Source: Oerskovia paurometabola
Lineage (GTDB): Bacteria > Actinomycetota > Actinomycetes > Actinomycetales > Cellulomonadaceae
Direction: 5' to 3'
DNA length: 64,000 bases
NCBI RefSeq assembly: GCF_016907365.1
Contig: NZ_JAFBBV010000001.1
Span: forward strand, 2,666,001-2,730,000
Below, piece by piece: positions 1-64,000 of this stretch; the first letter of the stretch is position 1, and each line of letters begins with the position of its first letter. The position numbers and the translations under genes are program-made. The notes below the pieces were generated by a model that saw only the letters and a list, made by a program, of their open reading frames with translations, was not told the DNA's origin and ran no database searches.

Positions 1-693
1 GGTCGCCCAGCCGCGCGTGAGCAGCCCCGTGTCGGAGTCCGGCTCGGAGTGCCGCTCCGTCCCCGAGTACTGGAGGGACAGGTTGCGGTCGTCGTTCTCG
101 CGGATGCGCGCCTGGACGAGCCCGAAGCTCGCGAGCGGCGCCTGGCGCAGGCCCCGGAGGTCGGCGGGAGCGCGGTCGGGGACGTTGACGTTCACGACCC
201 GGCGACCGAGCGGCGTGCGGCCCACCCACTCCACGACGTGGTCCGTCACGAGGCGCGCGGTCTCCCAGTGGCGGGGCTCGGCGGCGTCCATGGACACCGC
301 GACCGACGCGATGCCGTGGGTCGTCGCGGACATGGCCGCGCCCACCGTCCCGGAGTGCAGGATCGCGTTGCCCGTGTTCGCACCCTTGTTCACGCCCGAC
401 AGGACCAGGTCCGGCTTGGCGCCGAAGCCGCCGTACGCCGCGACGAAGGCGATGAGCGCGGGGGCGGCCCGGACGGCGAGGGACGTCACGCCGTCGGGCA
501 GGCCCGGGGCGCTCCGGGGCTCGACGACCAGGCGGCCGTCCTCCTCGGCCCCCAGCAGGGCCGCGCTCGCGCCCGAGGACTCGCGGGCGGGTGCCGCGAC
601 CACGACCTCGTACCCCGCGTCGAGCGCCGCCCCGGCGAGCACCGCCAGGCCCGGGGAGTCGATCCCGTCGTCGTTCGTGATGAGTGCGCGCAT
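1..693 (-). CDS. surE: 5'/3'-nucleotidase SurE (C-terminus off the left edge)
   Basis: SurE is a metal-dependent phosphatase that removes phosphate from nucleoside monophosphates. The visible N-terminus reads MRALITNDDGID, the family's opening with the two metal-binding aspartates, and about residue 100 shows SGVNKGANTG, the family's second metal/phosphate motif. About 230 residues are present and the stop lies beyond base 1, so the usual ~250-260 aa length is not complete here. Two ATGs stand side by side (starts at 696 and 693). AGGAGG lies 5 nt before the second and only 2 nt before the first, and the second gives the usual MRxLxTNDDG start, so 693 was chosen. The gene follows the PfkB kinase gene by 25 bp on the same strand and is probably cotranscribed. 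Confidence 0.93.
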   Translation of the reverse strand, partial: MRALITNDDGIDSPGLAVLAGAALDAGYEVVVAAPARESSGASAALLGAEEDGRLVVEPRSAPGLPDGVTSLAVRAAPALIAFVAAYGGFGAKPDLVLSGVNKGANTGNAILHSGTVGAAMSATTHGIASVAVSMDAAEPRHWETARLVTDHVVEWVGRTPLGRRVVNVNVPDRAPADLRGLRQAPLASFGLVQARIRENDDRNLSLQYSGTERHSEPDSDTGLLTRGWAT

Positions 694-718
694 CATGGCC
701 TCCTGTCGTCCGGTGCGG

Positions 719-1660
719 TCAGTGGGTCTCGCGTACCGTCACGCGGTGCGCGAAGCGTTCGATCTGGTCGCGGTGCCCCGTGCCCAGCCCGCGCCGGGTC
801 ACGTTGAGGGCTCCGGCCGCAGCGCCCAGGCGCACGGCGTCGGGCAGGTCCATCCCCCGCGCGAGCCCGACGGCGATCCCCGCCGTCATCGAGTCGCCCG
901 CCCCACGGTGGTCCACGGTCGTGACGGACGGGCTCTGCACGGTGTAGCTGCGCTCCCGCGTCACCAGGAGCGACGGCGCCTCGGCACGAGAGACGATCAC
1001 GGCCCGCGGACCCGCGGCCACCATCTCGTCGGCCGCCGTGCGCAGCGACCGCTCGCCGTCGTCGGGCGCGAAGCCTCCCTCGACCATCTCCTCGTGGCTG
1101 ATCTTCAGGACCGCGCCGGGCTCCTGGGCGACCGCGTGGGCCTCGGCCCCCGACAGGTCCGCCACGACCTGACGCTCTGCCGCGTGCAGGTCCTTGGTCA
1201 GCCGGCCGAAGAAGTCCGGCGGGACACCCACAGGGGTGCTCGACCCGGTGAGGATGGTGACCGCCGCGTCGAGCGCCGCGACGAGCACCGTGCCGTACAG
1301 GTCGTCGACCTCGTGCCGGTTCAGGGGGAAGGGCTCCATGGCCACGACCTCGGTCCGGTCGCCGCTGCGCCGGTCGTGCACGAACGCCCCGTTGGCGCCG
1401 GTCGAGGTCACGCGGAGGTCGAGGTTCTCGGCGCGGGCCAGGTGCGCGGCCACCGTCCCCGTCTCGCCGCCGAAGGGCCCGCACACGATCGCGTGCGCAC
1501 CGAGCGAGTACGCCATCCGCGCGAGCCACAACCCTTGGCCACCGGGGTGGACGTGGATCTCGGGCGACGTCTCGTGCGGCCCTGCGGGCTCGATCTCGAT
1601 CGCCAGGAGGGGCGTGAGCGCGAGCACGCACACGGTCGGTTCGCGGGGGTCCGTCGTCAT
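719..1660 (-). CDS. PfkB-family carbohydrate kinase (1-phosphofructokinase/ribokinase-like)
   Basis: A 313-aa cytoplasmic sugar kinase of the PfkB fold, which transfers phosphate from ATP to a sugar or sugar phosphate. The N-terminal substrate signature is present as HPGGQGLWLARM followed by a glycine-rich GPFGGETG stretch. The C-terminal signature is DHRGAGDSMTAG (about residues 245-256); its aspartate is the family's catalytic base and GAGD forms the anion hole. The overall shape is nearer to the LacC/FruK branch than to ribokinase, but the substrate cannot be read from sequence. It lies 25 bp upstream of surE on the same strand and is separated from the ABC operon behind it by a strong hairpin, so it probably heads a two-gene unit. 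The ribosome binding site before the ATG is weak. Confidence 0.85.
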   Translation of the reverse strand: MTTDPREPTVCVLALTPLLAIEIEPAGPHETSPEIHVHPGGQGLWLARMAYSLGAHAIVCGPFGGETGTVAAHLARAENLDLRVTSTGANGAFVHDRRSGDRTEVVAMEPFPLNRHEVDDLYGTVLVAALDAAVTILTGSSTPVGVPPDFFGRLTKDLHAAERQVVADLSGAEAHAVAQEPGAVLKISHEEMVEGGFAPDDGERSLRTAADEMVAAGPRAVIVSRAEAPSLLVTRERSYTVQSPSVTTVDHRGAGDSMTAGIAVGLARGMDLPDAVRLGAAAGALNVTRRGLGTGHRDQIERFAHRVTVRETH

Positions 1661-1735
1661 CGACCGAGCCTAGGGCGGGTGGTCGGCGGTCACCTGGCGA
1701 GGGGCGCCGCTCGGATGTGCGACTGGTCACACGCC

Positions 1736-1781
1736 GCAGGACCGAGGGCCGGACGCCTGCGCGTCCGGCCCTCGGTCCTGC
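1736..1781 (-). terminator. Strong hairpin terminator after the ABC transporter operon
   Basis: Perfect 21-bp inverted repeat with a 4-nt loop (arms 1736-1756 and 1761-1781). It lies between the end of the permease gene at 1820 and the kinase start at 1660, so it is placed to stop minus-strand transcription of the ABC operon. There is no long U-tract, as is common in GC-rich actinobacteria. Confidence 0.75.
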
Positions 1782-1819
1782 CGTCGGCGCTCACCGCGCC
1801 GAGGCTCGCGGTCCCCGTC

Positions 1820-2659
1820 TCAGAGGCGACGCTCGCGACGGAAGAGCACGCGCGCCCACACGTAGCCCGCGACGCCGATCACGACGGACCAGGCCACGGC
1901 CTGCACCGCGGTCGAGCCCGCGAGCCCCGCTCCCCCGGCGAGCAGCCCGCGCACGGTGTCGATGATGGGCGTGAAGGGCTGGTGCTCGGCGAACCAGCGC
2001 ACGGCCGTCGGCATGGTCTCGACGGGCACGAACCCGCTGCCGAGGAAGGGCAGGAGCAGCAGGAGCATGGGCGTGTTGCTCGCGGTCTCGACGCTGCGGG
2101 CGTTGAGCCCCATGGCGACGCACAGCCAGTTGAGGCAGATCCCGAGCAGGACGAACAGGCCCAGGAGGGCAAGCCAGTCGAGCGCGTCGGCCTGGGGGCG
2201 GTAGCCCATGGCGATTGCGGCTCCGAGCACGAGGACCACGGCGATCAGGGCCTGCACGGCGAACCCGAGGACGTGCCCCGAGAGGATGGACCCGGGCGAG
2301 ATCGCCATGGTCTTGAACCGGGACATGATGCCGCTCGCGGCGTCCATCGCGGCGCTCACCGCGACTGACGTCGCGCCCCCGACGACGGTGATGACCAGGA
2401 GCGTCGGCGTGATGTAGTCCAGGTAGGCAGCCCGGCCGTCGGCGCCGGGCGTGATCCCGGGAGCCACGCCGGCACCGAACGCCCCGCCGAAGACGTAGAC
2501 GAAGAGCAGCAGCATGACCATCGGGCCGCCGACGATGAAGACCGTCAGGCCCGGGTAGCGCACGGCGCGCAGCAGGCTGCGGCGCAGCATGGTCCCGACG
2601 TCGGCGACCGGACGGGGCCGGGCCGTGGTGGTGGGGGCGGTGGTGGCGATGGCAGTCAT
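1820..2659 (-). CDS. ABC-2 type transporter permease (DrrB-like)
   Basis: A 279-aa membrane protein with about six hydrophobic segments. After a short polar N-terminus containing LLRAVRYPG, the first helix is around residues 37-55; the pattern up to a C-terminal VWARVLFRRERRL matches ABC-2/DrrB-type permeases, which export drugs, lipids or polysaccharide with a separate ATPase. Its ATG overlaps the stop of the ATPase gene (ATGA), so the two are translationally coupled and surely partners. It is the last gene of the regulator - DUF4097 - ATPase - permease operon. The substrate is unknown; linkage to DUF4097 suggests an envelope-related role, which is inference. Confidence 0.88.
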   Translation of the reverse strand: MTAIATTAPTTTARPRPVADVGTMLRRSLLRAVRYPGLTVFIVGGPMVMLLLFVYVFGGAFGAGVAPGITPGADGRAAYLDYITPTLLVITVVGGATSVAVSAAMDAASGIMSRFKTMAISPGSILSGHVLGFAVQALIAVVLVLGAAIAMGYRPQADALDWLALLGLFVLLGICLNWLCVAMGLNARSVETASNTPMLLLLLPFLGSGFVPVETMPTAVRWFAEHQPFTPIIDTVRGLLAGGAGLAGSTAVQAVAWSVVIGVAGYVWARVLFRRERRL

Positions 2660-3480
2660 CGGACGTTCTCCTTGTCCTGTGTCGGACCGGCGGCGGCAGC
2701 GGCGTCGCTGCCGGCCTCCTCCTCGGTGGGCGGTTCGGTCAGTGCCAGGAAGACCTCGTCGAGCGAGCCCGCGTCGTGCACGGACTTGAGCTCGGCGGGC
2801 GTGCCCTCGGCGACGATGCGGCCGCCGTGGAGGACCGCGACGGAGTCGGCGAGCCGGTCCGCCTCCTCGAGGTACTGCGTGGTGAGCAGGATCGTGGTGC
2901 CGCCCTCGACGAGCGCGCGCACCTCGTCCCACAGAGTGCGTCGGCTGCGGGGGTCGAGACCCGTCGTCGGCTCGTCGAGGAAGACGACCGACGGTGTGCC
3001 GACGAGCGTCATCGCGAGGTCGAGCTTGCGCTTCATGCCCCCCGAGTAGGTGGCCACGGGCTTGCCCGCGGCCTCGGCGAGACCGAACTGCTCGAGCAGC
3101 GCGGTCGCGCGGCGACGTCCGGCGGACTTCCCGAGGTGGTTGAGGTCGGCCATGAGCCGCAGGTTCTCGGTGCCGGTGAGCAGCTCGTCGACGGCCGTGA
3201 TCTGGCCGGTCACGCCGATCGAGGCACGGACGGCGTCCGGCTCGCGCGCGATGTCGTGGCCCGCGACGCGGACAGTGCCGGCGTCGGCGGCGAGCAGGGT
3301 CGACAGGACGCCCACGGTCGTCGTCTTGCCCGAGCCGTTGGGGCCGAGCAGCGCGGTGATCGTCCCGGCCGGGACGACGAGGTCGACGCCGTCGAGCACG
3401 AGCTGGGTGCCGGACTTCGAGCGGTAGGACTTGCGCAGGCCGGCGACCTCGATCGCGGGTCCGCGGACTGTGGTGGTCAT
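2656..3480 (-). CDS. ABC transporter ATP-binding protein (DrrA-like)
   Basis: A 274-aa ATPase that powers the adjacent permease. Walker A is GPNGSGKT (about residues 46-53), the signature is YSGGMKRKLD, and Walker B is VVFLDEPTTGLDP. The switch position reads TTQYLEEAD, with Gln in place of the usual His, a feature common in the DrrA branch of antibiotic/lipid exporters. A longer reading frame begins at 3540. The ATG at 3480 is preferred because GGAG sits about 7 nt upstream and MTTTVRGPAIEVAGLRKSY is a normal family N-terminus. Its stop overlaps the permease start by 4 nt. The acidic, Ala-rich tail after residue 250 is typical of this branch. Confidence 0.93.
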   Translation of the reverse strand: MTTTVRGPAIEVAGLRKSYRSKSGTQLVLDGVDLVVPAGTITALLGPNGSGKTTTVGVLSTLLAADAGTVRVAGHDIAREPDAVRASIGVTGQITAVDELLTGTENLRLMADLNHLGKSAGRRRATALLEQFGLAEAAGKPVATYSGGMKRKLDLAMTLVGTPSVVFLDEPTTGLDPRSRRTLWDEVRALVEGGTTILLTTQYLEEADRLADSVAVLHGGRIVAEGTPAELKSVHDAGSLDEVFLALTEPPTEEEAGSDAAAAAGPTQDKENVR

Positions 3481-3570
3481 GAGCTTCTCCTTCGAGGGTG
3501 GTGGACGAGCGGGTGGAGCAGTGACGAGCGGGGAGAGCACTTCTGCTGAGGACAGGGAGGAGAGGCGGCC

Positions 3571-4419
3571 TCAGGCGTGCGGGCGGCGCACGATCACGTC
3601 GCCGTAGCTGGTGCCTGCGCGGACCTCGACCGTCAGGTCGGACTCGCCGGGACCGGCGGCGTCCTGCAGGAGGTTGCGAACCTGGCCGTGCTGGGAGGTC
3701 GCGTCGAGCCAGGCGGCCGTGCCCTCGGGCACGCCGACCTCGATCGACCCGTACGAGCTCTCGAGCTGGACGCGACCGTTCACGGCCTGCTCGACGCGGA
3801 TCCCGCCGTGCGCGCACTTGACGACGGTCTCACCGTGCGACCGGTCGATCGAGATGTCCCCGTGCGCGCCGTTGACGCGCAGGCTCCCGGTCGTCCTGCC
3901 GATCTCGGTGGTGCCGTTGGGCACCTTGACGGTCGCGTCGCCGTCGAGCTCGCGGACGCGCAGGCCGCCCGCCGAGACGGTGGCCTCGACGGTGCCGGAG
4001 ACCCGGCCGACGCTGAGCGACCCGGCCGAGACCTTGATGTCGAGGCGGTCGACGTCGTCGAGCCGGGCGTTGCCACCGTTGAGGTTGAGGTCGACGGTCC
4101 CGAGCCGGCCCTCCGCGTAGAGGGAGCCGGCCTTGCCGCGCAGGTCCGACCCCGCGGGGAGCTCGATGGTGACCTTCGCGCCACCGGAGGCGAACGGCAG
4201 GACGTACTGCTTCCAGGCGTTGGGGTAGACGATCGCGATGGCGTCGCCGTCGCGCTCGACGCGGGTCTCCTCGGCGGCACGGACCGAGCCGGACTTGCTC
4301 GGGTCGGCCGGCAGGACGGTCACGACGACGTCGTCCCGTTCGCCGGCGACGACGTACAGGTTGCCGAAGGGGACGTCGATGACGACCGGGACGGGCGTGG
4401 GGGCGGCGAAAGTGGGCAT
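3571..4419 (-). CDS. DUF4097 family beta-strand repeat protein
   Basis: A 282-aa protein made almost entirely of short alternating strands (for example GSLRVNGAHGDISIDRS, then VVKCAHGGIRVEQ), the repetitive beta-helix-like pattern of DUF4097/putative adhesin domains. It has no signal peptide or membrane segment, so it appears cytoplasmic unless exported by another route. GGAGG precedes the ATG. It lies 76 bp downstream of the ribbon-helix-helix regulator gene and 90 bp upstream of the ABC ATPase gene, all on the minus strand. The same trio is often seen together in actinobacteria, so it may act with or regulate the transporter. No biochemical function is established for the family. Confidence 0.8.
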   Translation of the reverse strand: MPTFAAPTPVPVVIDVPFGNLYVVAGERDDVVVTVLPADPSKSGSVRAAEETRVERDGDAIAIVYPNAWKQYVLPFASGGAKVTIELPAGSDLRGKAGSLYAEGRLGTVDLNLNGGNARLDDVDRLDIKVSAGSLSVGRVSGTVEATVSAGGLRVRELDGDATVKVPNGTTEIGRTTGSLRVNGAHGDISIDRSHGETVVKCAHGGIRVEQAVNGRVQLESSYGSIEVGVPEGTAAWLDATSQHGQVRNLLQDAAGPGESDLTVEVRAGTSYGDVIVRRPHA

Positions 4420-4495
4420 GACGGATCCTCCAGAGGGGTGAGCGTGTCCGCCCCGGGAAGGCGGGGCGCGGGGTGTGGCGGTGGTGGGTGGTAGG

Positions 4496-5008
4496 TCAGC
4501 GCACCCAGCCGGTCACGCGACCGGAGGTGCTGGTGGCCCGGGGAGCCGGGCGGGACGGGGCGACGGGAGCGAGCGCGGCGGCGACCGCGCGCACGAGCCA
4601 CGTGTTGACGGACATGCCCTCACGGGCTGCCGCTTCCTCGACCTGCACCTTGAGCTGGTCGGGCAGGCGGAGCGTCGTGCGGGACGTGCTGACGTCGTCG
4701 GGGTCGAGCACCGCCGCCCGGGCGGGCTCGGCCGCCGGGGCGGCGTCCTCCTCGAAGGCCGAGGTCGGTGCGGGAGTCACGATGAACTCGGGGTCACGCC
4801 CTCGGAGCCGGACGTCGACCGCCCCCGGCGCGAGCTCGGCCGTGATCTCGGTGGCCGCGGTCGAGAGGGCTTCGAGCAGGACGAGCCGAACGGCGGCGTC
4901 GAGCGGGGCCGACAGGCGGCCGGCGAGCTCACGGGCCTCGTCCCCGCCGGCGGCGGCTGCGGTGGCGAGCTGGTGCTGCAGCTCGTCGACGTATCTCGTA
5001 AGTTCCAT
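4496..5008 (-). CDS. Ribbon-helix-helix (HicB/Arc-like) regulator
   Basis: A 170-aa protein with a helical N-terminal part (residues 1-60), an acidic Ala/Pro-rich linker, and a C-terminal ribbon-helix-helix DNA-binding unit at about 110-146. The strand STSRTTLRLPDQLK is followed by helices around VQVEEAAAREG and SVNTWLVRAVAAAL. Such domains bind as dimers to short inverted repeats. No HicA-type toxin lies beside it, so it is better viewed as the autoregulator of this operon than as an antitoxin. It is the first gene before DUF4097 and the ABC genes. Six related 9-bp half-sites lie across and upstream of its start codon, which points to autorepression. Confidence 0.82.
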   Translation of the reverse strand: MELTRYVDELQHQLATAAAAGGDEARELAGRLSAPLDAAVRLVLLEALSTAATEITAELAPGAVDVRLRGRDPEFIVTPAPTSAFEEDAAPAAEPARAAVLDPDDVSTSRTTLRLPDQLKVQVEEAAAREGMSVNTWLVRAVAAALAPVAPSRPAPRATSTSGRVTGWVR

Positions 5009-5092
5009 GACGCCACTATGACACCATCAATGGTGTCACCGCAAGAGAAATGGCGTCATCCATCTGAGAAAGTGGTGTCATCAAGACGCCAT
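5008..5092. promoter_or_regulatory. Six-half-site operator array upstream of the RHH regulator operon
   Basis: Half-sites of the type TGACRCCAT occur at 5008-5016 (TGACGCCAC), 5019-5027 (TGACACCAT) and 5084-5092 (AGACGCCAT), and as complements at 5030-5038 (ATGGTGTCA), 5050-5058 (ATGGCGTCA) and 5072-5080 (GTGGTGTCA). The pair 5019-5038 forms a 9-bp perfect palindrome with a 2-bp spacer. Offsets from the first site are 0, 11, 22, 42, 64 and 76 bp, close to whole helical turns. The first site touches the start codon. This arrangement is what cooperative ribbon-helix-helix repressors use; that the adjacent protein binds it is inference. Confidence 0.7.
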
Positions 5093-5171
5093 GCTGGTAA
5101 AAGGGCAGGTCAGAAGGCTGATCCCGGTCGACCCGATCTGCGCAGCACAACGCCGCGCCCCAGGCCGCACA

Positions 5172-5216
5172 GCCCGACGGCGCGGCTCACCGCGAGGGCG
5201 AGCGACGCCGTCGGGC
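5172..5216. terminator. Hairpin terminator between the hydrolase gene and the RHH operon promoter
   Basis: Inverted repeat with 11-bp arms GCCCGACGGCG (5172-5182) and CGCCGTCGGGC (5206-5216). It lies just past the stop of the minus-strand hydrolase gene (5279), in the right place to end its transcript. The core recurs at other gene ends in the window. Confidence 0.6.
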
Positions 5217-5278
5217 AGGGTGGGGGAAGTGCAAGCCTCGGCGGTCCCGCGAGCGCCCCGCGTGCCGGGGACGCGACG

Positions 5279-6100
5279 TCAGGACCCGAGGAACGCGAGG
5301 AGGTCCGCGTCGAACTCGGCCTCGTACTCGCCGAACAGCCCGTGCGGGCGCCCCTCGTGCACGACGAGCGTCGCGTCCTGGAGCAGCTCGACCGTCTTGA
5401 GCGCGGAGGCCCCGATGGGCACCATCTGGTCGTCGTCGCCGTGCACCACGAGCACCGGGACGTCGATCGAGCGCAGGTCCGCGGTGAAGTCGGTCTCGGA
5501 GAACTGCTCGACGCAGTCGTAGGCGGCCTTGAGCCCTGCCTGCATCGACAGGCGCCAGAACTGGTCCCGCACCCCCTGGGTCAGCGCCGAGCCCTCCCGG
5601 TTCCCGCCGTAGAACGCGACCGACAGGTCCTGGTAGAACTGCGACCGGTCGGCGAGGAGCGCGGCACGGATCTGGTCCAGCGCCTCGATCGGGGCGCCGT
5701 CGGGGTTGTCCGGGGTCTGGAGCATGAGCGGCGGCACCGCCCCGAGCAGCACGGCCTTCGCGACGCGGCCCGTGCCGTGACGGCCGAGGTAGCGGGTCAC
5801 CTCTCCCCCGCCCGTGGAGTGGCCGACGAGGACGACGTCGGTCAGGTCGAGGGCCTCGAGGAGCGCGGCGAGGTCGTCCGCGTAGGTGTCCATGTCGTTG
5901 CCGTCCCACGTCTGGGTCGAGCGGCCGTGCCCGCGCCGGTCGTGCGCGATCCCGCAGAAGCCGTGGGAGGCGACCAGGTTGAGCTGCCCGTCCCAGGCGT
6001 CGGCGTTCAGGGGCCAGCCGTGGCTGAACACGACGGGCTGCCCGCTCCCCCAGTCCTTGTAGAAGATGCGGGTGTCGTCGGCGGTGGTGATGAAGGGCAT
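5279..6100 (-). CDS. Alpha/beta hydrolase, cofactor-free haloperoxidase-like
   Basis: A 273-aa alpha/beta hydrolase. The nucleophile elbow is GHSTGGG with Ser95; the acid is probably in [11 protein letters not shown] (about residue 226) and the histidine in RPHGLFGEY near the C-terminus. The N-terminal pattern ([18 protein letters not shown], then HDRRGHGRS) matches the non-heme chloroperoxidase/arylesterase branch, whose natural substrates are usually esters or lactones. AGGAG precedes the ATG. A hairpin terminator separates it from the sulfatase gene upstream and another lies after its stop, so it is probably a single-gene unit. Substrate not predictable. Confidence 0.88.
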
Positions 6101-6321
6101 GTCAGATCTCCTGTTCCTCGAGCCACGTGAGGGTCGCCTCGGCGCCCTCGGCCGCTCCTTCGACGGTCATGGTCCGGCTCCCGACGGCGCCGCGCACCCT
6201 CGAGCATCTGCTCGACTCGCGCAGGGGTCCCGCCGTGGTCGCGCCGGATGGAGATCTCAGCGTGCGCCCGGCGGTGCGCGTGCGCATCCGGGGATCCGCA
6301 GCGCCACGCACCGCTGGCCTT

Positions 6322-6360
6322 CGACGGCGCCGCTCTCCTGCGAGGCGAGCGGCGCCGTCG
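6322..6360. terminator. Hairpin terminator after the sulfatase gene
   Basis: Perfect 14-bp stem CGACGGCGCCGCTC / GAGCGGCGCCGTCG with an 11-nt loop, 37 bp beyond the sulfatase stop. The rest of the 296-bp gap 6101-6396 shows no supported gene; an open frame there (6102-6389) runs straight through this hairpin and is not convincing. Confidence 0.72.
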
Positions 6361-6396
6361 GGCCGTGCGCGGGCGGGGAAGCCCCTCACCGACCGG

Positions 6397-8763
6397 TCAC
6401 TGGCGTGCCATCACGATCCGCAGGCGCTCGTCGGGGTCGATGAAGTGGTCGTGGTCGTCGTCGCCCAGGTCGATCTGGACCCAGCCAATCCTGCCCGTGA
6501 AACGGCTCCCCCGGGTCGTGTAGTCGGACGTGACCGGTGTCCCCGACTCGTACCCGACGTCGGTCGTCTCGTCCGCGGAGAAGATCATGGGCTGGGTCGC
6601 CCCGACGCGGCCGGCTCCCGCGAGCTCGCCGTCGTAGTACAGCGTGACGTCCCCGCCCTTGCCGAGCCCCCCGCCGTCGTACGCGAACTCCACGCGGACC
6701 TGGTGCGTGCCCGCGGGGACCGGGCGGTCCGCGGTGATCGCGAATTCCTGGATGCCCAGGACGTTGTAGACGAACTTCGCCCGTCCCTCCTTGGCGTAGA
6801 GCGACCACCCGCCGAACCGGCCGCCCTGGGCGATGATCACACCCTCGACGCCCGAGGCCGGGACCTCGACCTCGGCCGTGACCGAGAACGAACGGTTCTT
6901 GATGCTGACAACGCTGCTCTCGGAGAGCCTCCCCATCCCGGCGAAGAACTGCTGCGACGTGCCGTGGACGAGCGTGGGGCGGCCCGCGGACGCGGGGTCC
7001 AGCCTCTCGCCCGTGCGGTCGTCCATGGGGAGCACGCCGTACTTGGTCGCCTCGATGAGCCACAGCCGCTGGAGCCCCGCGAGCCTCTCGGGCTGCTCGG
7101 CGGCGAGGTCGTGCGCCTGGCTGTAGTCGGTGCGCCCGTCGTAGAGCTCCCAGACGTCGTCGTCGAACGCTGGCACCTCGCCGCCGACCAGGAGCCACGG
7201 GGTGCGGTGCTTGGTCACGGCGCTCCACCCCTTGAAGTAGATCCCGCGGTTCGCGAACATCTCGAAGTACTGCAGGTCGTGCCGCTCGGGGCTCTGCGCG
7301 TCGTCGAACGCGTAGAGCATGCTCGTGCCCTCCATGGGCGACTGCTGGACCCCGTTGACGCTCGTCGGCTCGGGCAGCCCCGCGGCCTCGAGGATCGTGG
7401 GGGCCACGTCGATGACGTGCGTGAACTGCGAGCGCAGCCCGTCCCCCTCCGTGATCCGCGCGGGCCAGTGGACGATCGTGCCGTTGCGCGTCCCGCCCCA
7501 GTGCGAGGCGACCTGCTTGGTCCACTGGAACGGCGTGTCCATGGCCCACGCCCAGCCGACCGCGTAGTGGTTGTACGACGACGGCGACCCGAACTCGTCG
7601 ACCTTGGAGCGAAGGAACTCCGGCGTCTCGAGGGCCGCCATGCCGTTGAAGTTCGCCATCTCGTTGAACGCGCCGTTCAGGGTCCCCTCGGCCGAGGCCC
7701 CGTTGTCGCCGATGATGTAGTAGATCAGCGTGTCGTCGAGGATCCCGAGGTCGTCGAGCGCGTCGACGAGCCGGCCCACGTGGTGGTCGGTGTGCTCGAG
7801 GAACCCCGCGTAGACCTCCATCTCCCGCACGAGCACGGGCTTGAGGTCGTCGGGCATGTCGTCCCAGGCCGGGATCTGCGGGTTGCGCACCGTGAGCTCG
7901 GCCTCGGCCGGGACCACGCCGAGCTCCTGCTGGCGCGTGAACGTGCGCTCGCGCTCCACGTCCCAGCCGTCGTCGAACCGGCCCGCGTAGCGGTCCGCCC
8001 ACTCCTTGGGGACGTGGTGCGGGGCGTGCGTCGCACCCGGCGCGAAGTACACGAAGAACGGCCGGTCGGGCATGAGCGCCTTCTGCTGGCGCACCCAGCC
8101 GACCGCACGGTCCGTGAGGTCCTCGGTCAGGTGGTACCCCTCCTCGGGCGTGGCGGGCGGCTCGACGGGCGTCGTCCCGTCGTACAGCGCCGGGTCCCAC
8201 TGGTTGTTCTCGCCCCCGATGAAGCCGTAGAACGTCTCGAACCCGCCGCCCCCGGAGGGCCACGCGTCGAAGGGACCCATGGGCGAGGACTGCCACACCG
8301 GCACCTCGTGGCACTTGCCGAACTGGGCCGTCGAGTACCCGTTGAGCTTGAGGGTCATCGCGAGCGGTGCCTTGGTGTTGGGTCGCACCGAGCTGTTGCC
8401 GGGGGCCGACGTCGCGGTCTCGGTGATGCTGCCCATGCCGACGGAGTGGTGGTTGCGGCCCGTCAGCAGCGCCTGCCGGGTCGGCGCGCAGAGCGCGGTC
8501 GTGTGGAACCGGTTGAAGCGCAGCCCGCCGGCCGCGAGCCGCTCCGCGGTGGGGGTACGACAGGGGCCGCCGAACGCGCTCGACGCCCCGAAGCCCACGT
8601 CGTCGAGCAGGATCACCAGGACGTTCGGTGCCCCCTCCGGGGGGAGCAGCGGCTCGATGGGCGGGAACGACGTGTCGGGATCCTTCGCGTCGTAGGTCGT
8701 GAGCCCGGGAGCAGGCCGGTCCGGGACGGGCAGCATCGTGCGGGCGTGCTGGTCGGGACGCAT
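6397..8763 (-). CDS. Arylsulfatase (type I, Cys-type)
   Basis: A 788-aa sulfatase hydrolysing sulfate esters. Metal ligands appear as LLDDVGFG (Asp54/Asp55). The activation site is Cys92 in LCAPTRQALLTGR, matching C-x-P-S/T-R, so the cysteine must be oxidised to formylglycine by an FGE enzyme that is not encoded in this window. The second metal site is IIGDNGASAEG. The length and the extra C-terminal beta domain (about 600-788) match large arylsulfatase A-like enzymes. No signal peptide is seen, so it appears cytoplasmic. The frame is open to 8910, but ATG 8763 has GGAG nearby and yields a normal N-terminus. It is divergent from the LuxR regulator across 130 bp, a layout often meaning local control. 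Confidence 0.92.
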   Translation of the reverse strand: MRPDQHARTMLPVPDRPAPGLTTYDAKDPDTSFPPIEPLLPPEGAPNVLVILLDDVGFGASSAFGGPCRTPTAERLAAGGLRFNRFHTTALCAPTRQALLTGRNHHSVGMGSITETATSAPGNSSVRPNTKAPLAMTLKLNGYSTAQFGKCHEVPVWQSSPMGPFDAWPSGGGGFETFYGFIGGENNQWDPALYDGTTPVEPPATPEEGYHLTEDLTDRAVGWVRQQKALMPDRPFFVYFAPGATHAPHHVPKEWADRYAGRFDDGWDVERERTFTRQQELGVVPAEAELTVRNPQIPAWDDMPDDLKPVLVREMEVYAGFLEHTDHHVGRLVDALDDLGILDDTLIYYIIGDNGASAEGTLNGAFNEMANFNGMAALETPEFLRSKVDEFGSPSSYNHYAVGWAWAMDTPFQWTKQVASHWGGTRNGTIVHWPARITEGDGLRSQFTHVIDVAPTILEAAGLPEPTSVNGVQQSPMEGTSMLYAFDDAQSPERHDLQYFEMFANRGIYFKGWSAVTKHRTPWLLVGGEVPAFDDDVWELYDGRTDYSQAHDLAAEQPERLAGLQRLWLIEATKYGVLPMDDRTGERLDPASAGRPTLVHGTSQQFFAGMGRLSESSVVSIKNRSFSVTAEVEVPASGVEGVIIAQGGRFGGWSLYAKEGRAKFVYNVLGIQEFAITADRPVPAGTHQVRVEFAYDGGGLGKGGDVTLYYDGELAGAGRVGATQPMIFSADETTDVGYESGTPVTSDYTTRGSRFTGRIGWVQIDLGDDDHDHFIDPDERLRIVMARQ

Positions 8764-8893
8764 GAGGGACTCCGCTCGGTCGGGCGACGAGACGTGGATG
8801 CGTCCCACGCTAGGAACGGAAACGCCCCGGGGCATCCCCCAGACCAGGTGATCCCCCTGCTCCCCCGGGCGCTCCGGGGGCCCGCGCCCTATC

Positions 8894-11158
8894 GTGAATG
8901 ACGTGAACAAGGAGCCGTGGACGGCGCCGACGACCGTGGAGCTCGACCGTCAGCTCCTCGACGCCAAGCTCACCGTGCCCCGGACAGGAGCGCCGGTCGT
9001 GAGCCGGGCCCCGCTGATCGACGCGGCGCGCGCGAGCGGACGACGGGTCGTCGGGGTCACCGCTCCCCCGGGCTACGGCAAGTCCACGTTCCTCGCCGAG
9101 TGGGCCGCGAGCGAACCGCGGACGGTCGTGTGGCTCACGCTCGACCGGTTCGACGACGCGCCCCTGACCCTGCTGTCGGTGCTGGCCGCCGCCGTCGCCC
9201 GCCACGGGATCGGGCTGCCGGACCTCGGCACGGACATGACCGGACCCGACGCCTCGCTGCTGGGGCGAGCGGCCCCTCACCTGGCGTCGGTCCTTCGCAC
9301 GAGCCCTGCCGCCTTCGTCCTGGTGCTCGACGACCTGCACGAGGTGCGGTCCGCCGCCTGCCACGACGTGCTGGGCATCGTGGTCGCGGGCATCCCCGAC
9401 GGGTCGCAGCTCGTCGCCGCGAGCCGCGACGAGCAACCCCACCTGGCGCGCCTGCGCGCGACGGACGAGACGGTCGAGCTCGGGGTGCACGAGCTCGCTC
9501 TCGACGCCGAGGGCACCGCTCAGGTGTTCGCCGCGTCGGACGTGCGCCTCACTCCCGACGTCGCGGCCGCCGTCCGGACACGGACCGAGGGCTGGCCCGT
9601 GGGGGTGCACCTCGCGGCCCTCGTCGCACGCGACGGCGGGGACGGGGCGGACGCGGCGGCCGTCACGGGCACCGACCGGTACGTCGCGGACTACCTCCAA
9701 CGAGAAGCGCTTCGACGACTGCCCGACGAGACGCGGCAGTTCCTGCGTCGCACCGCGATCCTCGACGACCTGACTGCCCCGCTGTGCGACGCCGTCCTCG
9801 GAGAGAGCTCGTCGCTGCGGCACCTGCGCGAGCTCGAGTCCGCGCACCTCTTCCTCGTCCCGCTCGACCAGCACCGCCGGTGGTTCCGCTACCACGCCCT
9901 GTTCCGCGAGCTGCTGCTCGACGACCTCCTGACAGCAGAGCCCGACCTCGCCGACGACCTCCGGCTCAGGGCGGCCGACTGGTACGAGGCGAACGGCTCC
10001 CCGGCGCGCGCCGTCGAGCAGCTCCTCGCGACGGGCGAGCGCGAGCGCGCCGCCCGGCTCGTCACCCGGATCGTCATGTCCCTCTTCCAGGGCGGGCAGA
10101 TCTCCACGATCGACCGCTGGTTGGGCGTCCTGGGAGACGACGCGATCCGCAGCCACCCGCCGCTCGCGGTGCTCGCCGGGTACGTCGCGGTGTACGAGGG
10201 ACGTGCCGCGGCCGCCGAGCACTGGGGAGCCGTGGCGGACGCGGCCGCGTTCGACGGCGACCCCGGGGACGGATCGGCCTCGTTCGACTCGGCGCGGGCC
10301 ATGTACCGGGCGCTGCGGTGCCCGGACGGCCCGCAACGGATGCTCGACGACGTAGGTCTCGCCCTGGCGGCCGAGCCCGAGTGGAGCTCGTGGCGCGACA
10401 CCGCGCTCGTGATGAGCGCAGACGCGCTCCGCCTGAACGGCGACGACGAGTCCGCCGTCCGGCACCTCGAGCTCGGGGTCGAGGCCGCGAGCGCCCTCGG
10501 CGACGCCGACACCCTCGTCTACGCCGAGGCGCAGCTCGCCGACCTCGACATGGACCGCCGTCGGTGGGAGAGCGCCAGGATCCGGGTCCAGCGGGTCCTC
10601 TCCACCATCGAGGACCACCGGCTGGGCGACTACCCCACGAGCGCGCTCGGCTACGCGGTGGCCGCTCGCCTGGCCCACCACGACCACGACCCTGCCCTGA
10701 CGAACGACCTCCTGACCCGCGGGATGCGCACCAGGACGTTCTGCACGTACGCGTTCCCGACGCTCGCCGTGCGCGTGCGCCTGAGGCTCGCCCGGACGAG
10801 CTGGGCGACCGCGGACGTCGCTGCGGTCCGGCACCTCCTGCGCGAGATCGACGACGTGCTGCTCCGTCGGCCGTCGCTCGGTGTGCTGACCGACGAGGTC
10901 GCCGACCTGCGCAAGTCCTTCGACGCGGCCGAGCACGCGAGCACGGCCGTAGGCCCCGGACCTCCGCTCACACCCGCGGAGCTGCGGCTCCTGCCCTACC
11001 TCCAGACCCACCTCACGATCCGGGAGATCGGCGAGCGGCTCTTCGTGTCGCGGAACACCGCCAGCTCGGAGATCGGGTCGATCTACCGCAAGCTCGGGGT
11101 CTCGAGCCGGAGCGAGGCCGTGGAGCGCGCGGTCGACCAGGGGCTGCTGGGCGCGTGA
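8894..11158 (+). CDS. Large LuxR-family (MalT/LAL-type) transcriptional regulator
   Basis: A 754-aa STAND-type regulator. The N-terminal NTPase has Walker A APPGYGKST (about 57-65) and Walker B FVLVLDDLHE (141-150). A long helical, TPR-like middle section probably senses the inducer. The C-terminus (about 690-745) is a LuxR HTH with LTPAELRLLPYLQTHLTIREIG and FVSRNTASSEIGSIYRKLGV. Relatives such as MalT activate target promoters when ATP and inducer bind. It starts with GTG at 8894 (a second GTG at 8903 is possible). The sulfatase gene diverges from the shared 130-bp promoter region and is the obvious candidate target. That is inference. Confidence 0.9.
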   Translation: MNDVNKEPWTAPTTVELDRQLLDAKLTVPRTGAPVVSRAPLIDAARASGRRVVGVTAPPGYGKSTFLAEWAASEPRTVVWLTLDRFDDAPLTLLSVLAAAVARHGIGLPDLGTDMTGPDASLLGRAAPHLASVLRTSPAAFVLVLDDLHEVRSAACHDVLGIVVAGIPDGSQLVAASRDEQPHLARLRATDETVELGVHELALDAEGTAQVFAASDVRLTPDVAAAVRTRTEGWPVGVHLAALVARDGGDGADAAAVTGTDRYVADYLQREALRRLPDETRQFLRRTAILDDLTAPLCDAVLGESSSLRHLRELESAHLFLVPLDQHRRWFRYHALFRELLLDDLLTAEPDLADDLRLRAADWYEANGSPARAVEQLLATGERERAARLVTRIVMSLFQGGQISTIDRWLGVLGDDAIRSHPPLAVLAGYVAVYEGRAAAAEHWGAVADAAAFDGDPGDGSASFDSARAMYRALRCPDGPQRMLDDVGLALAAEPEWSSWRDTALVMSADALRLNGDDESAVRHLELGVEAASALGDADTLVYAEAQLADLDMDRRRWESARIRVQRVLSTIEDHRLGDYPTSALGYAVAARLAHHDHDPALTNDLLTRGMRTRTFCTYAFPTLAVRVRLRLARTSWATADVAAVRHLLREIDDVLLRRPSLGVLTDEVADLRKSFDAAEHASTAVGPGPPLTPAELRLLPYLQTHLTIREIGERLFVSRNTASSEIGSIYRKLGVSSRSEAVERAVDQGLLGA

Positions 11159-11162
11159 GCCC

Positions 11163-11483
11163 TCACCCCGGCTCGCGCGCGTCGAACGGGTCGTAGCCGA
11201 GCGCGAGCGCGAGCTTGGGGGCCGCGGCCACGACGGCCGGCAGCCCGACGATCGGGATCGTCGCGGCGAGGACGTCGACGATCTCCGCCGTGGTCGCACC
11301 TGCCGTGACCGCTTCGTCGACCTCGCTGCCGTACGTCGGCTCGGCGCCGCCGACCGCGACGAGCGCGGCGAGCCGGATCAGCGCGAGCGTCTTGGGCTCG
11401 AGGACGGTCGACTCGAGCTCCAGGTCCTCCTCGAGGCGCGCGTCGTTGATCGCGAAGCGCCGAAGTCGGTCGGTGTAGTCCAC
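11163..11483 (-). CDS. Carboxymuconolactone decarboxylase (CMD/AhpD-like) family protein
   Basis: About 106 aa, all-helical, with the CMD-like run PKTLALIRLAALVAVGGAEPTYGSEV and a Gly/Ala-rich C-terminal helix pair. The CxxC pair of true AhpD peroxidase partners is absent, so no thiol chemistry is expected. The frame is open upstream to a GTG at 11528. The GTG at 11483 (giving VDYTDRLRRFAIND) is preferred because GAGAGG lies before it and the extra 15 residues look unlike the family. It converges on the LuxR gene with a 4-bp gap. Function unknown. Confidence 0.72.
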   Translation of the reverse strand: MDYTDRLRRFAINDARLEEDLELESTVLEPKTLALIRLAALVAVGGAEPTYGSEVDEAVTAGATTAEIVDVLAATIPIVGLPAVVAAAPKLALALGYDPFDAREPG

Positions 11484-11741
11484 GGTCTGGCCATCCTCTC
11501 GCCCGGTCTCGTCCTCCCATTGCCGCACGCCGTCAGCGTGCTGGCATCACCCCGATCACATGATCCGGCCGCGCGCCCACCGCGTGCCGGTGCGAGCAAG
11601 TTCATGCGGTCTGCATGACGACGGCGACCGCCGAGCGCCGGATGCTGGGCAGGAGCGACACGAGACGTGCGACCTCGCCCCGCACGGGGCGCCCCTGACG
11701 TGAGGGGCGAACGAGGTCCCGGAGGAGAGGACCGACGACCC

Positions 11742-12188
11742 ATGACCCAGGACCCGAGCGACCTGCAGGACACCGGACCGATCGACTACCTCGTCGTCGA
11801 GTTCGAGTCCGACGCCATGACCGGCGAGGCCTTCCCCCTGCTCGTCGACCTGGTCGAGCAGGGGATCATCCGTGTCCTCGACCTGCTCGTGCTGCGCAAG
11901 GAGGACGACGGGAGCGTGGTGGGGGTCGAGCTCGACGAGCTCGAGGACGGCTCGACCGGCCTCGAGATCTTCGCGGGTGCCTCGTCCGGCCTCCTGGGGC
12001 ACGAGGACCTGACCGAGGCCGCCGAGGCGGTCGAGCCCGGGAAGACTGCGGCCGTACTCGTGTACGAGAACGTGTGGGCCGCACCCTTCGCGTCCGCCCT
12101 GCGCCGCGGTGGCGCCCAGCTCGTCGCGAGCGGGCGCATCCCGGTGCAGGCCGTGCTCGCGGCGCTCGACGCCGCCGAGAACGCCTGA
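11742..12188 (+). CDS. DUF6325 family protein
   Basis: A 148-aa acidic, soluble protein. It opens with PIDYLVVEFESDAMTGE, continues with VDLVEQGIIRVLDLLVLRKEDDG, and ends with an Ala-rich helix, the usual DUF6325 layout (an alpha/beta protein also found in membrane-associated forms). No catalytic motif is seen. It is the first of five closely spaced plus-strand genes (27, 27, 37 and 4 bp gaps) that include two SHOCT proteins and a DUF4239 membrane protein, so it probably acts in a membrane-associated context. GGAGGAGAGG lies 12-20 nt before the ATG, a rather long spacing. Confidence 0.78.
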   Translation: MTQDPSDLQDTGPIDYLVVEFESDAMTGEAFPLLVDLVEQGIIRVLDLLVLRKEDDGSVVGVELDELEDGSTGLEIFAGASSGLLGHEDLTEAAEAVEPGKTAAVLVYENVWAAPFASALRRGGAQLVASGRIPVQAVLAALDAAENA

Positions 12189-12215
12189 CCCACGTCCCGA
12201 CAGAGGAGGAACACC

Positions 12216-12521
12216 ATGCCCGGACTCATCCGAGGCGTCGCGCGCACCGCCGTCGTCGCCGGTACCGCGACCGCCGTCTCCAACCGCGTCTCCCGCCGTC
12301 AGGCCGGCCGCTGGTCCGCCCAGGAGGAACCGCCTCCGCAGCAGGCACCGCAGCAGACCTACGCCGCGCCGCCGCCTGCCCCGGCCCCCGCGCCCGCGCC
12401 CGCCTCCGCCGGCATGGACGCCAAGATCGCCCAGCTCACGCAGCTCGCCGCGCTGCGTGACCAGGGAGTGCTGAGCCCTGCCGAGTTCGAGACGCAGAAG
12501 GCCCAGATCCTCGCCGGTTGA
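12216..12521 (+). CDS. SHOCT domain protein with Pro/Ala-rich linker
   Basis: A 101-aa protein in three parts: a basic amphipathic N-terminus (RGVARTAVVAGTATAVSNRVSRR), a flexible Pro/Ala/Gln linker at about 37-63, and a C-terminal SHOCT unit (MDAKIAQLTQLAALRDQGVLSPAEFETQKAQIL). SHOCT domains are short helical adaptors attached to many envelope and nucleic-acid proteins and probably mediate oligomerisation. AGGAGGAA sits 5-7 nt before the ATG. The next gene ends in the same kind of unit, suggesting the two products meet. Confidence 0.83.
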   Translation: MPGLIRGVARTAVVAGTATAVSNRVSRRQAGRWSAQEEPPPQQAPQQTYAAPPPAPAPAPAPASAGMDAKIAQLTQLAALRDQGVLSPAEFETQKAQILAG

Positions 12522-12548
12522 CCGGCACCCACCTGAGGAGGAGTTCGC

Positions 12549-12932
12549 ATGGACAGCTTCATGGACTGGTTCTGGCTGATGGTCTGGTGGTTCTTCTTCT
12601 TCATGTACCTGATGATCCTGTTCCGGATCCTCGCCGACCTCTTCCGCGACCACACGCTGAACGGCTGGTGGAAGGCGCTGTGGGTCGTCGCCCTCATCGT
12701 CGTCCCGTTCATCTCCGCGCTGGTCTACATCATCGCCCGTGGGCGCGGGATGGCCGAGCGCCAGATGCAGGACATGTCGCAGGCCAAGGTGCAGACCGAC
12801 GCCTACATCCGAGGCGTGGCGGGGGCCGACTCCTCGCCGGTCACCCAGATCGCCGACGCCAAGGCCCTGCTCGACTCGGGCGTGATCGACGAGAACGAGT
12901 TCGCCACCCTCAAGGCGAAGGCCCTGGCCTGA
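12549..12932 (+). CDS. Two-helix membrane protein with PLDc_N-like and SHOCT domains
   Basis: A 127-aa membrane protein. The N-terminus is unusually aromatic (FMDWFWLMVWWFFFFMYLMILFRI is one hydrophobic stretch, residues 4-27). A second helix at about 42-62 (LWVVALIVVPFISALVYII) is followed by the basic stop RGRGMAER, the arrangement of PLDc_N-type membrane anchors. The C-terminus (about 95-127) is a SHOCT unit, IADAKALLDSGVIDENEFATLKAKAL. GAGGAGG precedes the ATG. It probably forms a membrane scaffold with the preceding SHOCT protein; inference only. Confidence 0.82.
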   Translation: MDSFMDWFWLMVWWFFFFMYLMILFRILADLFRDHTLNGWWKALWVVALIVVPFISALVYIIARGRGMAERQMQDMSQAKVQTDAYIRGVAGADSSPVTQIADAKALLDSGVIDENEFATLKAKALA

Positions 12933-12969
12933 GGCTCGGGGCGTCCCAGGACCGGGCCGCAGGGCCGAC

Positions 12970-13701
12970 GTGACCGGCACCGCCGACACGCGCGGCCCCC
13001 TCGACGCCGCCGACCGCGGGAGCAGCGACTCCCCCGGCCCGGCGGCGTCGGTGCACCGGCACCTCGAGCTCGTCGCCGCGGTGCTGCTCGCGATCGCGAC
13101 GGTCATGACGGCGTGGTCGGCCTTCCAGAGCGCGCGCTGGGGCGGCGAGATGGCGACGTCGTACAGCGCGGCCGGCGCGGCGCGCACCGAGAGCAACCGT
13201 GCCTCGACGCGCGCCGGTCAGGAGACGATCATCGACGTCCAGCTCTTCACCGACTGGCTCAGCGCGCTCGACGCCGAGCAGGGCAGGGTCGGACCGGCCC
13301 CTGGCTACGAGCCGGACCCGGCGACCTACTCGGGGTTCCTCTACGCGCGCTTCCGCGAGGAGTTCCAGCCCGCGGTCGAGGCGTGGGTCGCGCAGGACCC
13401 CTCGACCAACCCGGCCGCGCCGCCCAGCCCGTTCGCGATGGACGAGTACGTCCTGGCCTCGTCCCAGGAGTCGCAGCGGCTCGAGAAGAAGGCCGACGTA
13501 CTGGCCGCGCGGGCCCACCAGGCGAACGGCGTCAAGGACAACTACGTCCTGGCCACCGTCATGTGCGCCTCGGTGCTCTTCTTCGGCGGGATCGGCGCCA
13601 AGCTCGCGTCCCCCCGTCTGCGGCTCGCCATGGTCGGGCTCGGCGCGGTGGTGCTGCTGGCCACGCTCGGGGTCCTCCTCGCCTACCCGATCAAGGTGTG
13701 A
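12970..13701 (+). CDS. Membrane protein of unknown function (DUF4337-like pattern)
   Basis: A 243-aa protein with one membrane helix near the N-terminus (about 32-50, LELVAAVLLAIATVMTAWSAFQSARWGG) and two near the C-terminus (about 183-200 and 207-240). Between them lies a long soluble helical part rich in charged and Ala residues. The WSAFQSARWGGEMA stretch after helix 1 resembles the conserved motif of DUF4337-type proteins. It starts with GTG at 12970, ends 4 bp before the DUF4239 gene and is surely cotranscribed with it. The role is unknown. Two neighbouring multi-helix proteins with large soluble insertions suggest a complex. Confidence 0.75.
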   Translation: MTGTADTRGPLDAADRGSSDSPGPAASVHRHLELVAAVLLAIATVMTAWSAFQSARWGGEMATSYSAAGAARTESNRASTRAGQETIIDVQLFTDWLSALDAEQGRVGPAPGYEPDPATYSGFLYARFREEFQPAVEAWVAQDPSTNPAAPPSPFAMDEYVLASSQESQRLEKKADVLAARAHQANGVKDNYVLATVMCASVLFFGGIGAKLASPRLRLAMVGLGAVVLLATLGVLLAYPIKV

Positions 13702-13705
13702 GTCC

Positions 13706-14539
13706 ATGAACCTCCTGATCGCCGCCCTCGTCACGGTCGGCGCGACCGCGATCACCGTCACCGCGATGCTCCTCGTGCGGTCCCGGGCACCCGAGGGCAG
13801 CCGGTTCCGCGACGGCGACCGGGCGTCGGGGGTCTTCGGGGTGCTCGCGACGGGCTTCTCGGTGCTGCTCGGCTTCATCATCTTCCTGGCCTTCGAGTCC
13901 TACGACGACGCCCGCAGCGGCGCCGAGGAGGAGGCGCAGGTCGTCGCGCAGCAGCTCCAGACCGCGCAGTTCCTCCCGCCCGACGCCGCGGCCGAGCTCT
14001 CGGGGCAGCTCGTCTGCTACGCCCGGTCGGTCGCGACGACCGAGTGGGAGGCCATGGCCGACGGGCGGCTGGGCGAGGCCGTCAACCCGTGGGGCGTCGA
14101 GATGTTCCGCACGATCCGCGGCGTCGAGCCGGCGACCGACACCGAGCAGTCCGCGTACGACCGGTGGATGGACCAGACCTCCGACCGGGAGCAGGCGCGC
14201 CAGGCGCGCGTCCACGGTGCCGAGGGTCTGATCCCGCTGCCCCTGTGGCTCGTCCTGTTCGTCATCTCGGCGACGATCTTCGTGTTCATGCTGTTCTTCG
14301 CCGACTCGGGCGAAGGTGCCGTCACACAGTCGGTCCTCATGGGCAGCGTGACGCTCGTGATCGCCCTGATGCTGAGCCTGCTCGTGTTCTTCGACCATCC
14401 GCACGGGCACCAGGTGGGCAAGCTGCAACCGGTGGCGATGCAGCGCACGCTCGTGCTGATCGACCAGCAGGTGAGCGCGGCGGGCCTCACGGTCGACGCA
14501 CCGTGCGACGAGCAGGGCCGGGCTCAGTCCTCGCCGTAG
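13706..14539 (+). CDS. DUF4239 (bestrophin-like) membrane protein
   Basis: A 277-aa protein with two N-terminal membrane helices (about 3-24 and 43-63), a soluble helical region of about 140 residues, and two C-terminal helices (about 186-205 and 212-232). The FGVLATGFSVLLGFIIFLAFESYDDAR stretch over the second helix is the hallmark of DUF4239 proteins, which are distantly compared with bestrophin channels. It is the last gene of the DUF6325-SHOCT cluster. Its 3' end overlaps the 3' end of the convergent glnE gene by 16 bp, so the two transcripts are antisense there. Ion transport is only a possibility. Confidence 0.83.
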   Translation: MNLLIAALVTVGATAITVTAMLLVRSRAPEGSRFRDGDRASGVFGVLATGFSVLLGFIIFLAFESYDDARSGAEEEAQVVAQQLQTAQFLPPDAAAELSGQLVCYARSVATTEWEAMADGRLGEAVNPWGVEMFRTIRGVEPATDTEQSAYDRWMDQTSDREQARQARVHGAEGLIPLPLWLVLFVISATIFVFMLFFADSGEGAVTQSVLMGSVTLVIALMLSLLVFFDHPHGHQVGKLQPVAMQRTLVLIDQQVSAAGLTVDAPCDEQGRAQSSP

Positions 14540-17500
14540 AACACGCGCTCCATGACGGCCCGGGCCCGTCGCGCGGTCCGCAGGTAGCGCTCCTCGAGCT
14601 CGGCCCCGGACTCCTCGTCGCCGATGACCCGCGCGAGCCCGGACAGCGCCCGGATCTCGTGCGGCAGGACGTCAGCCGTGGGTCCGCCCGAGCGACCGGA
14701 CCAGAGCACGAGCGCGCTGCGCAACCGCGACGCGAGGTGCCACGACTCCCCCAGGGTCGCGGCGTCGTCGGGCGTGACGATGCCCGCGAGCGCCGCGGCC
14801 TCGAGCGCGTCGATGGTCGACGTCGTGCGCAGGCCCGCGACCTCGTGGGCGTGCTGGAGCTGCAGGAGCTGGACCGTCCACTCGACGTCCGAGACGCCGC
14901 CCCGGCCGAGCTTGAGGTGGCGCGACGGGTCGACGCCGCGTGGCAGCCGCTCCGACTCGACGCGTGCCTTGATGCGCCGCACCTCGCGCACGGTCGCGGC
15001 ATCGAGCCCGCCCGCCGGGTAGCGCAGCGGGTCGACGAGCGTCATGAACCGCTCGCCGAGCCCCGCGTCGCCCGCGGCCGGTCGGGCGCGCAGCAGCGCC
15101 TGGGACTCCCAGGGGGCCGACCAGCGGTCGTAGTACTCGGCGTAGGAGTCGAACGAGCGCACGAGCGGGCCGTTGCGTCCCTCGGGGCGCAGGTCGGCGT
15201 CGACGGGCAGCCCGGGCTCGGGGCCCATGTCGCCGAGCAGCGAGCGCAACCTGGTCGCGACCACGAGCGCGAACGCCTGTGCGTCGCGGTCGCTCGCGCC
15301 CGCGACGGGCTCGTGGACGAACATGACGTCGGCGTCCGAGCCGTAGCCCATCTCGCGCCCGCCCAGGCGGCCCATGGCGATGATCGCGAACCGGGCCGGG
15401 TCGTCGTCCGGGCCCGCGACGCCGAGCTCGCCCCGGGCGACGAACTGCGCGACCCGCAGCCCGCCGACGAGCGCGAGGTCGGCGGCGTCGGAGATCGCGC
15501 GCGCGGCGTCGACCGGGTCCACGACGCCGAGGATCTCCGCGGCCCCGGTGCGTGCGAGCTCGCGGCGGCGCACGGCCCGCAGCGCCGTGGCGGCCGGGGC
15601 GGCGACGTCGGCGCGCGTGAGGATCGCGTCGGCCTCCTTCGCGAGGCGCTCGGCCCCGCGCGGGACCAGGTCGGCGTCGTCGGCGAGCCAGGCCACCGAC
15701 TCGGGGGAACGGGACAGCGCGTCGGCCATGTACCGCGAGCTCGAGAGGAGCGTCGCGAGCCGGTACGCGGCCGAGCCCGAGTCCCGTAGCAGCTTGAGGT
15801 ACCAGTGCGTCGAGCCGAGCTCCTCGGACAGCTTGCGGAAGTTGAGCAGCCCCGCGTCGGGGTCCGCGCCCTCGGCGAACCAGCCGAGCATGACCGGCAG
15901 GAGCTGGCGCTGGATCGCGGCACGCCGGCTCACTCCCTCGGTCAGGGCGAGCACGTGCCGCATCGCACCCGCCGGGTCCCGGTACCCGATCGCCTGGAAG
16001 CGCGCCTTGGCCGCCTCCGGCGCGAGGCTCGCCTCCTCGGCCGAGAGCTGGGCCGTGGCCGGGAGCAGGGGCCGGTAGAAGAGCTCCTCATGCAGTGCGC
16101 GCACCTCGCGGCGCGTCGAACGCCACCGCTCGAGCAGGCCCTCGGCGCCCTCGGCGCGCATGCCCAACGACCGTGCCAGACGGCGCAGGTCGTCCTCGCC
16201 CGTGGGCACCAGGTGCGTGCGGCGCAGCCGGAAGAGCTGGATGCGGTGCTCGAGCGAGCGCAGGAAGCGGTAGCAGACCGCGAGGCGCGCCGCGTGCTCG
16301 CGCCCGACGTAGCCGCCCGCGGCCAGGGCCGCGAGCGCCGTGAGGGTGCTGGGGCTGCGGATCGAGTCGTCGGCCCGCCCGTGCACGAGCTGCAGGAGCT
16401 GGACCGTGAACTCGACGTCGCGCAGGCCGCCCTTGCCGAGCTTGAGCTGGCGGTCCGCCTCCGCCGCGGGCACGTGGTCCTCGACGCGCCGGCGCATGGC
16501 CTGGGAGTCCTCGACGAAGTTCTCGCGCGTCACGGCCGACCACACGAACGGGTTGATCGCGTCGTGGTACGCCGCCCCGAGGTCGCGGTCGCCCGCGACC
16601 AGGCGCGCCTTGAGCAACGCCTGGAACTCCCACGTCTTGGCCCAGCGCTCGTAGTACGCGAGGTGGCTCGCGAGCGTGCGCACGAGCGGGCCGTTCTTGC
16701 CCTCGGGGCGCAGCGCCGCGTCGACGGGCCACAGCGGCGGCTCCGACGACGTCCCCTGGCAGGCCCGCGCGAGACCCGTCGCGAGCCGCGCGCCGACGCT
16801 CGTCGCGTAGGCCTCGTCGTACCCGTCGGCCGGTTCGGCGACGTAGACCACGTCGACGTCCGAGACGTAGTTGAGCTCGCGGCCGCCGCACTTGCCCATG
16901 CCCATGACCGCGAGCCGCACGCCCGCCCCGTGGTCGTCGAGCTCGGAGCGCGCGATCGCGAGCGAGGCCTCGAGCGCCGCGGCCGCGAGGTCCGCGAGCG
17001 CCGCCGCCACGGCCGGCAGCCGTGTGAGCGGCTCGTGCGACGTGAGGTCGGTCGCGGCGATGCGCAGGAGGCGGGACCGGTAGGCGCGGCGCATGGCGTC
17101 GGTCGCGACGGGGGCCGGCAGCGCCGCGACGGGCTCGTCGGCCTCGGCGTCCGCCTCGACCGCGCGCAGCAGCTCGGCCCGGACGGCGCCCGCGTCGACG
17201 CCCGTCCCGGGTGCCGGGTCGGCGACGACCGCCAGCAGGTCCGGGTGGGACACGAGCTCGTCGCCGAGCGCGACCGACGCGCCGAGCACCGCGAGCAGGC
17301 GGTCGCGCCCGGAGGGGGTCGCGCCCTCCGTGGCCGGGGGCTCCCCGGTGAGCAGGTCACGGAACGCCTGGCACGACGCCTCGTCCCCGGCCGCCGCGGA
17401 CGACAGCCGCGCGAGCTGGAGCAGCGCGAGGTCGGGGTCCGCGGTGGCGCCGAGCGCGACCAGCACGTCCTCGGGCAGCGGCCCGAGGACGCCCAGGAGG

Positions 17501-17643
17501 TCCTTGTCGTCGAGCAGCGACGCCGAGCGGGTCACGTCGGCGAACCCGAGCCGGCGCAGGCGCGAGCTCAGGGTGGGGCGGCGCGACCCGTTGGGTGCGC
17601 CGATGCGCCCGAGGGGCGTGACGTCGTCGGGCCCCGAGGTCAT
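14524..17643 (-). CDS. glnE: Bifunctional glutamine synthetase adenylyltransferase/deadenylylase
   Basis: A 1039-aa enzyme that adds and removes AMP on glutamine synthetase in response to nitrogen state. It contains two nucleotidyltransferase domains. The N-terminal (deadenylylating) one has GKCGGRELNYVSDVDVVYV around residue 255, and the C-terminal (adenylylating) one has GRLGGREMGYGSDADVMFV around 770. Each is followed by a GlnD-PII-uridylyltransferase-like helical domain, and both carry the DxD metal pair. The frame opens at a GTG three codons upstream; ATG 17643 is chosen. It lies 40 bp after glnA2 on the same strand, the same order as in Mycobacterium tuberculosis (Rv2222c-Rv2221c). Confidence 0.96.
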   Translation of the reverse strand: MTSGPDDVTPLGRIGAPNGSRRPTLSSRLRRLGFADVTRSASLLDDKDLLGVLGPLPEDVLVALGATADPDLALLQLARLSSAAAGDEASCQAFRDLLTGEPPATEGATPSGRDRLLAVLGASVALGDELVSHPDLLAVVADPAPGTGVDAGAVRAELLRAVEADAEADEPVAALPAPVATDAMRRAYRSRLLRIAATDLTSHEPLTRLPAVAAALADLAAAALEASLAIARSELDDHGAGVRLAVMGMGKCGGRELNYVSDVDVVYVAEPADGYDEAYATSVGARLATGLARACQGTSSEPPLWPVDAALRPEGKNGPLVRTLASHLAYYERWAKTWEFQALLKARLVAGDRDLGAAYHDAINPFVWSAVTRENFVEDSQAMRRRVEDHVPAAEADRQLKLGKGGLRDVEFTVQLLQLVHGRADDSIRSPSTLTALAALAAGGYVGREHAARLAVCYRFLRSLEHRIQLFRLRRTHLVPTGEDDLRRLARSLGMRAEGAEGLLERWRSTRREVRALHEELFYRPLLPATAQLSAEEASLAPEAAKARFQAIGYRDPAGAMRHVLALTEGVSRRAAIQRQLLPVMLGWFAEGADPDAGLLNFRKLSEELGSTHWYLKLLRDSGSAAYRLATLLSSSRYMADALSRSPESVAWLADDADLVPRGAERLAKEADAILTRADVAAPAATALRAVRRRELARTGAAEILGVVDPVDAARAISDAADLALVGGLRVAQFVARGELGVAGPDDDPARFAIIAMGRLGGREMGYGSDADVMFVHEPVAGASDRDAQAFALVVATRLRSLLGDMGPEPGLPVDADLRPEGRNGPLVRSFDSYAEYYDRWSAPWESQALLRARPAAGDAGLGERFMTLVDPLRYPAGGLDAATVREVRRIKARVESERLPRGVDPSRHLKLGRGGVSDVEWTVQLLQLQHAHEVAGLRTTSTIDALEAAALAGIVTPDDAATLGESWHLASRLRSALVLWSGRSGGPTADVLPHEIRALSGLARVIGDEESGAELEERYLRTARRARAVMERVFYGED

Positions 17644-17683
17644 GACGACCACCGGGACCCGACCGACCGACGGGAGGACTGGC

Positions 17684-19021
17684 TCACAGGACCTGGAGGA
17701 ACCGCTTCAGCTCGAACGGCGTGACCTGCGACCGGTACGCGTCCCACTCCTGGCGCTTGTTGCGCAGCACGAAGTCGAACACGTGCTCGCCCAGGGTCTC
17801 GGCGACGAGCTCGGACGTCTCCATGATCTGGATCGCGGCGTCGAGCGACTGCGGCAGCGGCTTGATCCCGAGCGCGCGGCGCTCTGCGTCGGTCAGCTCC
17901 CACACGTCGTCCTCGGTGGCCTCGGGCAGCTCGTAGCCCTCCTCGATGCCCTTGAGGCCCGCCGCGAGGATGACCGCGTACGCGAGGTACGGGTTGGTCG
18001 CGGAGTCCAGCGCGCGGTACTCGATCCGGCTCGAGTTCCCCTTGCCCGGCTTGTACATGGGCACGCGCACGAGCGCCGAGCGGTTGTTGTGGCCCCAACA
18101 CACGTAGCTCGGGGCCTCGGCCCCGCCCCACAGGCGCTTGTACGAGTTGACGTACTGGTTCGTGATCGCGGTGATCTCCGCCGCGTGGACCAGCAGGCCC
18201 GCGATGAACGAGCGCGCCGTCCTCGACAGCTCGAACTGCGCGCCGGGCTCGTGGAACGCGTTGCGGTCCCCCTCGAACAGCGACAGGTGCGTGTGCATCC
18301 CCGAGCCGGGCTGGTCCGCCATGGGCTTGGGCATGAACGACGCGAAGACCCCCTGCTCCAGGGCGACCTCCTTGACGACCGTGCGGAACGTCATGAGGTT
18401 GTCGGCCGTCGTCAGGGCGTCGGCGTAGCGCAGGTCGATCTCGTTCTGGCCGGGGCCCGCCTCGTGGTGGGAGAACTCGACCGAGATGCCCATCGACTCG
18501 AGCATCGTGATCGCGGCGCGGCGGAAGTCGTGCGTCGATCCCCGGGCCAGGTGGTCGAAGTACCCGCCCTGGTCGACCGGCACGAGCGGCGCCGAGGCGT
18601 CGGCCGGGTGGTTGAAGAGGTAGAACTCGACCTCGGGGTGCGTGTAGAACGTGAAGCCCTTGTCGCTCGCCTTGGCGAGCGCGCGCTTGAGCACGTTGCG
18701 CGAGTCGGCGAGCGAGGGCTCGCCGTCCGGGGTGAGGATGTCGCAGAACATCCTCGCGGTCCCGTGCCGCTCCCCGCGCCACGGGAGCACCTGGAACGTG
18801 GTGGGGTCGGGGCGCGCGATCATGTCGGCCTCGTACACACGAGTGAGGCCCTCGATCGAGCTGCCGTCGAAGCCGATGCCCTCCGCGAACGCGGACTCGA
18901 GCTCCGCGGGAGCCACGGCGACCGACTTGAGCATCCCCAGCACGTCGGTGAACCAGAGACGGATGAAGCGGATGTCGCGCTCCTCGACCGTGCGGAGCAC
19001 GAACTCCTGCTGCCTGTCCAT
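17684..19021 (-). CDS. glnA2: Type I glutamine synthetase, GlnA2-like
   Basis: A 445-aa GS-I enzyme or close relative. The beta-grasp N-terminus holds GIGFDGSSIEGLTRVYEADM, and the catalytic core includes the metal and glutamate-binding blocks HPEVEFYL, FMPKPMADQPGSGMHTHLSL and NNRSALVRVPMY. The position of the adenylylated Tyr of regulated GS-I enzymes reads DDVWELTDAE, with Trp in place of Tyr, so it is probably not a GlnE substrate although it sits next to glnE. Close relatives in Streptomyces include glutamylpolyamine synthetases, so polyamine use is possible. It shares a 140-bp divergent promoter region with nadE. Confidence 0.92.
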   Translation of the reverse strand: MDRQQEFVLRTVEERDIRFIRLWFTDVLGMLKSVAVAPAELESAFAEGIGFDGSSIEGLTRVYEADMIARPDPTTFQVLPWRGERHGTARMFCDILTPDGEPSLADSRNVLKRALAKASDKGFTFYTHPEVEFYLFNHPADASAPLVPVDQGGYFDHLARGSTHDFRRAAITMLESMGISVEFSHHEAGPGQNEIDLRYADALTTADNLMTFRTVVKEVALEQGVFASFMPKPMADQPGSGMHTHLSLFEGDRNAFHEPGAQFELSRTARSFIAGLLVHAAEITAITNQYVNSYKRLWGGAEAPSYVCWGHNNRSALVRVPMYKPGKGNSSRIEYRALDSATNPYLAYAVILAAGLKGIEEGYELPEATEDDVWELTDAERRALGIKPLPQSLDAAIQIMETSELVAETLGEHVFDFVLRNKRQEWDAYRSQVTPFELKRFLQVL

Positions 19022-19161
19022 GGGCTACATCCTGCCTGAAGAGTGTGACGAGCGGGTTACGTCGCGCCCTGACGCGGCCGACGTGTCCCCAGCGTGCCAC
19101 GACCGGCGCAGGTCGGGGGCGGGTGGGCACCTGACCGGCGGGTTCGCATAGGCTGGCGGGC

Positions 19162-20901
19162 ATGGCAGACCTGCGGATCGCCCTCGCACAGATCGACACG
19201 TGCGTGGGAGCGATCGACCAGAACACGGCGGCGATCCTCGAGTGGACCAGGCGGGCGGCCGGCGAGGGCGCCGACGTCGTGGCCTTCCCCGAGATGACCC
19301 TCACGGGCTACCCCATCGAGGACCTCGCGCTGCGCGCCTCGTTCCGTCGCGCGGCCTGGGACGCGGCGGCCGACGTCGCCGCCCAGCTCGAGCGCGAGGG
19401 CCTGGGTCACGTGACGGTCGTCCTGGGCACCGTGGGCACCTCCGAGACCGCGCTACCGCGCGGCGCGGGTGCCGCCGAGCGCGAGGCGTCGGGCTCTCCC
19501 ACCGACCTCCCGACCAACCGAGCGGTCGCGATCCAGCACGGGAAGGTCGTCGCGTCCTACGACAAGCACCACCTGCCGAACTACGGCGTGTTCGACGAGT
19601 TCCGCATCTTCGCCCCCGGCACCGAGCCGCTCGTCCTGGAGATCGCCGGTCGCTCGGTCGGCATCGTGATCTGCGAGGACATCTGGCAGGACGGCGGCCC
19701 CGTCGCGACGCTCGGCGCGCTCGACGAGGCCGGGCACGGGATCGACCTGCTCCTCGTGCTCAACGGCTCGCCCTACGAGGAGGGCAAGGGGCACGTCCGC
19801 ACCGACCTCGCCGCGCGTCGGGCGCGCGAGGTGGACGCCCCGGTCGCGTACGTCAACATGGTCGGCGGCCAGGACGACCTGGTGTTCGACGGCGGGTCGT
19901 TCGTCGTCGGGCCCGACGGCGCGCTGCTCACCTCGGCGCCGCAGTTCGTCGAGGACCTGCTGGTCTGGGACCTGCCCGAGCGAACCTCGTCCGCCGGCGA
20001 CGCCGCGGCGATCACCTACCCGACGGGCCGCGTCGCGGCCCCGTTGCCCCCCGACGAGGAGGTGTACCGGGCCTGCGTCACGGGCCTGGCCGGGTACGTG
20101 CGCAAGAACGGCTTCCGGTCGATCGTCCTGGGCCTGTCGGGCGGGATCGACTCGGCGCTGTCCGCGACGATCGCGGCCGACGCGATCGGCGGGCAGAACG
20201 TCGTCGGCGTCTCGATGCCCTCGACGTACTCGTCGGAGCACAGCAAGGACGACGCCGCCGACCTCGCCAAGAGGCTCGGCGCCGACTACCGCGTGCAGCC
20301 CATCGCGCCCATGGTCGACGCCTTCCAGGGTCAGCTCGCGCTCGAGGGCGTCGCCGAGGAGAACCTCCAGGCGCGCGTGCGCGGCGTGGTCCTCATGGCG
20401 ATCTCCAACCGCGAGGGCCACCTCGTCATCGCCCCCGGCAACAAGTCCGAGCTCGCCGTCGGGTACGCGACCATCTACGACGCGGGCAGCATCGGCGGGT
20501 ACGCGCCGCTCAAGGACGTCGACAAGTCGCGCGTGTGGGCCCTCGCCCGGTGGCGCAACAACGCCGCGCTCGAAGCGGGCGAGATCCCCCCGATCCCCGA
20601 GTCCTCGATCACCAAGCCGCCCTCGGCCGAGCTGCGCCCCGGCCAGACCGACCAGGACTCCCTGCCCCCCTACGACCTGCTCGACGAGGTCCTCGACGCG
20701 TACATCGAGCACGCCGAGGGGCGCGCCGAGCTGCTCGCGCGCGGGTTCGACCCCGAGGTCGTCGACAAGGTCGTGACGCTCGTCGACCGCGCCGAGTGGA
20801 AGCGCCGCCAGTACCCGCTCGGCCCCAAGGTCACGTCGCTGGCCTTCGGCCGCGACCGTCGCCTGCCCGTCACGTCCCGCTGGCGCGAGCCGGTCGAGTA
20901 G
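19162..20901 (+). CDS. nadE: Glutamine-dependent NAD+ synthetase
   Basis: A 579-aa two-domain enzyme for the last step of NAD synthesis. The N-terminal nitrilase-like glutaminase domain (1-270) shows the Glu-Lys-Cys triad: Glu44 in [10 protein letters not shown], Lys in [14 protein letters not shown] and Cys in [12 protein letters not shown]. It feeds ammonia to the C-terminal synthetase domain, whose P-loop is [11 protein letters not shown] (about 330) and which later shows [20 protein letters not shown] for ATP and deamido-NAD. A short Ala/Glu-rich insertion after [12 protein letters not shown] (about 90-115) is non-conserved. It is transcribed away from glnA2. Confidence 0.96.
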
Positions 20902-21004
20902 CCCGACCGGCAGGCCCGCGCGCCCGTCGCACGCCACCCATCCGCTTCCCGAACGACCGGCCCGCCGACCACCGACGGGCCGCACGACCTGGAGAGACGA
21001 GAGC

Positions 21005-21847
21005 ATGTCCGCACACACCCAGCCCGGCCAGACCCCGGCCACGCCCGTCAAGCGCTTCCGCGTCCACCACCTCGCGGAGGCCAAGGCGCGGCACGAGAAG
21101 CTCACGATGCTCACCGCGTACGACGCGGCGACCGCCCGCATCTTCGACGAGGCGGGCATCGACATGCTCCTCGTCGGGGACTCGATCGGGAACACCATGC
21201 ACGGTCACCAGACCACGCTGCCCGTGACGGTCGACGACATGATCCCGGCCGCGCGCGGCGTCGCCCGGGCAGCCCGTCGCGCGCTCGTGATCGTCGACCT
21301 GCCGTTCGGCTCGTACGAGGCCGGGCCCGAGCAGGCCCTCGCGACGGGCGTGCGCATCATGAAGGAGACGGGCGCGCACGCGGTCAAGCTCGAGGGCGGG
21401 CGCCGCTCGGCCGCGCAGATCCGTGCGCTGACCGACGCGGGCATCCCCGTCGTCGCGCACCTGGGGTTCACGCCCCAGTCGGAGAACATCCTGGGTGGGC
21501 CGCGCGTGCAGGGCCGCGGGGACGAGGCCGCGGAGATCCTGTGCGAGGACGCCCTCGCGGTCACGGACGCCGGGGCAGTGGCCCTCGTCCTGGAGATGGT
21601 CCCGGTCGAGGTCGCCGCGCGCGTCACCGAGATCGTGCGCATCCCGACCATCGGCATCGGCGCCGGCCCTGACTGCGACGGCCAGGTCCTCGTCTGGACC
21701 GATCTCGCGGGCATGACCGAGTGGTCGCCGCGCTTCGCCAAGCGCTTCGCGGAGATCGGCGAGGCCCTGGGCAGGGCCGCGCAGGACTACGCGGCCGAGG
21801 TCAAGGGCGGGACGTTCCCGGACGCGGCGCACAGCTTCGAGAAGTAG
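21005..21847 (+). CDS. panB: 3-methyl-2-oxobutanoate hydroxymethyltransferase
   Basis: A 280-aa PanB, which adds a hydroxymethyl group from methylene-tetrahydrofolate to ketoisovalerate in pantothenate synthesis. Family blocks are complete: [56 protein letters not shown] and [17 protein letters not shown], giving the metal ligands and catalytic Glu. GGAGAG precedes the ATG by 8 nt. It lies 103 bp after nadE on the same strand and is closed by a large hairpin. panB is also close to glnE/glnA2 in mycobacteria. Confidence 0.97.
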
Positions 21848-21856
21848 CGCTCCCCC

Positions 21857-21916
21857 GCCCGACGGCGGCGCGCGCCCGGGTGCACCGGTGCACCCGGGCG
21901 AGCGGCGCCGTCGGGC
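21857..21916. terminator. Large bidirectional hairpin between panB and the SPOR-like gene
   Basis: Outer arms GCCCGACGGCG (21857-21867) and CGCCGTCGGGC (21906-21916) enclose a perfect 28-bp palindrome at 21873-21900 centred on ACCGGT. It sits 9 bp past panB and 6 bp before the end of the convergent minus-strand gene, so it can end both transcripts. Confidence 0.75.
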
Positions 21917-21922
21917 AGGACG

Positions 21923-22144
21923 TCACCGGTCCTGCTCGCGCTCGCGCTCCTCCTCGTCCCACGCCTCGGAGCGAGCACGCGCGAGCTCGAGCGCCTTGGC
22001 CGCGGCCTCACGCGTCGGGTACGGCCCCATGCGCGACGACCACGTCGACTGCGGGCCCTTCGACACCTCGCCCGTGCGCGTGTCGAAGTAGTACTGGTCT
22101 TCGGTGGCCGGGTCACCGTCGTCGGAGAATCGTTCCTTCGTCAT
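21923..22144 (-). CDS. Small SPOR-like protein
   Basis: A 73-aa, very charged protein. It carries [20 protein letters not shown] followed by [29 protein letters not shown], the compact pattern of small actinobacterial proteins annotated as SPOR-domain-like. SPOR domains bind denuded glycan in septal peptidoglycan, but this short version has no signal peptide, so that role is doubtful. The start is the ATG at 22144; the longer open frame above it is not convincing. It is divergent from map (100-bp gap) and convergent with panB. Confidence 0.75.
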
Positions 22145-22244
22145 GGGACGATCCTGCCGCACCGACGCGTCCTCGCGCGCGACGGGCGGACGCGCGCGGC
22201 GAGGATGGACGACCCGGCGGTGCTCACCTCCGTAGACTGGCACG

Positions 22245-23126
22245 ATGCCCGGTTCACCCGCCCTGACCGCCCCGCGCGGACCTCTGGTCCCCGGGACGGT
22301 CTCACCGCCACGCGCCGTGCCGCGCTCGATCGCGCGACCCGAGTACGTCGGGAAGCCCGGCCCGCAGCCGTTCACGGGCGACGACGTCGTGGACCCCGAG
22401 ACGCTCGACCGCATCCGCGTCGCGAGCCGCATCGCGGCCCAGGCCCTCGCCGAGGTCGGGATGCACGTCGCCCCGGGGGTGACCACCGACGAGCTCGACC
22501 GCATCGGGCACGAGTTCCTCCTCGACCACGGCGCCTACCCCTCGACGCTGGGCTACCGCGGGTTCCCCAAGTCCCTGTGCACGTCCCTCAACGAGGTCGT
22601 GTGCCACGGGATCCCCGACTCGACCGAGATGGTCGAGGGGGACATCGTCAACGTCGACATCACCGCGTACATCGGCGGCGTCCACGGCGACAACAACGCG
22701 ACCTTCGCGGCCGGCGAGATCAGCGAGGAGGCCGCGCTGCTCGTCCAGCGCACGCGCGAGTCCCTCGACCGGGCCATCAAGGCCGTGCGCCCCGGGCGCG
22801 AGGTCAACGTCCTGGGCCGCGTCATCGAGAAGTACGCGCACCGCCACGGGTACGGCGTGGTGCGCGAGTACACCGGTCACGGCGTCGGGGAGGCCTTCCA
22901 CTCGGGCCTCGTGATCCCGCACTACGACGCGGCCCCCGACCACGACACCATCATCGAACCAGGGATGGTCTTCACCATCGAACCCATGCTGACGCTGGGC
23001 GGCCCCGAGTGGCAGATGTGGGACGACGGGTGGACCGTAGTCACCGCGGACCGGTCACTGACCGCCCAGTTCGAGCACACCCTGGTCGTCACCGAAGACG
23101 GAGCGGAGATCCTGACCCTGCCATGA
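22245..23126 (+). CDS. map: Type I methionine aminopeptidase
   Basis: A 293-aa enzyme that removes N-terminal Met from new proteins. The five metal ligands can be read: Asp in [11 protein letters not shown], Asp in VHGDNNATF, His in [12 protein letters not shown], Glu in [12 protein letters not shown] and Glu in [11 protein letters not shown] Pro-rich N-terminal extension of about 40 residues ([18 protein letters not shown]) is typical of the longer actinobacterial form. Its stop overlaps the ppgK start by 4 nt (ATGA). Peptide deformylase, which acts just before it on the same substrates, is encoded about 40 kb away at 63.2 kb. Confidence 0.97.
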
Positions 23127-23902
23127 GCAAGCACTCACACCACCACCACGGCCTCGCGTTCGGGATCGACGTCGGCGGCAGCGGCATCAAGGGCGCGCCG
23201 GTCGACCTCTCGACGGGCGAGTTCGCCCAGGAGCGCCACCGCATCCCGACGCCGCAGCCCTCGACCCCCGAGGCCGTCGCCAAGGTCATCGCCGAGCTCG
23301 TCGACGAGTACGACCTGCCGCACGACGTCCCGATCGGCGTCGCGTTCCCCGGGCCCATCCGCCACGGCGTCATCGGGTTCATCGCGAACCTCGACAAGTC
23401 GTGGAAGGGCGTCGACCTGCCCGCGCTGATCAAGAAGGAGACCGGTCGGCACGTCGTCGCCGTCAACGACGCCGACGCCGCGGGGATCGGCGAGGTCCGC
23501 TACGGCGCCGCGAAGGACGCGCGCGGCACCGTGCTGCTCGCGACGCTCGGGACGGGCATCGGCAGCGCGCTCGTCGTCGACGGGGTCCTCGTGCCCAACA
23601 CCGAGCTGGGCCACCTCGAGATCGACGGGTTCGACGCCGAGTCCCGGGCCGCGGAGTCGGCGCGCAGCCGCGAGGACCTCTCGTGGGAGGAGTGGGCCGC
23701 GCGGCTCCAGCGCTACTTCGACGTCGTCGAGATGCTCTTCTCTCCCGACCTCATCGTGGTCGGTGGCGGGATCTCCAAGCACCACGAGAACTTCCTGCCG
23801 CTGCTCGACCTCAAGGCGCCGATCGTCCCCGCGAAGCTGCGCAACGCGGCGGGGATCGTCGGGGCCGCGGCGCTGGCCGCCGAAGGGGCCGGGCTCGCGT
23901 AA
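23123..23902 (+). CDS. ppgK: Polyphosphate glucokinase (ROK family)
   Basis: A 259-aa ROK kinase that phosphorylates glucose with polyphosphate or ATP. The phosphate 1 motif is [16 protein letters not shown] (residues 14-29), the glucose-binding region is [12 protein letters not shown], and the second phosphate loop is [16 protein letters not shown]. The Cys cluster of zinc-binding ROK regulators is absent, as in known PpgK enzymes. The N-terminus carries a natural His-rich stretch (SHHHH). Translational coupling to map (ATGA overlap) indicates one transcript, which ends at a hairpin 64 bp downstream. Confidence 0.94.
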
Positions 23903-23965
23903 GAGCCCGTGCCGGTCGCCCGACGTGCGGTCGGCCTGGCTCGCGCCTGTGGGCCTGGCTCGGTT

Positions 23966-23994
23966 CGGCCTGACCCGCCCGGCGGGTCAGGCCG
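23966..23994. terminator. Hairpin between ppgK and the STAS gene
   Basis: Near-perfect palindrome CGGCCTGACCCG / CGGGTCAGGCCG around a GC-rich centre, between the convergent ends of ppgK (23902) and the STAS gene (24010). It probably terminates both. Confidence 0.65.
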
Positions 23995-24009
23995 ACCGGT
24001 CGTCCGGGC

Positions 24010-24390
24010 TCAGACCGTGCTGTGATGCCTGTCCTCGACCGGATGCTCGATCTGGTGGTGCGGCAGCGACGGGAAGATGTCGATCACGCCCAGCATCTCC
24101 AGGACGTCGGTCACGACCGTCGGCGGGTTGCGCAGGCTCACCTGGAGCCCTTCCTCGCTGCCGATCGTGTAGAACTGCACCAGGAAGGCGATCCCGGTCG
24201 AGTCCATGAACGTCACCTTCGAGGTGTCGATCACCACGGGCACGTCACGGTCCAGGGCGTTCGCCAGGGCCGCACTCGCCTCGCTCCGCAGGGCGACGTC
24301 GATCTCGCCCCACATGTCCACCACGCTCGTGTCGGGCTGCTCGAAGAGCGTGATCCCGCCTGTCGTCGTCGTTGTCCTGCTCGCAGTCAT
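24010..24390 (-). CDS. STAS-domain anti-anti-sigma factor-like protein
   Basis: A 126-aa single STAS domain. The central motif VIDTSKVTFMDSTGIAFLVQF includes Ser64 in DSTG, the residue phosphorylated by RsbW/SpoIIAB-type kinases. In the unphosphorylated state such proteins bind the anti-sigma factor and free the sigma factor. A short Thr-rich N-terminus precedes the first strand. No kinase or sigma gene is next to it, so its partner is elsewhere. The frame is open far upstream, but the ATG at 24390 fits the domain. The 271 bp to the next, divergent gene hold both promoters. Confidence 0.85.
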   Translation of the reverse strand: MTASRTTTTTGGITLFEQPDTSVVDMWGEIDVALRSEASAALANALDRDVPVVIDTSKVTFMDSTGIAFLVQFYTIGSEEGLQVSLRNPPTVVTDVLEMLGVIDIFPSLPHHQIEHPVEDRHHSTV

Positions 24391-24661
24391 GACGTGAGCC
24401 CCCGCTCGTCGCGTTCTCGGCACCCGACGCCTGCAGTGCCGCCAACAGAGCAAGAGTACCCCCTCCAGGCGCCCGCATGACAGCATTCTGGGGATTGCTT
24501 TACCTGGAGCGGGCATCAGGTGCATCTCCGGGCGAATCCTCCCCCTGCTCGTGGCGGTCTGACCGGGTCTGCACCACCTGAGCGCACTTTCTCGCGCGAG
24601 TGGAGCGCCGTCGTCGTACGGTCGGACGACCTGCCACGACCCGACCCGAGAGGTGGACACC

Positions 24662-24931
24662 ATGCCCAGGCGAGACCCCGGCCCGTCCGTCAAGGACAAG
24701 GAGCTGTACGAGTCGCTGCGCGACGAGGGGAACTCGAAGGAGAAGTCCGCGCGGATCGCGAACGCGGCCGCCGCGTCGTCCCGGAGCGAGGTCGGGGCCA
24801 AGGGAGGCTCCTCACCCGCCTACGAGGACTGGAGCGTCGCCGAGCTGCGCAAGCGCGCCCGCGAGGTCGGCGTCGAGGGCCGCTCGACCATGCGCAAGGG
24901 CGAGCTCATCTCCGCGCTGCGGAACCACTGA
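24662..24931 (+). CDS. Small Rho N-terminal-like (SAP-fold) protein
   Basis: An 89-aa protein. The first half is basic and acidic with KDKELYESLRDEGNSKEKSARIANAAA, a pattern seen in small actinobacterial DUF7218-type proteins. The C-terminal half, WSVAELRKRAREVGVEGRSTMRKGELISALR (about 55-87), is a Rho_N/SAP-like helix-extension-helix that usually binds nucleic acid. GAGAGG precedes the ATG at 24662; a GTG three codons earlier is an alternative. The DUF6328 gene follows after 13 bp. A DNA- or RNA-binding stress protein is a reasonable guess. Confidence 0.8.
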   Translation: MPRRDPGPSVKDKELYESLRDEGNSKEKSARIANAAAASSRSEVGAKGGSSPAYEDWSVAELRKRAREVGVEGRSTMRKGELISALRNH

Positions 24932-24944
24932 GCGGGGCAGCCGG

Positions 24945-25517
24945 ATGAACAGAGGGGCCGACGCCGGCGGCCCCGCGGGATCGGGCACCTCGGGCGACGG
25001 GGCCGGCACCGGGCAGCCCGATGGCGTGCGGGACCGCCCGCGCCACGACTCGCGGGACGAGACCGACGACGAGCGGGCCGACCGGAACTGGGCCGAGCTT
25101 CTCCAGGAGCTGCGCGTCACGCAGATGGGCGTGCAGATCCTCACCGGCTTCCTGCTCACGCTGCCGTTCCAGCAGCGTTTCGGCGAGCTCGACTCCGCGC
25201 AGCGCAACGTCTACCTGTGCCTCGTGGTGCTCTCGGTGCTCGCGACGGGGCTCCTCGTGGCCCCCGTCTCGCTGCACCGCATGCTGTTCCGCCAGCACCT
25301 CAAAGCGCGGCTCGTCACGTCGGCCGACCGGCTGGCGCGGGTGGGGCTCGTGGTCCTCGCGCTCGTCGTCACGGGGACGGTGCTGCTGATCTTCGACGTC
25401 GTCGTCGGCTGGACGGCCGCGGTCATCGCAGCGGTCGGCGCACTCGTGCTGTTCGCGCTGCTGTGGGTCGCGCTGCCGCTCGGGCTGATGCGGCGGGCGC
25501 GAGCGGGCGACGCGTAG
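24945..25517 (+). CDS. DUF6328 family membrane protein
   Basis: A 190-aa protein. A Gly/Asp-rich disordered N-terminus (1-48) precedes NWAELLQELRVTQMGVQILTGFLLTLPFQQRF, the family's conserved opening, then four predicted membrane helices (about 60-76, 86-105, 130-150, 157-180). It probably shares a transcript with the Rho_N-like gene 13 bp upstream and lies 33 bp from the convergent DUF1579 gene. No function is known for the family. Confidence 0.82.
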   Translation: MNRGADAGGPAGSGTSGDGAGTGQPDGVRDRPRHDSRDETDDERADRNWAELLQELRVTQMGVQILTGFLLTLPFQQRFGELDSAQRNVYLCLVVLSVLATGLLVAPVSLHRMLFRQHLKARLVTSADRLARVGLVVLALVVTGTVLLIFDVVVGWTAAVIAAVGALVLFALLWVALPLGLMRRARAGDA

Positions 25518-25550
25518 GACGAGCGGGCGACGAGTAGCCGGTCGCGGCGT

Positions 25551-26012
25551 TCAGACCCGGTGGTCGTAGACGGCCTCGACGGCCTCGTACGCGGCCTCGC
25601 CCGGCACCAGGTTGAGCATGGTCATGCGCCCGCCGCCGCCCTCGACCGGCGCGACGAAGATCTGCCAGCCCCAGTCGGGGCCCTCCGGGGCCGCGTAGCT
25701 CCCCGTGAGTCGCACGACGCCGTCGTCCCCCACCGTCCCACTGAAGAGCATCCACGCGGGCGACGAGTGCCACGAGTCGAGCCACACCGCCGACACCCCC
25801 TCCTCGCCCGAGCCGCCGCTCAGGAGGAGCAGCCCCTCCTGGGGTGCGTCGCCGTCGGACCACGTGTACGCGAGCGATACGTACTCGCGCGCCGTGACCG
25901 TGACCGACGCGGTCGCGGCCGACGCGACGAACTCGTCGGTCGGGAGGAGACGCTGGCGGTGCACGCCCTGCCACTGCCCCACGAGGGGAGCCAAGCACTC
26001 GACGATCCTCAT
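25551..26012 (-). CDS. DUF1579-like lipocalin-type protein
   Basis: A 153-aa protein of alternating strands. It begins CLAPLVGQWQGVHRQRLLP and continues with VSLAYTWSDGDAPQEG, VWLDSWHSSPAWMLFSG and LTGSYAAPEGPDWGWQIFV, a lipocalin/DUF1579-like barrel with many Trp. There is no signal peptide, and a ligand cannot be named. It stands alone: the DUF6328 gene converges on it and the rnpB-associated repeat lies 72 bp upstream of its start. Confidence 0.75.
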   Translation of the reverse strand: MRIVECLAPLVGQWQGVHRQRLLPTDEFVASAATASVTVTAREYVSLAYTWSDGDAPQEGLLLLSGGSGEEGVSAVWLDSWHSSPAWMLFSGTVGDDGVVRLTGSYAAPEGPDWGWQIFVAPVEGGGGRMTMLNLVPGEAAYEAVEAVYDHRV

Positions 26013-26083
26013 ACCGCCAGCCTACTGACGGGCTGAGGTGGAGGACAGGGGCGTGCACTGGGGCCTCCGGCGACGCCGGGTCG

Positions 26084-26105
26084 GAGGTGAGGGCGGATGA
26101 GTCGG
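26084..26105. repeat. 22-bp direct repeat, left copy (att-like, matches the rnpB 3' end)
   Basis: Begins GAGGTGAGGG and ends GATGAGTCGG, identical over 22 bp to 26835-26856 in the same orientation, 751 bp away. The right copy is the 3' end of rnpB plus its flank. A displaced copy of an RNA gene's 3' end is the usual scar of site-specific integration. Confidence 0.85.
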
Positions 26106-26370
26106 GCTTGGCCCACCTGGAGTTCTCGTCTGCACAGCAGACCAGAACTGCCGAATCGAATTGCTCCGGGCTATTGCGACTTCGGACGATGTGAACGCTT
26201 CACACCCACCTCTCTCCATCCATGCGCACGCAGCGGAAAGGCCAGAGCCGCCGGGGCGTCACCCCGCTGGGTGAACTTCGCAGATCGCTCTGGCACGGAC
26301 GTACGAGCAGGCTCTACGGTGCTGGACACCGGCTTCCAATCAGGGGGAGCCTCACGGCGAAGGAGCCGAA

Positions 26371-26529
26371 ATGGCAAAGGTCAGCGCGTACCACTCGAGG
26401 AACGCCTCGGACCCGGACGTCTATCACGATCACAACGACTGTCCCACGGGTCAGCAGATCCCGGCCCACAACCGGCTGCCGGGTACCGGTGGTTTTCGGC
26501 GGTGCACGCAGTGCACTAGCAAGGGCTAG
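26371..26529 (+). CDS. 52-aa Cys/His-containing small protein
   Basis: Opens MAKVSAYHSRNASDPDVYHD and continues HNDCPTGQQIPAHNRLPG, ending with GFRRCTQCTSKG. Cys24, Cys46 and Cys49 (CTQC) and several His residues could bind a single zinc ion as an irregular ribbon. AAGGAG lies 5 nt before the ATG, codon third positions are mostly G/C, and a 14-bp hairpin terminator follows 9 bp after the stop, so it looks like a complete one-gene unit. It resembles short uncharacterised actinobacterial proteins with the same DPDVYHDH-DCP-GQQIPA pattern as I recall them; this was not searched. It is the only gene between the rnpB-end repeats. Confidence 0.8.
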   Translation: MAKVSAYHSRNASDPDVYHDHNDCPTGQQIPAHNRLPGTGGFRRCTQCTSKG

Positions 26530-26537
26530 CTCCTAGG

Positions 26538-26583
26538 CGCAAGAGGTCCCCACCCCGTGCGTTTGGAGCGGGGGCCTCTTGCG
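26538..26583 (+). terminator. Terminator of the 52-aa protein gene
   Basis: A 14-bp stem (one G-T pair) formed by CGCAAGAGGTCCCC at 26538-26551 and GGGGGCCTCTTGCG at 26570-26583, starting 9 bp after the stop codon. Confidence 0.75.
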
Positions 26584-26834
26584 GGGCCCTCCGAGGCGTC
26601 GATTGAGCCAATCTCCGTCAGACACAGATCTTCGGTAGCAAGCAATCAACACGCAACCTTCGACCCCTGCGCTAGACCGATTGACCCCGCGCTTCTGTCT
26701 TCAGGGCAGTCTCAGGCAGATCTGAGGGACACGCATTCGTTCACGAGCGGACTCTCGGAGAAGTCCGCACCCAACCGCAAGACACCATCTGTGCGGACTG
26801 TCGCGACCTCCTGACCGCGTCTTCGCAGGTCAGC

Positions 26835-26856
26835 GAGGTGAGGGCGGATGAGTCGG
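26835..26856. repeat. 22-bp direct repeat, right copy (overlaps the rnpB 3' end)
   Basis: Identical to 26084-26105. Bases 26847-26856 are part of the P1 helix that closes RNase P RNA, so this is the resident copy and the other is the displaced one. Confidence 0.85.
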
Positions 26857-27250
26857 TCGGTACGCCGGGTTCTGTCCCCGCGCGCGGTTGCCCCCGCACG
26901 GGTGACGGCCATCCATCTACGACGTACGTTGCCGCACGCCTCCAGCGGTCTACCCGACTGTGCTTCTCATCAGAGAATCGGGCGGGCCGCCCTCCAACAC
27001 AGTCTGTCTGACCTTGCTCCAGGTGGGGTTTACCTAGCCGGACCAGTCACCTGGCCCGCTGGTGGTCTCTTACACCACCGTTTCACCCTTACCGCCCGCG
27101 ACCGGAGTCGTGGGAGGCGGTCTGTTCTCTGTGGCACTGTCCCGCGGGTCACCCCGGGTGGGCGTTACCCACCACCTTGCCCTGTGGAGCCCGGACGTTC
27201 CTCGGCGACGCCACGAGGGCGCCGACGCGGCCGTCTGACCGACTCATCCG
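26845..27250 (-). ncRNA. rnpB: RNase P RNA (bacterial type A)
   Basis: The catalytic RNA that matures the 5' ends of tRNAs. Conserved elements read on the minus strand in order: P1 5' strand GATGAGTCGGTC (27248-27237), GAGGAACGTCCGGGCTCC, the GGGTGAAACGGTGGTGTAAG region followed by GAGACCACC, GGTAAACCCCACC, AGATGGATGGCC, ACAGAACCCGGCGTAC, and P1 3' strand GACCGACTCATC (26858-26847). About 405 nt. End positions are estimated from P1 and may be off by a few bases. The 5' end lies about 10 bp after the stop of the tautomerase-like gene, so its promoter must overlap that gene's end or the two are cotranscribed and processed. Confidence 0.96.
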
Positions 27251-27260
27251 CTCACGCAGC

Positions 27261-27647
27261 CTACACGTCCACGCGGTAGCCCAGCGCGAGCTCGTCGCCG
27301 CTCTTGCCGCGGATGCCCCAGCTCTCGGGCGGGCTCTCGAGGATGACGACCTCGAGGTCGTCCGCCGCCAGTCCCAGGAAGGGCGCGACGTCGTCGAACA
27401 TCGCGGCGATGAGCGCCCGCTTGGCCTCGCGCGAGCGGCCCGTGAAGCACACCACCTCGATCACGAGGTACGCGTCACTGCGCTGCGGCGCGACCAGGTC
27501 GCCGTCCTCCATGAGGAGGAAGCGGTGGAACCGCTTGTCCTTCGGGAGCCCCCAGGCGCCGACGACCGCGCGGTGGATCGCGTCGGAGATGTCCTCGCGC
27601 TTCATCTCCCAGACCGTGCGGGTGCCGTAGATCTTGACCTGGACCAT
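27261..27647 (-). CDS. Tautomerase family protein
   Basis: A 128-aa protein of two beta-alpha-beta halves, the tautomerase superfamily fold: MVQVKIYGTRTVWEMKREDISDAIHRA, then KDKRFHRFLLMEDGDLV, YLVIEVVCFTGRSREAKRALI and a final ESWGIRGKSGDELALGY. Classical members use an N-terminal Pro exposed after Met removal; here residue 2 is Val. This subgroup commonly begins M-x-Q-(I/V)-KIYG, so the lack of Pro1 is probably normal for it and argues against standard tautomerase chemistry. The ATG at 27647 is preferred to a TTG at 27656. It lies immediately upstream of rnpB. Confidence 0.82.
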   Translation of the reverse strand: MVQVKIYGTRTVWEMKREDISDAIHRAVVGAWGLPKDKRFHRFLLMEDGDLVAPQRSDAYLVIEVVCFTGRSREAKRALIAAMFDDVAPFLGLAADDLEVVILESPPESWGIRGKSGDELALGYRVDV

Positions 27648-27747
27648 GCGGCACAACCTAGCGCCGCAGCCCGGGGTGTGCCACGGGTGACCATCGCCAC
27701 GCGCGCGACGGGCAGGAGGGCCGCCGCGCCCGCCCTAGAGTGGCGGT

Positions 27748-28521
27748 GTGCTTCTGCTCCTGCCGCCCTCCGAGGGAAAGTCCGTGCCCGACGACGGCGC
27801 TCCCCTCGACCTCACGTCCCTCAGCTCGCCGCCGCTCACCCGGCACCGCAAGGCCGTGCTCAAGGCGCTCGTCGCCGCGAGCAGGCGACGTGACGCGCTC
27901 GACGTCCTGGGCGTGAGCAGCGGGCTCGCCGACGAGGTGGCGCGCAACGTGTCGCTCACCACCGCACCGACCGCTCCCGCCGCGGAGATCTACAGCGGGG
28001 TGCTGTACGCCGCCGCCGGCCTGGCCGACCTGCCGCCCGCCGCTGCGGCGCGGGCCGAGGAATCGGTGCGGATCGTGTCGGCGCTGTGGGGCGCGGTCTC
28101 CCCCGCCGACCGCATCCCCGCCTACCGGCTGTCGATGGGCACCAAGCTCCCGCCGCTCGGGGCGCTCGCCCCGTCGTGGCGCCCCCACCTCGCCGCAGCC
28201 CTGGACCCGCGGGCGACCGGCGACGTCGTGATCGACTGCCGCTCGGCGCCCTACGCGGCCGCGTGGAAGGTGCCCGCCGGGGCCGAGCACGTCGCGGTGC
28301 GGGTGCTGCGCGAGCTCGACGGCAAGCGCAGCGTGGTGTCGCACAACGCCAAGCACACGCGCGGCGTCCTCACCGGACACCTGCTGACACGCGCCGAGCC
28401 CGTGCACACGGCCGACGAGCTGCTCAAGGCCGCGTACGAGCTGGTCGGGACCGCGCTGCTCGACGCGACGCTGCTCCCCGGGGCGCGCGGTGCGTCGACG
28501 CTGGAGCTCGTCGTCTCCTGA
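27748..28521 (+). CDS. yaaA: Peroxide stress protein YaaA (DUF328/UPF0246)
   Basis: A 257-aa protein. The start LLLLPPSEGKSVPD is the family's conserved opening, followed by RHRKAVLKAL, AEIYSGVLYAA, VRIVSALWGAVSPADRIPAYRLSMGTKLPP, DCRSAPYAAAWK and VSHNAKHTRGVLTGHLL. In E. coli YaaA lowers free iron during peroxide stress and binds DNA; a role here would be by homology. It starts 100 bp from the divergent tautomerase-like gene with GTG at 27748 and converges on the RNase H/CobC gene across a 170-bp gap holding a hairpin repeat. Confidence 0.92.
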   Translation: MLLLLPPSEGKSVPDDGAPLDLTSLSSPPLTRHRKAVLKALVAASRRRDALDVLGVSSGLADEVARNVSLTTAPTAPAAEIYSGVLYAAAGLADLPPAAAARAEESVRIVSALWGAVSPADRIPAYRLSMGTKLPPLGALAPSWRPHLAAALDPRATGDVVIDCRSAPYAAAWKVPAGAEHVAVRVLRELDGKRSVVSHNAKHTRGVLTGHLLTRAEPVHTADELLKAAYELVGTALLDATLLPGARGASTLELVVS

Positions 28522-28608
28522 GGTTCTGTCGAAGCCGTGCGACCTGACGGTGCCGCGCATGCTCGAGACCGGGGCGTCAGGTCGCCGAGGACGAGGTTCC
28601 GCGTGGTC

Positions 28609-28661
28609 GAGAACGAGGTGGAGGTCGATGGGGGCCTCATGGCGACCTCGAGGTCGTTCTC
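28609..28661. repeat. 53-bp hairpin-forming dispersed repeat, copy 1
   Basis: Starts GAGAACGAGG and ends AGGTCGTTCTC. The arms GAACGA..AGGTCG and CGACCT..TCGTTC can pair with a small internal loop. It lies between the convergent ends of yaaA and the RNase H/CobC gene, so it may act as a bidirectional terminator. A diverged copy in opposite orientation lies at 32366-32418. Confidence 0.6.
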
Positions 28662-28692
28662 GGCACCGGGCGCGCACTGGCGCGCGGGGGGC

Positions 28693-29922
28693 TCAGGGCT
28701 CGCTCGGGCACCCGACGACGGTCAGCTCGGTCGCGCCGTCGGCCCACAGCCGCACGATGCTCACCGACCCCGGCGGAACCCGGAAGCCCGCCCAGCGCGA
28801 GGGCGGTGCCTCGATCGCCCGCCCGACGGCGGCGCGCACCTGCACCGCGTGACCCACCACGACCACGGTCCGACCAGTGCCCTGCGCGAGAAGATCCTGC
28901 AGCCCGGCCCAGACCCGGTCCCCGACGTCAGCCATCGACTCTCCGCCCGGCGCCACCTCGGTGCCCGAGACGAGCCACTGCTCGGGATGCCCGTCCCAGC
29001 GCTCGGCGATCTGGCCAGCCGTCAGTCCTTCCCACTCGCCGAAGTGGACCTCGGCGAAGCGCTCGTCGGTGCGGACGTGCAGGCCCAGTCGGCGGCTCAC
29101 CGCCCGCGCGGTCTCCTGCGCACGGACCATGGGCGACGCGACGATCTCGGTCGGCTTCGGCAGGTCGGTCCAGCGGTCCCGACCGACGCGATAGATCAGG
29201 TCGGCCGCCTGGGCGGCCTGTACCCGACCCCGCGCCGTGAGCGACGGGCCAGGGACCGATGAGCCCGAGTACGCCCCCGCGACGGTGAGCGGCGTCTGGC
29301 CGTGCCGGACCAGGACGACGGTCAACGGCTCGGCACCGTCGAACCGGGCGCGGGCCCCCGAGGGGCGCGTGGGTGTGTCGAAACCAGGGCCAGCAGCGAC
29401 GGCACCGGGCGCACCGCTCGCGTCGGCCGGCTCCTCGACTGCCGGGTCCGGGTCCGCCTGCCCCTGGTCGGTCACAGGTGTGGTGTCGGCCGCCGAGTAG
29501 TCGTGGGCGATCTCGCCGCGCGAGTCCATGACCTGGTTCGCGAGGGCGTCGGCATCGGAGTTGTCGGCGCGCGGCACCCACTCGTAGGTGACCTGCGACG
29601 CGGGCAGGATCAGCGCCGCCTCGGCCGCGAGCCGCCGCATGTCCTCGTGCTTGATCTTCCAGCGTCCCGACATCTGCTCGACGACGAGCTTGGAGTCCAT
29701 GCGGACGACGACGCGCGCCTCGGGGTCGATCTTCCGCGCGGCGTCGAGCCCCGCGACCAGCCCGGAGTACTCGGCGACGTTGTTCGATACGACGCCGAGG
29801 TACCGAGCACGTTCGGCCAGCACCTCGCCCGTCAGGGCGTCGCGGACGAGCGCACCGTATCCCGCAGGACCGGGGTTGCCGCGCGATCCCCCGTCCGCCT
29901 CGACGATCAACGTCCTACCCAT
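28693..29922 (-). CDS. Bifunctional RNase HI / CobC-type acid phosphatase
   Basis: A 409-aa fusion, as in M. tuberculosis Rv2228c. Residues 1-130 are RNase HI, which cuts RNA in RNA-DNA hybrids: EADGGSRGNPGPAGYG carries the first Asp, AEYSGL the Glu, VRMDSKLVVEQM an Asp and RADNSDADALAN the last. A poorly conserved acidic linker (about 135-200) leads to a histidine phosphatase domain with VLVRHGQTPLTVAGAYSG, HFGEWEGLT and VVVGHAVQVRAA, giving both catalytic His residues and resembling alpha-ribazole phosphatase. GGAGG lies 8 nt before the ATG. In mycobacteria the next gene upstream is the zinc-ribbon gene; here a 2.6-kb insertion separates them. Confidence 0.95.
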   Translation of the reverse strand: MGRTLIVEADGGSRGNPGPAGYGALVRDALTGEVLAERARYLGVVSNNVAEYSGLVAGLDAARKIDPEARVVVRMDSKLVVEQMSGRWKIKHEDMRRLAAEAALILPASQVTYEWVPRADNSDADALANQVMDSRGEIAHDYSAADTTPVTDQGQADPDPAVEEPADASGAPGAVAAGPGFDTPTRPSGARARFDGAEPLTVVLVRHGQTPLTVAGAYSGSSVPGPSLTARGRVQAAQAADLIYRVGRDRWTDLPKPTEIVASPMVRAQETARAVSRRLGLHVRTDERFAEVHFGEWEGLTAGQIAERWDGHPEQWLVSGTEVAPGGESMADVGDRVWAGLQDLLAQGTGRTVVVVGHAVQVRAAVGRAIEAPPSRWAGFRVPPGSVSIVRLWADGATELTVVGCPSEP

Positions 29923-29960
29923 GCCTCGTCCTCCACGTCTGCCATCGTCCTGTCGATCCG

Positions 29961-30034
29961 CTCGGTCGGTGTGCCCGGTCGGCCGGTCGGTCGGACCGGT
30001 CGGTCGGTCGGTCTGACCGGCCGTCCGTCCGTCC
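29961..30034. repeat. CGGT tetranucleotide-rich low-complexity tract
   Basis: Runs of CGGT/GGTC units (longest about three and a half copies at 29998-30013) broken by GTGCCC and GACC, with an inverted CCGTCCGTCC tail. It is part of the 362-bp gap 29923-30284 between the RNase H/CobC gene and the PKD-like gene. That gap also holds tandem CGCTGGCT units near 30180-30220 and the hairpin at its right end, and no gene. Confidence 0.6.
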
Positions 30035-30225
30035 CGGGCGAACGTCGCTGTCCGGACCCACCTGAGTCACAGTTCATGGCCGGGACCCGCACCGAGCGGT
30101 CGCCTCAGTGTTCCTCGCCCGGGCTGCTGGCGTCGAACCGACGGCGTTGGAGGCACTCCCCGCAGCGGCTGGCTGCGGGGCCGCTGGCTCGCCGGGTCGC
30201 TGGCTGGCTGATCGCTGGCTGGCAC

Positions 30226-30283
30226 CGAGATGCTGCTCGTTGTCGCTCGTGAGTGCTGCCGGGCGACAACGAGCAGCATCTCG
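30226..30283 (-). terminator. Strong hairpin after the PKD-like gene
   Basis: Perfect 20-bp inverted repeat (30226-30245 and 30264-30283) with an 18-nt loop, its edge 1 bp from the stop of the minus-strand PKD-like gene. It is A/T-richer than its surroundings, unlike the other terminators here. Confidence 0.75.
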
Positions 30284-30284
30284 T

Positions 30285-31211
30285 TCAGTCGAGGGGCTCG
30301 GTGACGAGGCGGGAGCGGGCTTCGTGGATGGTCAGGGGCGGGGCGGTGGTCGTGGTGTGGGCGGTGCCGGTGATGGGAGTCCAGGTGGCGGAGCCGGTGA
30401 TCTGGAAGCGGCCGTGCCAGGTCGTGGCCAAGGTGATGGTCGCGGTAGCTTCCTGGGTGTAGACGTGCGCCACGGTGTGGTGGGGGTAGGCCTGGCCCGG
30501 GTCCGAGGTCGTCACGGGCGTGGTGCCGTCGTCGTAGTCCCAGGTGAAGCTGACCGGCGTGGCCTCGATCGTGACGGGGATACCCAGCAAGATCGTCGTG
30601 AACGTCTGGGGTGTGGGCCTGGTATAGGTGATCGTGTCGACGTTGACCAGGGTCCAGCCGTCAGGGGGCTGGATCGTGACCGGGGACGGGGCGATCGTCA
30701 GGCGCTGGAACTCGGCCTCGGCCAGGGGCGCCAGGTCCACTGCGGCCAGGCAGTCCCCCGGATCGGCCGGGTTCTGCAGCTCCCAACCGGACAGGCCACT
30801 GATCGTGCCGTCCGGATTGTTGACCCAGGTCTGCTTGAAGATCGGGTCCAACGCGACCTGCTCCGCATCGCACGCCACGACCAGTGCCCCCTCACGCTCC
30901 CCCGGCCCGCACGCCCCCACCTGCCCCTTGGTCGTCGGGAAGTCATCCGTGAAACAGATCGACGCGGGCATCCGCCGAAACTCCTCCGACGCTGGCGAAC
31001 CATCCGCATTCCGCGGCCGATGCGCCGATCCGTCGGCGGACACATCGACAGCCTTGACGTCGATTGAGTCGTTCTCCGCCTTGCTATCGAAGTCGATGGA
31101 GCTCGATGCTGCAAGGAGGCCACCGATAAGAGTCGAGGTTGTCACCGCCGTCGCCACGGCCCCGAGGGTCACGAGACTGGCATCTCGGTCGAAACCGTTA
31201 GGAGACGCCAT
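30285..31211 (-). CDS. Exported PKD-like domain protein, function unknown
   Basis: A 308-aa protein. A hydrophobic segment at about 13-34 (LVTLGAVATAVTTSTLIGGLLA) could be an uncleaved anchor or signal. The middle has three Cys (ICFTDD, ACGPGE, ACDAEQ). The C-terminal half (about 195-295) is a PKD/Ig-like beta sandwich: IEATPVSFTWDYDDGTTPVTTSDPGQAYPHHTVAHVYTQ includes the family's WDYDDGT motif. It overlaps the end of the DUF6318 lipoprotein gene by 43 bp in another frame, so the two are made together and probably form a cell-surface pair. This pair separates genes that are neighbours in related genomes. Confidence 0.75.
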   Translation of the reverse strand: MASPNGFDRDASLVTLGAVATAVTTSTLIGGLLAASSSIDFDSKAENDSIDVKAVDVSADGSAHRPRNADGSPASEEFRRMPASICFTDDFPTTKGQVGACGPGEREGALVVACDAEQVALDPIFKQTWVNNPDGTISGLSGWELQNPADPGDCLAAVDLAPLAEAEFQRLTIAPSPVTIQPPDGWTLVNVDTITYTRPTPQTFTTILLGIPVTIEATPVSFTWDYDDGTTPVTTSDPGQAYPHHTVAHVYTQEATATITLATTWHGRFQITGSATWTPITGTAHTTTTAPPLTIHEARSRLVTEPLD

Positions 31212-31867
31212 GTGGTGCCGTCATGCAGCAACTCAACCCGGTACGGATCGGACTGCGCTTCCTGACGATCAACCTCCACTCCCGACGGATCAAGGAGAAC
31301 CGCGCTCGCGATCGCGACCTGGACGTCTAGGGGGTAGCCGCCAACCAGATCGTCAAGAGCGTAAGTCTTGATCACCTCGGCATCGACCGCGCCCCCGACA
31401 TAGGTGTTTCCATCACGAGAGATCTCCTGCGCCTGGTCTCGCACCGCGGTGCAGAATCCGCAGAGTTCCGCCCAGGTCATGGCGTCCCACTCCGCTAAGT
31501 CGCCGGTAGCCATGACATACGGATACAGCTCCAGGAAGTACGTCGCCGCCGCCGCAGCCCCGACCTCGTCGGTTCGGTCCATGTCCGCCGGCCGCTCGGG
31601 CTTCACCGGCCCCGCCGGAGTCGGCTTCGGCGTCGGGTTCGGGGTGGGGCTCGGCTCTTCACTCACCACCGGTGCTGGCGACTCGATCACCGGATCAGTC
31701 GACGAACACCCCGCCACCAGGCTGGCGAGCACCGCGCCCATCAGCACCAACGCACCCCGACGCCGCCGTGCACCTGCAGCGGGAGCAGGATCGCTTCCCG
31801 GACCCGCCCAGCCCACGACCTGTGCGGCATGCCGTCTGCCGCGCCCGGCCAACCCCTGCGAACCCAT
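31169..31867 (-). CDS. DUF6318 family lipoprotein
   Basis: A 232-aa lipoprotein. Lipobox LASLVAGCSS (Cys54) follows a basic RRRRGALVLMGAV; after it come a Pro/Thr-rich wall-spanning linker (PTPNPTPKPTPAGP) and a globular domain with AAATYFLELYPYVMATGDLAEWDAMTWAELCGFC. That AATYFL...LC.FC pattern is typical of DUF6318. The ATG at 31867 gives an unusually long N-terminal region before the lipobox; a start further in (for example the GTG near residue 17) may be the true one. Upstream lie 675 bp without genes but rich in inverted repeats. Confidence 0.8.
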   Translation of the reverse strand: MGSQGLAGRGRRHAAQVVGWAGPGSDPAPAAGARRRRGALVLMGAVLASLVAGCSSTDPVIESPAPVVSEEPSPTPNPTPKPTPAGPVKPERPADMDRTDEVGAAAAATYFLELYPYVMATGDLAEWDAMTWAELCGFCTAVRDQAQEISRDGNTYVGGAVDAEVIKTYALDDLVGGYPLDVQVAIASAVLLDPSGVEVDRQEAQSDPYRVELLHDGTTWRLLTVSTEMPVS

Positions 31868-32054
31868 CCCTGCCCCCTCGGTAGGTACCCGGCACAGGGC
31901 CACACCGCCCCTGCCTCCCCAGGAACCTAACGGGTCAAAGCACCCCACCGGAACCCCTCGTCCCAGGCTGTGGACAACCATCAATCTCTCGCCCACGCTG
32001 GTCCCGCCCCGCAACCTACAGCCCAACACCCAGCACCCAGCACCCAGCACGAGC

Positions 32055-32175
32055 CGAACATGCGGCTACCGTCACCCGAGCATGCGGTTGGCGTCCCAAT
32101 CCGGCCCAATCTCAACGCCAACAGCATGTTCGACGCCGAGACCCCCGAAGAACACGACGCCAACCGCATGCTCGG
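32055..32175. repeat. Interleaved inverted-repeat cluster
   Basis: Perfect 20-bp arms 32076-32095 and 32156-32175 (core CGAGCATGCGGTTGGCGTC and its complement). Two diverged versions of the same arms lie at about 32055-32073 (CGAACATGCGGCTACCGTC) and 32113-32131 (AACGCCAACAGCATGTTCG). The order is A, B, a', b', so the pairs interleave. Just before it are tandem CACCCAG units at about 32031-32050. No reading frame with normal codon use crosses it. Confidence 0.7.
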
Positions 32176-32218
32176 CACCGACACACCACGCGGCCCCAGA
32201 CCGGACACGTCCACAAGC

Positions 32219-32297
32219 ACGATCACGATCACGATCACCGAGTGTGCAGTTCGGGTCGTCAACACCCCCATCCCTACCGCCCGAACTACACATTCGG
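32219..32297. repeat. Hexamer tandem plus 18-bp imperfect inverted repeat
   Basis: Three to four CACGAT units (32219-32236) are followed by arms 32238-32255 (CCGAGTGTGCAGTTCGGG) and 32280-32297 (CCCGAACTACACATTCGG), 16 of 18 positions pairing, with a 24-nt loop. It is the second structured unit in the gene-free stretch 31868-32542. Confidence 0.65.
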
Positions 32298-32365
32298 CGC
32301 CTCGACGACGCGCAGCACCAGGCCCCTCGGAACGGGAAACCCCGACCACGACCTTTCGCCGCTTC

Positions 32366-32418
32366 GACCACGACCTTGAGGCCGCCAACCGCCCCACAAC
32401 GACCTCAACCTCGTTCTC
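32366..32418. repeat. 53-bp dispersed repeat, copy 2 (inverted relative to 28609-28661)
   Basis: Read on the minus strand it starts GAGAACGAGGTTGAGGTCG and aligns with copy 1 over its whole length with roughly 70-80% identity by eye. Like copy 1 it lies just beyond the 3' end of a minus-strand gene (here the zinc-ribbon gene ending at 32543). Confidence 0.55.
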
Positions 32419-32542
32419 GGCGACCCGCACCGGCACCGACCCCGCCCCGGCACATCGGCCCGCCCCCAGCAGAACCCCCCGGAAACCACCGAGGCCCCGC
32501 CCCCGACGACGGGGACAGGGCCTCAGGCCGCAGCAGGACGGG

Positions 32543-33277
32543 TCAGGCGTCGAGCCGCACCAGGATGCGCGAGCACTCCTCGCAGCGCGCGACCTGCTCG
32601 GGCCCCTTGGCCTTGATCGCGGCGACGTCGGACGGGTTGAGCTCGAGGCGGCAGCCTTCGCAGCGGCGGCCGTTGAGCACGGCGGCGCCCAGACCTCCGA
32701 GCTGGTTGCGCAGGCGGTCGTAGAGGGTGACGAGCCCGGCGTCGATCCCGTCGACGGCCTTGGCGCGTGCGGCGGTGACGGTCGCGACCTCGGCGTCGAC
32801 CTCGGCAAGCTGTGCGTCGCGCTCGTCCTCGACCTCGCGCTTGGCGGCGACGAGCTCGTCGTTGGCGGCGTCGAGCTTGGCGAGCGCCTCTTCGTGGGCC
32901 TCGAGGCGCTCCATGACGCCGAGCTCGATCTCCTCGAGAACTTCCTGGCGGCGGGACAGCGACTCGAGCTCACCGACGAGCGCCTGGGCGTCCTTGGCGC
33001 CGACCTGGCCGGAGTCGAGGCGGGTCTGGTCGCGCGCCGCGCGGTTGCGGACCTGCTCGACGTCGCCCTCGGCCTTGGTGAGCTCTCGCTTGAGGTCGCT
33101 CACGGCGGTGCGGGACGCGACGAGCGAGGTGCTGAGGTCGGAGATCTGCGCGTCGAGCTCCGCGATGCGGGCGATCGAGGGCAGGGAGGCGCGCTTGTGC
33201 GTGAGCTGCTGCAGGCGGGTGTCGAGTGCCTGGACCTCCAGCAGTCGTCGCTGGTCCTCGGGGGGTGCAGTGCTCAC
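32543..33277 (-). CDS. Coiled-coil protein with C4 zinc ribbon (Rv2229c-like)
   Basis: A 244-aa protein. Residues about 10-195 are heptad-rich coiled coil (for example RLEAHEEALAKLDAANDEL). The C-terminus holds a zinc ribbon from two CxxC pairs, RRCEGCRLEL and ARCEECSRIL. The pattern (LLEVQALDTRLQQLTHKRASLP at the start) matches the family found beside Nif3 and RNase H/CobC genes in actinobacteria. The start is a GTG at 33277 with AAAGGA upstream. It follows the Nif3 gene by 38 bp on the same strand. Its function is unknown, although the zinc ribbon and the RNase H/Nif3 linkage hint at nucleic-acid metabolism. Confidence 0.9.
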   Translation of the reverse strand: MSTAPPEDQRRLLEVQALDTRLQQLTHKRASLPSIARIAELDAQISDLSTSLVASRTAVSDLKRELTKAEGDVEQVRNRAARDQTRLDSGQVGAKDAQALVGELESLSRRQEVLEEIELGVMERLEAHEEALAKLDAANDELVAAKREVEDERDAQLAEVDAEVATVTAARAKAVDGIDAGLVTLYDRLRNQLGGLGAAVLNGRRCEGCRLELNPSDVAAIKAKGPEQVARCEECSRILVRLDA

Positions 33278-33315
33278 AGGATGCGTTCCTTTCGATGCAG
33301 TTGTGGGGCGCCGTG

Positions 33316-34191
33316 TCAGGCGCGGTGCGCGGAGCCGATCCGGGCGGTCCAGGGGTCGGTCCGGCGGACGCTCACGCGGGTATCCACCGTACCCGTATCT
33401 GCGAGCCGTTCGGTCAGGTCGGCGGCCGCGTAGCGCAGCCAGGGCCACTCGCTCGCGAAGTGCGCGACGTCGACGAGGAACGGCCCGCCCGCGGCGCCCC
33501 CCTCGAACTCGGCGCGCTCGCGCAGCTCGGACGCGGGGTGGTGGCGTAGGTCCGCGGTGACGTAGACGTCGGCGCCCGCGCTGCGGACGGCGTCGAACAG
33601 CGAGTCGCCCGAGCCGCCGACGACGGCCACGGTGCTCACGGTCGCGTCGAGGTCGCCCGCGACGCGCACTCCTTGCTCGGTCTCGGGCAGCGCGGCGGCG
33701 ACACGCTCGGCGAAGGCGCGCAACGTCGTCGGCTCCTCGAGGCGGCCCACCCGTCCGATGCCGGTCTCCGCGAGGGCGGCGGCGCCGTCGGGTGCGGACG
33801 GGACGAGGGGCGTCCGGTCCACGAGGCCGATCGCGTCCGCGAGCGCGTCGGCGACCCCGCGCGGCGCGGCGTCGGCGTTGGTGTGCGCGACGTACAGCCC
33901 GGTCCCGGCCCGCACGAGGCGGTGCACGAGCGAACCCTTGAACGTCGTCGCGGCGATCGAGTGCACCGGCCGCAGGAAGAGCGGGTGGTGGGTCACGATC
34001 AGGTCGGCGCCCCACGCGATCGCCTCGTCGGCGACGGTCGCGACGGGGTCGACCGCGAAGAGGATCTTGCGCACGGGCTGGGCCGGGTCCCCGGTGACGA
34101 GCCCGACGGCGTCCCACCCCTCCGCGGTCGACGGCGGGTAGAGCGCCTCGAGGGTCCGGACGACGTCGGCGAGCGTGGGGTGTGCGGTCAC
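33316..34191 (-). CDS. Nif3-like dinuclear metal centre protein
   Basis: A 291-aa member of the Nif3/YbgI family, toroidal hexamers with two metal ions per subunit. Metal-binding blocks are visible: DLIVTHHPLFL (His pair), YVAHTNADAA (Asp/His) and near the C-terminus DVAHFASEWP (His and Glu). Relatives have been linked to GTP cyclohydrolase-like folds and peptidase or nucleotide roles, but no activity is settled. The start is GTG at 34191. It heads the Nif3 - zinc ribbon pair and is divergent from the AraC-type regulator gene (70 bp). Confidence 0.92.
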   Translation of the reverse strand: MTAHPTLADVVRTLEALYPPSTAEGWDAVGLVTGDPAQPVRKILFAVDPVATVADEAIAWGADLIVTHHPLFLRPVHSIAATTFKGSLVHRLVRAGTGLYVAHTNADAAPRGVADALADAIGLVDRTPLVPSAPDGAAALAETGIGRVGRLEEPTTLRAFAERVAAALPETEQGVRVAGDLDATVSTVAVVGGSGDSLFDAVRSAGADVYVTADLRHHPASELRERAEFEGGAAGGPFLVDVAHFASEWPWLRYAAADLTERLADTGTVDTRVSVRRTDPWTARIGSAHRA

Positions 34192-34261
34192 GGGACCAGG
34201 CTATCCGCCGCGGGCCGGCGACGACGCGCGCCGAGCGACCCCCGCGACCTACCGTGGGGGC

Positions 34262-35113
34262 ATGGGACAGCACTACGTGCGCGCCTCCCCGACCGGGCCG
34301 CTGGGGTCTGCGGTCGGCTCGATCCTGGGCTACGAGATCACGGACGAGGCCCCCTCGGTCCACCGTGGGCTGCCCTCGCCGTGGCTGACGTTCGTCATCA
34401 GCCTCGACGGTCCTGTACCCACCGCGACGGGTCCCGGTGACGCGCCGCTGCACCGGTACTCCTCGCTCGTCGGGGGGCTGCACCTGTCCCCCGCCTACAT
34501 CCATCAGCCCGCGCACCAGGAGGGTGTCCAGCTCGCGCTCGACCCGCTCGCGAGCCGCGCGCTGCTGGGCGTGCCGCCTCGCGAGCTGGGCATGGTGACC
34601 GACGCCGACGACGTGCTCGGCCCTCTCTCGCGTGACCTGCGGGAGCGGGTCGGCGGGACGGCGTCGTGGGACGAGCGGCTCACGCTCGTCGGCGCGGCGT
34701 TGCGTCGCGTGGCCGCTGCCCGCAGCCCTGGCCTCGGACCGGTCCGGGTCGAGGTCGCCGAGGCGTGGCGCCACATCCTGCGCCGGGGCGGCCGGGTGTC
34801 CGTGCCCGACGTCGCCGCGCACGTCTGGCTCAGCCCTCGCCAGCTCACGTCGCTCTTCTCGGCCGAGCTCGGTCTGAGCCCCGGCGCGGCGTGCCGCCTG
34901 GTCCGGTTCGACGCGGCCAGGGACGAGGTGCGCGCGGGGTTCCTGTCGTCGTCGGGCCCGCACCTCGCGGACGTCGCGGCCCGCACCGGGTACGCCGACC
35001 ACTCCCACCTGGTGCGTGACTTCCACGCGTTCGCGGGCCTGAGCCCGACGGCGTGGCTCGCCGAGGAGCGCGCAAACATCCAAGCCGGGGGCGGTGCACC
35101 GCGAGGAGGCTGA
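34262..35113 (+). CDS. AraC-family transcriptional regulator
   Basis: A 283-aa regulator. The N-terminal part (1-165) is a small-molecule or protein-binding domain without a recognisable ligand motif. The C-terminus (about 172-275) has two helix-turn-helix units: VSVPDVAAHVWLSPRQLTSLFSAELGLSPGAACRLVRF and PHLADVAARTGYADHSHLVRDFHAFAGLSPTAW, the standard AraC/XylS layout. The VOC protein gene follows after 4 bp, a frequent pairing in which the regulator controls its partner gene. The two end convergent with the polymerase gene. Confidence 0.9.
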   Translation: MGQHYVRASPTGPLGSAVGSILGYEITDEAPSVHRGLPSPWLTFVISLDGPVPTATGPGDAPLHRYSSLVGGLHLSPAYIHQPAHQEGVQLALDPLASRALLGVPPRELGMVTDADDVLGPLSRDLRERVGGTASWDERLTLVGAALRRVAAARSPGLGPVRVEVAEAWRHILRRGGRVSVPDVAAHVWLSPRQLTSLFSAELGLSPGAACRLVRFDAARDEVRAGFLSSSGPHLADVAARTGYADHSHLVRDFHAFAGLSPTAWLAEERANIQAGGGAPRGG

Positions 35114-35117
35114 GGTC

Positions 35118-35546
35118 ATGGACACCGACACGACACAGGCACCCCCGGCTCAGGTCTGGCCCACCCTCCAGGCGCACGACGCGTCCGGGCTGATCGACTT
35201 CCTCGTCGACGTGGTGGGCTTCCGACGCAACACGGTCATGACGGGCGACGGGGGCGTCGCGCACGCCCAGCTCGACTGGCCGCCGGGCGGCGGCATCATG
35301 CTGGGCTCGTTCAAGCCCGACGGCGAGTGGTCACGTCCGCCGGGAGCGTTCGGCGGGTACGTGGTCGCCGGGGAGCCCGGCAGCGGGACCGGGATCGAGG
35401 AGATCGCGGGCCGGGCGGAGCGCGCCGGCGCGGTGCTCGCTCCCCTGCGCGAGACCGACTACGGCAGCCGTGAGCTGGTGCTCGCGGACCCCGAGGGCAA
35501 CCTCTGGTCGGTCGGGACGTACCGGGGCGAGCCGCGGGCCGCCTGA
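35118..35546 (+). CDS. VOC (glyoxalase/bleomycin-resistance-like) protein
   Basis: A 142-aa two-module beta-alpha-beta-beta-beta protein. Module one is WPTLQAHDASGLIDFLVDVVGFRRN; module two ends with RELVLADPEGNLWSVGTY, whose Glu is the family's usual metal or substrate position. Many such proteins act on small molecules (isomerisation, dioxygenation, sequestration) and the specific role cannot be told. AGGAGG lies 11 nt before the ATG. The stop is 9 bp from the end of the convergent polymerase gene. Confidence 0.88.
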   Translation: MDTDTTQAPPAQVWPTLQAHDASGLIDFLVDVVGFRRNTVMTGDGGVAHAQLDWPPGGGIMLGSFKPDGEWSRPPGAFGGYVVAGEPGSGTGIEEIAGRAERAGAVLAPLRETDYGSRELVLADPEGNLWSVGTYRGEPRAA

Positions 35547-35555
35547 GCGAGAGCG

Positions 35556-37352
35556 CTACTTCGCCTGCGAGTAGTCGTCGACGATCGCGACCGTGAGCGG
35601 GAAGTCGACGGGGAAGTCTCCGAAGAGCAGCTTCCCGGCCTCTGCGCCCGCGGCCCGGATCTCGTCCGCGACGTGCTCGGCGAGCTCTGCGGGGGCGTGC
35701 ACGATGATCTCGTCGTGCAGGAAGAAGACCATGTGCGGCTGCTCGGTGAAGGGCGCGGGGGCTCGTCCCGGCCGCGCCGCCCCGGGCATCGCGGCGAGGC
35801 GCCCGCGCAGGGAGGCCATCCAGCACAGCGCCCACTCGGCGGCCGTCCCCTGCACCACGAAGTTCCGGGTGAACCGGCCCCAGGCGCGGGTCTGGCTGCG
35901 GGCCCGGGACTGGGCGTCGCTCGACGCGGACTCGTCGTACGCGCTGCCCTGCGTCTCGTCCCAGCCCGACCCGGGTGGGGGCGAGCTCCGGCCGAGGCGC
36001 GTGGTGACGATCTCGCCGCGCTCGCCCGCCCGCGCAGCCTGCTCGACGAGGTCGAGAGCACGCGGGAACGCCTTCGCGAGCCGTGGGAGCATGCGCCCGC
36101 TCTCGCCCGTCGTCCCGCCGTACATGGCGCCGAGCATGCCGATCTTGGCCTGGGCGCGCGTCTCGACCGCACCCGTGTCGACGATGCCCTGGTACATGTC
36201 GCCACCGCGCCCGGCCTCGGCCATGACGAGATCGCCTGAGAGACCGGCGAGCACCCGGGGTTCGAGCTGTGCGGCGTCGGCGACGACGAGCTTCCACCCG
36301 GGGTCCGCGACCACGGCCGAGCGGACCTGGTGCGGGAGCTGCAGGGCTCCCCCGCCGTTGGCGGCCCATCGTCCGGTCACGACTCCTCCGACGACGTACT
36401 CGGGCCGGAAGCGGCCGTCCCGCACCCAGGTGTCGAGCCAGTTCCAGCCGTTGGCGGTCAGGAGGCGGCTGAGCTTCTTGTACTCGAGGAGCGGCGCGAC
36501 GACGGGGTGGTCGACGCGTTCGAGGTCCCACTTGCGCGTCGACCTCACGCCGACGCCCGCGTACTCGAGGGCCTTGAGGAGCTCGGGGGCCGAGTCGGGG
36601 TTCAGGGCGGGCGCGTCGAGCGCCGCACGCACGTGCTCGGCCAGGGCCTCGAGCCGCGCGGGCCGCAGTCCGAGCGGCGGCCGCGCACCCAGGATGCCGG
36701 TGAGCATCGCGTCGTGCAGGTCCTCGCGCCACGGCAGTCCGGCGTGGCTCATCTCGGCGGCCACGAGCGCGCCCGCGGACTCGGCCGCGATCAGCAGGCG
36801 AAGCCGTCCCGGGCCCGACGACGTCGCGACGGCCTCGAGCTGTCGGCGCAGCTCCTCCACCGGGTCGGGTGGGGCGACGGCCCGCCGGTCACCGAGGTCG
36901 AAGAGGGCGTCCGGGCGTTCGATCCCCGGGACGGGGGCCGTGGGGACCGGCTGCATGTCGTCCCAGGCGTCCCGCGGGGCCCGCGCCAGGGGCGTGCTCG
37001 TCGTGAGGACCGACCGCCGCAGGACGGCCCGGGTCAGGCGCAGGTCGTGCGCGCGCTCGACGCAAAGGCCCGCTGCGAGGGCGGCCGGGTACCAGAGGTT
37101 GGTGTCGTCCCACACCCAGCGGGTCGTGGGCGTCGCGGCCGGGGGCGCGCCGGGGGTGGCCGTGTCCACCGCGGGGCTCGGGGGGTCGGGCTGCTCGAGG
37201 ACGGCACCCGGCCAGGTCGTGCGGCGCGGGGCGGGGCGCTGCCGGCCGCCGCGGGGGTCGAGGTCCTCGACGTCGACGACGCCCGGGTCTGCGGACGACG
37301 TGCGGAGCGGGACCGAGTACACGACCCAGAGTCTGCCGCGAGGGTCTGACAT
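35556..37352 (-). CDS. DNA polymerase I-like protein without 5' nuclease
   Basis: A 598-aa family A polymerase. The polymerase core starts near residue 260 and shows motif A as LVVADAAQLEPRVLAGLSGD (Asp kept; DYSQIELR of Pol I altered to DAAQLEPR), motif B as ETRAQAKIGMLGAMYGG, and motif C as FLHDEIIVHAP with the HDE metal site. The N-terminal 230 residues hold a degenerate 3'-5' exonuclease-like domain without clear DEDD residues, and the FEN-type 5' nuclease is missing. The same shape is annotated in many actinobacteria as bifunctional 3'-5' exonuclease/DNA polymerase, and it may act in repair. It is a single-gene unit. Confidence 0.88.
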   Translation of the reverse strand: MSDPRGRLWVVYSVPLRTSSADPGVVDVEDLDPRGGRQRPAPRRTTWPGAVLEQPDPPSPAVDTATPGAPPAATPTTRWVWDDTNLWYPAALAAGLCVERAHDLRLTRAVLRRSVLTTSTPLARAPRDAWDDMQPVPTAPVPGIERPDALFDLGDRRAVAPPDPVEELRRQLEAVATSSGPGRLRLLIAAESAGALVAAEMSHAGLPWREDLHDAMLTGILGARPPLGLRPARLEALAEHVRAALDAPALNPDSAPELLKALEYAGVGVRSTRKWDLERVDHPVVAPLLEYKKLSRLLTANGWNWLDTWVRDGRFRPEYVVGGVVTGRWAANGGGALQLPHQVRSAVVADPGWKLVVADAAQLEPRVLAGLSGDLVMAEAGRGGDMYQGIVDTGAVETRAQAKIGMLGAMYGGTTGESGRMLPRLAKAFPRALDLVEQAARAGERGEIVTTRLGRSSPPPGSGWDETQGSAYDESASSDAQSRARSQTRAWGRFTRNFVVQGTAAEWALCWMASLRGRLAAMPGAARPGRAPAPFTEQPHMVFFLHDEIIVHAPAELAEHVADEIRAAGAEAGKLLFGDFPVDFPLTVAIVDDYSQAK

Positions 37353-37505
37353 CCGGGGTTTCCCGCTGCCCGCCTGCAGGGGCCACCGATACGCGCCGTC
37401 ACGATCACAGATATTGTCGGCAATTCCTGAACGACGGAACCAGAAATCCGCCCGCCGAATGAGAGCATTCTCCTTTGCACCTCCGGAGCCGGTAGATGAA
37501 AGACA

Positions 37506-37534
37506 TCCGGCCGCCGACCAGAAGTCGGCGACCG
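37506..37534 (-). terminator. Terminator of the carbonic anhydrase gene
   Basis: A 13-bp stem with one G-T pair (TCCGGCCGCCGAC at 37506-37518, GTCGGCGACCGGA at 37522-37534 after trimming the loop), followed on the minus strand by T-rich ATGTCTTTCATCT. It is the most classical intrinsic terminator in the window. Confidence 0.75.
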
Positions 37535-37559
37535 GACGCCTTTCCAGCCGGACGAGGCG

Positions 37560-38426
37560 TCAGTCCGCGTCGACCTCGAACAGGCTCCGACCGTTGAGCG
37601 GCTGCACCGGGCGGCTGTTCTCCGGGTGCACCGCGGTGAAGGCGGCGAGCTGGGACTTCGAGATCGTCCGAGGACGTTCGTAGACGTTCCAGAGCACCCC
37701 CTCGCTGCACGGCGGCGTGGTGAGCGACCCGTCGTAGCGGATCAGGTCCGACCACCCGGGCACCAGGTGCGCAGGGTTGATCTCGACAGGCCGGGGCGCG
37801 ACCGACGAGGTCGCGGCCGCGGCCGCGGCCGACGGGATCGCGTCGAAGAATCCGGCGAGCGCCGCGTTCTCCCGGCCGAGCTCGAGCAGCACCCCGAGCA
37901 CCGCGAGCCTGCCCTCGGCGCTCTGGTGCACCAGGTGGAGCTCCATCGCGGCCGGCTCGCCGTCGATCGTGTGCTCGCTCGGGGTGTGCAGGTGGAACTG
38001 CCGGAGCTCGAAGCGGGTGCCGTCGAGCGTGATGGCGTTGGAGCCGACCGTGGTCAGGTCGCCCTGGATGGTCTCCCCGGTGTCGCGGACCGTGAACGCG
38101 GCCCGCTCGTAGTCGAGCACGGGCGCCTTGACCTTGCGGCTCTCCGTGAGGGAGCGCAGCGGGATGTCTACCGGTGACTGCCTGCTCGTCGGCGTCGACG
38201 CGCACGTCGAGGCGATCTCGCCCCAGTGCTCAGGGCCGGCACCCCCTTCGTAGGACCATCCGCCGCCGGGTGGCGCGAGCTCGAGCGCGCCCGCCGGGAT
38301 GCTCGCCGGGGCGAGCGCCGCAGTGCTCGTGGGTGCGCTCGCGGACGCCGCCCACGCGGACACGCCGCCGGTCAGGGCGAGCGCCGCGGCAGTCAAGGGA
38401 ACGTAGAAAGCTGCGTACTTCGTCAT
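37560..38426 (-). CDS. Secreted alpha-class carbonic anhydrase
   Basis: A 288-aa enzyme interconverting CO2 and bicarbonate. A Sec signal peptide spans residues 1-27 (MTKYAAFYVPLTAAALALTG, then GVSAWA|AS). The zinc ligands are His145 and His147 in RQFHLHTPSEH and His164 in MELHLVH; the conserved SRQSPVDI, LRYDGSLTTPPCSEGV-like (here IRYDGSLTTPPCSEGV) and NSRPVQPLNGR blocks are complete. Two Cys (75 and the one in PPCSEG) can form the disulfide of secreted forms. Alpha-class enzymes are rare in this phylum. The gene stands alone, with A/T-richer flanks than its neighbours (37390-37550 and 38430-38660), possibly reflecting transfer. Confidence 0.94.
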   Translation of the reverse strand: MTKYAAFYVPLTAAALALTGGVSAWAASASAPTSTAALAPASIPAGALELAPPGGGWSYEGGAGPEHWGEIASTCASTPTSRQSPVDIPLRSLTESRKVKAPVLDYERAAFTVRDTGETIQGDLTTVGSNAITLDGTRFELRQFHLHTPSEHTIDGEPAAMELHLVHQSAEGRLAVLGVLLELGRENAALAGFFDAIPSAAAAAATSSVAPRPVEINPAHLVPGWSDLIRYDGSLTTPPCSEGVLWNVYERPRTISKSQLAAFTAVHPENSRPVQPLNGRSLFEVDAD

Positions 38427-38715
38427 ACGGAACTCCGATCACAGGTATCGGTCGCACATGGCGGAAGAATCGACGGTGTGCCGAATCCTTCCGGCCGGAT
38501 ACGTCTTCCCCCGTCCGGCCCGCAGGACACTATGCGCACAATTCGCCGACCATTGAGCCACAAACAGAACATCGACACCTCGGACACATCATCTTCACAT
38601 CGCCTGGGGCAACGAAGAATGCACTTCAGAGCACCGAAAACTCCGTGACGAAAATGACCAGAACTCTGCGAGGTGCGGATACGCCACGCCCACCCGTACA
38701 CGTCGCGGCGCTGCG
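38427..38715. other. 289-bp A/T-richer intergenic region upstream of the carbonic anhydrase gene
   Basis: Lies between the 3' end of the SWIM gene and the 5' end of the carbonic anhydrase gene, both on the minus strand. It must hold the anhydrase promoter and the terminator of the long operon. Base composition is clearly less GC-rich than the neighbouring coding DNA. No convincing hairpin or gene was found. Confidence 0.5.
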
Positions 38716-40821
38716 CTACGCGTCCGCGAGCGCCTCCGCCCGTCCGAGCACGAAGCGTGCCCGGAGGAGCGTCGCGGTCGTCGTGCTGGTCGTCAGCGCC
38801 TCGATCGTGCGTCCCACGGTCACCATCCCGAGGTCGTGGGCGAGCCGCGCACGGTCGTCGAGCACGCTCTGCTGGTGCGCGGTGAGCCTGCGGCGTCCGG
38901 TCGCGCCGAGGGAGTCCACGACGTCGCGTGCGGGCTCGCACACGCGGGTCACCGGACCGCGCGGCTGCGGTTCGGCCACGTGGACCGCCGCGCCGCGGTG
39001 CAGGGCGGCGATCCGCGCCCGCAGCCGGCGCAACGCCGTCCAGCTCACCGCACGGAACGCCGGGGACATCGACGGGGAGAAGAGCTCGACGCTCCCCTGT
39101 CCGGTCCGTAGGAACACTCCGACAGGCTCCTCCGACCCCTTCGAGGCGTCGCGCTCGACGAGGACCGCGACCACCTGCTTGCGCGACGCCACGACCGAGA
39201 GCAAGGCATCGATGCTGCGCTCGTGCTCGACGCCGACGCGCAGGACGTGCGTGACGCCGTCGGCGGACGTGACCGGCCAGGTGACGTCGCGGCGGACCTC
39301 GTCGACCCCGACAGCCCCGGTCTCGCGCACCATGACGAGGCGGACGCGGCGCCGAGCCCGGCCGAACCCGACCGTCCCGGCGGTCACCCCGTCCAGGTGC
39401 TGCGCGATCTCCCGCAGCTCGGCGACGTCGAAGCCCCCGCCGGGGACGAGGCTCGTGCGCGAGGTCGTGCTGATCGACCCGTCCGGCCGCGTCTCGGCGT
39501 CGGCGAGCTCGAACGGACCTGCGCACACCGCGGTGACCGACGCCTTCCAGAGCAGCGGCAGGTCGACGTCCCGGCGGAAGGTCGGGTCCGCGCCAGATGG
39601 CCGCGCGACCGTCGCGGTCCGCAACGTCCCGTGGCGTGCGTCCCAGGCCGTGAGCGTCAGGCCGCGGGCACCGCTGGGTGCCTGCCACCACCGCACGCCG
39701 AGCGGCACCAGGCGACCGGGGAGCTCGTCGCCGGGTTCAGCGTCGGCGGACCTGCGCACTGGTGCCCCCACCAGGTCGGGCAGGGCTCCAACGGGTGCGT
39801 CCCGCAACGCCGCCGCGAGCGCCCACGCCTCGGCGAGGGCGCCGAGCGCGTCGGACTCGCTCACGTCGTCGTCGCGCGTCGCGAGGCCGTCGACGAGTCC
39901 CGCCGCGACGAGCAGCAGCCGGTGGAGCAGCAGCAGGCCCACGAGCCGCGCGCGGGCAGCGGCGCCCCGCAGCCCGTCGGCCGCGTCGGCGCCGAGGTGG
40001 GACAGCCCGGCGTCGACCACGTGCCCGACGACGGCGCTCGCCTCCTCGATCCCCGCACGCTGGGCCGTGGTCAGCTCGCCCGAGCGTTCGGCCTCGATCT
40101 CACGGGGCCACGGCCACGACCTGCCCTCGCGGGCGAAGACCCGGACGACTGCCTCGAGCCGTGCTGCGGCCTGCTCGCCGGCCGAGCGTGCACCGGCGAC
40201 GACCATGCCCGCGAACCCCGCGGGGGCCACGAAGACGACCTGGGTCGGGGTGCCGGTGCCGTCCGTCCACGTGATCGTGAGCCGTGCACCGTCGGCCGCG
40301 ACCTCGCACGCGGCGGGCGCGCCCGGACCGTCCTGCCCGAGCCCGGCGAGCAGCGCGGCCGGGAGCCGTTCGACGACCCGTCGCAGCGCGGGCCTGCCCG
40401 CAGCCCGGCACACGGCGACGGGTTCGAGCGCGAGGAGGTCGGCCAGGGCGTCCGGGGCGGTCGCACGGTCGCACGCGCCTCGGTCCGCGGCGACGCCCTC
40501 GTCGAGCGTGGTCGGCGCCGGTTTGGCGGGCTCCCGCGGGCCGCCGGGCTCGCGTTCGCGGGCCCACAGGCACGCCGCGACCACGTGCTGGCACACGCCC
40601 GCCGTCGGGCACGAGCACGACGCCGCCACCGGACCCTTGGGCCCGAGCCGCACCACCGCGCTCCCGCACGCGACCACGACCTCGGCCGCGGACTCCGACG
40701 TGAGCGACACGTCGCCCGCCGCGAGGTCCTTGCGGGCGCGACGCAGCAGACCGGCGTTGGCGAGCGCGACGAGCGCGGCGTCGTCGTATCCCGCGAAGAC
40801 CGCGAGCCAGTCCGGCGTCAT
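38716..40821 (-). CDS. SWIM zinc-finger protein (YehQ-like), last gene of the MoxR-VWA operon
   Basis: A 701-aa protein. The SWIM finger is near the N-terminus: ASCSCPTAGVCQHVVAACLW gives Cys69, Cys71, Cys77 and His79 (CxCx5CxH). SWIM fingers bind DNA or protein. The remaining 600 residues are helical then beta-rich, with no enzyme motif recognised. GGAGGTG lies 5-6 nt before the ATG, which overlaps the VWA gene stop by 4 nt (ATGA). E. coli YehQ, also a SWIM protein, sits in a cluster of the same composition. It may act as the targeting or substrate-recognition subunit of the system (inference). Confidence 0.88.
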   Translation of the reverse strand: MTPDWLAVFAGYDDAALVALANAGLLRRARKDLAAGDVSLTSESAAEVVVACGSAVVRLGPKGPVAASCSCPTAGVCQHVVAACLWAREREPGGPREPAKPAPTTLDEGVAADRGACDRATAPDALADLLALEPVAVCRAAGRPALRRVVERLPAALLAGLGQDGPGAPAACEVAADGARLTITWTDGTGTPTQVVFVAPAGFAGMVVAGARSAGEQAAARLEAVVRVFAREGRSWPWPREIEAERSGELTTAQRAGIEEASAVVGHVVDAGLSHLGADAADGLRGAAARARLVGLLLLHRLLLVAAGLVDGLATRDDDVSESDALGALAEAWALAAALRDAPVGALPDLVGAPVRRSADAEPGDELPGRLVPLGVRWWQAPSGARGLTLTAWDARHGTLRTATVARPSGADPTFRRDVDLPLLWKASVTAVCAGPFELADAETRPDGSISTTSRTSLVPGGGFDVAELREIAQHLDGVTAGTVGFGRARRRVRLVMVRETGAVGVDEVRRDVTWPVTSADGVTHVLRVGVEHERSIDALLSVVASRKQVVAVLVERDASKGSEEPVGVFLRTGQGSVELFSPSMSPAFRAVSWTALRRLRARIAALHRGAAVHVAEPQPRGPVTRVCEPARDVVDSLGATGRRRLTAHQQSVLDDRARLAHDLGMVTVGRTIEALTTSTTTATLLRARFVLGRAEALADA

Positions 40822-41984
40822 ACGAGCACCTCCCCGAGCCACTCGGCGAACCGGTCGGGCGTGAGGGCCGCGACGTGCATGCCGCACTCGGCGAGGCGGC
40901 GGGCCGTCCCGTGGTCGTAGACGGGCTCCGCGGCCTCGTCGAGCGCCGCCAGCCCCAGCATCCGGACACCGGACTCCGCGAGCCGCCGCACGCCCGCGAG
41001 GAGCTGGGTGACCGAGCCGCCCTCCTCGAAGTCGCTCACGAGCACCACGACCGTGCGGCTCGGGTTCGTGACCTGCTGCTCGGCGTAGCGCACCGCCTTG
41101 GCGATGTCGGTGCCACCGCCCAGCTGTGCCGTCAGCAGGACCGCGACCGGGTCGTGCGCGAGGTGCGAGAGGTCGACGACGTTCGTGTCGAAGACCGCGA
41201 GCCTGACGGTGATCCCCGGCAGCGCCGACATGATCCCGGCGCACACCGCGCTGTAGAGCAGCGAGGCCGCCATGGAGCCTGACTGGTCGACGAGCAGCAC
41301 GACCTCCCAGGTGAGCGTGCGGCGCACCCTCGACACGAACCGCACGTCCTGCACGATCAGTCGCCCGGACTCCGGGTCGTAGCGCGAGAGGTTGGCCGCC
41401 AGGGTGCGCTTGCCGTCGAAGTTCTGGCTGACCTCGTGCACCGAGCGGCGTGACCTGTCCTTGCGGCCGGTGAGCGCGGTCGCGAACTGCGGGCGCAGCC
41501 GTCGCACGATGTCCTCCACGACGCGCGCGATGACCGTGCGGAGCCCGGCGGCGGCGCGCTCGTCGAGGCGTCCGCGCACCTGCAGGAGAGCGGTCGCGAG
41601 CTCCCGGCTGGGCTCGAGGGCCTCGGCCGCTTCCGGGTCGGCGAGCAGGTCCGTGAGCCGGTACCGGCTCACGGCGTCGACCTGCATGCGCTCGAACGTC
41701 TCGCGCGGGAAGAGCGTGCGAGCCTGGCCGAGCCAGTCGAGAGCCTTGAGCGCCGACGGGTCGAGGCTCCCGCCGCCGCCGCGCCCGCCCGGCCCCTTGC
41801 CCAGGCGGTGCCCGCGCTCGACGTACTCGCGGTCGTACAGGTACTGCAGCGCGCGCTCGACACCGGTGTCGGCCGGGTCCTGCGGGAGCTCCTGGGCGGC
41901 GTAGCGGCCCAGGACGAGCCGCCAGCGGCGCGCGGCCTCGAGCTCTTCGGCGGTCGCCCCTGGACGGGCGGTCGGGACGGTCAC
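40818..41984 (-). CDS. VWA domain protein (YehP/CoxE-like)
   Basis: A 388-aa protein. The N-terminal 200 residues are helical, with a Gly-rich hinge GKGPGGRGGGGS at about 63-73. The C-terminal von Willebrand A domain has a complete metal-ion adhesion site: DQSGSMAAS (residues 233-241, DxSxS), the Thr in LGGGTDIAKAV and the Asp in VLVSDFEEGG. VWA proteins of this type work with MoxR AAA+ ATPases as adaptors or chaperone partners (RavA-ViaA is the best-studied pair). The start is a GTG whose GTGA overlaps the DUF5682 stop. It is similar in domain layout to E. coli YehP. Confidence 0.92.
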   Translation of the reverse strand: MTVPTARPGATAEELEAARRWRLVLGRYAAQELPQDPADTGVERALQYLYDREYVERGHRLGKGPGGRGGGGSLDPSALKALDWLGQARTLFPRETFERMQVDAVSRYRLTDLLADPEAAEALEPSRELATALLQVRGRLDERAAAGLRTVIARVVEDIVRRLRPQFATALTGRKDRSRRSVHEVSQNFDGKRTLAANLSRYDPESGRLIVQDVRFVSRVRRTLTWEVVLLVDQSGSMAASLLYSAVCAGIMSALPGITVRLAVFDTNVVDLSHLAHDPVAVLLTAQLGGGTDIAKAVRYAEQQVTNPSRTVVVLVSDFEEGGSVTQLLAGVRRLAESGVRMLGLAALDEAAEPVYDHGTARRLAECGMHVAALTPDRFAEWLGEVLV

Positions 41985-44611
41985 GGCAGGTTCTCCTGGT
42001 CGGACGGAGGGTTGGCAGGGGTGCGCTGCGACGTGCTGACGACCCACGCGCCGAGCCCGTCGCGCGCGAGCATCGCGGAGAGCTCGCGTTCGAGCGCGAG
42101 CCCGGCGTGGAGGTCCTGCTCGGTCGCGGCCAGGTGCACGTCGATCCGCTCGGCCCGGAAGCCCGTGCGTGTCGCGACCTGCTGCGCGAGCCGGTGCGTC
42201 TCGGCCGGCTTGAGCCACGTGAACGCACGGCGCAGGTCCGGCAGGACGGCCAGGAACGCGTCCCCGTCGAGGTCCCGCAGACCTGCGTGGACGGCGTCGA
42301 AGAGCTCGGGGGTGTGCAGCAGGAGGTCGGGGGCGACGCGCAGCAGCCCGCCCAGGAAGCGGACGGCGGCGACCGGGTCCGCGCCCGGGCTGAGCTGGGC
42401 ACGCACCTCCGCGACCAGGACGTCGTCGTCGAGGGCGTCGTGGGTCGCGGCGAGCGCCACGAGGGCACCTCGGACGCCGGGCGCCGCGCTGCGGTCTCCG
42501 CGGAGCCGGTCGAGCTCGCGGAGCACGGGTTCCGCTCGGTCCGTCGCGGGTACGGCACCACTCGTGGGGCGCGCGGCCCTGCGGGGGTCCGCTCCGTCGT
42601 CGGGACCGGGTGCGCGTGCGGCGCGCCCCGCCTCCCGCAGGAGGTCGCGCAGGGCGACGAGCGTCCCGACGGCGGCAGGTTCCGCGTCCGCGTCGACCGC
42701 ACCGAGGCCCGGGACGAGGTAGGCGACGGTGGCGAGGCCGTGGTCGAGCAGGTCCAGGAGGTCGTCCGCGTGGTCCTCCAGGCCCAGCTCGACGCGAGCG
42801 TCCCACAGGTCCACGAGGCGGTGCAGCCCGCCCACGACGGACTCGAGCGAGGGGTCGACGTCGAGCGTCGAGCGCAGGAGCGCGACCAGGCGGTCGAGGT
42901 GCTCCGACAGTCCCGCGACGACGGCCTGGGCCACGAGGCGGGCCACACCGAGCGCCGAGCGCCCCGTCGTCGCGAGCTCGTGCTCGAGGCGGTGGAGGCG
43001 GTGCACCGCGACGGCCTCGAGCGTCGCACCCTGGTGCGAGAGCTCGACCAACGACGCCTCGACGAGGGGCGTCCAGGCGTACTCCCACTCCTCGATCAGG
43101 AGCCCCAGGCCGCGCCCCGCGACGTGGTCGGGCCCCGAGACCTGGCGTGCGAACCCGCTGCCGACGAAGTCCATGAGCGCCAGGAAGGCCCGGCGCTCCC
43201 GGTGGCGCGGCGTGCGGCGCGCGTCGAGACGCGTGCGACGCGGCGTCGAGTCCGTCACCACGAGACGCAGGTCCTCGGCCCGCTCCCTCGCACGCTGCAC
43301 GAGCGGCGGCGACGCGGTCCCGGGCGGCACCTCGCCGAGCGCGCGCCCACCGAACACCTCGGCGACCGCCTGCCCGAGCGGGCGTCCGATACCCACGTCG
43401 AGCCCCCCGTCGTCCTTGACGAAGCACGACGTGAGCGCGTCGAGGAGGTCCGTCCGCCCCGGCCACGGGCGCTCGCGCAGGTCCGCGAGCCGAGTCGCCT
43501 GCTCGGCCGCCGACGCGATCTCGGCCAGGCTCACCTGCGCCCCGCGCGCGGTCGCGGCCGCGGCGACGTCCACGAGCAGAGACGTGCCCAGCGCACTCGG
43601 CCCACCCGGCTCCCGGTGCGCGGCCCAGAGCCGCTCGTAGAAGCCGGGCGACGGCATGCCCGCCCCGTAGCCCCGCAGCCCGTCGAGCCGCTCGTGGTCG
43701 TAGCGGATGAGCCAGGCGTCGGCCGACGTCGGCGGGCCGTAGCCCCCGGCGGGACGGCGGCTCAGGACCGCCTCGCCCTCGGGAGCGCCCGTGAGCGCCT
43801 CGACGAGCGCGAGCGTGTGGAACGCGCCGGTCACCACGACCACGGGCCCCTCGACCCGGGCCCGGTGCTCGGCGACCCGGGCCGACATGAGGGCCTCGCG
43901 CGCGAGCGACCCGTCGGCGTCGAGCACCTCCTCCTCGTAGTCGAGGCGTGCGAGACCTGCCCACGCGAACACGTCGTCGAACAGCTCGCGCCAGTCCGCG
44001 AGCCGCTCGCTCGTGCGTGCCTCGAAGAGGTGGTCCCACACCTCGTCGTGGTCGCGGCACCCCAGCCGCTCGGCGACCGCGGCGATCGTCCGCGAGTGCG
44101 CGAGGTTGCGCTCGGACTGGAGCGTGCGGGCGAACGCGTCGTCGCCTGCTCCCTCCGTGCCGTCGTCGGGTGCGACTCCTCCGGCCACCTCGCCGGACCG
44201 GTCGCCGGTCGCGCGCGCGCCCCACGACCGGTCGACGAACGCGACCTCCGCGCCCAGCCGGGCCCCGGTGCGCAGAGCCACCCACTCGGGCGAGAACTCG
44301 GCGAGCGGGTAGAAGCCCGCGCCGCCGCCCTCGGTCCCCAGGCTCAGGACCGCGACGGGCGGACGTGTGCGCGGGTCGAGCAGCGCGGGCAGGAGCCGCC
44401 CGTACTCCTCGGGCCCCTCGACGAGCACGACGGCGGGCCGCACCTCCTCGACGAGCGCCCCGACCGCGAGCGCGCACGCCGGGCTGTGGTGGCGGACCGG
44501 CGCGAGGTAGATCCCGTCGACCCGCAGGCGTTGGACCGCGGCGGCGGCGGCCTGCATGCGCTCGGGCGCACGACCCCACGCGGCTCGCGCCGGCGCCTGC
44601 GCTACTGCCAC
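41981..44611 (-). CDS. DUF5682 family protein (YehM-like)
   Basis: An 876-aa cytoplasmic protein. The N-terminal region opens with GIYLAPVRHHSPACALAVGALVEEVRPAVVLVEGPEEYG, and later GPVVVVTGAFHTLALVEAL; this His/Glu/His pattern recalls the ChaN/TraB/PrgY-like (TIKI) hydrolase fold, so a metal-dependent activity is possible but unproven. The rest is mostly helical and leucine-rich, with LLDLLDHGLATVAYLVPGLG near 620. The GTG start overlaps the MoxR gene by 10 nt and the end overlaps the VWA start by 4 nt. It occurs consistently with MoxR, VWA and SWIM genes, as in E. coli yehL-yehM-yehP-yehQ. Confidence 0.88.
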   Translation of the reverse strand: MAVAQAPARAAWGRAPERMQAAAAAVQRLRVDGIYLAPVRHHSPACALAVGALVEEVRPAVVLVEGPEEYGRLLPALLDPRTRPPVAVLSLGTEGGGAGFYPLAEFSPEWVALRTGARLGAEVAFVDRSWGARATGDRSGEVAGGVAPDDGTEGAGDDAFARTLQSERNLAHSRTIAAVAERLGCRDHDEVWDHLFEARTSERLADWRELFDDVFAWAGLARLDYEEEVLDADGSLAREALMSARVAEHRARVEGPVVVVTGAFHTLALVEALTGAPEGEAVLSRRPAGGYGPPTSADAWLIRYDHERLDGLRGYGAGMPSPGFYERLWAAHREPGGPSALGTSLLVDVAAAATARGAQVSLAEIASAAEQATRLADLRERPWPGRTDLLDALTSCFVKDDGGLDVGIGRPLGQAVAEVFGGRALGEVPPGTASPPLVQRARERAEDLRLVVTDSTPRRTRLDARRTPRHRERRAFLALMDFVGSGFARQVSGPDHVAGRGLGLLIEEWEYAWTPLVEASLVELSHQGATLEAVAVHRLHRLEHELATTGRSALGVARLVAQAVVAGLSEHLDRLVALLRSTLDVDPSLESVVGGLHRLVDLWDARVELGLEDHADDLLDLLDHGLATVAYLVPGLGAVDADAEPAAVGTLVALRDLLREAGRAARAPGPDDGADPRRAARPTSGAVPATDRAEPVLRELDRLRGDRSAAPGVRGALVALAATHDALDDDVLVAEVRAQLSPGADPVAAVRFLGGLLRVAPDLLLHTPELFDAVHAGLRDLDGDAFLAVLPDLRRAFTWLKPAETHRLAQQVATRTGFRAERIDVHLAATEQDLHAGLALERELSAMLARDGLGAWVVSTSQRTPANPPSDQENLP

Positions 44612-45759
44612 AGGGACTCCGCCGCGGAGAGGAAGGACTTCCAGCGCGGGTCACGTCGCGCCCGTTCGCGCACCACGTTGTCGACGTAGTGCCGCAGCCG
44701 CCGGGCGTCCTCCTCGTCGCCCTTGGAGGCCACGCCCGCGAGCTGGCGCGCGACCTCGGCCGGGGTCACGGTGCCGTCGCCCAGGTAGCGGGCCTCGAGC
44801 GACGCGGCGACCGCGACGTTCACGGCCTCGGCCGTCGACATGACGGTCTCGGGACGCTTGACGGGCGCACCGTTGCTCGTGGCCCCGGTCCGCAGGTCCT
44901 GGAACGCCGTGACGAGCACGTCCAGGACGTCTCGCGCGAGCGGCGGGCGCTCGCCCGCCGGGCCCAGCTCGGCCGTGAGCTGGGCCTCGATGAGGTCGAT
45001 CTCGAACTGGCGGTCCGTGAGGGGCTTGATCGTCTCGAAGTTGAACCGTCGCTTGAGCGCCGCCGACATCTCGTGGACTCCCCGGTCCTTGAGGTTCGCG
45101 GTCGCGAGCACGTTGAACCCGGGGCGGGCCGAGACCCGCGCCTCGCTGCCGAGCTCGGGGATCATGAGCTGCTTCTCGGAGAGGATCGAGACGAGGGTGT
45201 CCTGGATCTCGGGCGCGCAGCGCGTGATCTCCTCGAACCGGACGACCTTCCCGGCGCTCATGGCCTGCTGGACGGCCGACGGGACGAGCGAGCGCTCGCT
45301 GGGTCCCTCGGCGATGAGCAGCGCGTAGTTCCACGAGTAGCGGACGTGGTCCTCGGTCGTGCCCGCGGTGCCCTGGACCGTGAGGTTCGACGTCCCGCTC
45401 ACGGCGGCCGCGAGCAGCTCGGACAGCATCGACTTCGCGGTACCGGGCTCCCCCACGAGCATGAGTCCCTGGCGGCCGAGCAAGGACACGACGGCTCGGT
45501 CCACGAGCGGGTCGTCACCGTAGAACTTCCGTCGCACCCCGAGCTCGGCGTCGCCCACGACGAAGGCGCGCACGGCCCGTGGACTGAGCCGCCACCCGGG
45601 CGGCAGCTCGGAGCCCTTGGCCCGGTCGGCCGCCTCGAGGACCGCGAGCTCGTCCGCGAAACGCACCTCGGCGGGCGGGCGGATCTCCTGGGCAGGGCCG
45701 CGGTCGAGGACCGCTGCCTCTTCGTGGGTGCTCGCCGAGGGGGTCGGGGTGGTCACCAT
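44602..45759 (-). CDS. MoxR-type AAA+ ATPase (YehL-like)
   Basis: A 385-aa AAA+ ATPase. Walker A is VGEPGTAKS (102-110), Walker B VVRFEEITR (172-180), and sensor 1 lies in FNVLATANLKDRG. The arginine region follows in ALKRRFNFETI, and a C-terminal lid continues past residue 300. MoxR ATPases act as chaperones that remodel or mature partner complexes together with VWA proteins. The ATG overlaps the DUF4132 gene stop by 7 nt (ATGGTGA) and its own end overlaps DUF5682 by 10 nt, so all five genes are translationally chained. It is the motor of the proposed system. Confidence 0.93.
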   Translation of the reverse strand: MVTTPTPSASTHEEAAVLDRGPAQEIRPPAEVRFADELAVLEAADRAKGSELPPGWRLSPRAVRAFVVGDAELGVRRKFYGDDPLVDRAVVSLLGRQGLMLVGEPGTAKSMLSELLAAAVSGTSNLTVQGTAGTTEDHVRYSWNYALLIAEGPSERSLVPSAVQQAMSAGKVVRFEEITRCAPEIQDTLVSILSEKQLMIPELGSEARVSARPGFNVLATANLKDRGVHEMSAALKRRFNFETIKPLTDRQFEIDLIEAQLTAELGPAGERPPLARDVLDVLVTAFQDLRTGATSNGAPVKRPETVMSTAEAVNVAVAASLEARYLGDGTVTPAEVARQLAGVASKGDEEDARRLRHYVDNVVRERARRDPRWKSFLSAAESLWQ

Positions 45760-48700
45760 GCGCTCTTCTTCTCCCAGGCGGCGTCGAAGCTGCCACCGGC
45801 AGCGACGGTCAGGTAGTCGCGGTAGGACTCCGCGACGAGGACGGGCGGCAGGTCCGCGAGGCGCGCCTCGGCGCTCTGCCCGTAGGCCCGGGTCGAGCGG
45901 CGGAACACGAGGTCGGTGATCGCCGCGGGGATGTTCTCCTCGGGCAGGAACGCGCCCGTGAACTCGATGACCGCGGTGATCCCGACGCTCGGGTACGCCT
46001 TCTCGTAGCCCGAGAACCAGCCGCCGTCCTCGGCCTGGCTGCGCGCGTAGCCGAGCTTCGTCGCCCGCCCGCGGACCGTGAAGCTGTCCGTGAGCCAGCC
46101 CTTGCGGTCGCTGATCGCGGTCGCGCTGCGGTCCGTCACGGGCACCGTCACCTGGAGCTGGTCGAACAGCGGCCTGATCTCGTAGTCGGCGAGGTGCTCG
46201 CGCCACCGACCGGCCTCTTCCGCGCCGAGCAGCACGCCGTGCGCGACCGAGACCGTCGCGCCCTGCGCGAGGGTCACGTCCTCGTCGTCGACGTCGATGA
46301 GCGCTCCGGCATCGCCCGGTCGGAACGCCCGCTGGTCCGGACCGGGGTTCTCGAGCCACACGAGCCCGGCCGCGAGCCGGGACATGACGGGGTGCCCGGC
46401 CACGAACTCGAGCCAGTCGGCGACGGGCCACTCGCGCCCCGTGCACATGGCCTCGTAGAGGCGCTGGGTCTGGAGCGCGACGACGGCCTTGAGCTCCTTG
46501 CGGCTCGTCGAGAGCTGCGACTTGGCGGCCTTGACCTGGTCGGGGTCGTCGTCCGCGCGCGGCGTGGGCAGGGCCTTGACGACCTTGCCCGCGTCGTTGG
46601 TGAGCTCGAGCGTGAACGTGGGCGTGATGCGCCCCGTGTACTCGCGTGACCCGAGGTCGAGGTGCAGGATGCCGTCGTCCTCGAAGCCCGCGGTCTGCAC
46701 CGTACGGTCGGCGAGCTCCTCGGCGGACCAGCCCCGTCGTTCGGCCAGGTCCTCGGCGAGCTGCTGCGCGGCCGCCTGCACCGTGGCCTGGCGGTGACGC
46801 CGCGCCACGGACAGCAGGAGCTGGATCGACGCGGGATCGCCGTTGGCCGCGAGCGCCCGCACGAGGGCCTCGATCTGTGCACGGCGCGTGATGTGCGTCT
46901 TGAGGTACTGCTGCACGGCACGCGTCAGGTCGGCACCGGGCATGCCGACGGTCAGCGCGAGCAGCCCCTTGTCGGCGATGGCCGACCCGAGGTAGTTCGC
47001 CTGGTGCTCACGGAACGCGTCCTGGTGGTGCTGGTCCACGGTCCGCGAGGCCTCGGCCTCGTAGTACTGGGGGTGCTGCTTGTACCAGTGCTGGTAGCGG
47101 TCGTAGCGCTGCTGGGCCTCGCCGTCCGCGTAGGCCCGGCTCTCCTCGGCAGTCGGGCCCTGGGTGTCCTTGCCGATCCACGCGTCGAGCACGAACCGGC
47201 CGAGCGCCGCGCGGCTCTCGACGTCGAGCAGGGACTCGTAGCGCGCGATCAGGCCCAGTCCGCTGGGGTCCTTGAGCTTGACCGCGAGCACGACCCACCA
47301 GCGCACGACCTCGACGGGCACGGGCTCGCCGTCGGCGGCCCAGCGGAGCGCGGGCAGACCGTCGATCGGGAACCAGGCCATGCTCGCGGGTGCCTTGGCC
47401 TTGAGGCCCTTGGTCGCCTCGGCGAGCAGGGTCGCGGGTGCGAGCTCGAGGGCGATGTCGTCACCGAGCGCTTAAGAGCCCCGAGGAGCGCGGCGCGGGC
47501 CACCTCGCGACGTTCCTTGGCGAGCGCGGCTCGCAGTGCCGGGACCGCTGCCGGGTCGCCGAGGCGTTGGAGCCAGACGGCGGCCGTGACGCGGATCTCG
47601 GCCTTCCCGTCGCGCAGGCCCTGCTCGGCCAGCTCGCGGGCCCCGACGTGCGACTCGAGCACCTTCTGCGCCGCGACACGGTGCGTCTTGCCTTCGCCGA
47701 GCGCGAGCTCGGCCAACCGCGGGAGGTAGCGGTTCGGGATCGTCGGGAAGGCGCCGAGGATCGTGAGCGCGACCTCGAGCCGCTCCGAACGGCTGTACGT
47801 CTGGACCGTGCCCGACGGCCGCAGCCCCAGGATCGTGTCGAGCGCGCGCGGGTGCTCGGCGAAGTAGGGCCACAGGTGCTCGGGGGCGAACGTCCCGCGA
47901 GCGAACCAGGAGTCGAACACGAGCTCGGCGACGGCCGACTCGGAGTCCTGCACACCGGCCCGCTCGACACCGTCGGCGAGGATCCGGAGGTCGACCGCGA
48001 TGTCGGTCGTCGCGTTGAGCTGGTACCAGGGGTAGCGCTGCCTGCCGCCACCGTGCGAGCGCGCGAAGCGGATGTCGTGGAGCATGGTCAGACCGTCGAG
48101 CCGGCCCCGGATCGCGGGGGCCTGGAGCTCGACGAGAACGGTGCGCGGCGGCACCTTGGTCAGGGCGCCCGAGAGGTACTGCGCGACCTGCGTGAGGTGG
48201 TCGTCGGTGATGGCCGCGAGATCCTTGACGGCTCCCCGGGCGTGCGACAGGCGCCAGCTCTGGGCCTCGGCCTGGGGGAGCGCCTCGAGCGCGGCGAGCT
48301 CGTCGCGGGCCGCAGTGAGCCTGCGGTCCACCGCGTCGCGGGCCGAGCGCACGAACGCGTCGCCGAGGGCGACCTCGGGCAGGGGCGTGAACGGCGGGAC
48401 GTCGAGGGGCTCGTCGACGACGACCGTCGCGACGTCGAGGGCCGTGGCCCGCTCGATCGCGTTCGACAGCAACGTGCCGCGCGCGCCCCGGCCGTCGGCC
48501 GCATGGGCGCGGCGCAGGACGTCGATGCCGCCCTCGACCCCGACGAGGTGGGTCACGAGTCCCCCGAGCCGGCTCGCGGGCATCGTGGTGAGCAGGGGTT
48601 CGAGGAGCGCGACCTGGCGCTCGGCGGGCAGGGCCGCGAGGTTCCCGGCGGCCTCCTCGCGCACGGACTTGGCGTTGTCGGTCGCGAGCTGGGCGACGAG

Positions 48701-49639
48701 CCCGACGAACGCGTCCAGTGCGGCGGGCCGGGTCCGCAGGAACCGCAGGAGCTCGACCTTGCCGGTCGCGCGCAGCAGGGGTGCGACCGCGGCGACGTCG
48801 GCTGGGTGCGCGACCAGGTATTCCTCGACACCGGGCTGCGCCGCGAACACCGCGAGCGGGTCGCCGTAGTAGTCCGCGGTGACGGGGCGGTCGAAGATCC
48901 CCGCCACGACGGCGGTCGGGATGCTCCCCTCGGCCACGCCGCCGTCGCGCAGGATCGCGGTCAGGAGCTCGGGGGTCCACTGGCTGCGCACGCCCGGCTT
49001 GCCGTTCTTGCCCGTGGTGCGGCGGTCGCCGCACGTCTTGGCGACGTCGGTCAGGAGGGCGGCAAACCAGGCCGGGAGCCGGTCGGAGGCCCGCGAGACG
49101 TCGGGCGAGACGGCCGCGAGCAGGCGGCCCGTGCGGACGAGCGCGTCGATCCCCACGGGCTCGGTCAGCGTGTAGAGGTTGCTGCGGGCCGTGGCGCCCT
49201 TGTTGACGTTCCAGCCGGGCACGCGCTCCTTGATGGCCTTGTCCTCGGCCTGGGTCGTGTACGTCCAGGCGCCGAGCGTCGCGGGCCGGTTGAGCAACCG
49301 GTCCACCGCGTCGTCGCCGCGCTGCGACAGCTCGGTCACGAGCTCCGGCCCGTCGCCCGTGTGGACGTAGGCGATCGCTCGGGCCGCGAGACCTTCGGTG
49401 GCCGCGTCCAGGATCTTCAGTCCGTCGACCAGCCGAGCCGAGGGCTCGGCGCGCCGCCGACCCTCTGCACGGCCGGGCGCCGTGCCGCCGCCCTCGACCG
49501 CACCGTCGTGGTCTCCCTGGAGCCAACCCTTGATCTTGTCGAACACGCGTCCCACCGTCTCCTCCGGGCCGCCGGACCGCGTCCGGAGGCCGCCGCGCTC
49601 CGTCGGCGCGGCGTCGTCGGTCACAGTAGGAGAAGCCAC
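45753..49639 (-). pseudogene. DUF4132 protein (MolR/YehI-like) interrupted by a frameshift
   Basis: Two minus-strand frames together encode one DUF4132 protein of about 1,295 aa. The first (GTG 49639, or a GTG five codons in) runs normally to ...RAALLGALK at 47471, after which it becomes Arg/Ser/Pro-rich nonsense. The second continues with sensible sequence from 47471 (ALGDDIALELAPATLL, then MAWFPIDGLPALRW at 47381) to a stop at 45753. A TAA in the second frame at 47474-47472 fixes the switch to right after the AAG codon, as if one G were lost from AAGGCG. The N-terminal part is helical repeats; the C-terminal half ends with the family's GYEKAYPSVGITAVIEFTGAFLPEENI. It could be a true mutation or a sequencing error. 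Confidence 0.85.
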
Positions 49640-49874
49640 CGACAGGCGTCGATGCTGTCAGTGGAGATCGGTCGGGTGAATCGGTCGGGGGACGCCCGCC
49701 GCGGCCGGTCCCCTCCCCGCCCGACGGCGCTGCGCGGCCCCGGTGGCCGGGTCCGGCGTGGTGCTGGCTGCCTCCGACCCGTGGTCGACAGGACGCAGGC
49801 GGTGCGGCGGGCAGGGGGCGAGGGAGCCTGGCGTTCGCTCGACCTCGCACGCCCTCGCCGAGCGAGAGCTGGGG
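49640..49874. other. 235-bp gap between the DUF4132 gene and tRNA-Val
   Basis: Must contain the promoter of the five-gene operon (minus strand, upstream of 49639). A GCCCGACGGCGCTGC stretch near 49720 and a CCGGTGGCCGGG hairpin near 49740 could terminate the tRNA transcript. No gene was seen. No A/T-rich -10 element is obvious. Confidence 0.4.
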
Positions 49875-49948
49875 TGGGCCCGGAGGGACTCGAACCCCCG
49901 ACATCCACGGTGTAAGCGTGGCGCTCTAACCAACTGAGCTACAGGCCC
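49875..49948 (-). tRNA. tRNA-Val (anticodon UAC)
   Basis: Complete cloverleaf on the minus strand. The acceptor strands GGGCCTG and CGGGCCC pair with one G-U. The D arm is GCTCAGTTGGTTAGAGC; the anticodon arm CCACG-CTTACAC-CGTGG has anticodon TAC; the T arm is GGGGGTTCGAGTCCCTC; the discriminator is A. CCA is not encoded. 74 nt. Confidence 0.97.
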
Positions 49949-50119
49949 CAGAACAGCGGTGCACAGCCTACCGGGTCACCGACCCTGCCTCGCACATCCG
50001 CCGCACATCGGGCATCCCGTGCCCGAGGGCGTACGGCTGCCACGGGTGGACCCGGCCACGAACAACCGACGGGCGCACCACGGCACGAGGCCACGGCACG
50101 CCCGTCGAGAGGGGGCGGG

Positions 50120-50602
50120 TCAGAGCTCCGCGAGCGCCGCCCGGTACCCCGCGAGGTCCCGGCGCTGCCCGCGAGGGTTCACGACGGACCACCGCACGAC
50201 GCCTTCTGCGTCGATCAGGAAGCTGCCGCGGATCGCGAGGCCGCGCTCGGCGTCGAACACCCCGTACTGGCGGGCGACCTCGCCGTGCGGCCAGAAGTCC
50301 GAGAGGAGGTCGAACGTGTACCCCTCCTGCGCGGCCCAGGCCTTGAGCGAGAAGACGGGGTCGCACGAGATCGCGTAGAGCGAGACGCCCGCGGTCTCGA
50401 AGTCCGCGATGTTGTCGCGGAGCTCGCACAGCTCGCTCGTGCACGTGCCCGAGAAGGCGAACGGCACGAACACCAGCAGGACGGGCCGACCGCGCAGGTC
50501 CGCGAGGTGGACCGGGGTGCCGTGCGTGTCGGTGAGCGTGAAGTCGGGGGCGAGGTCGCCCGGCCGGACCGTCAGCTCGGGGGCCTCAGCGGCCACGGCC
50601 AC
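50120..50602 (-). CDS. ahpE: AhpE-like one-Cys peroxiredoxin
   Basis: A 160-aa peroxiredoxin that reduces peroxides. The thioredoxin fold starts with PGDLAPDFTLTDTHGTPVHLADLRG; the peroxidatic Cys54 is in PFAFSGTCTSELCELRD (P-x3-S/T-x2-C type) with a conserved Arg downstream. A second Cys59 five residues on is absent from mycobacterial AhpE as I know it and might offer a resolving partner. It starts with GTG at 50602 (or GTG at 50596), overlapping the DUF3052 gene by 11-17 nt. AhpE and DUF3052 genes are neighbours upstream of aceE in mycobacteria too (Rv2238c-Rv2239c). Confidence 0.9.
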   Translation of the reverse strand: MAVAAEAPELTVRPGDLAPDFTLTDTHGTPVHLADLRGRPVLLVFVPFAFSGTCTSELCELRDNIADFETAGVSLYAISCDPVFSLKAWAAQEGYTFDLLSDFWPHGEVARQYGVFDAERGLAIRGSFLIDAEGVVRWSVVNPRGQRRDLAGYRAALAEL

Positions 50603-50999
50603 GCGTGCCGAGCTTGGTCGCGGACCAGTCCGGTGCGATCGCGAAGGTGCTCGTGGCGTGCAGGCCGGCCGTGGTCGCGGCCTCCTGGAGGTCGTTGTGG
50701 CCCACGTGGCCGTCGCGGCCCGCCTTGGGCGTGAAGATCCAGATGAGACCGCCGTCGTCGAGGACCGTCTGGACGTCGACGAGCATGTCGGTCAGGTCGC
50801 CGTCGTCCTCGCGCCACCAGACCACGACACCGTCGGTGACGTCTCCGTAGTCCTCGTCCACCAGCTCGGAGCCGACGAGCTCCTCGATCTCGGCGCGGAG
50901 GTCGTCGTCGACGTCCTCACCCCAACCGAACTCCTGCACCACATGGCCAGAGAGGAACCCCAGGCGTCCTGCACCCTGGGGGTCCGGCGTCGCTCCCAC
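50586..50999 (-). CDS. DUF3052 family protein
   Basis: A 137-aa acidic protein. LGFLSGHVVQEFGWGEDVDDDLRAEIEELVGSEL and VVVWWREDDGDLTDMLVDVQ are the family's conserved blocks, and WIFTPKAGRDGHV follows. No catalytic motif is known. The frame is open to a TTG at 51053, but the GTG at 50999 gives the family's usual length and start; AGGGAAA lies upstream. It overlaps the ahpE gene and is transcribed away from aceE. Confidence 0.86.
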   Translation of the reverse strand: MGATPDPQGAGRLGFLSGHVVQEFGWGEDVDDDLRAEIEELVGSELVDEDYGDVTDGVVVWWREDDGDLTDMLVDVQTVLDDGGLIWIFTPKAGRDGHVGHNDLQEAATTAGLHATSTFAIAPDWSATKLGTRGRGR

Positions 51000-51518
51000 T
51001 TGTGTCTCTTTCCCTTCTTCGTACTGCTCGATGATCTGTGACCTGCTTGGCAAAGGTAGCCCACACCACTCCCGCGTGCCTCAGCAGAGGCGGGTGCGTC
51101 GCTCGGGCCTCTTCACCGTGCAGTTGCACCAGTGTTGCGGTGTTCGGCACTCGGCACAACGTCGGCGCGCCACGGGAGGTTCGCCGAGCGCGCGACGGAC
51201 GTGCCGCCGTCGGGCCACGTCGAGACCACGGTGACGCCCGGCGGACGGACGAGGACCCCACGCCAGAACCGCTCCTCCACGCTCTGCGCACCGGACGCAC
51301 ACACTCTTGTGTCGTGGAGATCACGCTCTCTTGACCCCCTTGTGGTGTGACTTCCAGGCCGCGGGGTAACAGAATGGTTCGACCACCCGAGAGTGTGGAG
51401 GCACAGTCGCCACCAGCGACTGCTACCGCCGCGCAGGAGTGGCTGGAGGTGAGCGGGCACGGTGTACCGCGCCGTGATTCAATCCGAATACCGCTCCGAA
51501 CAAGATATGAGGTTGCTG
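51000..51518. other. Divergent promoter region between DUF3052 and aceE
   Basis: About 520 bp without a convincing gene. A TTGACC box at 51331-51336 could be a -35 element on the plus strand, but no good -10 follows at 17-19 bp. A 61-codon plus-strand frame (51347-51532) ends 14 nt inside aceE and lacks a ribosome binding site. Confidence 0.4.
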
Positions 51519-54281
51519 GTGGCTTCGTTTGACGAGACCGGACCGCTGATCAACGGTCTGCTCAGCCAAGTACCGGACATCGACCCCGCTGAGACGAGCG
51601 AGTGGGTCGAGTCCCTGGACGGACTGATCGACGACCGTGGCGGCCCCCGCGCCCGCTACGTCCTGCTCAACATGCTCAAGCGAGCACGCGAGCGCAACGT
51701 GGCGATCCCGACGTCGGTGAACACCCCTTACGTCAACACCATCGGTGTGCACGAAGAGCCGTACTTCCCCGGCGACGAGGCCATGGAGCGCCGCTACCGC
51801 AGCTGGAACCGGTGGAACGCGGCCGTCATGGTCACGCGCGCGCAGCGCCCCGGGATCGGGGTCGGCGGGCACATCTCGTCCTACGCGTCCGTCGCGACGC
51901 TGTACGAGGTGGGCCTGAACCACTTCTTCCGCGGCAAGGACCACCCGGGCGGCGGTGACCAGGTCTACTTCCAGGGTCACGCGAGCCCCGGCGTCTACGC
52001 CCGCGCGTTCCTCGAGGGCCGCCTCTCGGCGGACCAGCTCGACGGGTTCCGCCAGGAGAAGTCGCACGCGGGCGGCGGCCTGCCGTCCTACCCGCACCCG
52101 CGCCTCATGCCGGACTTCTGGGAGTTCCCCACGGTCTCCATGGGTCTCGGCCCGGCCTCGGCCATCTACCAGGCGTGGACCAACCGCTACCTGCACAACC
52201 GCGGGATCAAGGACACGAGCCAGCAGAACGTCTGGGCCTTCCTCGGTGACGGCGAGATGGACGAGCCGGAGAGCCGCGGCATGCTGCAGCTCGCCGCGCA
52301 GCAGGGCCTGGACAACCTGAACTTCGTGGTCAACTGCAACCTGCAGCGCCTCGACGGCCCGGTCCGCGGCAACGGCAAGATCATCCAGGAGCTCGAGGCG
52401 CAGTTCCGCGGCGCCGGCTGGAACGTCATCAAGGTCATCTGGGGCCGTGAGTGGGACACCCTGCTCAACGCCGACAAGGACCGTGCGCTCGTCAACCTGA
52501 TGAACGTCACGCCCGACGGCGACTACCAGACGTACCGTGCCGAGAGCGGCGCGTTCATCCGCGAGCACTTCTTCGGGCGCGACCCGCGCACCAAGCAGCT
52601 CGTCGAGAACATGTCGGACGACGACATCTGGGCCCTCAAGCGTGGCGGCCACGACTACCGCAAGCTCTACGCGGCGTACGCTGCGGCCACGGCCCACACG
52701 GGCCAGCCGACGGTCATCCTGGCGCACACGGTCAAGGGCTACGGCCTGGGCTCGGGCTTCGCCGGGCGCAACTCGACGCACCAGATGAAGAAGGTCGGCT
52801 TGGCGGACCTCAAGACGCTGCGCGACTCGCTGCGCATCCCGATCACGGACGAGGAGCTCGACGCCAACCCGTACGAGCCCCCGTACTACCACCCGGGTGC
52901 CGACGCGCCGGAGATCCAGTACATGCAGGAGCGTCGCCGCCAGCTCGGCGGGTACGTGCCCGAGCGTCGTGCGGCGCCGGCCCCGGTCACGCTGCCGGGC
53001 GACAAGACGTACGAGATCCTCAAGAAGGGCTCGGGCAACCAGGAGATCGCCTCCACCATGGCGTTCGTCCGTCTGCTCAAGGACCTCATCAAGGACAAGG
53101 AGATCGGCAAGCGCATCGTGCCGATCATCCCGGACGAGGCCCGGACCTTCGGTCTGGACTCGATCTTCCCGTCCGCGAAGATCTTCAACACGCAGGGCCA
53201 GAACTACCTCGCCGTGGACCGCGAGCTCATGCTGAGCTACAAGGAGTCCGAGGCCGGGCAGATCATGCACACCGGCATCAACGAGGCCGGTTCCGCGGCC
53301 GCGTTCCAGTCGGTCGGCACCTCGTACGCCACGCAGGGCGAGGTGATGATCCCGTTCTACATCTTCTACTCGATGTTCGGGTTCCAGCGCACGGGCGACC
53401 AGTTCTGGGCCGCGGGCGACCAGCTCACACGCGGTTTCATCATCGGTGCGACGGCCGGGCGCACGACGCTCACCGGTGAGGGCCTGCAGCACGCGGACGG
53501 TCACTCGCCGCTGCTCGCGGGCACCAACTCGGCGATCGTCCAGTACGACCCGATCTACGGCTACGAGATCCGCCACATCGTGCGCGACGGCATCGAGCGC
53601 ATGTACGGGCCGGGCAAGGACGGTCACGGCGAGGACGGGCGCGACCAGAACGTCATGTACTACCTGACGGTCTACAACGAGCCCATGCAGCAGCCGGTCG
53701 AGCCGGAGGACGTCGACGTCGAGGGCATCCTGCGCGGCATCCACCGCATCAAGGTGTCCGAGGCCTCGGGCCCCAAGGCGCAGATCCTCGCCTCGGGCGT
53801 GGGCGTGCCGTGGGCGCTGGAGGCGCAGGAGCTCCTCGAGAAGGACTGGGGCGTCTCTGCGGACGTCTGGAGCGTCACGAGCTGGAACGAGCTGCGCCGC
53901 GACGGCCTGGCCGCCGAGCAGGACGCGTTCCTCAACCCGGCCGCGACGCCGCGCGTGCCGTACCTGACGGCCAAGCTCCAGGGCGTCGAGGGTCCGTTCG
54001 TCGCGACGAGCGACTACGACCACCTCGTCCCCGACCAGGTCCGCCAGTGGATCCCGGGCGACTTCGCGGTGCTCGGTGCGGACGGCTTCGGCTTCTCCGA
54101 CACGCGTGCCGCTGCCCGTCGCCACTTCAAGATCGACGGCCCCTCGGTCGTGGTCCGGGTGCTCCAGCAGCTCGCGAAGCAGGGCAAGGTCCCCGCGGAG
54201 GCCTCGGCCCAGGCGATCGAGAAGTACCGTCTGATGGACGTCACGGCCGGCACGTCCGGCAACGCGGGCGGCGACTCCTGA
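51519..54281 (+). CDS. aceE: Pyruvate dehydrogenase E1 component (homodimeric type)
   Basis: A 920-aa thiamine diphosphate enzyme that decarboxylates pyruvate and passes the acetyl group to the E2 lipoyl domain. Blocks seen: [23 protein letters not shown] near 125, the ThDP/Mg motif [10 protein letters not shown] to [21 protein letters not shown], and [24 protein letters not shown] in the C-terminal half. The frame is open from GTG 51462, with an ATG at 51507. GTG 51519 is preferred because TGAGG lies 6 nt upstream and [22 protein letters not shown] then starts like other actinobacterial AceE proteins. Upstream of fasR-fab as in mycobacteria (Rv2241), it supplies acetyl-CoA for fatty-acid synthesis. 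A perfect hairpin follows. Confidence 0.96.
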
Positions 54282-54302
54282 TCGTCCCCCGCCCGTAGTG
54301 CC

Positions 54303-54342
54303 CGACGGCGCCGCTCACCTCACGAGGTGAGCGGCGCCGTCG
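54303..54342. terminator. Terminator after aceE
   Basis: Perfect 18-bp stem CGACGGCGCCGCTCACCT / complement with a CACG loop, 22 bp past the aceE stop and 12 bp past the end of the convergent gene. It is the longest example of the shared GACGGCG/CGCCGTC hairpin family. Confidence 0.85.
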
Positions 54343-54353
54343 GCGTTCGTGGG

Positions 54354-55040
54354 CTACGTGCCCGAGCGGTGCTGCTCTGCCTGCGCGATCGCGAGCGTGA
54401 GCTCGGACTGGAGCGGCGCGACGAGCGCAGCGTCCGGGTGCATCGCGAGCGACGCCAGGTGGTGCTTGGCCTCGAAGATGCGGTCGGCCTCGATCGCCGC
54501 CAGGACGAGCTGGCGGCCCGCAGCCGGCGTGTGCTCCTTGGCCCGCCAGTGACCCACCCCGAGCCCCAGCGCCTCGACCGGCAGACCCGCCTCGCGCAGG
54601 ATCTCCATGCTCTCGGCGAGCGCCAGACCCGACGGGTCACGCTCGGCGGCCGTCGCGAAGCGGCGCAGCGCAGCCTCCTGGTCGTCCTCGAGCGAGAGCC
54701 GCCCCAGCTCGACGAGCGGATACCACCCGCGCGGGTGGCCCGCGAGCTCTTCCGCGAGCGCCCAGACCGCGAGGTCGGCGGCGCGCTGCTTCTCGCTCTC
54801 GTCGGCCGGGGCGGCGAGCGGGTCGGCCGAGACGTGCGACTCGGCCGCACGGCGTCGGACGATCTCGGCGAGGGCCTGGAAGGCCCGCTCGTCGTTGGGG
54901 TCGTCGACGAGCATCGCGCGCAGGGCGTCCTCGTGCACCGTGTCGCCGCGGCGTTCGGCGCTGGTCGGACGGCGCGCGCCCACCTTCGACGCCGAGGACG
55001 GGCGTCGCATGAGCTGTCGGAGTCGGGGCATCAAGGCCAT
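54354..55040 (-). CDS. Helical, TPR-like protein of unknown function
   Basis: A 228-aa soluble protein. A basic start (MALMPRLRQLMRRPSSASKVG) precedes helical pairs: DALRAMLVDDPNDERAFQALAEIVRRR, then AVWALAEELAGHPRGWYPLVELGRLSLEDDQEAALRRFATAAERDPSGLAL, which has the shape of TPR repeats. This kind of gene is common between aceE and fasR in Micrococcales. An ATG three codons in is an alternative start. It is divergent from fasR (100 bp) and convergent on aceE. Confidence 0.78.
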   Translation of the reverse strand: MALMPRLRQLMRRPSSASKVGARRPTSAERRGDTVHEDALRAMLVDDPNDERAFQALAEIVRRRAAESHVSADPLAAPADESEKQRAADLAVWALAEELAGHPRGWYPLVELGRLSLEDDQEAALRRFATAAERDPSGLALAESMEILREAGLPVEALGLGVGHWRAKEHTPAAGRQLVLAAIEADRIFEAKHHLASLAMHPDAALVAPLQSELTLAIAQAEQHRSGT

Positions 55041-55141
55041 GGATCGACACTAGCGGCTCCGGTGCGCCTCGCCCCCGGAAGGTCACACAGCACGGGTCCA
55101 GGTTTTGTGGACTCCCCACAACCACGCCGTATGCTCGGGGC

Positions 55142-56308
55142 GTGCCGATCACGGGGAACACCGACAACCTGCAGCGACTTCGGGACGGTAGCGGCATGCT
55201 CGCCGCCGCCGCCCTGCGGCGACTCGACGAGGACCTTCCCTGGTACCGGGCCCTGCCCGCGGAGGACCGCTCGTACGTCGGGCTGGTCGCGCAGTCCGGC
55301 ATCACCGCGTTCGTGACCTGGTACGCGAACCCGGCCTCCCCGCCGCACGGCGTCAGCGAGATCTTCGCCGCGGCCCCCTCCGAGCTGACCCGGTCCATCT
55401 CGCTCCAGCACACCCTCCAGCTCGTGCGGATCGTCGTCGAGGTCGTCGAGGCGTACTCCGACCGCCTCGCGATCCCCGGTGGCGAGCGCGACCTGCGCGA
55501 GGCCGTGCTGCGCTACTCGCGCGAGGTCGCGTTCTCGGCCGCGGAGGTCTACGCGCGTGCGGCCGAGGTCCGCGGTGCGTGGGACGCCCGCCTCGAGGCC
55601 CTCATCGTGGACGCGCTCATCCGCGGCGACGGCGACGACTCGCTGCGCTCGCGCGTCTCGGCCCTCGGCTGGGGCGGCCAGGGATCCACGCTGGTCATGG
55701 TGGGCACCGCGACGTCGGCGCTCGACGACCTGCGCACTGCCGAGCTGCGCCGCGCGACCCGACGCGCTGCCGGCGACGCGCTCGTGGGCATCCACGGCGA
55801 CCGCCTCGTCCTGGTCCTCGGCGGGCCGGGCGACCTGCAGGCCGCGGCCGCGTCGCTGCTGCCCCGCTTCGGGCCGGGACCGGTCGTGATCGGCCCCACG
55901 GTCCCCTCGCTCGACGACGCCGCCCGTTCGGCCCAGGCCGCGCTCGCGGGCCTGGCCGCCGCCCCCGCGTGGCCCCAGGCCCCGCGCCCGGTCCTCGCCG
56001 ACGACCTGCTGCCCGAGCGCGTCCTGACGGGCGACACCACGGCCCGCCGCACCCTCGTGGTCCAGGCGTACCGGCCGCTCCTGGAGAGCACGGGTGCGAT
56101 CCTCGAGACCTTGTCGGCCTACCTCGGCACGGGCCGGTCCCTCGAGGCGGCCTCGCGCAGCCTGTACGTGCACCCCAACACGGTCCGCTACCGCCTGCGC
56201 AAGGTCGCCGAGATCACGGGCTGGGACCCGCTCGACGCGCGCGAGTCGTTCGTGCTGCAGGTCGCGCTCGCGCTCGGCCAGCTCTCGTCGGGGCCTTCGG
56301 GTCGTTGA
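55142..56308 (+). CDS. fasR: PucR-family regulator FasR (fatty-acid synthesis activator)
   Basis: A 388-aa regulator. It consists of a helical N-terminal region with a GGDEF-like degenerate middle domain and a C-terminal PucR-type HTH at about 325-375: LSAYLGTGRSLEAASRSLYVHPNTVRYRLRKVAEITG. It sits directly upstream of fabD with 139 bp between them. In Streptomyces (FasR) and M. tuberculosis (Rv2242) the equivalent gene product activates the fabD-fabH-acpP-fabF promoter and responds to long-chain acyl-CoA. It starts with GTG at 55142. Naming rests on position and family rather than on a diagnostic residue. Confidence 0.88.
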   Translation: MPITGNTDNLQRLRDGSGMLAAAALRRLDEDLPWYRALPAEDRSYVGLVAQSGITAFVTWYANPASPPHGVSEIFAAAPSELTRSISLQHTLQLVRIVVEVVEAYSDRLAIPGGERDLREAVLRYSREVAFSAAEVYARAAEVRGAWDARLEALIVDALIRGDGDDSLRSRVSALGWGGQGSTLVMVGTATSALDDLRTAELRRATRRAAGDALVGIHGDRLVLVLGGPGDLQAAAASLLPRFGPGPVVIGPTVPSLDDAARSAQAALAGLAAAPAWPQAPRPVLADDLLPERVLTGDTTARRTLVVQAYRPLLESTGAILETLSAYLGTGRSLEAASRSLYVHPNTVRYRLRKVAEITGWDPLDARESFVLQVALALGQLSSGPSGR

Positions 56309-56447
56309 GAGCCGTGGGGCACCTGGCCGACAGCCCGGCGTGGACCACGCCATCCCGCGCCTCTTGTAGGTTCGGCACAAACGGCCCGGACAAGGTTGGT
56401 GCGCGTCGTGACGTCACGCCGGGTGACCGGGTTGACACAGTTGACGA

Positions 56448-57482
56448 GTGCTAGCCGTCTTGTGCCCTGGACAGGGCTCCCAGTCCCCCGGAATGCTCGC
56501 CCCCTGGCTCGAGCTGCCCGGGGTCCCCGCGCAGCTCGACGCGTTCTCCGCCGCGTCCGGCCTCGACCTGCGTGCCCACGGCACCGAGTCGGACGCCGAC
56601 ACGATCCGTGACACCGCAGTGGCCCAGCCGCTCATCGTGTCCGCCTCGCTGGTCGCGCTGCGCGCGATCCTCGACGGCCGCGACACGTGCGAGGTCGTCG
56701 ACGTGACCGCGGGTCACTCGGTCGGCGAGTTCGCCGCCGCTGCCGTCGCCGGGGTCTTCGAGGACGCCGCAGCGGTGGGCCTCGTGACCCAGCGCGCACG
56801 CTTCATGGCCGAAGCCGCCGCCGCGACCCCGACCGGCATGGCCGCCGTCGTGGGCGGCGACGCCGAGGAGGTCCTCGCAGCGATCGAGGCCGCAGGCCTG
56901 TGGCCCGCGAACGTCAACGGAGGCGGCCAGGTCGTCGCCGCGGGCTCGCTCGAGGGCATCGCGACCCTGGGGGCAAACCCGCCGGCCAAGGCGCGCGTCA
57001 TCCCGCTCCAGGTCGCGGGTGCTTTCCACACCCCGTTCATGCAGCCCGCGCTCGACGCGTTCGCCCCGGTCGCAGCCGGGTGGGACGCCACGGACCCGCG
57101 CCTGCCGTTCCTCTCCAACGCCGACGGCGCCGCGTACGCGAGCATCTCGGGTGCGGAGTCCGGTGGCCTGTTCGGGGTCAAGGAGGACGTGCTCTCGCGC
57201 CTCACCGCTCAGATCGCGGCCCCGGTCCGTTGGGACCTGTGCCAGGAGACGCTCGCCTCGCTGGGCGTGACCGCGATCCTCGAGCTCGCCCCGGGAGGGG
57301 TCCTCACGGGCCTCGCGCGCCGCACGCTCCCCGGCGTCGAGACGGTCGCGGTCAAGTCGACCGCGGACATCGACAAGGCTCGCGACCTGATCGCGCGTCA
57401 CAGCGACGCCGCGGGCACTTCGTCGGCCGCTGGACCCGAGGGCGCTGCGGACGGCGCCGCCGCCGCGGAGACCACCGCGTGA
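56448..57482 (+). CDS. fabD: ACP S-malonyltransferase
   Basis: A 344-aa enzyme that moves malonyl groups from CoA to acyl carrier protein. LCPGQGSQSPGM opens the protein, the nucleophile is Ser91 in AGHSVGEF, and the catalytic His is in VAGAFHTPFM; the Arg binding the malonyl carboxylate is in TQRARFM. The C-terminal 30 residues are Ala-rich and not conserved. The start is GTG at 56448. A TTGACA-like box (GGTTGACACAGTTGAC) lies just upstream and is probably part of the FasR-controlled promoter. The end overlaps fabH by 4 nt (GTGA). Confidence 0.96.
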   Translation: MLAVLCPGQGSQSPGMLAPWLELPGVPAQLDAFSAASGLDLRAHGTESDADTIRDTAVAQPLIVSASLVALRAILDGRDTCEVVDVTAGHSVGEFAAAAVAGVFEDAAAVGLVTQRARFMAEAAAATPTGMAAVVGGDAEEVLAAIEAAGLWPANVNGGGQVVAAGSLEGIATLGANPPAKARVIPLQVAGAFHTPFMQPALDAFAPVAAGWDATDPRLPFLSNADGAAYASISGAESGGLFGVKEDVLSRLTAQIAAPVRWDLCQETLASLGVTAILELAPGGVLTGLARRTLPGVETVAVKSTADIDKARDLIARHSDAAGTSSAAGPEGAADGAAAAETTA

Positions 57483-58486
57483 GCGCGCTGACCATCCGTC
57501 AGGCGGCGGGCGCCGAGTACTCGCGCGTCCTCGGCGTCGGCGGGGTCCGCGGCGAGAACGTCGTGACGAACGACGACCTCGCCGGACCGATCGACTCGTC
57601 CGACGAGTGGATCCGCCAGCGGACCGGCATCGTCACGCGCCGCCGCGCGGGCGCCGGGGTCGACGTGGTCGACCTGGCGGAGGCCGCGGCGCTCAAGGCG
57701 ATCGCCGCCGCGGGCCTGACGGGGGCCGACATCGACGCGGTCCTGTTCGCGACCACGACCTACTTCCACCAGACCCCCGCAGCCGCGGCGGTGCTCGCGG
57801 ACAGGATCGGCGTGACCCCCGCGGCCGCGTTCGACGTCTCGGCCGCGTGCGCGGGCTACGCCTACGGGATCGCGCAGGCCGACGCCCTGGTGCGCTCGGG
57901 CGCCGCGCAGCACGTCCTCGTGGTGGGGGCGGAGAAGATGAGCGACTTCGTCGACCCGACGGACCGGACCATCTCGTTCCTGCTGGGCGACGGTGCGGGC
58001 GCCGCGGTCGTCGGACCGTCGGACACCCCCGGCATCGGCCCGACGATCTGGGGCTCGGACGGCGGCAAGGCTCCCGCGATCCGCCAGACGCACGCCTGGT
58101 CGGACCTGCGGGAGCACCCCGAGCTGGGCTGGCCGACCCTGCGCCAGGACGGGCAGACCGTCTTCAAGTGGGCGGCGTTCCAGATGGCACCGATCGCCGA
58201 GAAGGCGCTCGCCGCCGCCGGCGTGACCGCGCAGGACGTCCAGGCGTTCATCCCGCACCAGGCGAACATGCGGATCATCGACCAGATGATCAAGCAGCTC
58301 GGCCTGCCCGAGTCGGTCGCGGTCGCACGCGACATCGCGGAGACGGGCAACACCTCGGCCGCCTCGATCCCGCTCGCGACCGAGCGCCTGCTCGCCGAGG
58401 GCCTCGCGAGGACGGGAGACCTCGCGCTGCAGATCGGGTTCGGCGCGGGCCTGGTCTACGCGGCGCAGGTGATCGTCCTCCCGTAG
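57479..58486 (+). CDS. fabH: Beta-ketoacyl-ACP synthase III
   Basis: A 335-aa condensing enzyme that starts each fatty-acid chain by joining an acyl-CoA to malonyl-ACP. The triad is Cys124 (SAACAGYAYG), His in FIPHQANMRI and Asn in ETGNTSAAS; the GDGAGAAVVG glycine block is present. FabH specificity decides whether straight or branched (iso/anteiso) primers are used, but this cannot be read here. The GTG start overlaps the fabD stop. The 138-bp gap after it holds a small hairpin (GGTGCCGG/CCGGCACC near 58585) just before acpP. Confidence 0.96.
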   Translation: MSALTIRQAAGAEYSRVLGVGGVRGENVVTNDDLAGPIDSSDEWIRQRTGIVTRRRAGAGVDVVDLAEAAALKAIAAAGLTGADIDAVLFATTTYFHQTPAAAAVLADRIGVTPAAAFDVSAACAGYAYGIAQADALVRSGAAQHVLVVGAEKMSDFVDPTDRTISFLLGDGAGAAVVGPSDTPGIGPTIWGSDGGKAPAIRQTHAWSDLREHPELGWPTLRQDGQTVFKWAAFQMAPIAEKALAAAGVTAQDVQAFIPHQANMRIIDQMIKQLGLPESVAVARDIAETGNTSAASIPLATERLLAEGLARTGDLALQIGFGAGLVYAAQVIVLP

Positions 58487-58624
58487 GGGAGAATCATCCT
58501 GTCCGTCCCCCCGGCCGCGTTCCCCGCGGTCCGACCAGGAGCGGGCGACGTACGACCTTTCCACCGTTCCACAGCAAGTTCCCGGTGCCGGACGGCCCCG
58601 GCACCCATCACAAGGAGAAACCCC

Positions 58625-58873
58625 ATGGCTTACACCGAGCAGGAAGTCCTCGCTGGTCTCGCGGAGATCGTCAGCGAAGAGACCGGCCTCCCCACGGACG
58701 CCGTCCTCGCCGAGAAGTCCTTCACGGACGACCTCGACATCGACTCGCTGTCGATGATGACGATCGTCACGCACGCCGAGGACAAGTTCGGCGTCCGCAT
58801 CCCCGACGAAGAGGTCAAGAACCTCGCGACCGTCGGCGACGCCGTGTCCTTCATCACGGGCGCGCAGGCCTGA
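58625..58873 (+). CDS. acpP: Acyl carrier protein
   Basis: An 82-aa acidic four-helix protein carrying growing acyl chains. Ser41 in DDLDIDSLSMM is the site for 4'-phosphopantetheine. AAGGAG lies 7 nt before the ATG. It is separated from fabH by 138 bp with a short hairpin and from fabF by 109 bp, so its transcript may be processed or have an extra promoter, fitting the much higher need for ACP than for the enzymes. Confidence 0.97.
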   Translation: MAYTEQEVLAGLAEIVSEETGLPTDAVLAEKSFTDDLDIDSLSMMTIVTHAEDKFGVRIPDEEVKNLATVGDAVSFITGAQA

Positions 58874-58982
58874 TCTTCCGATCTGCGCCAGGTCCCGTGG
58901 ACCTGGCCGGTGCGGGCCGGCGGTCGACGAACCGCCGGCCTGCCCGCCCCCTTCCCTTCCCCCTCAGACACCTGGAGCTGCC

Positions 58983-60227
58983 ATGACCTCCCTCCGCGAC
59001 GTCGTCGTCACCGGCCTCGGCGCCACCACGCCGCTCGGTGGGGACGTGGCCTCCACGTGGGCCGCCGCCCTCGCCGGGCAGTCCGGCGCCCGCTCGCTCG
59101 AGAACGACTGGGCCGAGCGCTACGAGATCCCGGTGACGTTCGCCGCCCAGATCAAGGTCAAGCCGGAGGACGTCCTCCCGCGTCCCGAGATCAAGCGCAT
59201 GGACCCTTCGACGCAGTACGCGATGATCGCGGCGCGCGAGGCCTGGGCCGACGCGGGCAGCCCCGACGTCGACGGCGACCGCCTGGGAGCCGTCGTGTCC
59301 TCGGGCATCGGCGGCATCTGGACGACGCTCGACGGCTGGGACACCCTCAAGGAGCGCGGCGCACGGCGCATGCTGCCCATGACGGTGCCCATGCTCATGC
59401 CGAACTCCCCTGCCGCGTACGTCTCGCTCGAGTTCGGTGCCCGTGCCGGTGCGCACGCGCTCGTCTCGGCCTGTGCGTCGGGTGCCGAGGCCATCGGCTA
59501 CGGCGTCGACATGATCCGCGCGGGTCGCGCGGACGTCGTCGTGGCCGGTGGTACGGAGGCCACGATCCACCCCATGCCGATCGCCGCGTTCGCGGCCTCG
59601 CGCACGCTCTCGCTGCGCAACGACGACCCGCAGGGTGCCTCGCGCCCCTACGACGTCGACCGTGACGGCTTCGTCATCGGCGAGGGCGCGGGCATCGTCG
59701 TGCTGGAGAGCGCCGAGCACGCCGCGGCGCGCGGCGCTCGCGTCTACGCCCGCATCGGCGGCGTGGGCCTCTCGGCCGACGCCTACCACATCACCTCCCC
59801 GGACCCCGAGGGTCGCGGTCAGGTGGCGGCGATGACCCGTGCTCTGGGCGAGGCGAAGGTCGAGGCGCGCGACGTCGTGCACGTCAACGCCCACGCGACC
59901 TCGACCAAGGTCGGCGACCTCACCGAGACCCGGTCCATCCGGACCGTGCTGGGCGACGACGCGGACCACGTCCTGCTCTCGGCGACCAAGTCCATGACCG
60001 GTCACCTGCTGGGTGGCGCGGGCGCGCTCGAGACCATCTTCACGGTCAAGGCGGTGCACGAGCGCCTGGCTCCGCCGACGATCAACGTCGCACAGCCGGA
60101 CCCCGAGCTCCAGGTCCCCCTGGTGCGCGACGTCCCGGCCGAGCTCCCTGCGGGCGACATCGCCGCGATCAACAACTCGTTCGGGTTCGGCGGGCACAAC
60201 GTGGCCCTCGTGGTGACGAACGCCTGA
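58983..60227 (+). CDS. fabF: Beta-ketoacyl-ACP synthase II
   Basis: A 414-aa condensing enzyme for chain elongation. It opens VVVTGLGATTPLGGD; Cys164 in VSACASGAEAIG is the nucleophile, and the two His residues are in VNAHATSTKVGD and TKSMTGHLLGGAGA. It ends with NNSFGFGGHNVALVV. It is the last gene of the fabD-fabH-acpP-fabF operon and is followed by a long hairpin at 60261. Only one KAS II is present, whereas mycobacteria have kasA and kasB here. Confidence 0.96.
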   Translation: MTSLRDVVVTGLGATTPLGGDVASTWAAALAGQSGARSLENDWAERYEIPVTFAAQIKVKPEDVLPRPEIKRMDPSTQYAMIAAREAWADAGSPDVDGDRLGAVVSSGIGGIWTTLDGWDTLKERGARRMLPMTVPMLMPNSPAAYVSLEFGARAGAHALVSACASGAEAIGYGVDMIRAGRADVVVAGGTEATIHPMPIAAFAASRTLSLRNDDPQGASRPYDVDRDGFVIGEGAGIVVLESAEHAAARGARVYARIGGVGLSADAYHITSPDPEGRGQVAAMTRALGEAKVEARDVVHVNAHATSTKVGDLTETRSIRTVLGDDADHVLLSATKSMTGHLLGGAGALETIFTVKAVHERLAPPTINVAQPDPELQVPLVRDVPAELPAGDIAAINNSFGFGGHNVALVVTNA

Positions 60228-60260
60228 TCCCCTCCTGGGCGTGAGCGCCCGGGGACCCGA

Positions 60261-60311
60261 CGACGCCCGGCGGCGGAGAGGACCTGGTGGTCCTCCCACC
60301 GCCGGGCGTCG
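60261..60311 (+). terminator. Terminator after fabF
   Basis: Inverted repeat with outer arms CGACGCCCGGCGG (60261-60273) and CCGCCGGGCGTCG (60299-60311), pairing continued inward by GAGGACC/GGTCCTC with one mismatch, 34 bp past the fabF stop. It closes the fatty-acid operon. Confidence 0.8.
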
Positions 60312-60443
60312 TCGTGCTCGCGTCGCACGTCTCCCGTCGGTCGGGCGTTCGCGCGGCGGACCGGGGATTCCGTGGGATCGTTAGCACCGGTTATCATTCC
60401 TCGAACGCGGTCGTTCGGGCCGTCCTCGATGTGGAGGTACACG

Positions 60444-61202
60444 GTGAGCTCCGCGGGTTCCCGCACGGTCGCACAACGCGCCGCCCTGGTCGTCGTGGCC
60501 GCGCTGGTCGCGTTCCACATGTTCTCGACCTTCCTCTGGGCCGCGCCCACGTCCGCGATCAACGACACGGCCTCCCCCGTCACGTCCAAGCACATGTACC
60601 CGTTGTTCGCGCAGAACTGGCAGATCTTCGCGCCGGACCCCCAGTCGGTGGACCTGCGCGTGTGGGTGCGCGCGACGACGAAGGACGAGGCAGGTGTCGA
60701 GACCGTCTCCGAGTGGGCGAATCTCGGGGACGTCTTCAACGAGCAGGTCCGGCACCAGATCCTGCCGACGCGGACGTGGCGCATCCCGGTCAGCATGAAC
60801 CGCTTCTACACGACGTCCTACAGCACCTTGGAGGGCCAGCAGCAGGCCGTGGTCCACGCGGACCACGTCTCGGCCGACGGCGACAGCGGTCGCCAAGACC
60901 TCACCAAGGCCCTCCTGGGTACGGGCATGAGCGTGAGCAGCATGGACGACTACCTGCTCTCGGAGGACTCGCTCTACGAGTTCGGCACGCTCGCGGCCAT
61001 GGACCTGTGGGCGGACACGGAGCTCGTCGCGATCCAGATGAGCACGTCCACGCAGGGCGTCGTGCCGTTCGAGCAACGGCTCACGCCGGGCATCCAGCGC
61101 CCGGAGGAGCAGTTCACCAGGCTGGGCTGGCGTGACCCGTCGCCGGTCACCCCCGAGGCCCGGGCCGGGTTCAGCGGCGTCTTCGGAGGGTGGGTCTCAT
61201 GA
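60444..61202 (+). CDS. DUF5819 family (SdpA-like) membrane-anchored protein
   Basis: A 252-aa protein. One membrane helix lies near the N-terminus (about 10-32, RAALVVVAALVAFHMFSTFLWAAP). A conserved YPLFAQNWQIFAPDPQSVDLRVWVRA follows, and the remaining extracytoplasmic domain ends FTRLGWRDPSPV. The QNWxxFAPxP motif is the mark of the DUF5819/SdpA group. The frame is open from 60372, but GGAGG at 60433-60437 lies 6 nt before GTG 60444, which therefore decides the start. Its stop overlaps the HTTM gene (ATGA). Bacillus SdpA and SdpB, which together mature the SdpC toxin, have the same pairing; no SdpC-like gene was seen here. Confidence 0.84.
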   Translation: MSSAGSRTVAQRAALVVVAALVAFHMFSTFLWAAPTSAINDTASPVTSKHMYPLFAQNWQIFAPDPQSVDLRVWVRATTKDEAGVETVSEWANLGDVFNEQVRHQILPTRTWRIPVSMNRFYTTSYSTLEGQQQAVVHADHVSADGDSGRQDLTKALLGTGMSVSSMDDYLLSEDSLYEFGTLAAMDLWADTELVAIQMSTSTQGVVPFEQRLTPGIQRPEEQFTRLGWRDPSPVTPEARAGFSGVFGGWVS

Positions 61203-62389
61203 GCAGCGACACCGGCGCCACGGGCACGACCGGCCTGTGGACGAGCGCGACCGGCTGGGCGCGCAGCACCTGGGCGGCCGGCGAGTCCTGGATGCTCGAC
61301 TCCCGCAAGGCCTCCTACGGCGTGGCGGTGCTGCGCATCGGATTCGGCCTGATCATCGCGGTGCAGCTCGCGGCCAACTGGGGCGACCGCAGCCTGGCCT
61401 GGGGTGCCGGGCGCACGTTCGCGCAGGGCCGCGTCGAGGTCGACGAGTTCCCGTCCTGGCTCGACACGTTCTTCAACGGCTCGGCGCCGCCCTGGGCGTT
61501 CGACCTGCAGTACCTGGCCCTGATCGCGCTCTCGGTGCTGCTGGTGCTGGGGTGGCGCTCGCGCATCGTCATCCCGGTGCTGCTGGTGTTGTACATCGCG
61601 CTGTTCCGGACCAACGCGTACATCGGCGACGGCGGCATCCAGCTCATGCGCATGGTGCTGCTGTACATGGTCTTCGTGGACACGTCGGGCCGCTGGTCCC
61701 TGGACGCCCGACGGCGGCGCGCGGCCGCGGAAGCCGGCAAGCCTTCGCGGTCCGCGTCCTGGGCATGGCTCGCGACGCTGCTGCACAACGGGGCCGTGGT
61801 GCTCATCGCGTTCCAGATCTTCGTGGTCTACGTGGCCTCGGCCATGTACAAGATCCAGGGCGGCATGTGGCAGCACGGCACCGCGATCTACTACGTGTTC
61901 CAGCTCGACGAGTTCTCGACCTGGCCCGCCGTGACCGAGGTCATGGGGCGCTCGGGTGTGCTCGTCGCGATCCTCAGCTACAGCGCGGTGTTCGTGCAGC
62001 TCTTCTTCCCGTTCCTGCTGCTTCGTCGCTCGACGCGCATCCTCGCGCTCGTCGCGATCACGGGCATGCACCTGGGGATCGGCGTGCTCATGGGCCTCAT
62101 GTACTTCTCGATGACCATGATCGCCATCGATGCCATCTTCATCCGGGACGTGACCTACCAGGCCGTCGAGCGCCGTCTGGCACCCGTGCTGCGCCGCGGG
62201 TGGGACCGTGTGCGGCGGCGCCCCGCGACGCCGACCGAGGCTCCCGGACCCGCGGCCGACGTCGACGACCTCCGACCGGTCGCCGCCGCCCCAGGCCCGC
62301 CCTCCGGCGCGACGGACGGACCGGACGGGGCACCGGCTCCGCACCCGCACGCGGCTCCCCCGCAGACGGCGATGCCTGCCGGCTCCTAG
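61199..62389 (+). CDS. HTTM domain (SdpB/vitamin K carboxylase-like) membrane protein
   Basis: A 396-aa integral membrane protein with about eight helices. AVLRIGFGLIIAVQLAANW (first helix), FRTNAYIGDGGIQLMRMVLLYMVF and VYVASAMYKIQGGMWQHGTAIYYVFQLDEF match the HTTM pattern, including the K-x-x-G-x-x-W block. HTTM proteins include gamma-glutamyl carboxylase and bacterial SdpB-type proteins. The C-terminal 55 residues are a Pro/Ala/Asp-rich cytoplasmic tail. The ATG overlaps the DUF5819 stop. The coding end lies inside a hairpin whose loop holds the TAG stop. Confidence 0.86.
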   Translation: MSSDTGATGTTGLWTSATGWARSTWAAGESWMLDSRKASYGVAVLRIGFGLIIAVQLAANWGDRSLAWGAGRTFAQGRVEVDEFPSWLDTFFNGSAPPWAFDLQYLALIALSVLLVLGWRSRIVIPVLLVLYIALFRTNAYIGDGGIQLMRMVLLYMVFVDTSGRWSLDARRRRAAAEAGKPSRSASWAWLATLLHNGAVVLIAFQIFVVYVASAMYKIQGGMWQHGTAIYYVFQLDEFSTWPAVTEVMGRSGVLVAILSYSAVFVQLFFPFLLLRRSTRILALVAITGMHLGIGVLMGLMYFSMTMIAIDAIFIRDVTYQAVERRLAPVLRRGWDRVRRRPATPTEAPGPAADVDDLRPVAAAPGPPSGATDGPDGAPAPHPHAAPPQTAMPAGS

Positions 62390-62405
62390 TTGCCGGCAGG
62401 CATCG
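62370..62405 (+). terminator. Terminator overlapping the end of the HTTM gene
   Basis: Perfect 14-bp stem CGATGCCTGCCGGC / GCCGGCAGGCATCG with an 8-nt loop that contains the TAG stop codon of the HTTM gene. Termination and the end of translation are thus placed at the same spot. Confidence 0.75.
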
Positions 62406-62446
62406 AGCGACCGTGAGGCCGCGAGGTCCTCTGGAAGAGGTGGGGG

Positions 62447-62947
62447 TCAGCCCACGCGGTGGAGCCAGCGCACGTTCGAGTCCTCGCCCGCGTGGCGGAA
62501 GGGCTCGAGCTCGTCGTCCCACGCCTTGCCGAGGGCCAGGTGGAGCGCGTCGCGCATGGCGCGGTTGTCGTGCGAGACCTCGAGCGCCGCACGCACCCGG
62601 TCCTCGGGGATCATGACGTTGCCGTGCACGTCGGTCACGGCGTGGAAGATCCCGAGGTCAGGGGTGTGGGACCAGCGGGCGCCGTCGGAGCCGTGGCTCG
62701 CGTCCTCGGTGACCTCGTAGCGCAGGTGGGACCACCCGCGCAGCGCCGAGGCGAGGCGCGCTCCCGTGCCCTGCACGCCCTGCCAGGCGAGCTCCGCGCG
62801 GTAGAGGTCGCGCGCAGCAGGCTGCTCGGTCCAGTCCAGCGTGACGCGCACGCCCAGGACGTTCCCGGCAGCCCACTCCAGGTGCGGGCTCAGCGCCCGG
62901 GGCGCCGAGTGCACGAAAAGAACACCGCGTGTGATGGCACCAGTCAT
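62447..62947 (-). CDS. DUF3145 family protein
   Basis: A 166-aa cytoplasmic protein. It starts TRGVLFVHSAPRALSPHLEWAAGNVLG and includes LRGWSHLRYEVTEDASHGSDGARW and NVMIPEDRVRAAL, the conserved blocks of this actinobacteria-specific family. GGGAGGAA lies 4-5 nt before the ATG. It is often found near fatty-acid or central-metabolism genes, but no function is known. The 289 bp upstream hold its promoter, the def terminator and two very short plus-strand frames. Confidence 0.88.
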   Translation of the reverse strand: MTGAITRGVLFVHSAPRALSPHLEWAAGNVLGVRVTLDWTEQPAARDLYRAELAWQGVQGTGARLASALRGWSHLRYEVTEDASHGSDGARWSHTPDLGIFHAVTDVHGNVMIPEDRVRAALEVSHDNRAMRDALHLALGKAWDDELEPFRHAGEDSNVRWLHRVG

Positions 62948-63177
62948 GTCGTTCCTCCCTAGGTCGAGGTTTCGTCTTCCCCAACGTCCTCACCAGGGGT
63001 GGATCATCATGCCTGATCAACCAGCGGTATACGAGCCATATCTTGCCTGAGAGTCGACCGGATCGCGAGGGGAGGACTCCCCATGGCAGATCTCACCCCG
63101 CTGCGGTAGCGCTACCCGACGGCCTTCTGCCCCTATGCGGACACGTTCCGACTCAGCCGTGCGCCTGTGGGAGGACG

Positions 63178-63230
63178 CCACGTTCCCCCCTCGTCAGCCG
63201 ACTCCGGGCCGGGGACGAGGGGGGACGTGG
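63178..63230. terminator. Terminator after def
   Basis: A 17-bp stem with one bulge, CCACGTTCCCCCCTCGTC pairing with GACGAGGGGGGACGTGG, 6 bp past the end of the minus-strand def gene. Confidence 0.78.
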
Positions 63231-63236
63231 CGTGAC

Positions 63237-63731
63237 TCAGAGCTGGGCGCGCATCTCCCGCATGGCCTTCTTGCGGACCGCGCGGTCCAGGCGGTCGAGG
63301 TAGAGCATGCCGTCCAGGTGATCCGTCTCGTGCTGCAGGCAGCGAGCCATGAGCTCGGTCCCTTCGACCGTGATCTCGTTGCCGTCGAGGTCCATGCCCA
63401 CGACTCGCGCGTACCAGGCGCGTCGGGTCGGGTACCAGAGCCCGGGGACCGACAGGCAGCCCTCGTCACCGTCCTGGACCTCGTCCGAGAGCTCGACGAT
63501 CTTCGGGTTGAGGACGTAGCCGATCTCGTCCTCGATGTTCCAGGAGAAGGCGCGCAGGTTGACGCCGATCTGGTTGGCGGCGAGCCCGGCCCGGCCCTCG
63601 TAGTCGACGGTCTCGACCAGGTCCGCGACGAGCGAGCGCACCCGGTCGTCGATGGTGGTGATCTCGTCGCACGGTGTGCGGAGCACGGGGTCCGGGATCA
63701 CACGGATCTCTCTCATCGCCATGGGCGCCAT
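63237..63731 (-). CDS. def: Peptide deformylase
   Basis: A 164-aa metalloenzyme that removes formyl groups from new proteins. All three motifs are intact: GLAANQIGV (residues 49-57), EGCLSVPG (90-97, Cys92 binds metal) and QHETDHLDG (133-141; His134 and His138 bind metal, Glu135 is catalytic). Three in-frame ATGs (63731, 63722, 63716) precede [11 protein letters not shown] and none has a clear ribosome binding site, so the start is uncertain by up to 5 codons. It is 24 bp after the DUF1206 gene. Confidence 0.96.
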
Positions 63732-63755
63732 TGTTCCATGTCGCCCCGGCCCGTC

Positions 63756-64000
63756 TCACATCCGTGCGTACCGGGCACGCGCGAACGAGTACACGCCGTA
63801 GGCCGCGAAACCGATGCCGGTCGCGGCCAGCAGGAAGGCACCGAAGGGCTGCTCGCCGATGGTCCGCAGGGCCGCGTCGAGGCCGCTCGCCTTGGCCGGG
63901 TCGGCCGTCACGGCGGCGGCCACCACGAGGGCTCCGAGCACACCGAGGGCGATGCCCTTGGCGATGTAGCCGACCTTGCCGAGGACGACGACGGCATGGC
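63756..64000 (-). CDS. DUF1206 family membrane protein (N-terminus off the right edge)
   Basis: The last 80 or so residues of a membrane protein. KVGYIAKGIALGVLGALVVAAAV is one helix with the family's GYxAKGxAxxxxG motif, and GAFLLAATGIGFAAYGVYSFARARYARM is the final helix with its basic end. DUF1206 proteins have three such two-helix repeats, so about two-thirds of the gene lies beyond base 64000. Function unknown; it is probably cotranscribed with def. Confidence 0.88.
   Translation of the reverse strand, partial: HAVVVLGKVGYIAKGIALGVLGALVVAAAVTADPAKASGLDAALRTIGEQPFGAFLLAATGIGFAAYGVYSFARARYARM

Follow-up and report, generated by a model that had tools for sequence, protein, structure and literature searches.

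A five-gene MoxR–VWA operon of Oerskovia paurometabola behind a PafBC-type DNA-damage promoter motif

What a bacterial cell does with a MoxR ATPase and a VWA protein that are encoded together with three further protein families is the question raised by a locus of Oerskovia paurometabola. The operon lies on the minus strand at 38716..49639 of the window, the whole 64,000-nucleotide stretch of DNA that was analyzed. Its order is DUF4132, MoxR (YehL type), DUF5682, VWA (CoxE type) and SWIM, and the overlaps of 7, 10, 4 and 4 nt between these five genes, described in the first-pass annotation, were confirmed, as were the families by HMM search. The MoxR AAA+ ATPase of YehL type (44602..45759, minus strand) matched MoxR/AAA_5 with E 8.6e-36 and has the Walker A motif GEPGTAKS. 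The DUF5682 protein of the YehM/DdrW family (41981..44611, minus strand) matched PF18934 with E 1.6e-107; its N-terminal alpha/beta domain is possibly of ChaN/EreA/TraB-like fold and its C-terminal part is helical. The VWA_CoxE protein of the YehP/DdrX family (40818..41984, minus strand) matched with E 2.7e-50 and its metal-site motifs are conserved. The residues which we take to form the VWA metal site and Walker A were in place as proposed, both motif sets being common to the Oerskovia and E. coli proteins. The SWIM zinc-finger protein of the YehQ family (38716..40821, minus strand) scored 18.9 bits, slightly below the Pfam cut-off of 19.6, although its CxC/CxH finger was borne out by residues C69, C71, C77 and H79, which are invariant in 48 aligned sequences.

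The first gene had been presented as one open DUF4132 gene starting at GTG 49639, and this description had to be revised. The interval 45753-49639 is 3,887 nt long, which is not divisible by three, and third-position GC and stop codons placed the two parts of the protein in different frames, with the change between stops at 47474 and 47251, near 47.47 kb. The N-terminal part (47249..49555, minus strand) contains weak HEAT matches, and the C-terminal part (45753..47471, minus strand) contains PF13569 (E 2e-36) and was modelled by AlphaFold with a pLDDT of 94. Since both parts share one frame in 6/6 other Oerskovia genomes, the break points to a mutation or sequencing error peculiar to this genome. 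Programmed frameshifting was rejected on the same observation. In one of the six other genomes (L010), the first 39 DUF4132 residues match in a different frame; most of them precede the likely true start codon. GTG 49555, preceded by GGAGGAG, is the probable start codon and is preferable to GTG 49639, which sits within a promoter element that the first-pass annotation had overlooked.

This element, a PafBC-type (RecA-independent) DNA-damage promoter motif with the sequence TGTCGGTG-N8-TACTGT, is found directly upstream of the operon at 49623..49644 on the minus strand. Against the published consensus tTGTCRgtg-8nt-TannnT (PMC5656591) its only mismatch is the first t; the site is exact for TGTCRGTG-N8-TANNNT, and remains so in 7/7 aligned Oerskovia genomes while much of the upstream sequence diverges. 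The whole 4.33-Mb genome contains 12 exact sites and the reversed control none. Eight of the other 11 precede genes whose products were assigned by Pfam as UvrD, RecA, a DEAD-type helicase, UvrB, a tyrosine recombinase (PF00589), MgsA/RarA, gyrase/topoisomerase IV A and an RNase_T-type exonuclease. PafB/PafC are themselves encoded in the genome (HTH_PafC, 121 bits, with a PafC-domain gene following the adjacent WYL gene), and in mycobacteria PafBC is reported to be activated by single-stranded DNA (PMC11804915). From its promoter sequence, membership of the operon in the PafBC DNA-damage regulon is strongly predicted.

Among 49 actinobacterial loci, which fall into three architectures, 23 exact motifs were found against 0 in reversed controls, and all of them (23/23) lie at the 5' end of a gene of the system; 17 placements came from a script and those in L118, L134 and L137-L140 from coordinates. 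These locus counts are not independent because the carriers form two groups and several loci come from the same genome. Exact motifs were absent from 26 of the 49. The 25 type-A loci comprised nine with an exact motif, three with a one-mismatch site and 13 with neither, the operon start being beyond the contig end in three of these 13. An exact motif was missing from half of the 20 phylum-sample loci, and these include eight type-B loci (L125-L131 and L136, with a one-mismatch site only in L136) and L132, in which the operon start is off the contig. Eight type-B loci of a single genus, g8 (L117-L124), had the motif exact on the SWIM side and with one mismatch on the MoxR side, and genomes of this genus (7.9-9.9 Mb) carried 49-70 exact sites each versus 0-3 in reversed controls. 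According to a preliminary statement in PMC9380542, S. venezuelae does not conserve the PafBC motif; if genus g8 is Streptomyces, the number of sites per genome would call that statement into question.

The proposal that the five families are adjacent beyond chance was supported by neighborhood tabulation. All five were present on one strand in 74 of the 80 closest relatives fetched, which span several phyla, whereas chance adjacency of a once-per-genome gene within 10 kb would be <1%, a rough estimate made without a formal null. The E. coli cluster yehI-(yehK)-yehL-yehM-yehP-yehQ, cited earlier as having the same composition, does have the same five families in identical order on one strand. 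By tblastn, MoxR was 47% identical to YehL over 361 aa (E 9e-95) and the C-terminal part of DUF4132 was 31% identical to its E. coli counterpart. The VWA, DUF5682 and SWIM proteins, on which the comparison had been made to depend, also matched the yeh families, with identities of 42% to YehP (motifs conserved), 27% to YehM over 796 aa and 34% over 68 aa, respectively. The E. coli cluster differs in having yehK between yehI and yehL, and yehF (PF05406) with the pseudogene yehH upstream.

The reported regulator also differs, being LexA rather than PafBC for E. coli molR, which we take to be the DUF4132 region of the yeh cluster. In two sources molR is listed as LexA-regulated (PMC11039860, PMC4576408). 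The E. coli LexA site has one mismatch, and a 6.5-kb search found four such matches versus 2.0 expected. No enrichment of LexA boxes was found before the fetched loci, where a relaxed gamma-type pattern was seen four times versus 3.0 expected and none of the alpha, actinobacterial and UmuDAb-type patterns more than once. In the open-licence PMC literature we found no function for the yeh cluster, nor any mention of a link of yehLMP with ddrVWX or of PafBC control of the cluster. To call the system undescribed, as was done initially, is nevertheless too strong: the MoxR family has seven named subfamilies, of which YehL is one, and E. coli K-12 has two MoxR ATPases, YehL included (PMC3893208), and ddrTUVWX of Deinococcus is published as a radiation-induced operon controlled by IrrE/DdrO, with four of its five genes in a table of the most radiation-induced genes (PMC5552922).

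The YehL-YehM-YehP core is homologous to DdrV-DdrW-DdrX of this radiation response. At the D. taeanensis locus the profile matches for MoxR (DdrV), DUF5682 (DdrW) and VWA (DdrX), with the Ddr letters assigned by gene order, were all at E ≤ 1e-100 (1e-116 to 5e-102). A scan for RDRM sites, run on the 20 phylum-sample loci and on the Deinococcus locus, found an RDRM-like site ahead of the first gene at the D. taeanensis locus. Like the Oerskovia operon, ddrTUVWX includes a SWIM-finger gene, and it is under DNA-damage control, as is predicted for the Oerskovia operon. It differs in its regulator (DdrO/IrrE), in the SWIM gene, which comes first and in which the likeness is confined to the finger, and in the replacement of DUF4132 by DUF5691, a family that is lacking from the Oerskovia operon.

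We favor the reading that the operon encodes a DNA-damage-induced MoxR–VWA protein-remodelling machine, to which we give a probability of about 0.62. The set is conserved across several phyla, and the ATP-driven machine proposed earlier is still a sensible reading; the earlier list of possible functions (stress, toxin control or phage defence) can be narrowed to a DNA-damage response because of the promoter evidence. The predicted Oerskovia damage promoter, taken with the damage control reported for the Deinococcus and E. coli relatives, makes the machine probably part of that response. Fusions of DUF5682 with VWA (P0019, P0021, L032, L134, L135) support a direct partnership of these two proteins, and MoxR–VWA pairs elsewhere are described as assembling or activating target complexes (PMC7159879). 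We infer the induction in Oerskovia, the subunit contacts, the mechanism as a whole and its target as follows. DNA damage would lead PafBC to switch the operon on, and the MoxR ring with its VWA partner would form an ATP-driven unit, in which the VWA protein, bound to DUF5682, would present the target. The DUF4132 protein with its HEAT-like repeats may serve as a large scaffold or damage-site adaptor, with DUF5691 as its stand-in in Deinococcus, and the SWIM protein would contribute a zinc finger. ATP hydrolysis would then remodel or strip a protein complex that needs to be changed after damage, or else activate the DUF5682 domain. More tentatively, and with the odds against it, the YehL/DdrV MoxR–VWA–DUF5682 set could be a widespread unrecognized arm of the damage response that came under PafBC, DdrO and LexA control in separate recruitments. 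Its AAA+ motor would load or free a ChaN/EreA-like enzyme domain of DUF5682 at damaged DNA and DUF4132 and DUF5691 would be interchangeable scaffolds.

An unlikely alternative is a MoxR–vWA ternary conflict or anti-phage system, induced by phage or plasmid damage, in which the pair would gate a DUF5682 or DUF4132 effector that harms the infected cell. Such ternary systems exist and share with the operon the MoxR–VWA pair and the GxxxTAKS P-loop, noted for two related systems (PMC7159879); moreover, the match to bpMoxR was near threshold (25.8 of 27 bits), and presence is patchy, with DUF5682 in 21/296 Actinomycetota genomes including this one. However, none of the third components described in PMC7159879 was above the Pfam cut-off in the five proteins, the operon having DUF5682, SWIM and DUF4132 in place of VMAP, iSTAND, FtsH or beta-propeller, and a search of PADLOC 2023 returned no significant match (best E 0.019). 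Unlike most defence systems, yehL-yehQ is near-universal in E. coli (5301/5426 genomes) and MoxR is found in 7/7 Oerskovia; the partner set is also constant, in 74/80 loci.

Somewhat less probable again is a chaperone for metal or cofactor insertion, like NorQD, CoxDE or Mg-chelatase, that matures a metalloenzyme, the damage promoter then reflecting a repair enzyme or metal stress. The old name molR hints at molybdenum and the VWA protein is of the CoxE family. RavA–ViaA and NorQ–NorD likewise pair a MoxR ATPase with a VWA partner, but to our knowledge lack DUF5682, SWIM or DUF4132 partners; RavA and NorQ are assigned to MoxR subfamilies other than YehL (PMC3893208). Characterized MoxR–VWA pairs are reported to insert metals (PMC13036017, PMC9976466), but the five-gene set itself is without a client metalloenzyme, and moeA and moeB are given as not differentially expressed upon DdrO depletion in PMC8533742. 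That the motif matches only by chance, before an operon with an ordinary housekeeping or stress role apart from DNA damage is very improbable, for although known damage-regulator sites are not enriched at non-actinobacterial loci and over half of the actinobacterial loci lack the exact motif, every exact motif is at a system 5' end with none in reversed controls, it is kept throughout Oerskovia amid upstream divergence, and damage control is published for Deinococcus and, as molR, for E. coli.

For the favored reading, a damage-induced remodelling machine, the PafBC-type promoter link and the identity of YehL-M-P with DdrV-W-X together provide a concrete and cheap hypothesis for function. If true, it would add an AAA+ remodelling machine to DNA-damage regulons that are under different control.

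The five genes on the minus strand of the window (38716 to ~49.6 kb) were assigned to the families DUF4132, MoxR/AAA_5, DUF5682, VWA_CoxE and a SWIM-finger protein, as the first-pass annotation had proposed, and a recheck of the coordinates reproduced its gene overlaps of 7, 10, 4 and 4 nt. Its comparison with the E. coli yeh cluster also held, as all five families match yeh proteins of E. coli K-12, where yehI (DUF4132), yehK, yehL (MoxR), yehM (DUF5682), yehP (VWA) and yehQ (SWIM, matching over 68 residues) lie in the same order as in the window. The MoxR gene was present in 7/7 Oerskovia genomes, and among the matches listed the nearest named relatives of the DUF5682 protein were from Oerskovia. 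The P-loop of the MoxR protein (44602-45759), GEPGTAKS, has the GxxxTAKS form noted for two MoxR–vWA ternary systems in an excerpt of PMC7159879, hinting at a common origin with those systems. A tRNA-Val (tac) gene is located just upstream of the operon at 49873-49948.

The description of DUF4132 as one intact gene had to be revised. No one frame stays open through the whole stretch of 3,887 nt; as judged by third-position GC and stop codons, the coding frame shifts somewhere from 47474 to 47251. Because the N- and C-parts share one frame in 6/6 other Oerskovia genomes, the frame change is a mutation or sequencing error particular to the window genome.

When the upstream regions of the seven Oerskovia genomes were aligned, the only block common to all contained TGTCGGTG-N8-TACTGT (49623-49644 in the window), with locus L012 deviating at one spacer base. 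Save for its first base, this fits tTGTCRgtg-8nt-TannnT, given in PMC5656591 as the damage promoter that is independent of LexA/RecA. In mycobacteria this promoter is served by PafBC. The exact pattern TGTCRGTG-N8-TANNNT occurs once within the window. The operon start codon chosen in the first-pass annotation was not retained, as it consists of the final three bases of the upstream element of this motif; GTG 49555, preceded by GGAGGAG, is a better start. A second TGTCAGTG element without a -10 part lies on the opposite strand at 49656-49677, forming an inverted repeat with the PafBC motif, and is also found in Oerskovia loci L029 and L030.

The window genome contained 12 exact matches to the pattern and its reversed control none. 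Pfam searches identified UvrD, RecA, a DEAD-type helicase, UvrB, a tyrosine recombinase (PF00589), MgsA/RarA, gyrase/topoisomerase IV subunit A and an RNase_T-type exonuclease downstream of eight of the remaining eleven sites. Two more sites are followed by genes for a glyoxalase-like protein and an ACT protein; the last precedes an ABC transporter-like gene, judged by eye only. The genes following these last three sites (ABC transporter-like, L016; glyoxalase-like, L026; ACT-domain, L027) are possible new members of the damage regulon. The genome also encodes two adjacent WYL proteins, the second of which carries the PafC HTH domain. Judged by sequence, from the motif, the repair genes at the other sites and the WYL/PafC genes, the five-gene operon is strongly predicted to belong to the damage regulon of this genome.

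The motif was then counted in other actinobacterial loci. Among 25 loci with the window architecture (type A; 502,747 bases), nine had one exact motif each, all 5' of a system gene, three more had a one-mismatch site (reached in no more than one of 200 shuffled sequences) and 13 had neither; the operon start was off the contig in L033, L044 and L045. A phylum-draw sample of 20 loci from 18 genomes (391,550 bases) gave 10 exact motifs, eight of which were scored by script at a 5' end. The motif of L118 has the same offset from MoxR as that of its neighbour L119 but is inside a longer stop-to-stop frame, and that of L134 directly precedes a 292-aa frame bearing a DUF4132 domain. Four loci added from phylum-draw genomes, chosen for DUF4132 near DUF5682, had one exact motif apiece before the DUF4132 domain. 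In total 23 exact motifs were found in these 49 loci (25 + 20 + 4, mixing both types, with several loci per genome), 23/23 at system starts (17 script-scored, 6 placed by coordinates) with none in reversed controls, and 26/49 loci had no exact motif. The 55 non-actinobacterial loci (1,158,331 bases) gave one stray match, the same as each of two controls.

Motif-bearing loci were of three architectures: type A, type B (SWIM, MoxR, DUF5682, VWA) and type C (small DUF4132-domain gene, long gene, MoxR, DUF5682–VWA fusion, some parts being unmatched in some fetched stretches). Type C loci L134, L137, L138, L139 and L140 each lie behind an exact motif. In eight genomes of one actinobacterial group (genus g8), the SWIM gene of type B is transcribed divergently, from a shared promoter whose SWIM side bears an exact motif and whose MoxR side bears one with a single mismatch; none of the eight other type-B loci had an exact motif. 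Counting against a broad distribution of the promoter are these eight loci, the non-actinobacterial result and the division of exact-motif carriers into two groups, Oerskovia with relatives and genus g8. In genus g8 the motif is far above its control, since six genomes had 49 to 70 exact sites each versus 0 to 3 in reversed controls, although a preliminary published search (PMC9380542) described it as lacking conservation in S. venezuelae.

A scan of the DUF5682 alignment against species genomes confirmed at least 557 relatives. We kept the closest 80, a set biased toward the window's own type, in which families were assigned with profiles built from those same loci. All five families were together on one strand in 74 of these 80 (of at least 557), in line with the five-gene unit proposed at first pass, with the window order in 59, DUF4132 last in nine and VWA-SWIM first in six. 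The incomplete loci were L033 and L045 (matches near a contig end), L044 (a short contig), L056, L086 and L090. The host names point to Actinomycetota, Pseudomonadota, Planctomycetota, Verrucomicrobiota and Cyanobacteria among the phyla represented. In the phylum draw, 21/296 Actinomycetota genomes had DUF5682 and 14/296 had DUF4132 over cut-off, which in 9/14 was within ~7 kb of DUF5682 on the same strand (coordinates judged by reading). The yehL-yehQ stretch was matched in 5301/5426 E. coli genomes, at ≥80% coverage in 5162. Fusion of DUF5682 to VWA in proteins P0019 and P0021 and loci L032, L134 and L135 argues for direct contact between the two proteins. Two or more DUF4132 genes lie before or beside the operon in, for example, L034, L037, L050, L051, L071, L073, L074, L077, L081, L087, L094, L103 and L106.

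In Deinococcus, the ddrTUVWX operon is reported to be under IrrE/DdrO control, and four of its five genes appear in a table of the most radiation-induced genes (PMC5552922, excerpt). The D. taeanensis locus has the order SWIM, DUF5691, AAA, 78-aa ORF, DUF5682, VWA, in agreement with PMC9510100 (excerpt), which states that this strain carries ddrTUVWX and that an ORF of 78 residues separates ddrV from ddrW. Its AAA, DUF5682 and VWA proteins match window-type profiles (1e-116, 5e-102 and 7e-108). The SWIM protein shares the finger but was not matched by the SWIM profile, and the position of DUF4132 is taken by DUF5691. Across the 19.4 kb of the locus, the RDRM is matched best by TTATGTTTCTGGCGTAA, ~20 nt upstream of the first gene; it differs at two positions from the consensus of D. 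radiodurans, and 0.13 matches of this quality would be expected there.

We take molR to be located in the yeh DUF4132 region of E. coli. The molR gene is listed as LexA-regulated (PMC11039860, PMC4576408; excerpts). CTGGATAAAATTACAG deviates from the LexA core at one base and its end is 9 nt upstream of yehF, but four matches of this grade were seen in 6.5 kb versus 2.0 expected. LexA-type boxes showed no enrichment in front of the 80 loci, where the relaxed pattern gave 4 matches against an expectation of 3.0. From the promoter motif, RDRM/ddr, molR and LexA-box results, three lineages therefore have predicted or published damage control, and the others show no sign of it.

By composition the gene set was already known. 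What is new, neither point having been found in the open-licence papers searched, is that the YehL/M/P core is identified with DdrV/W/X and that in part of the actinobacteria this core lies behind PafBC-type promoters.
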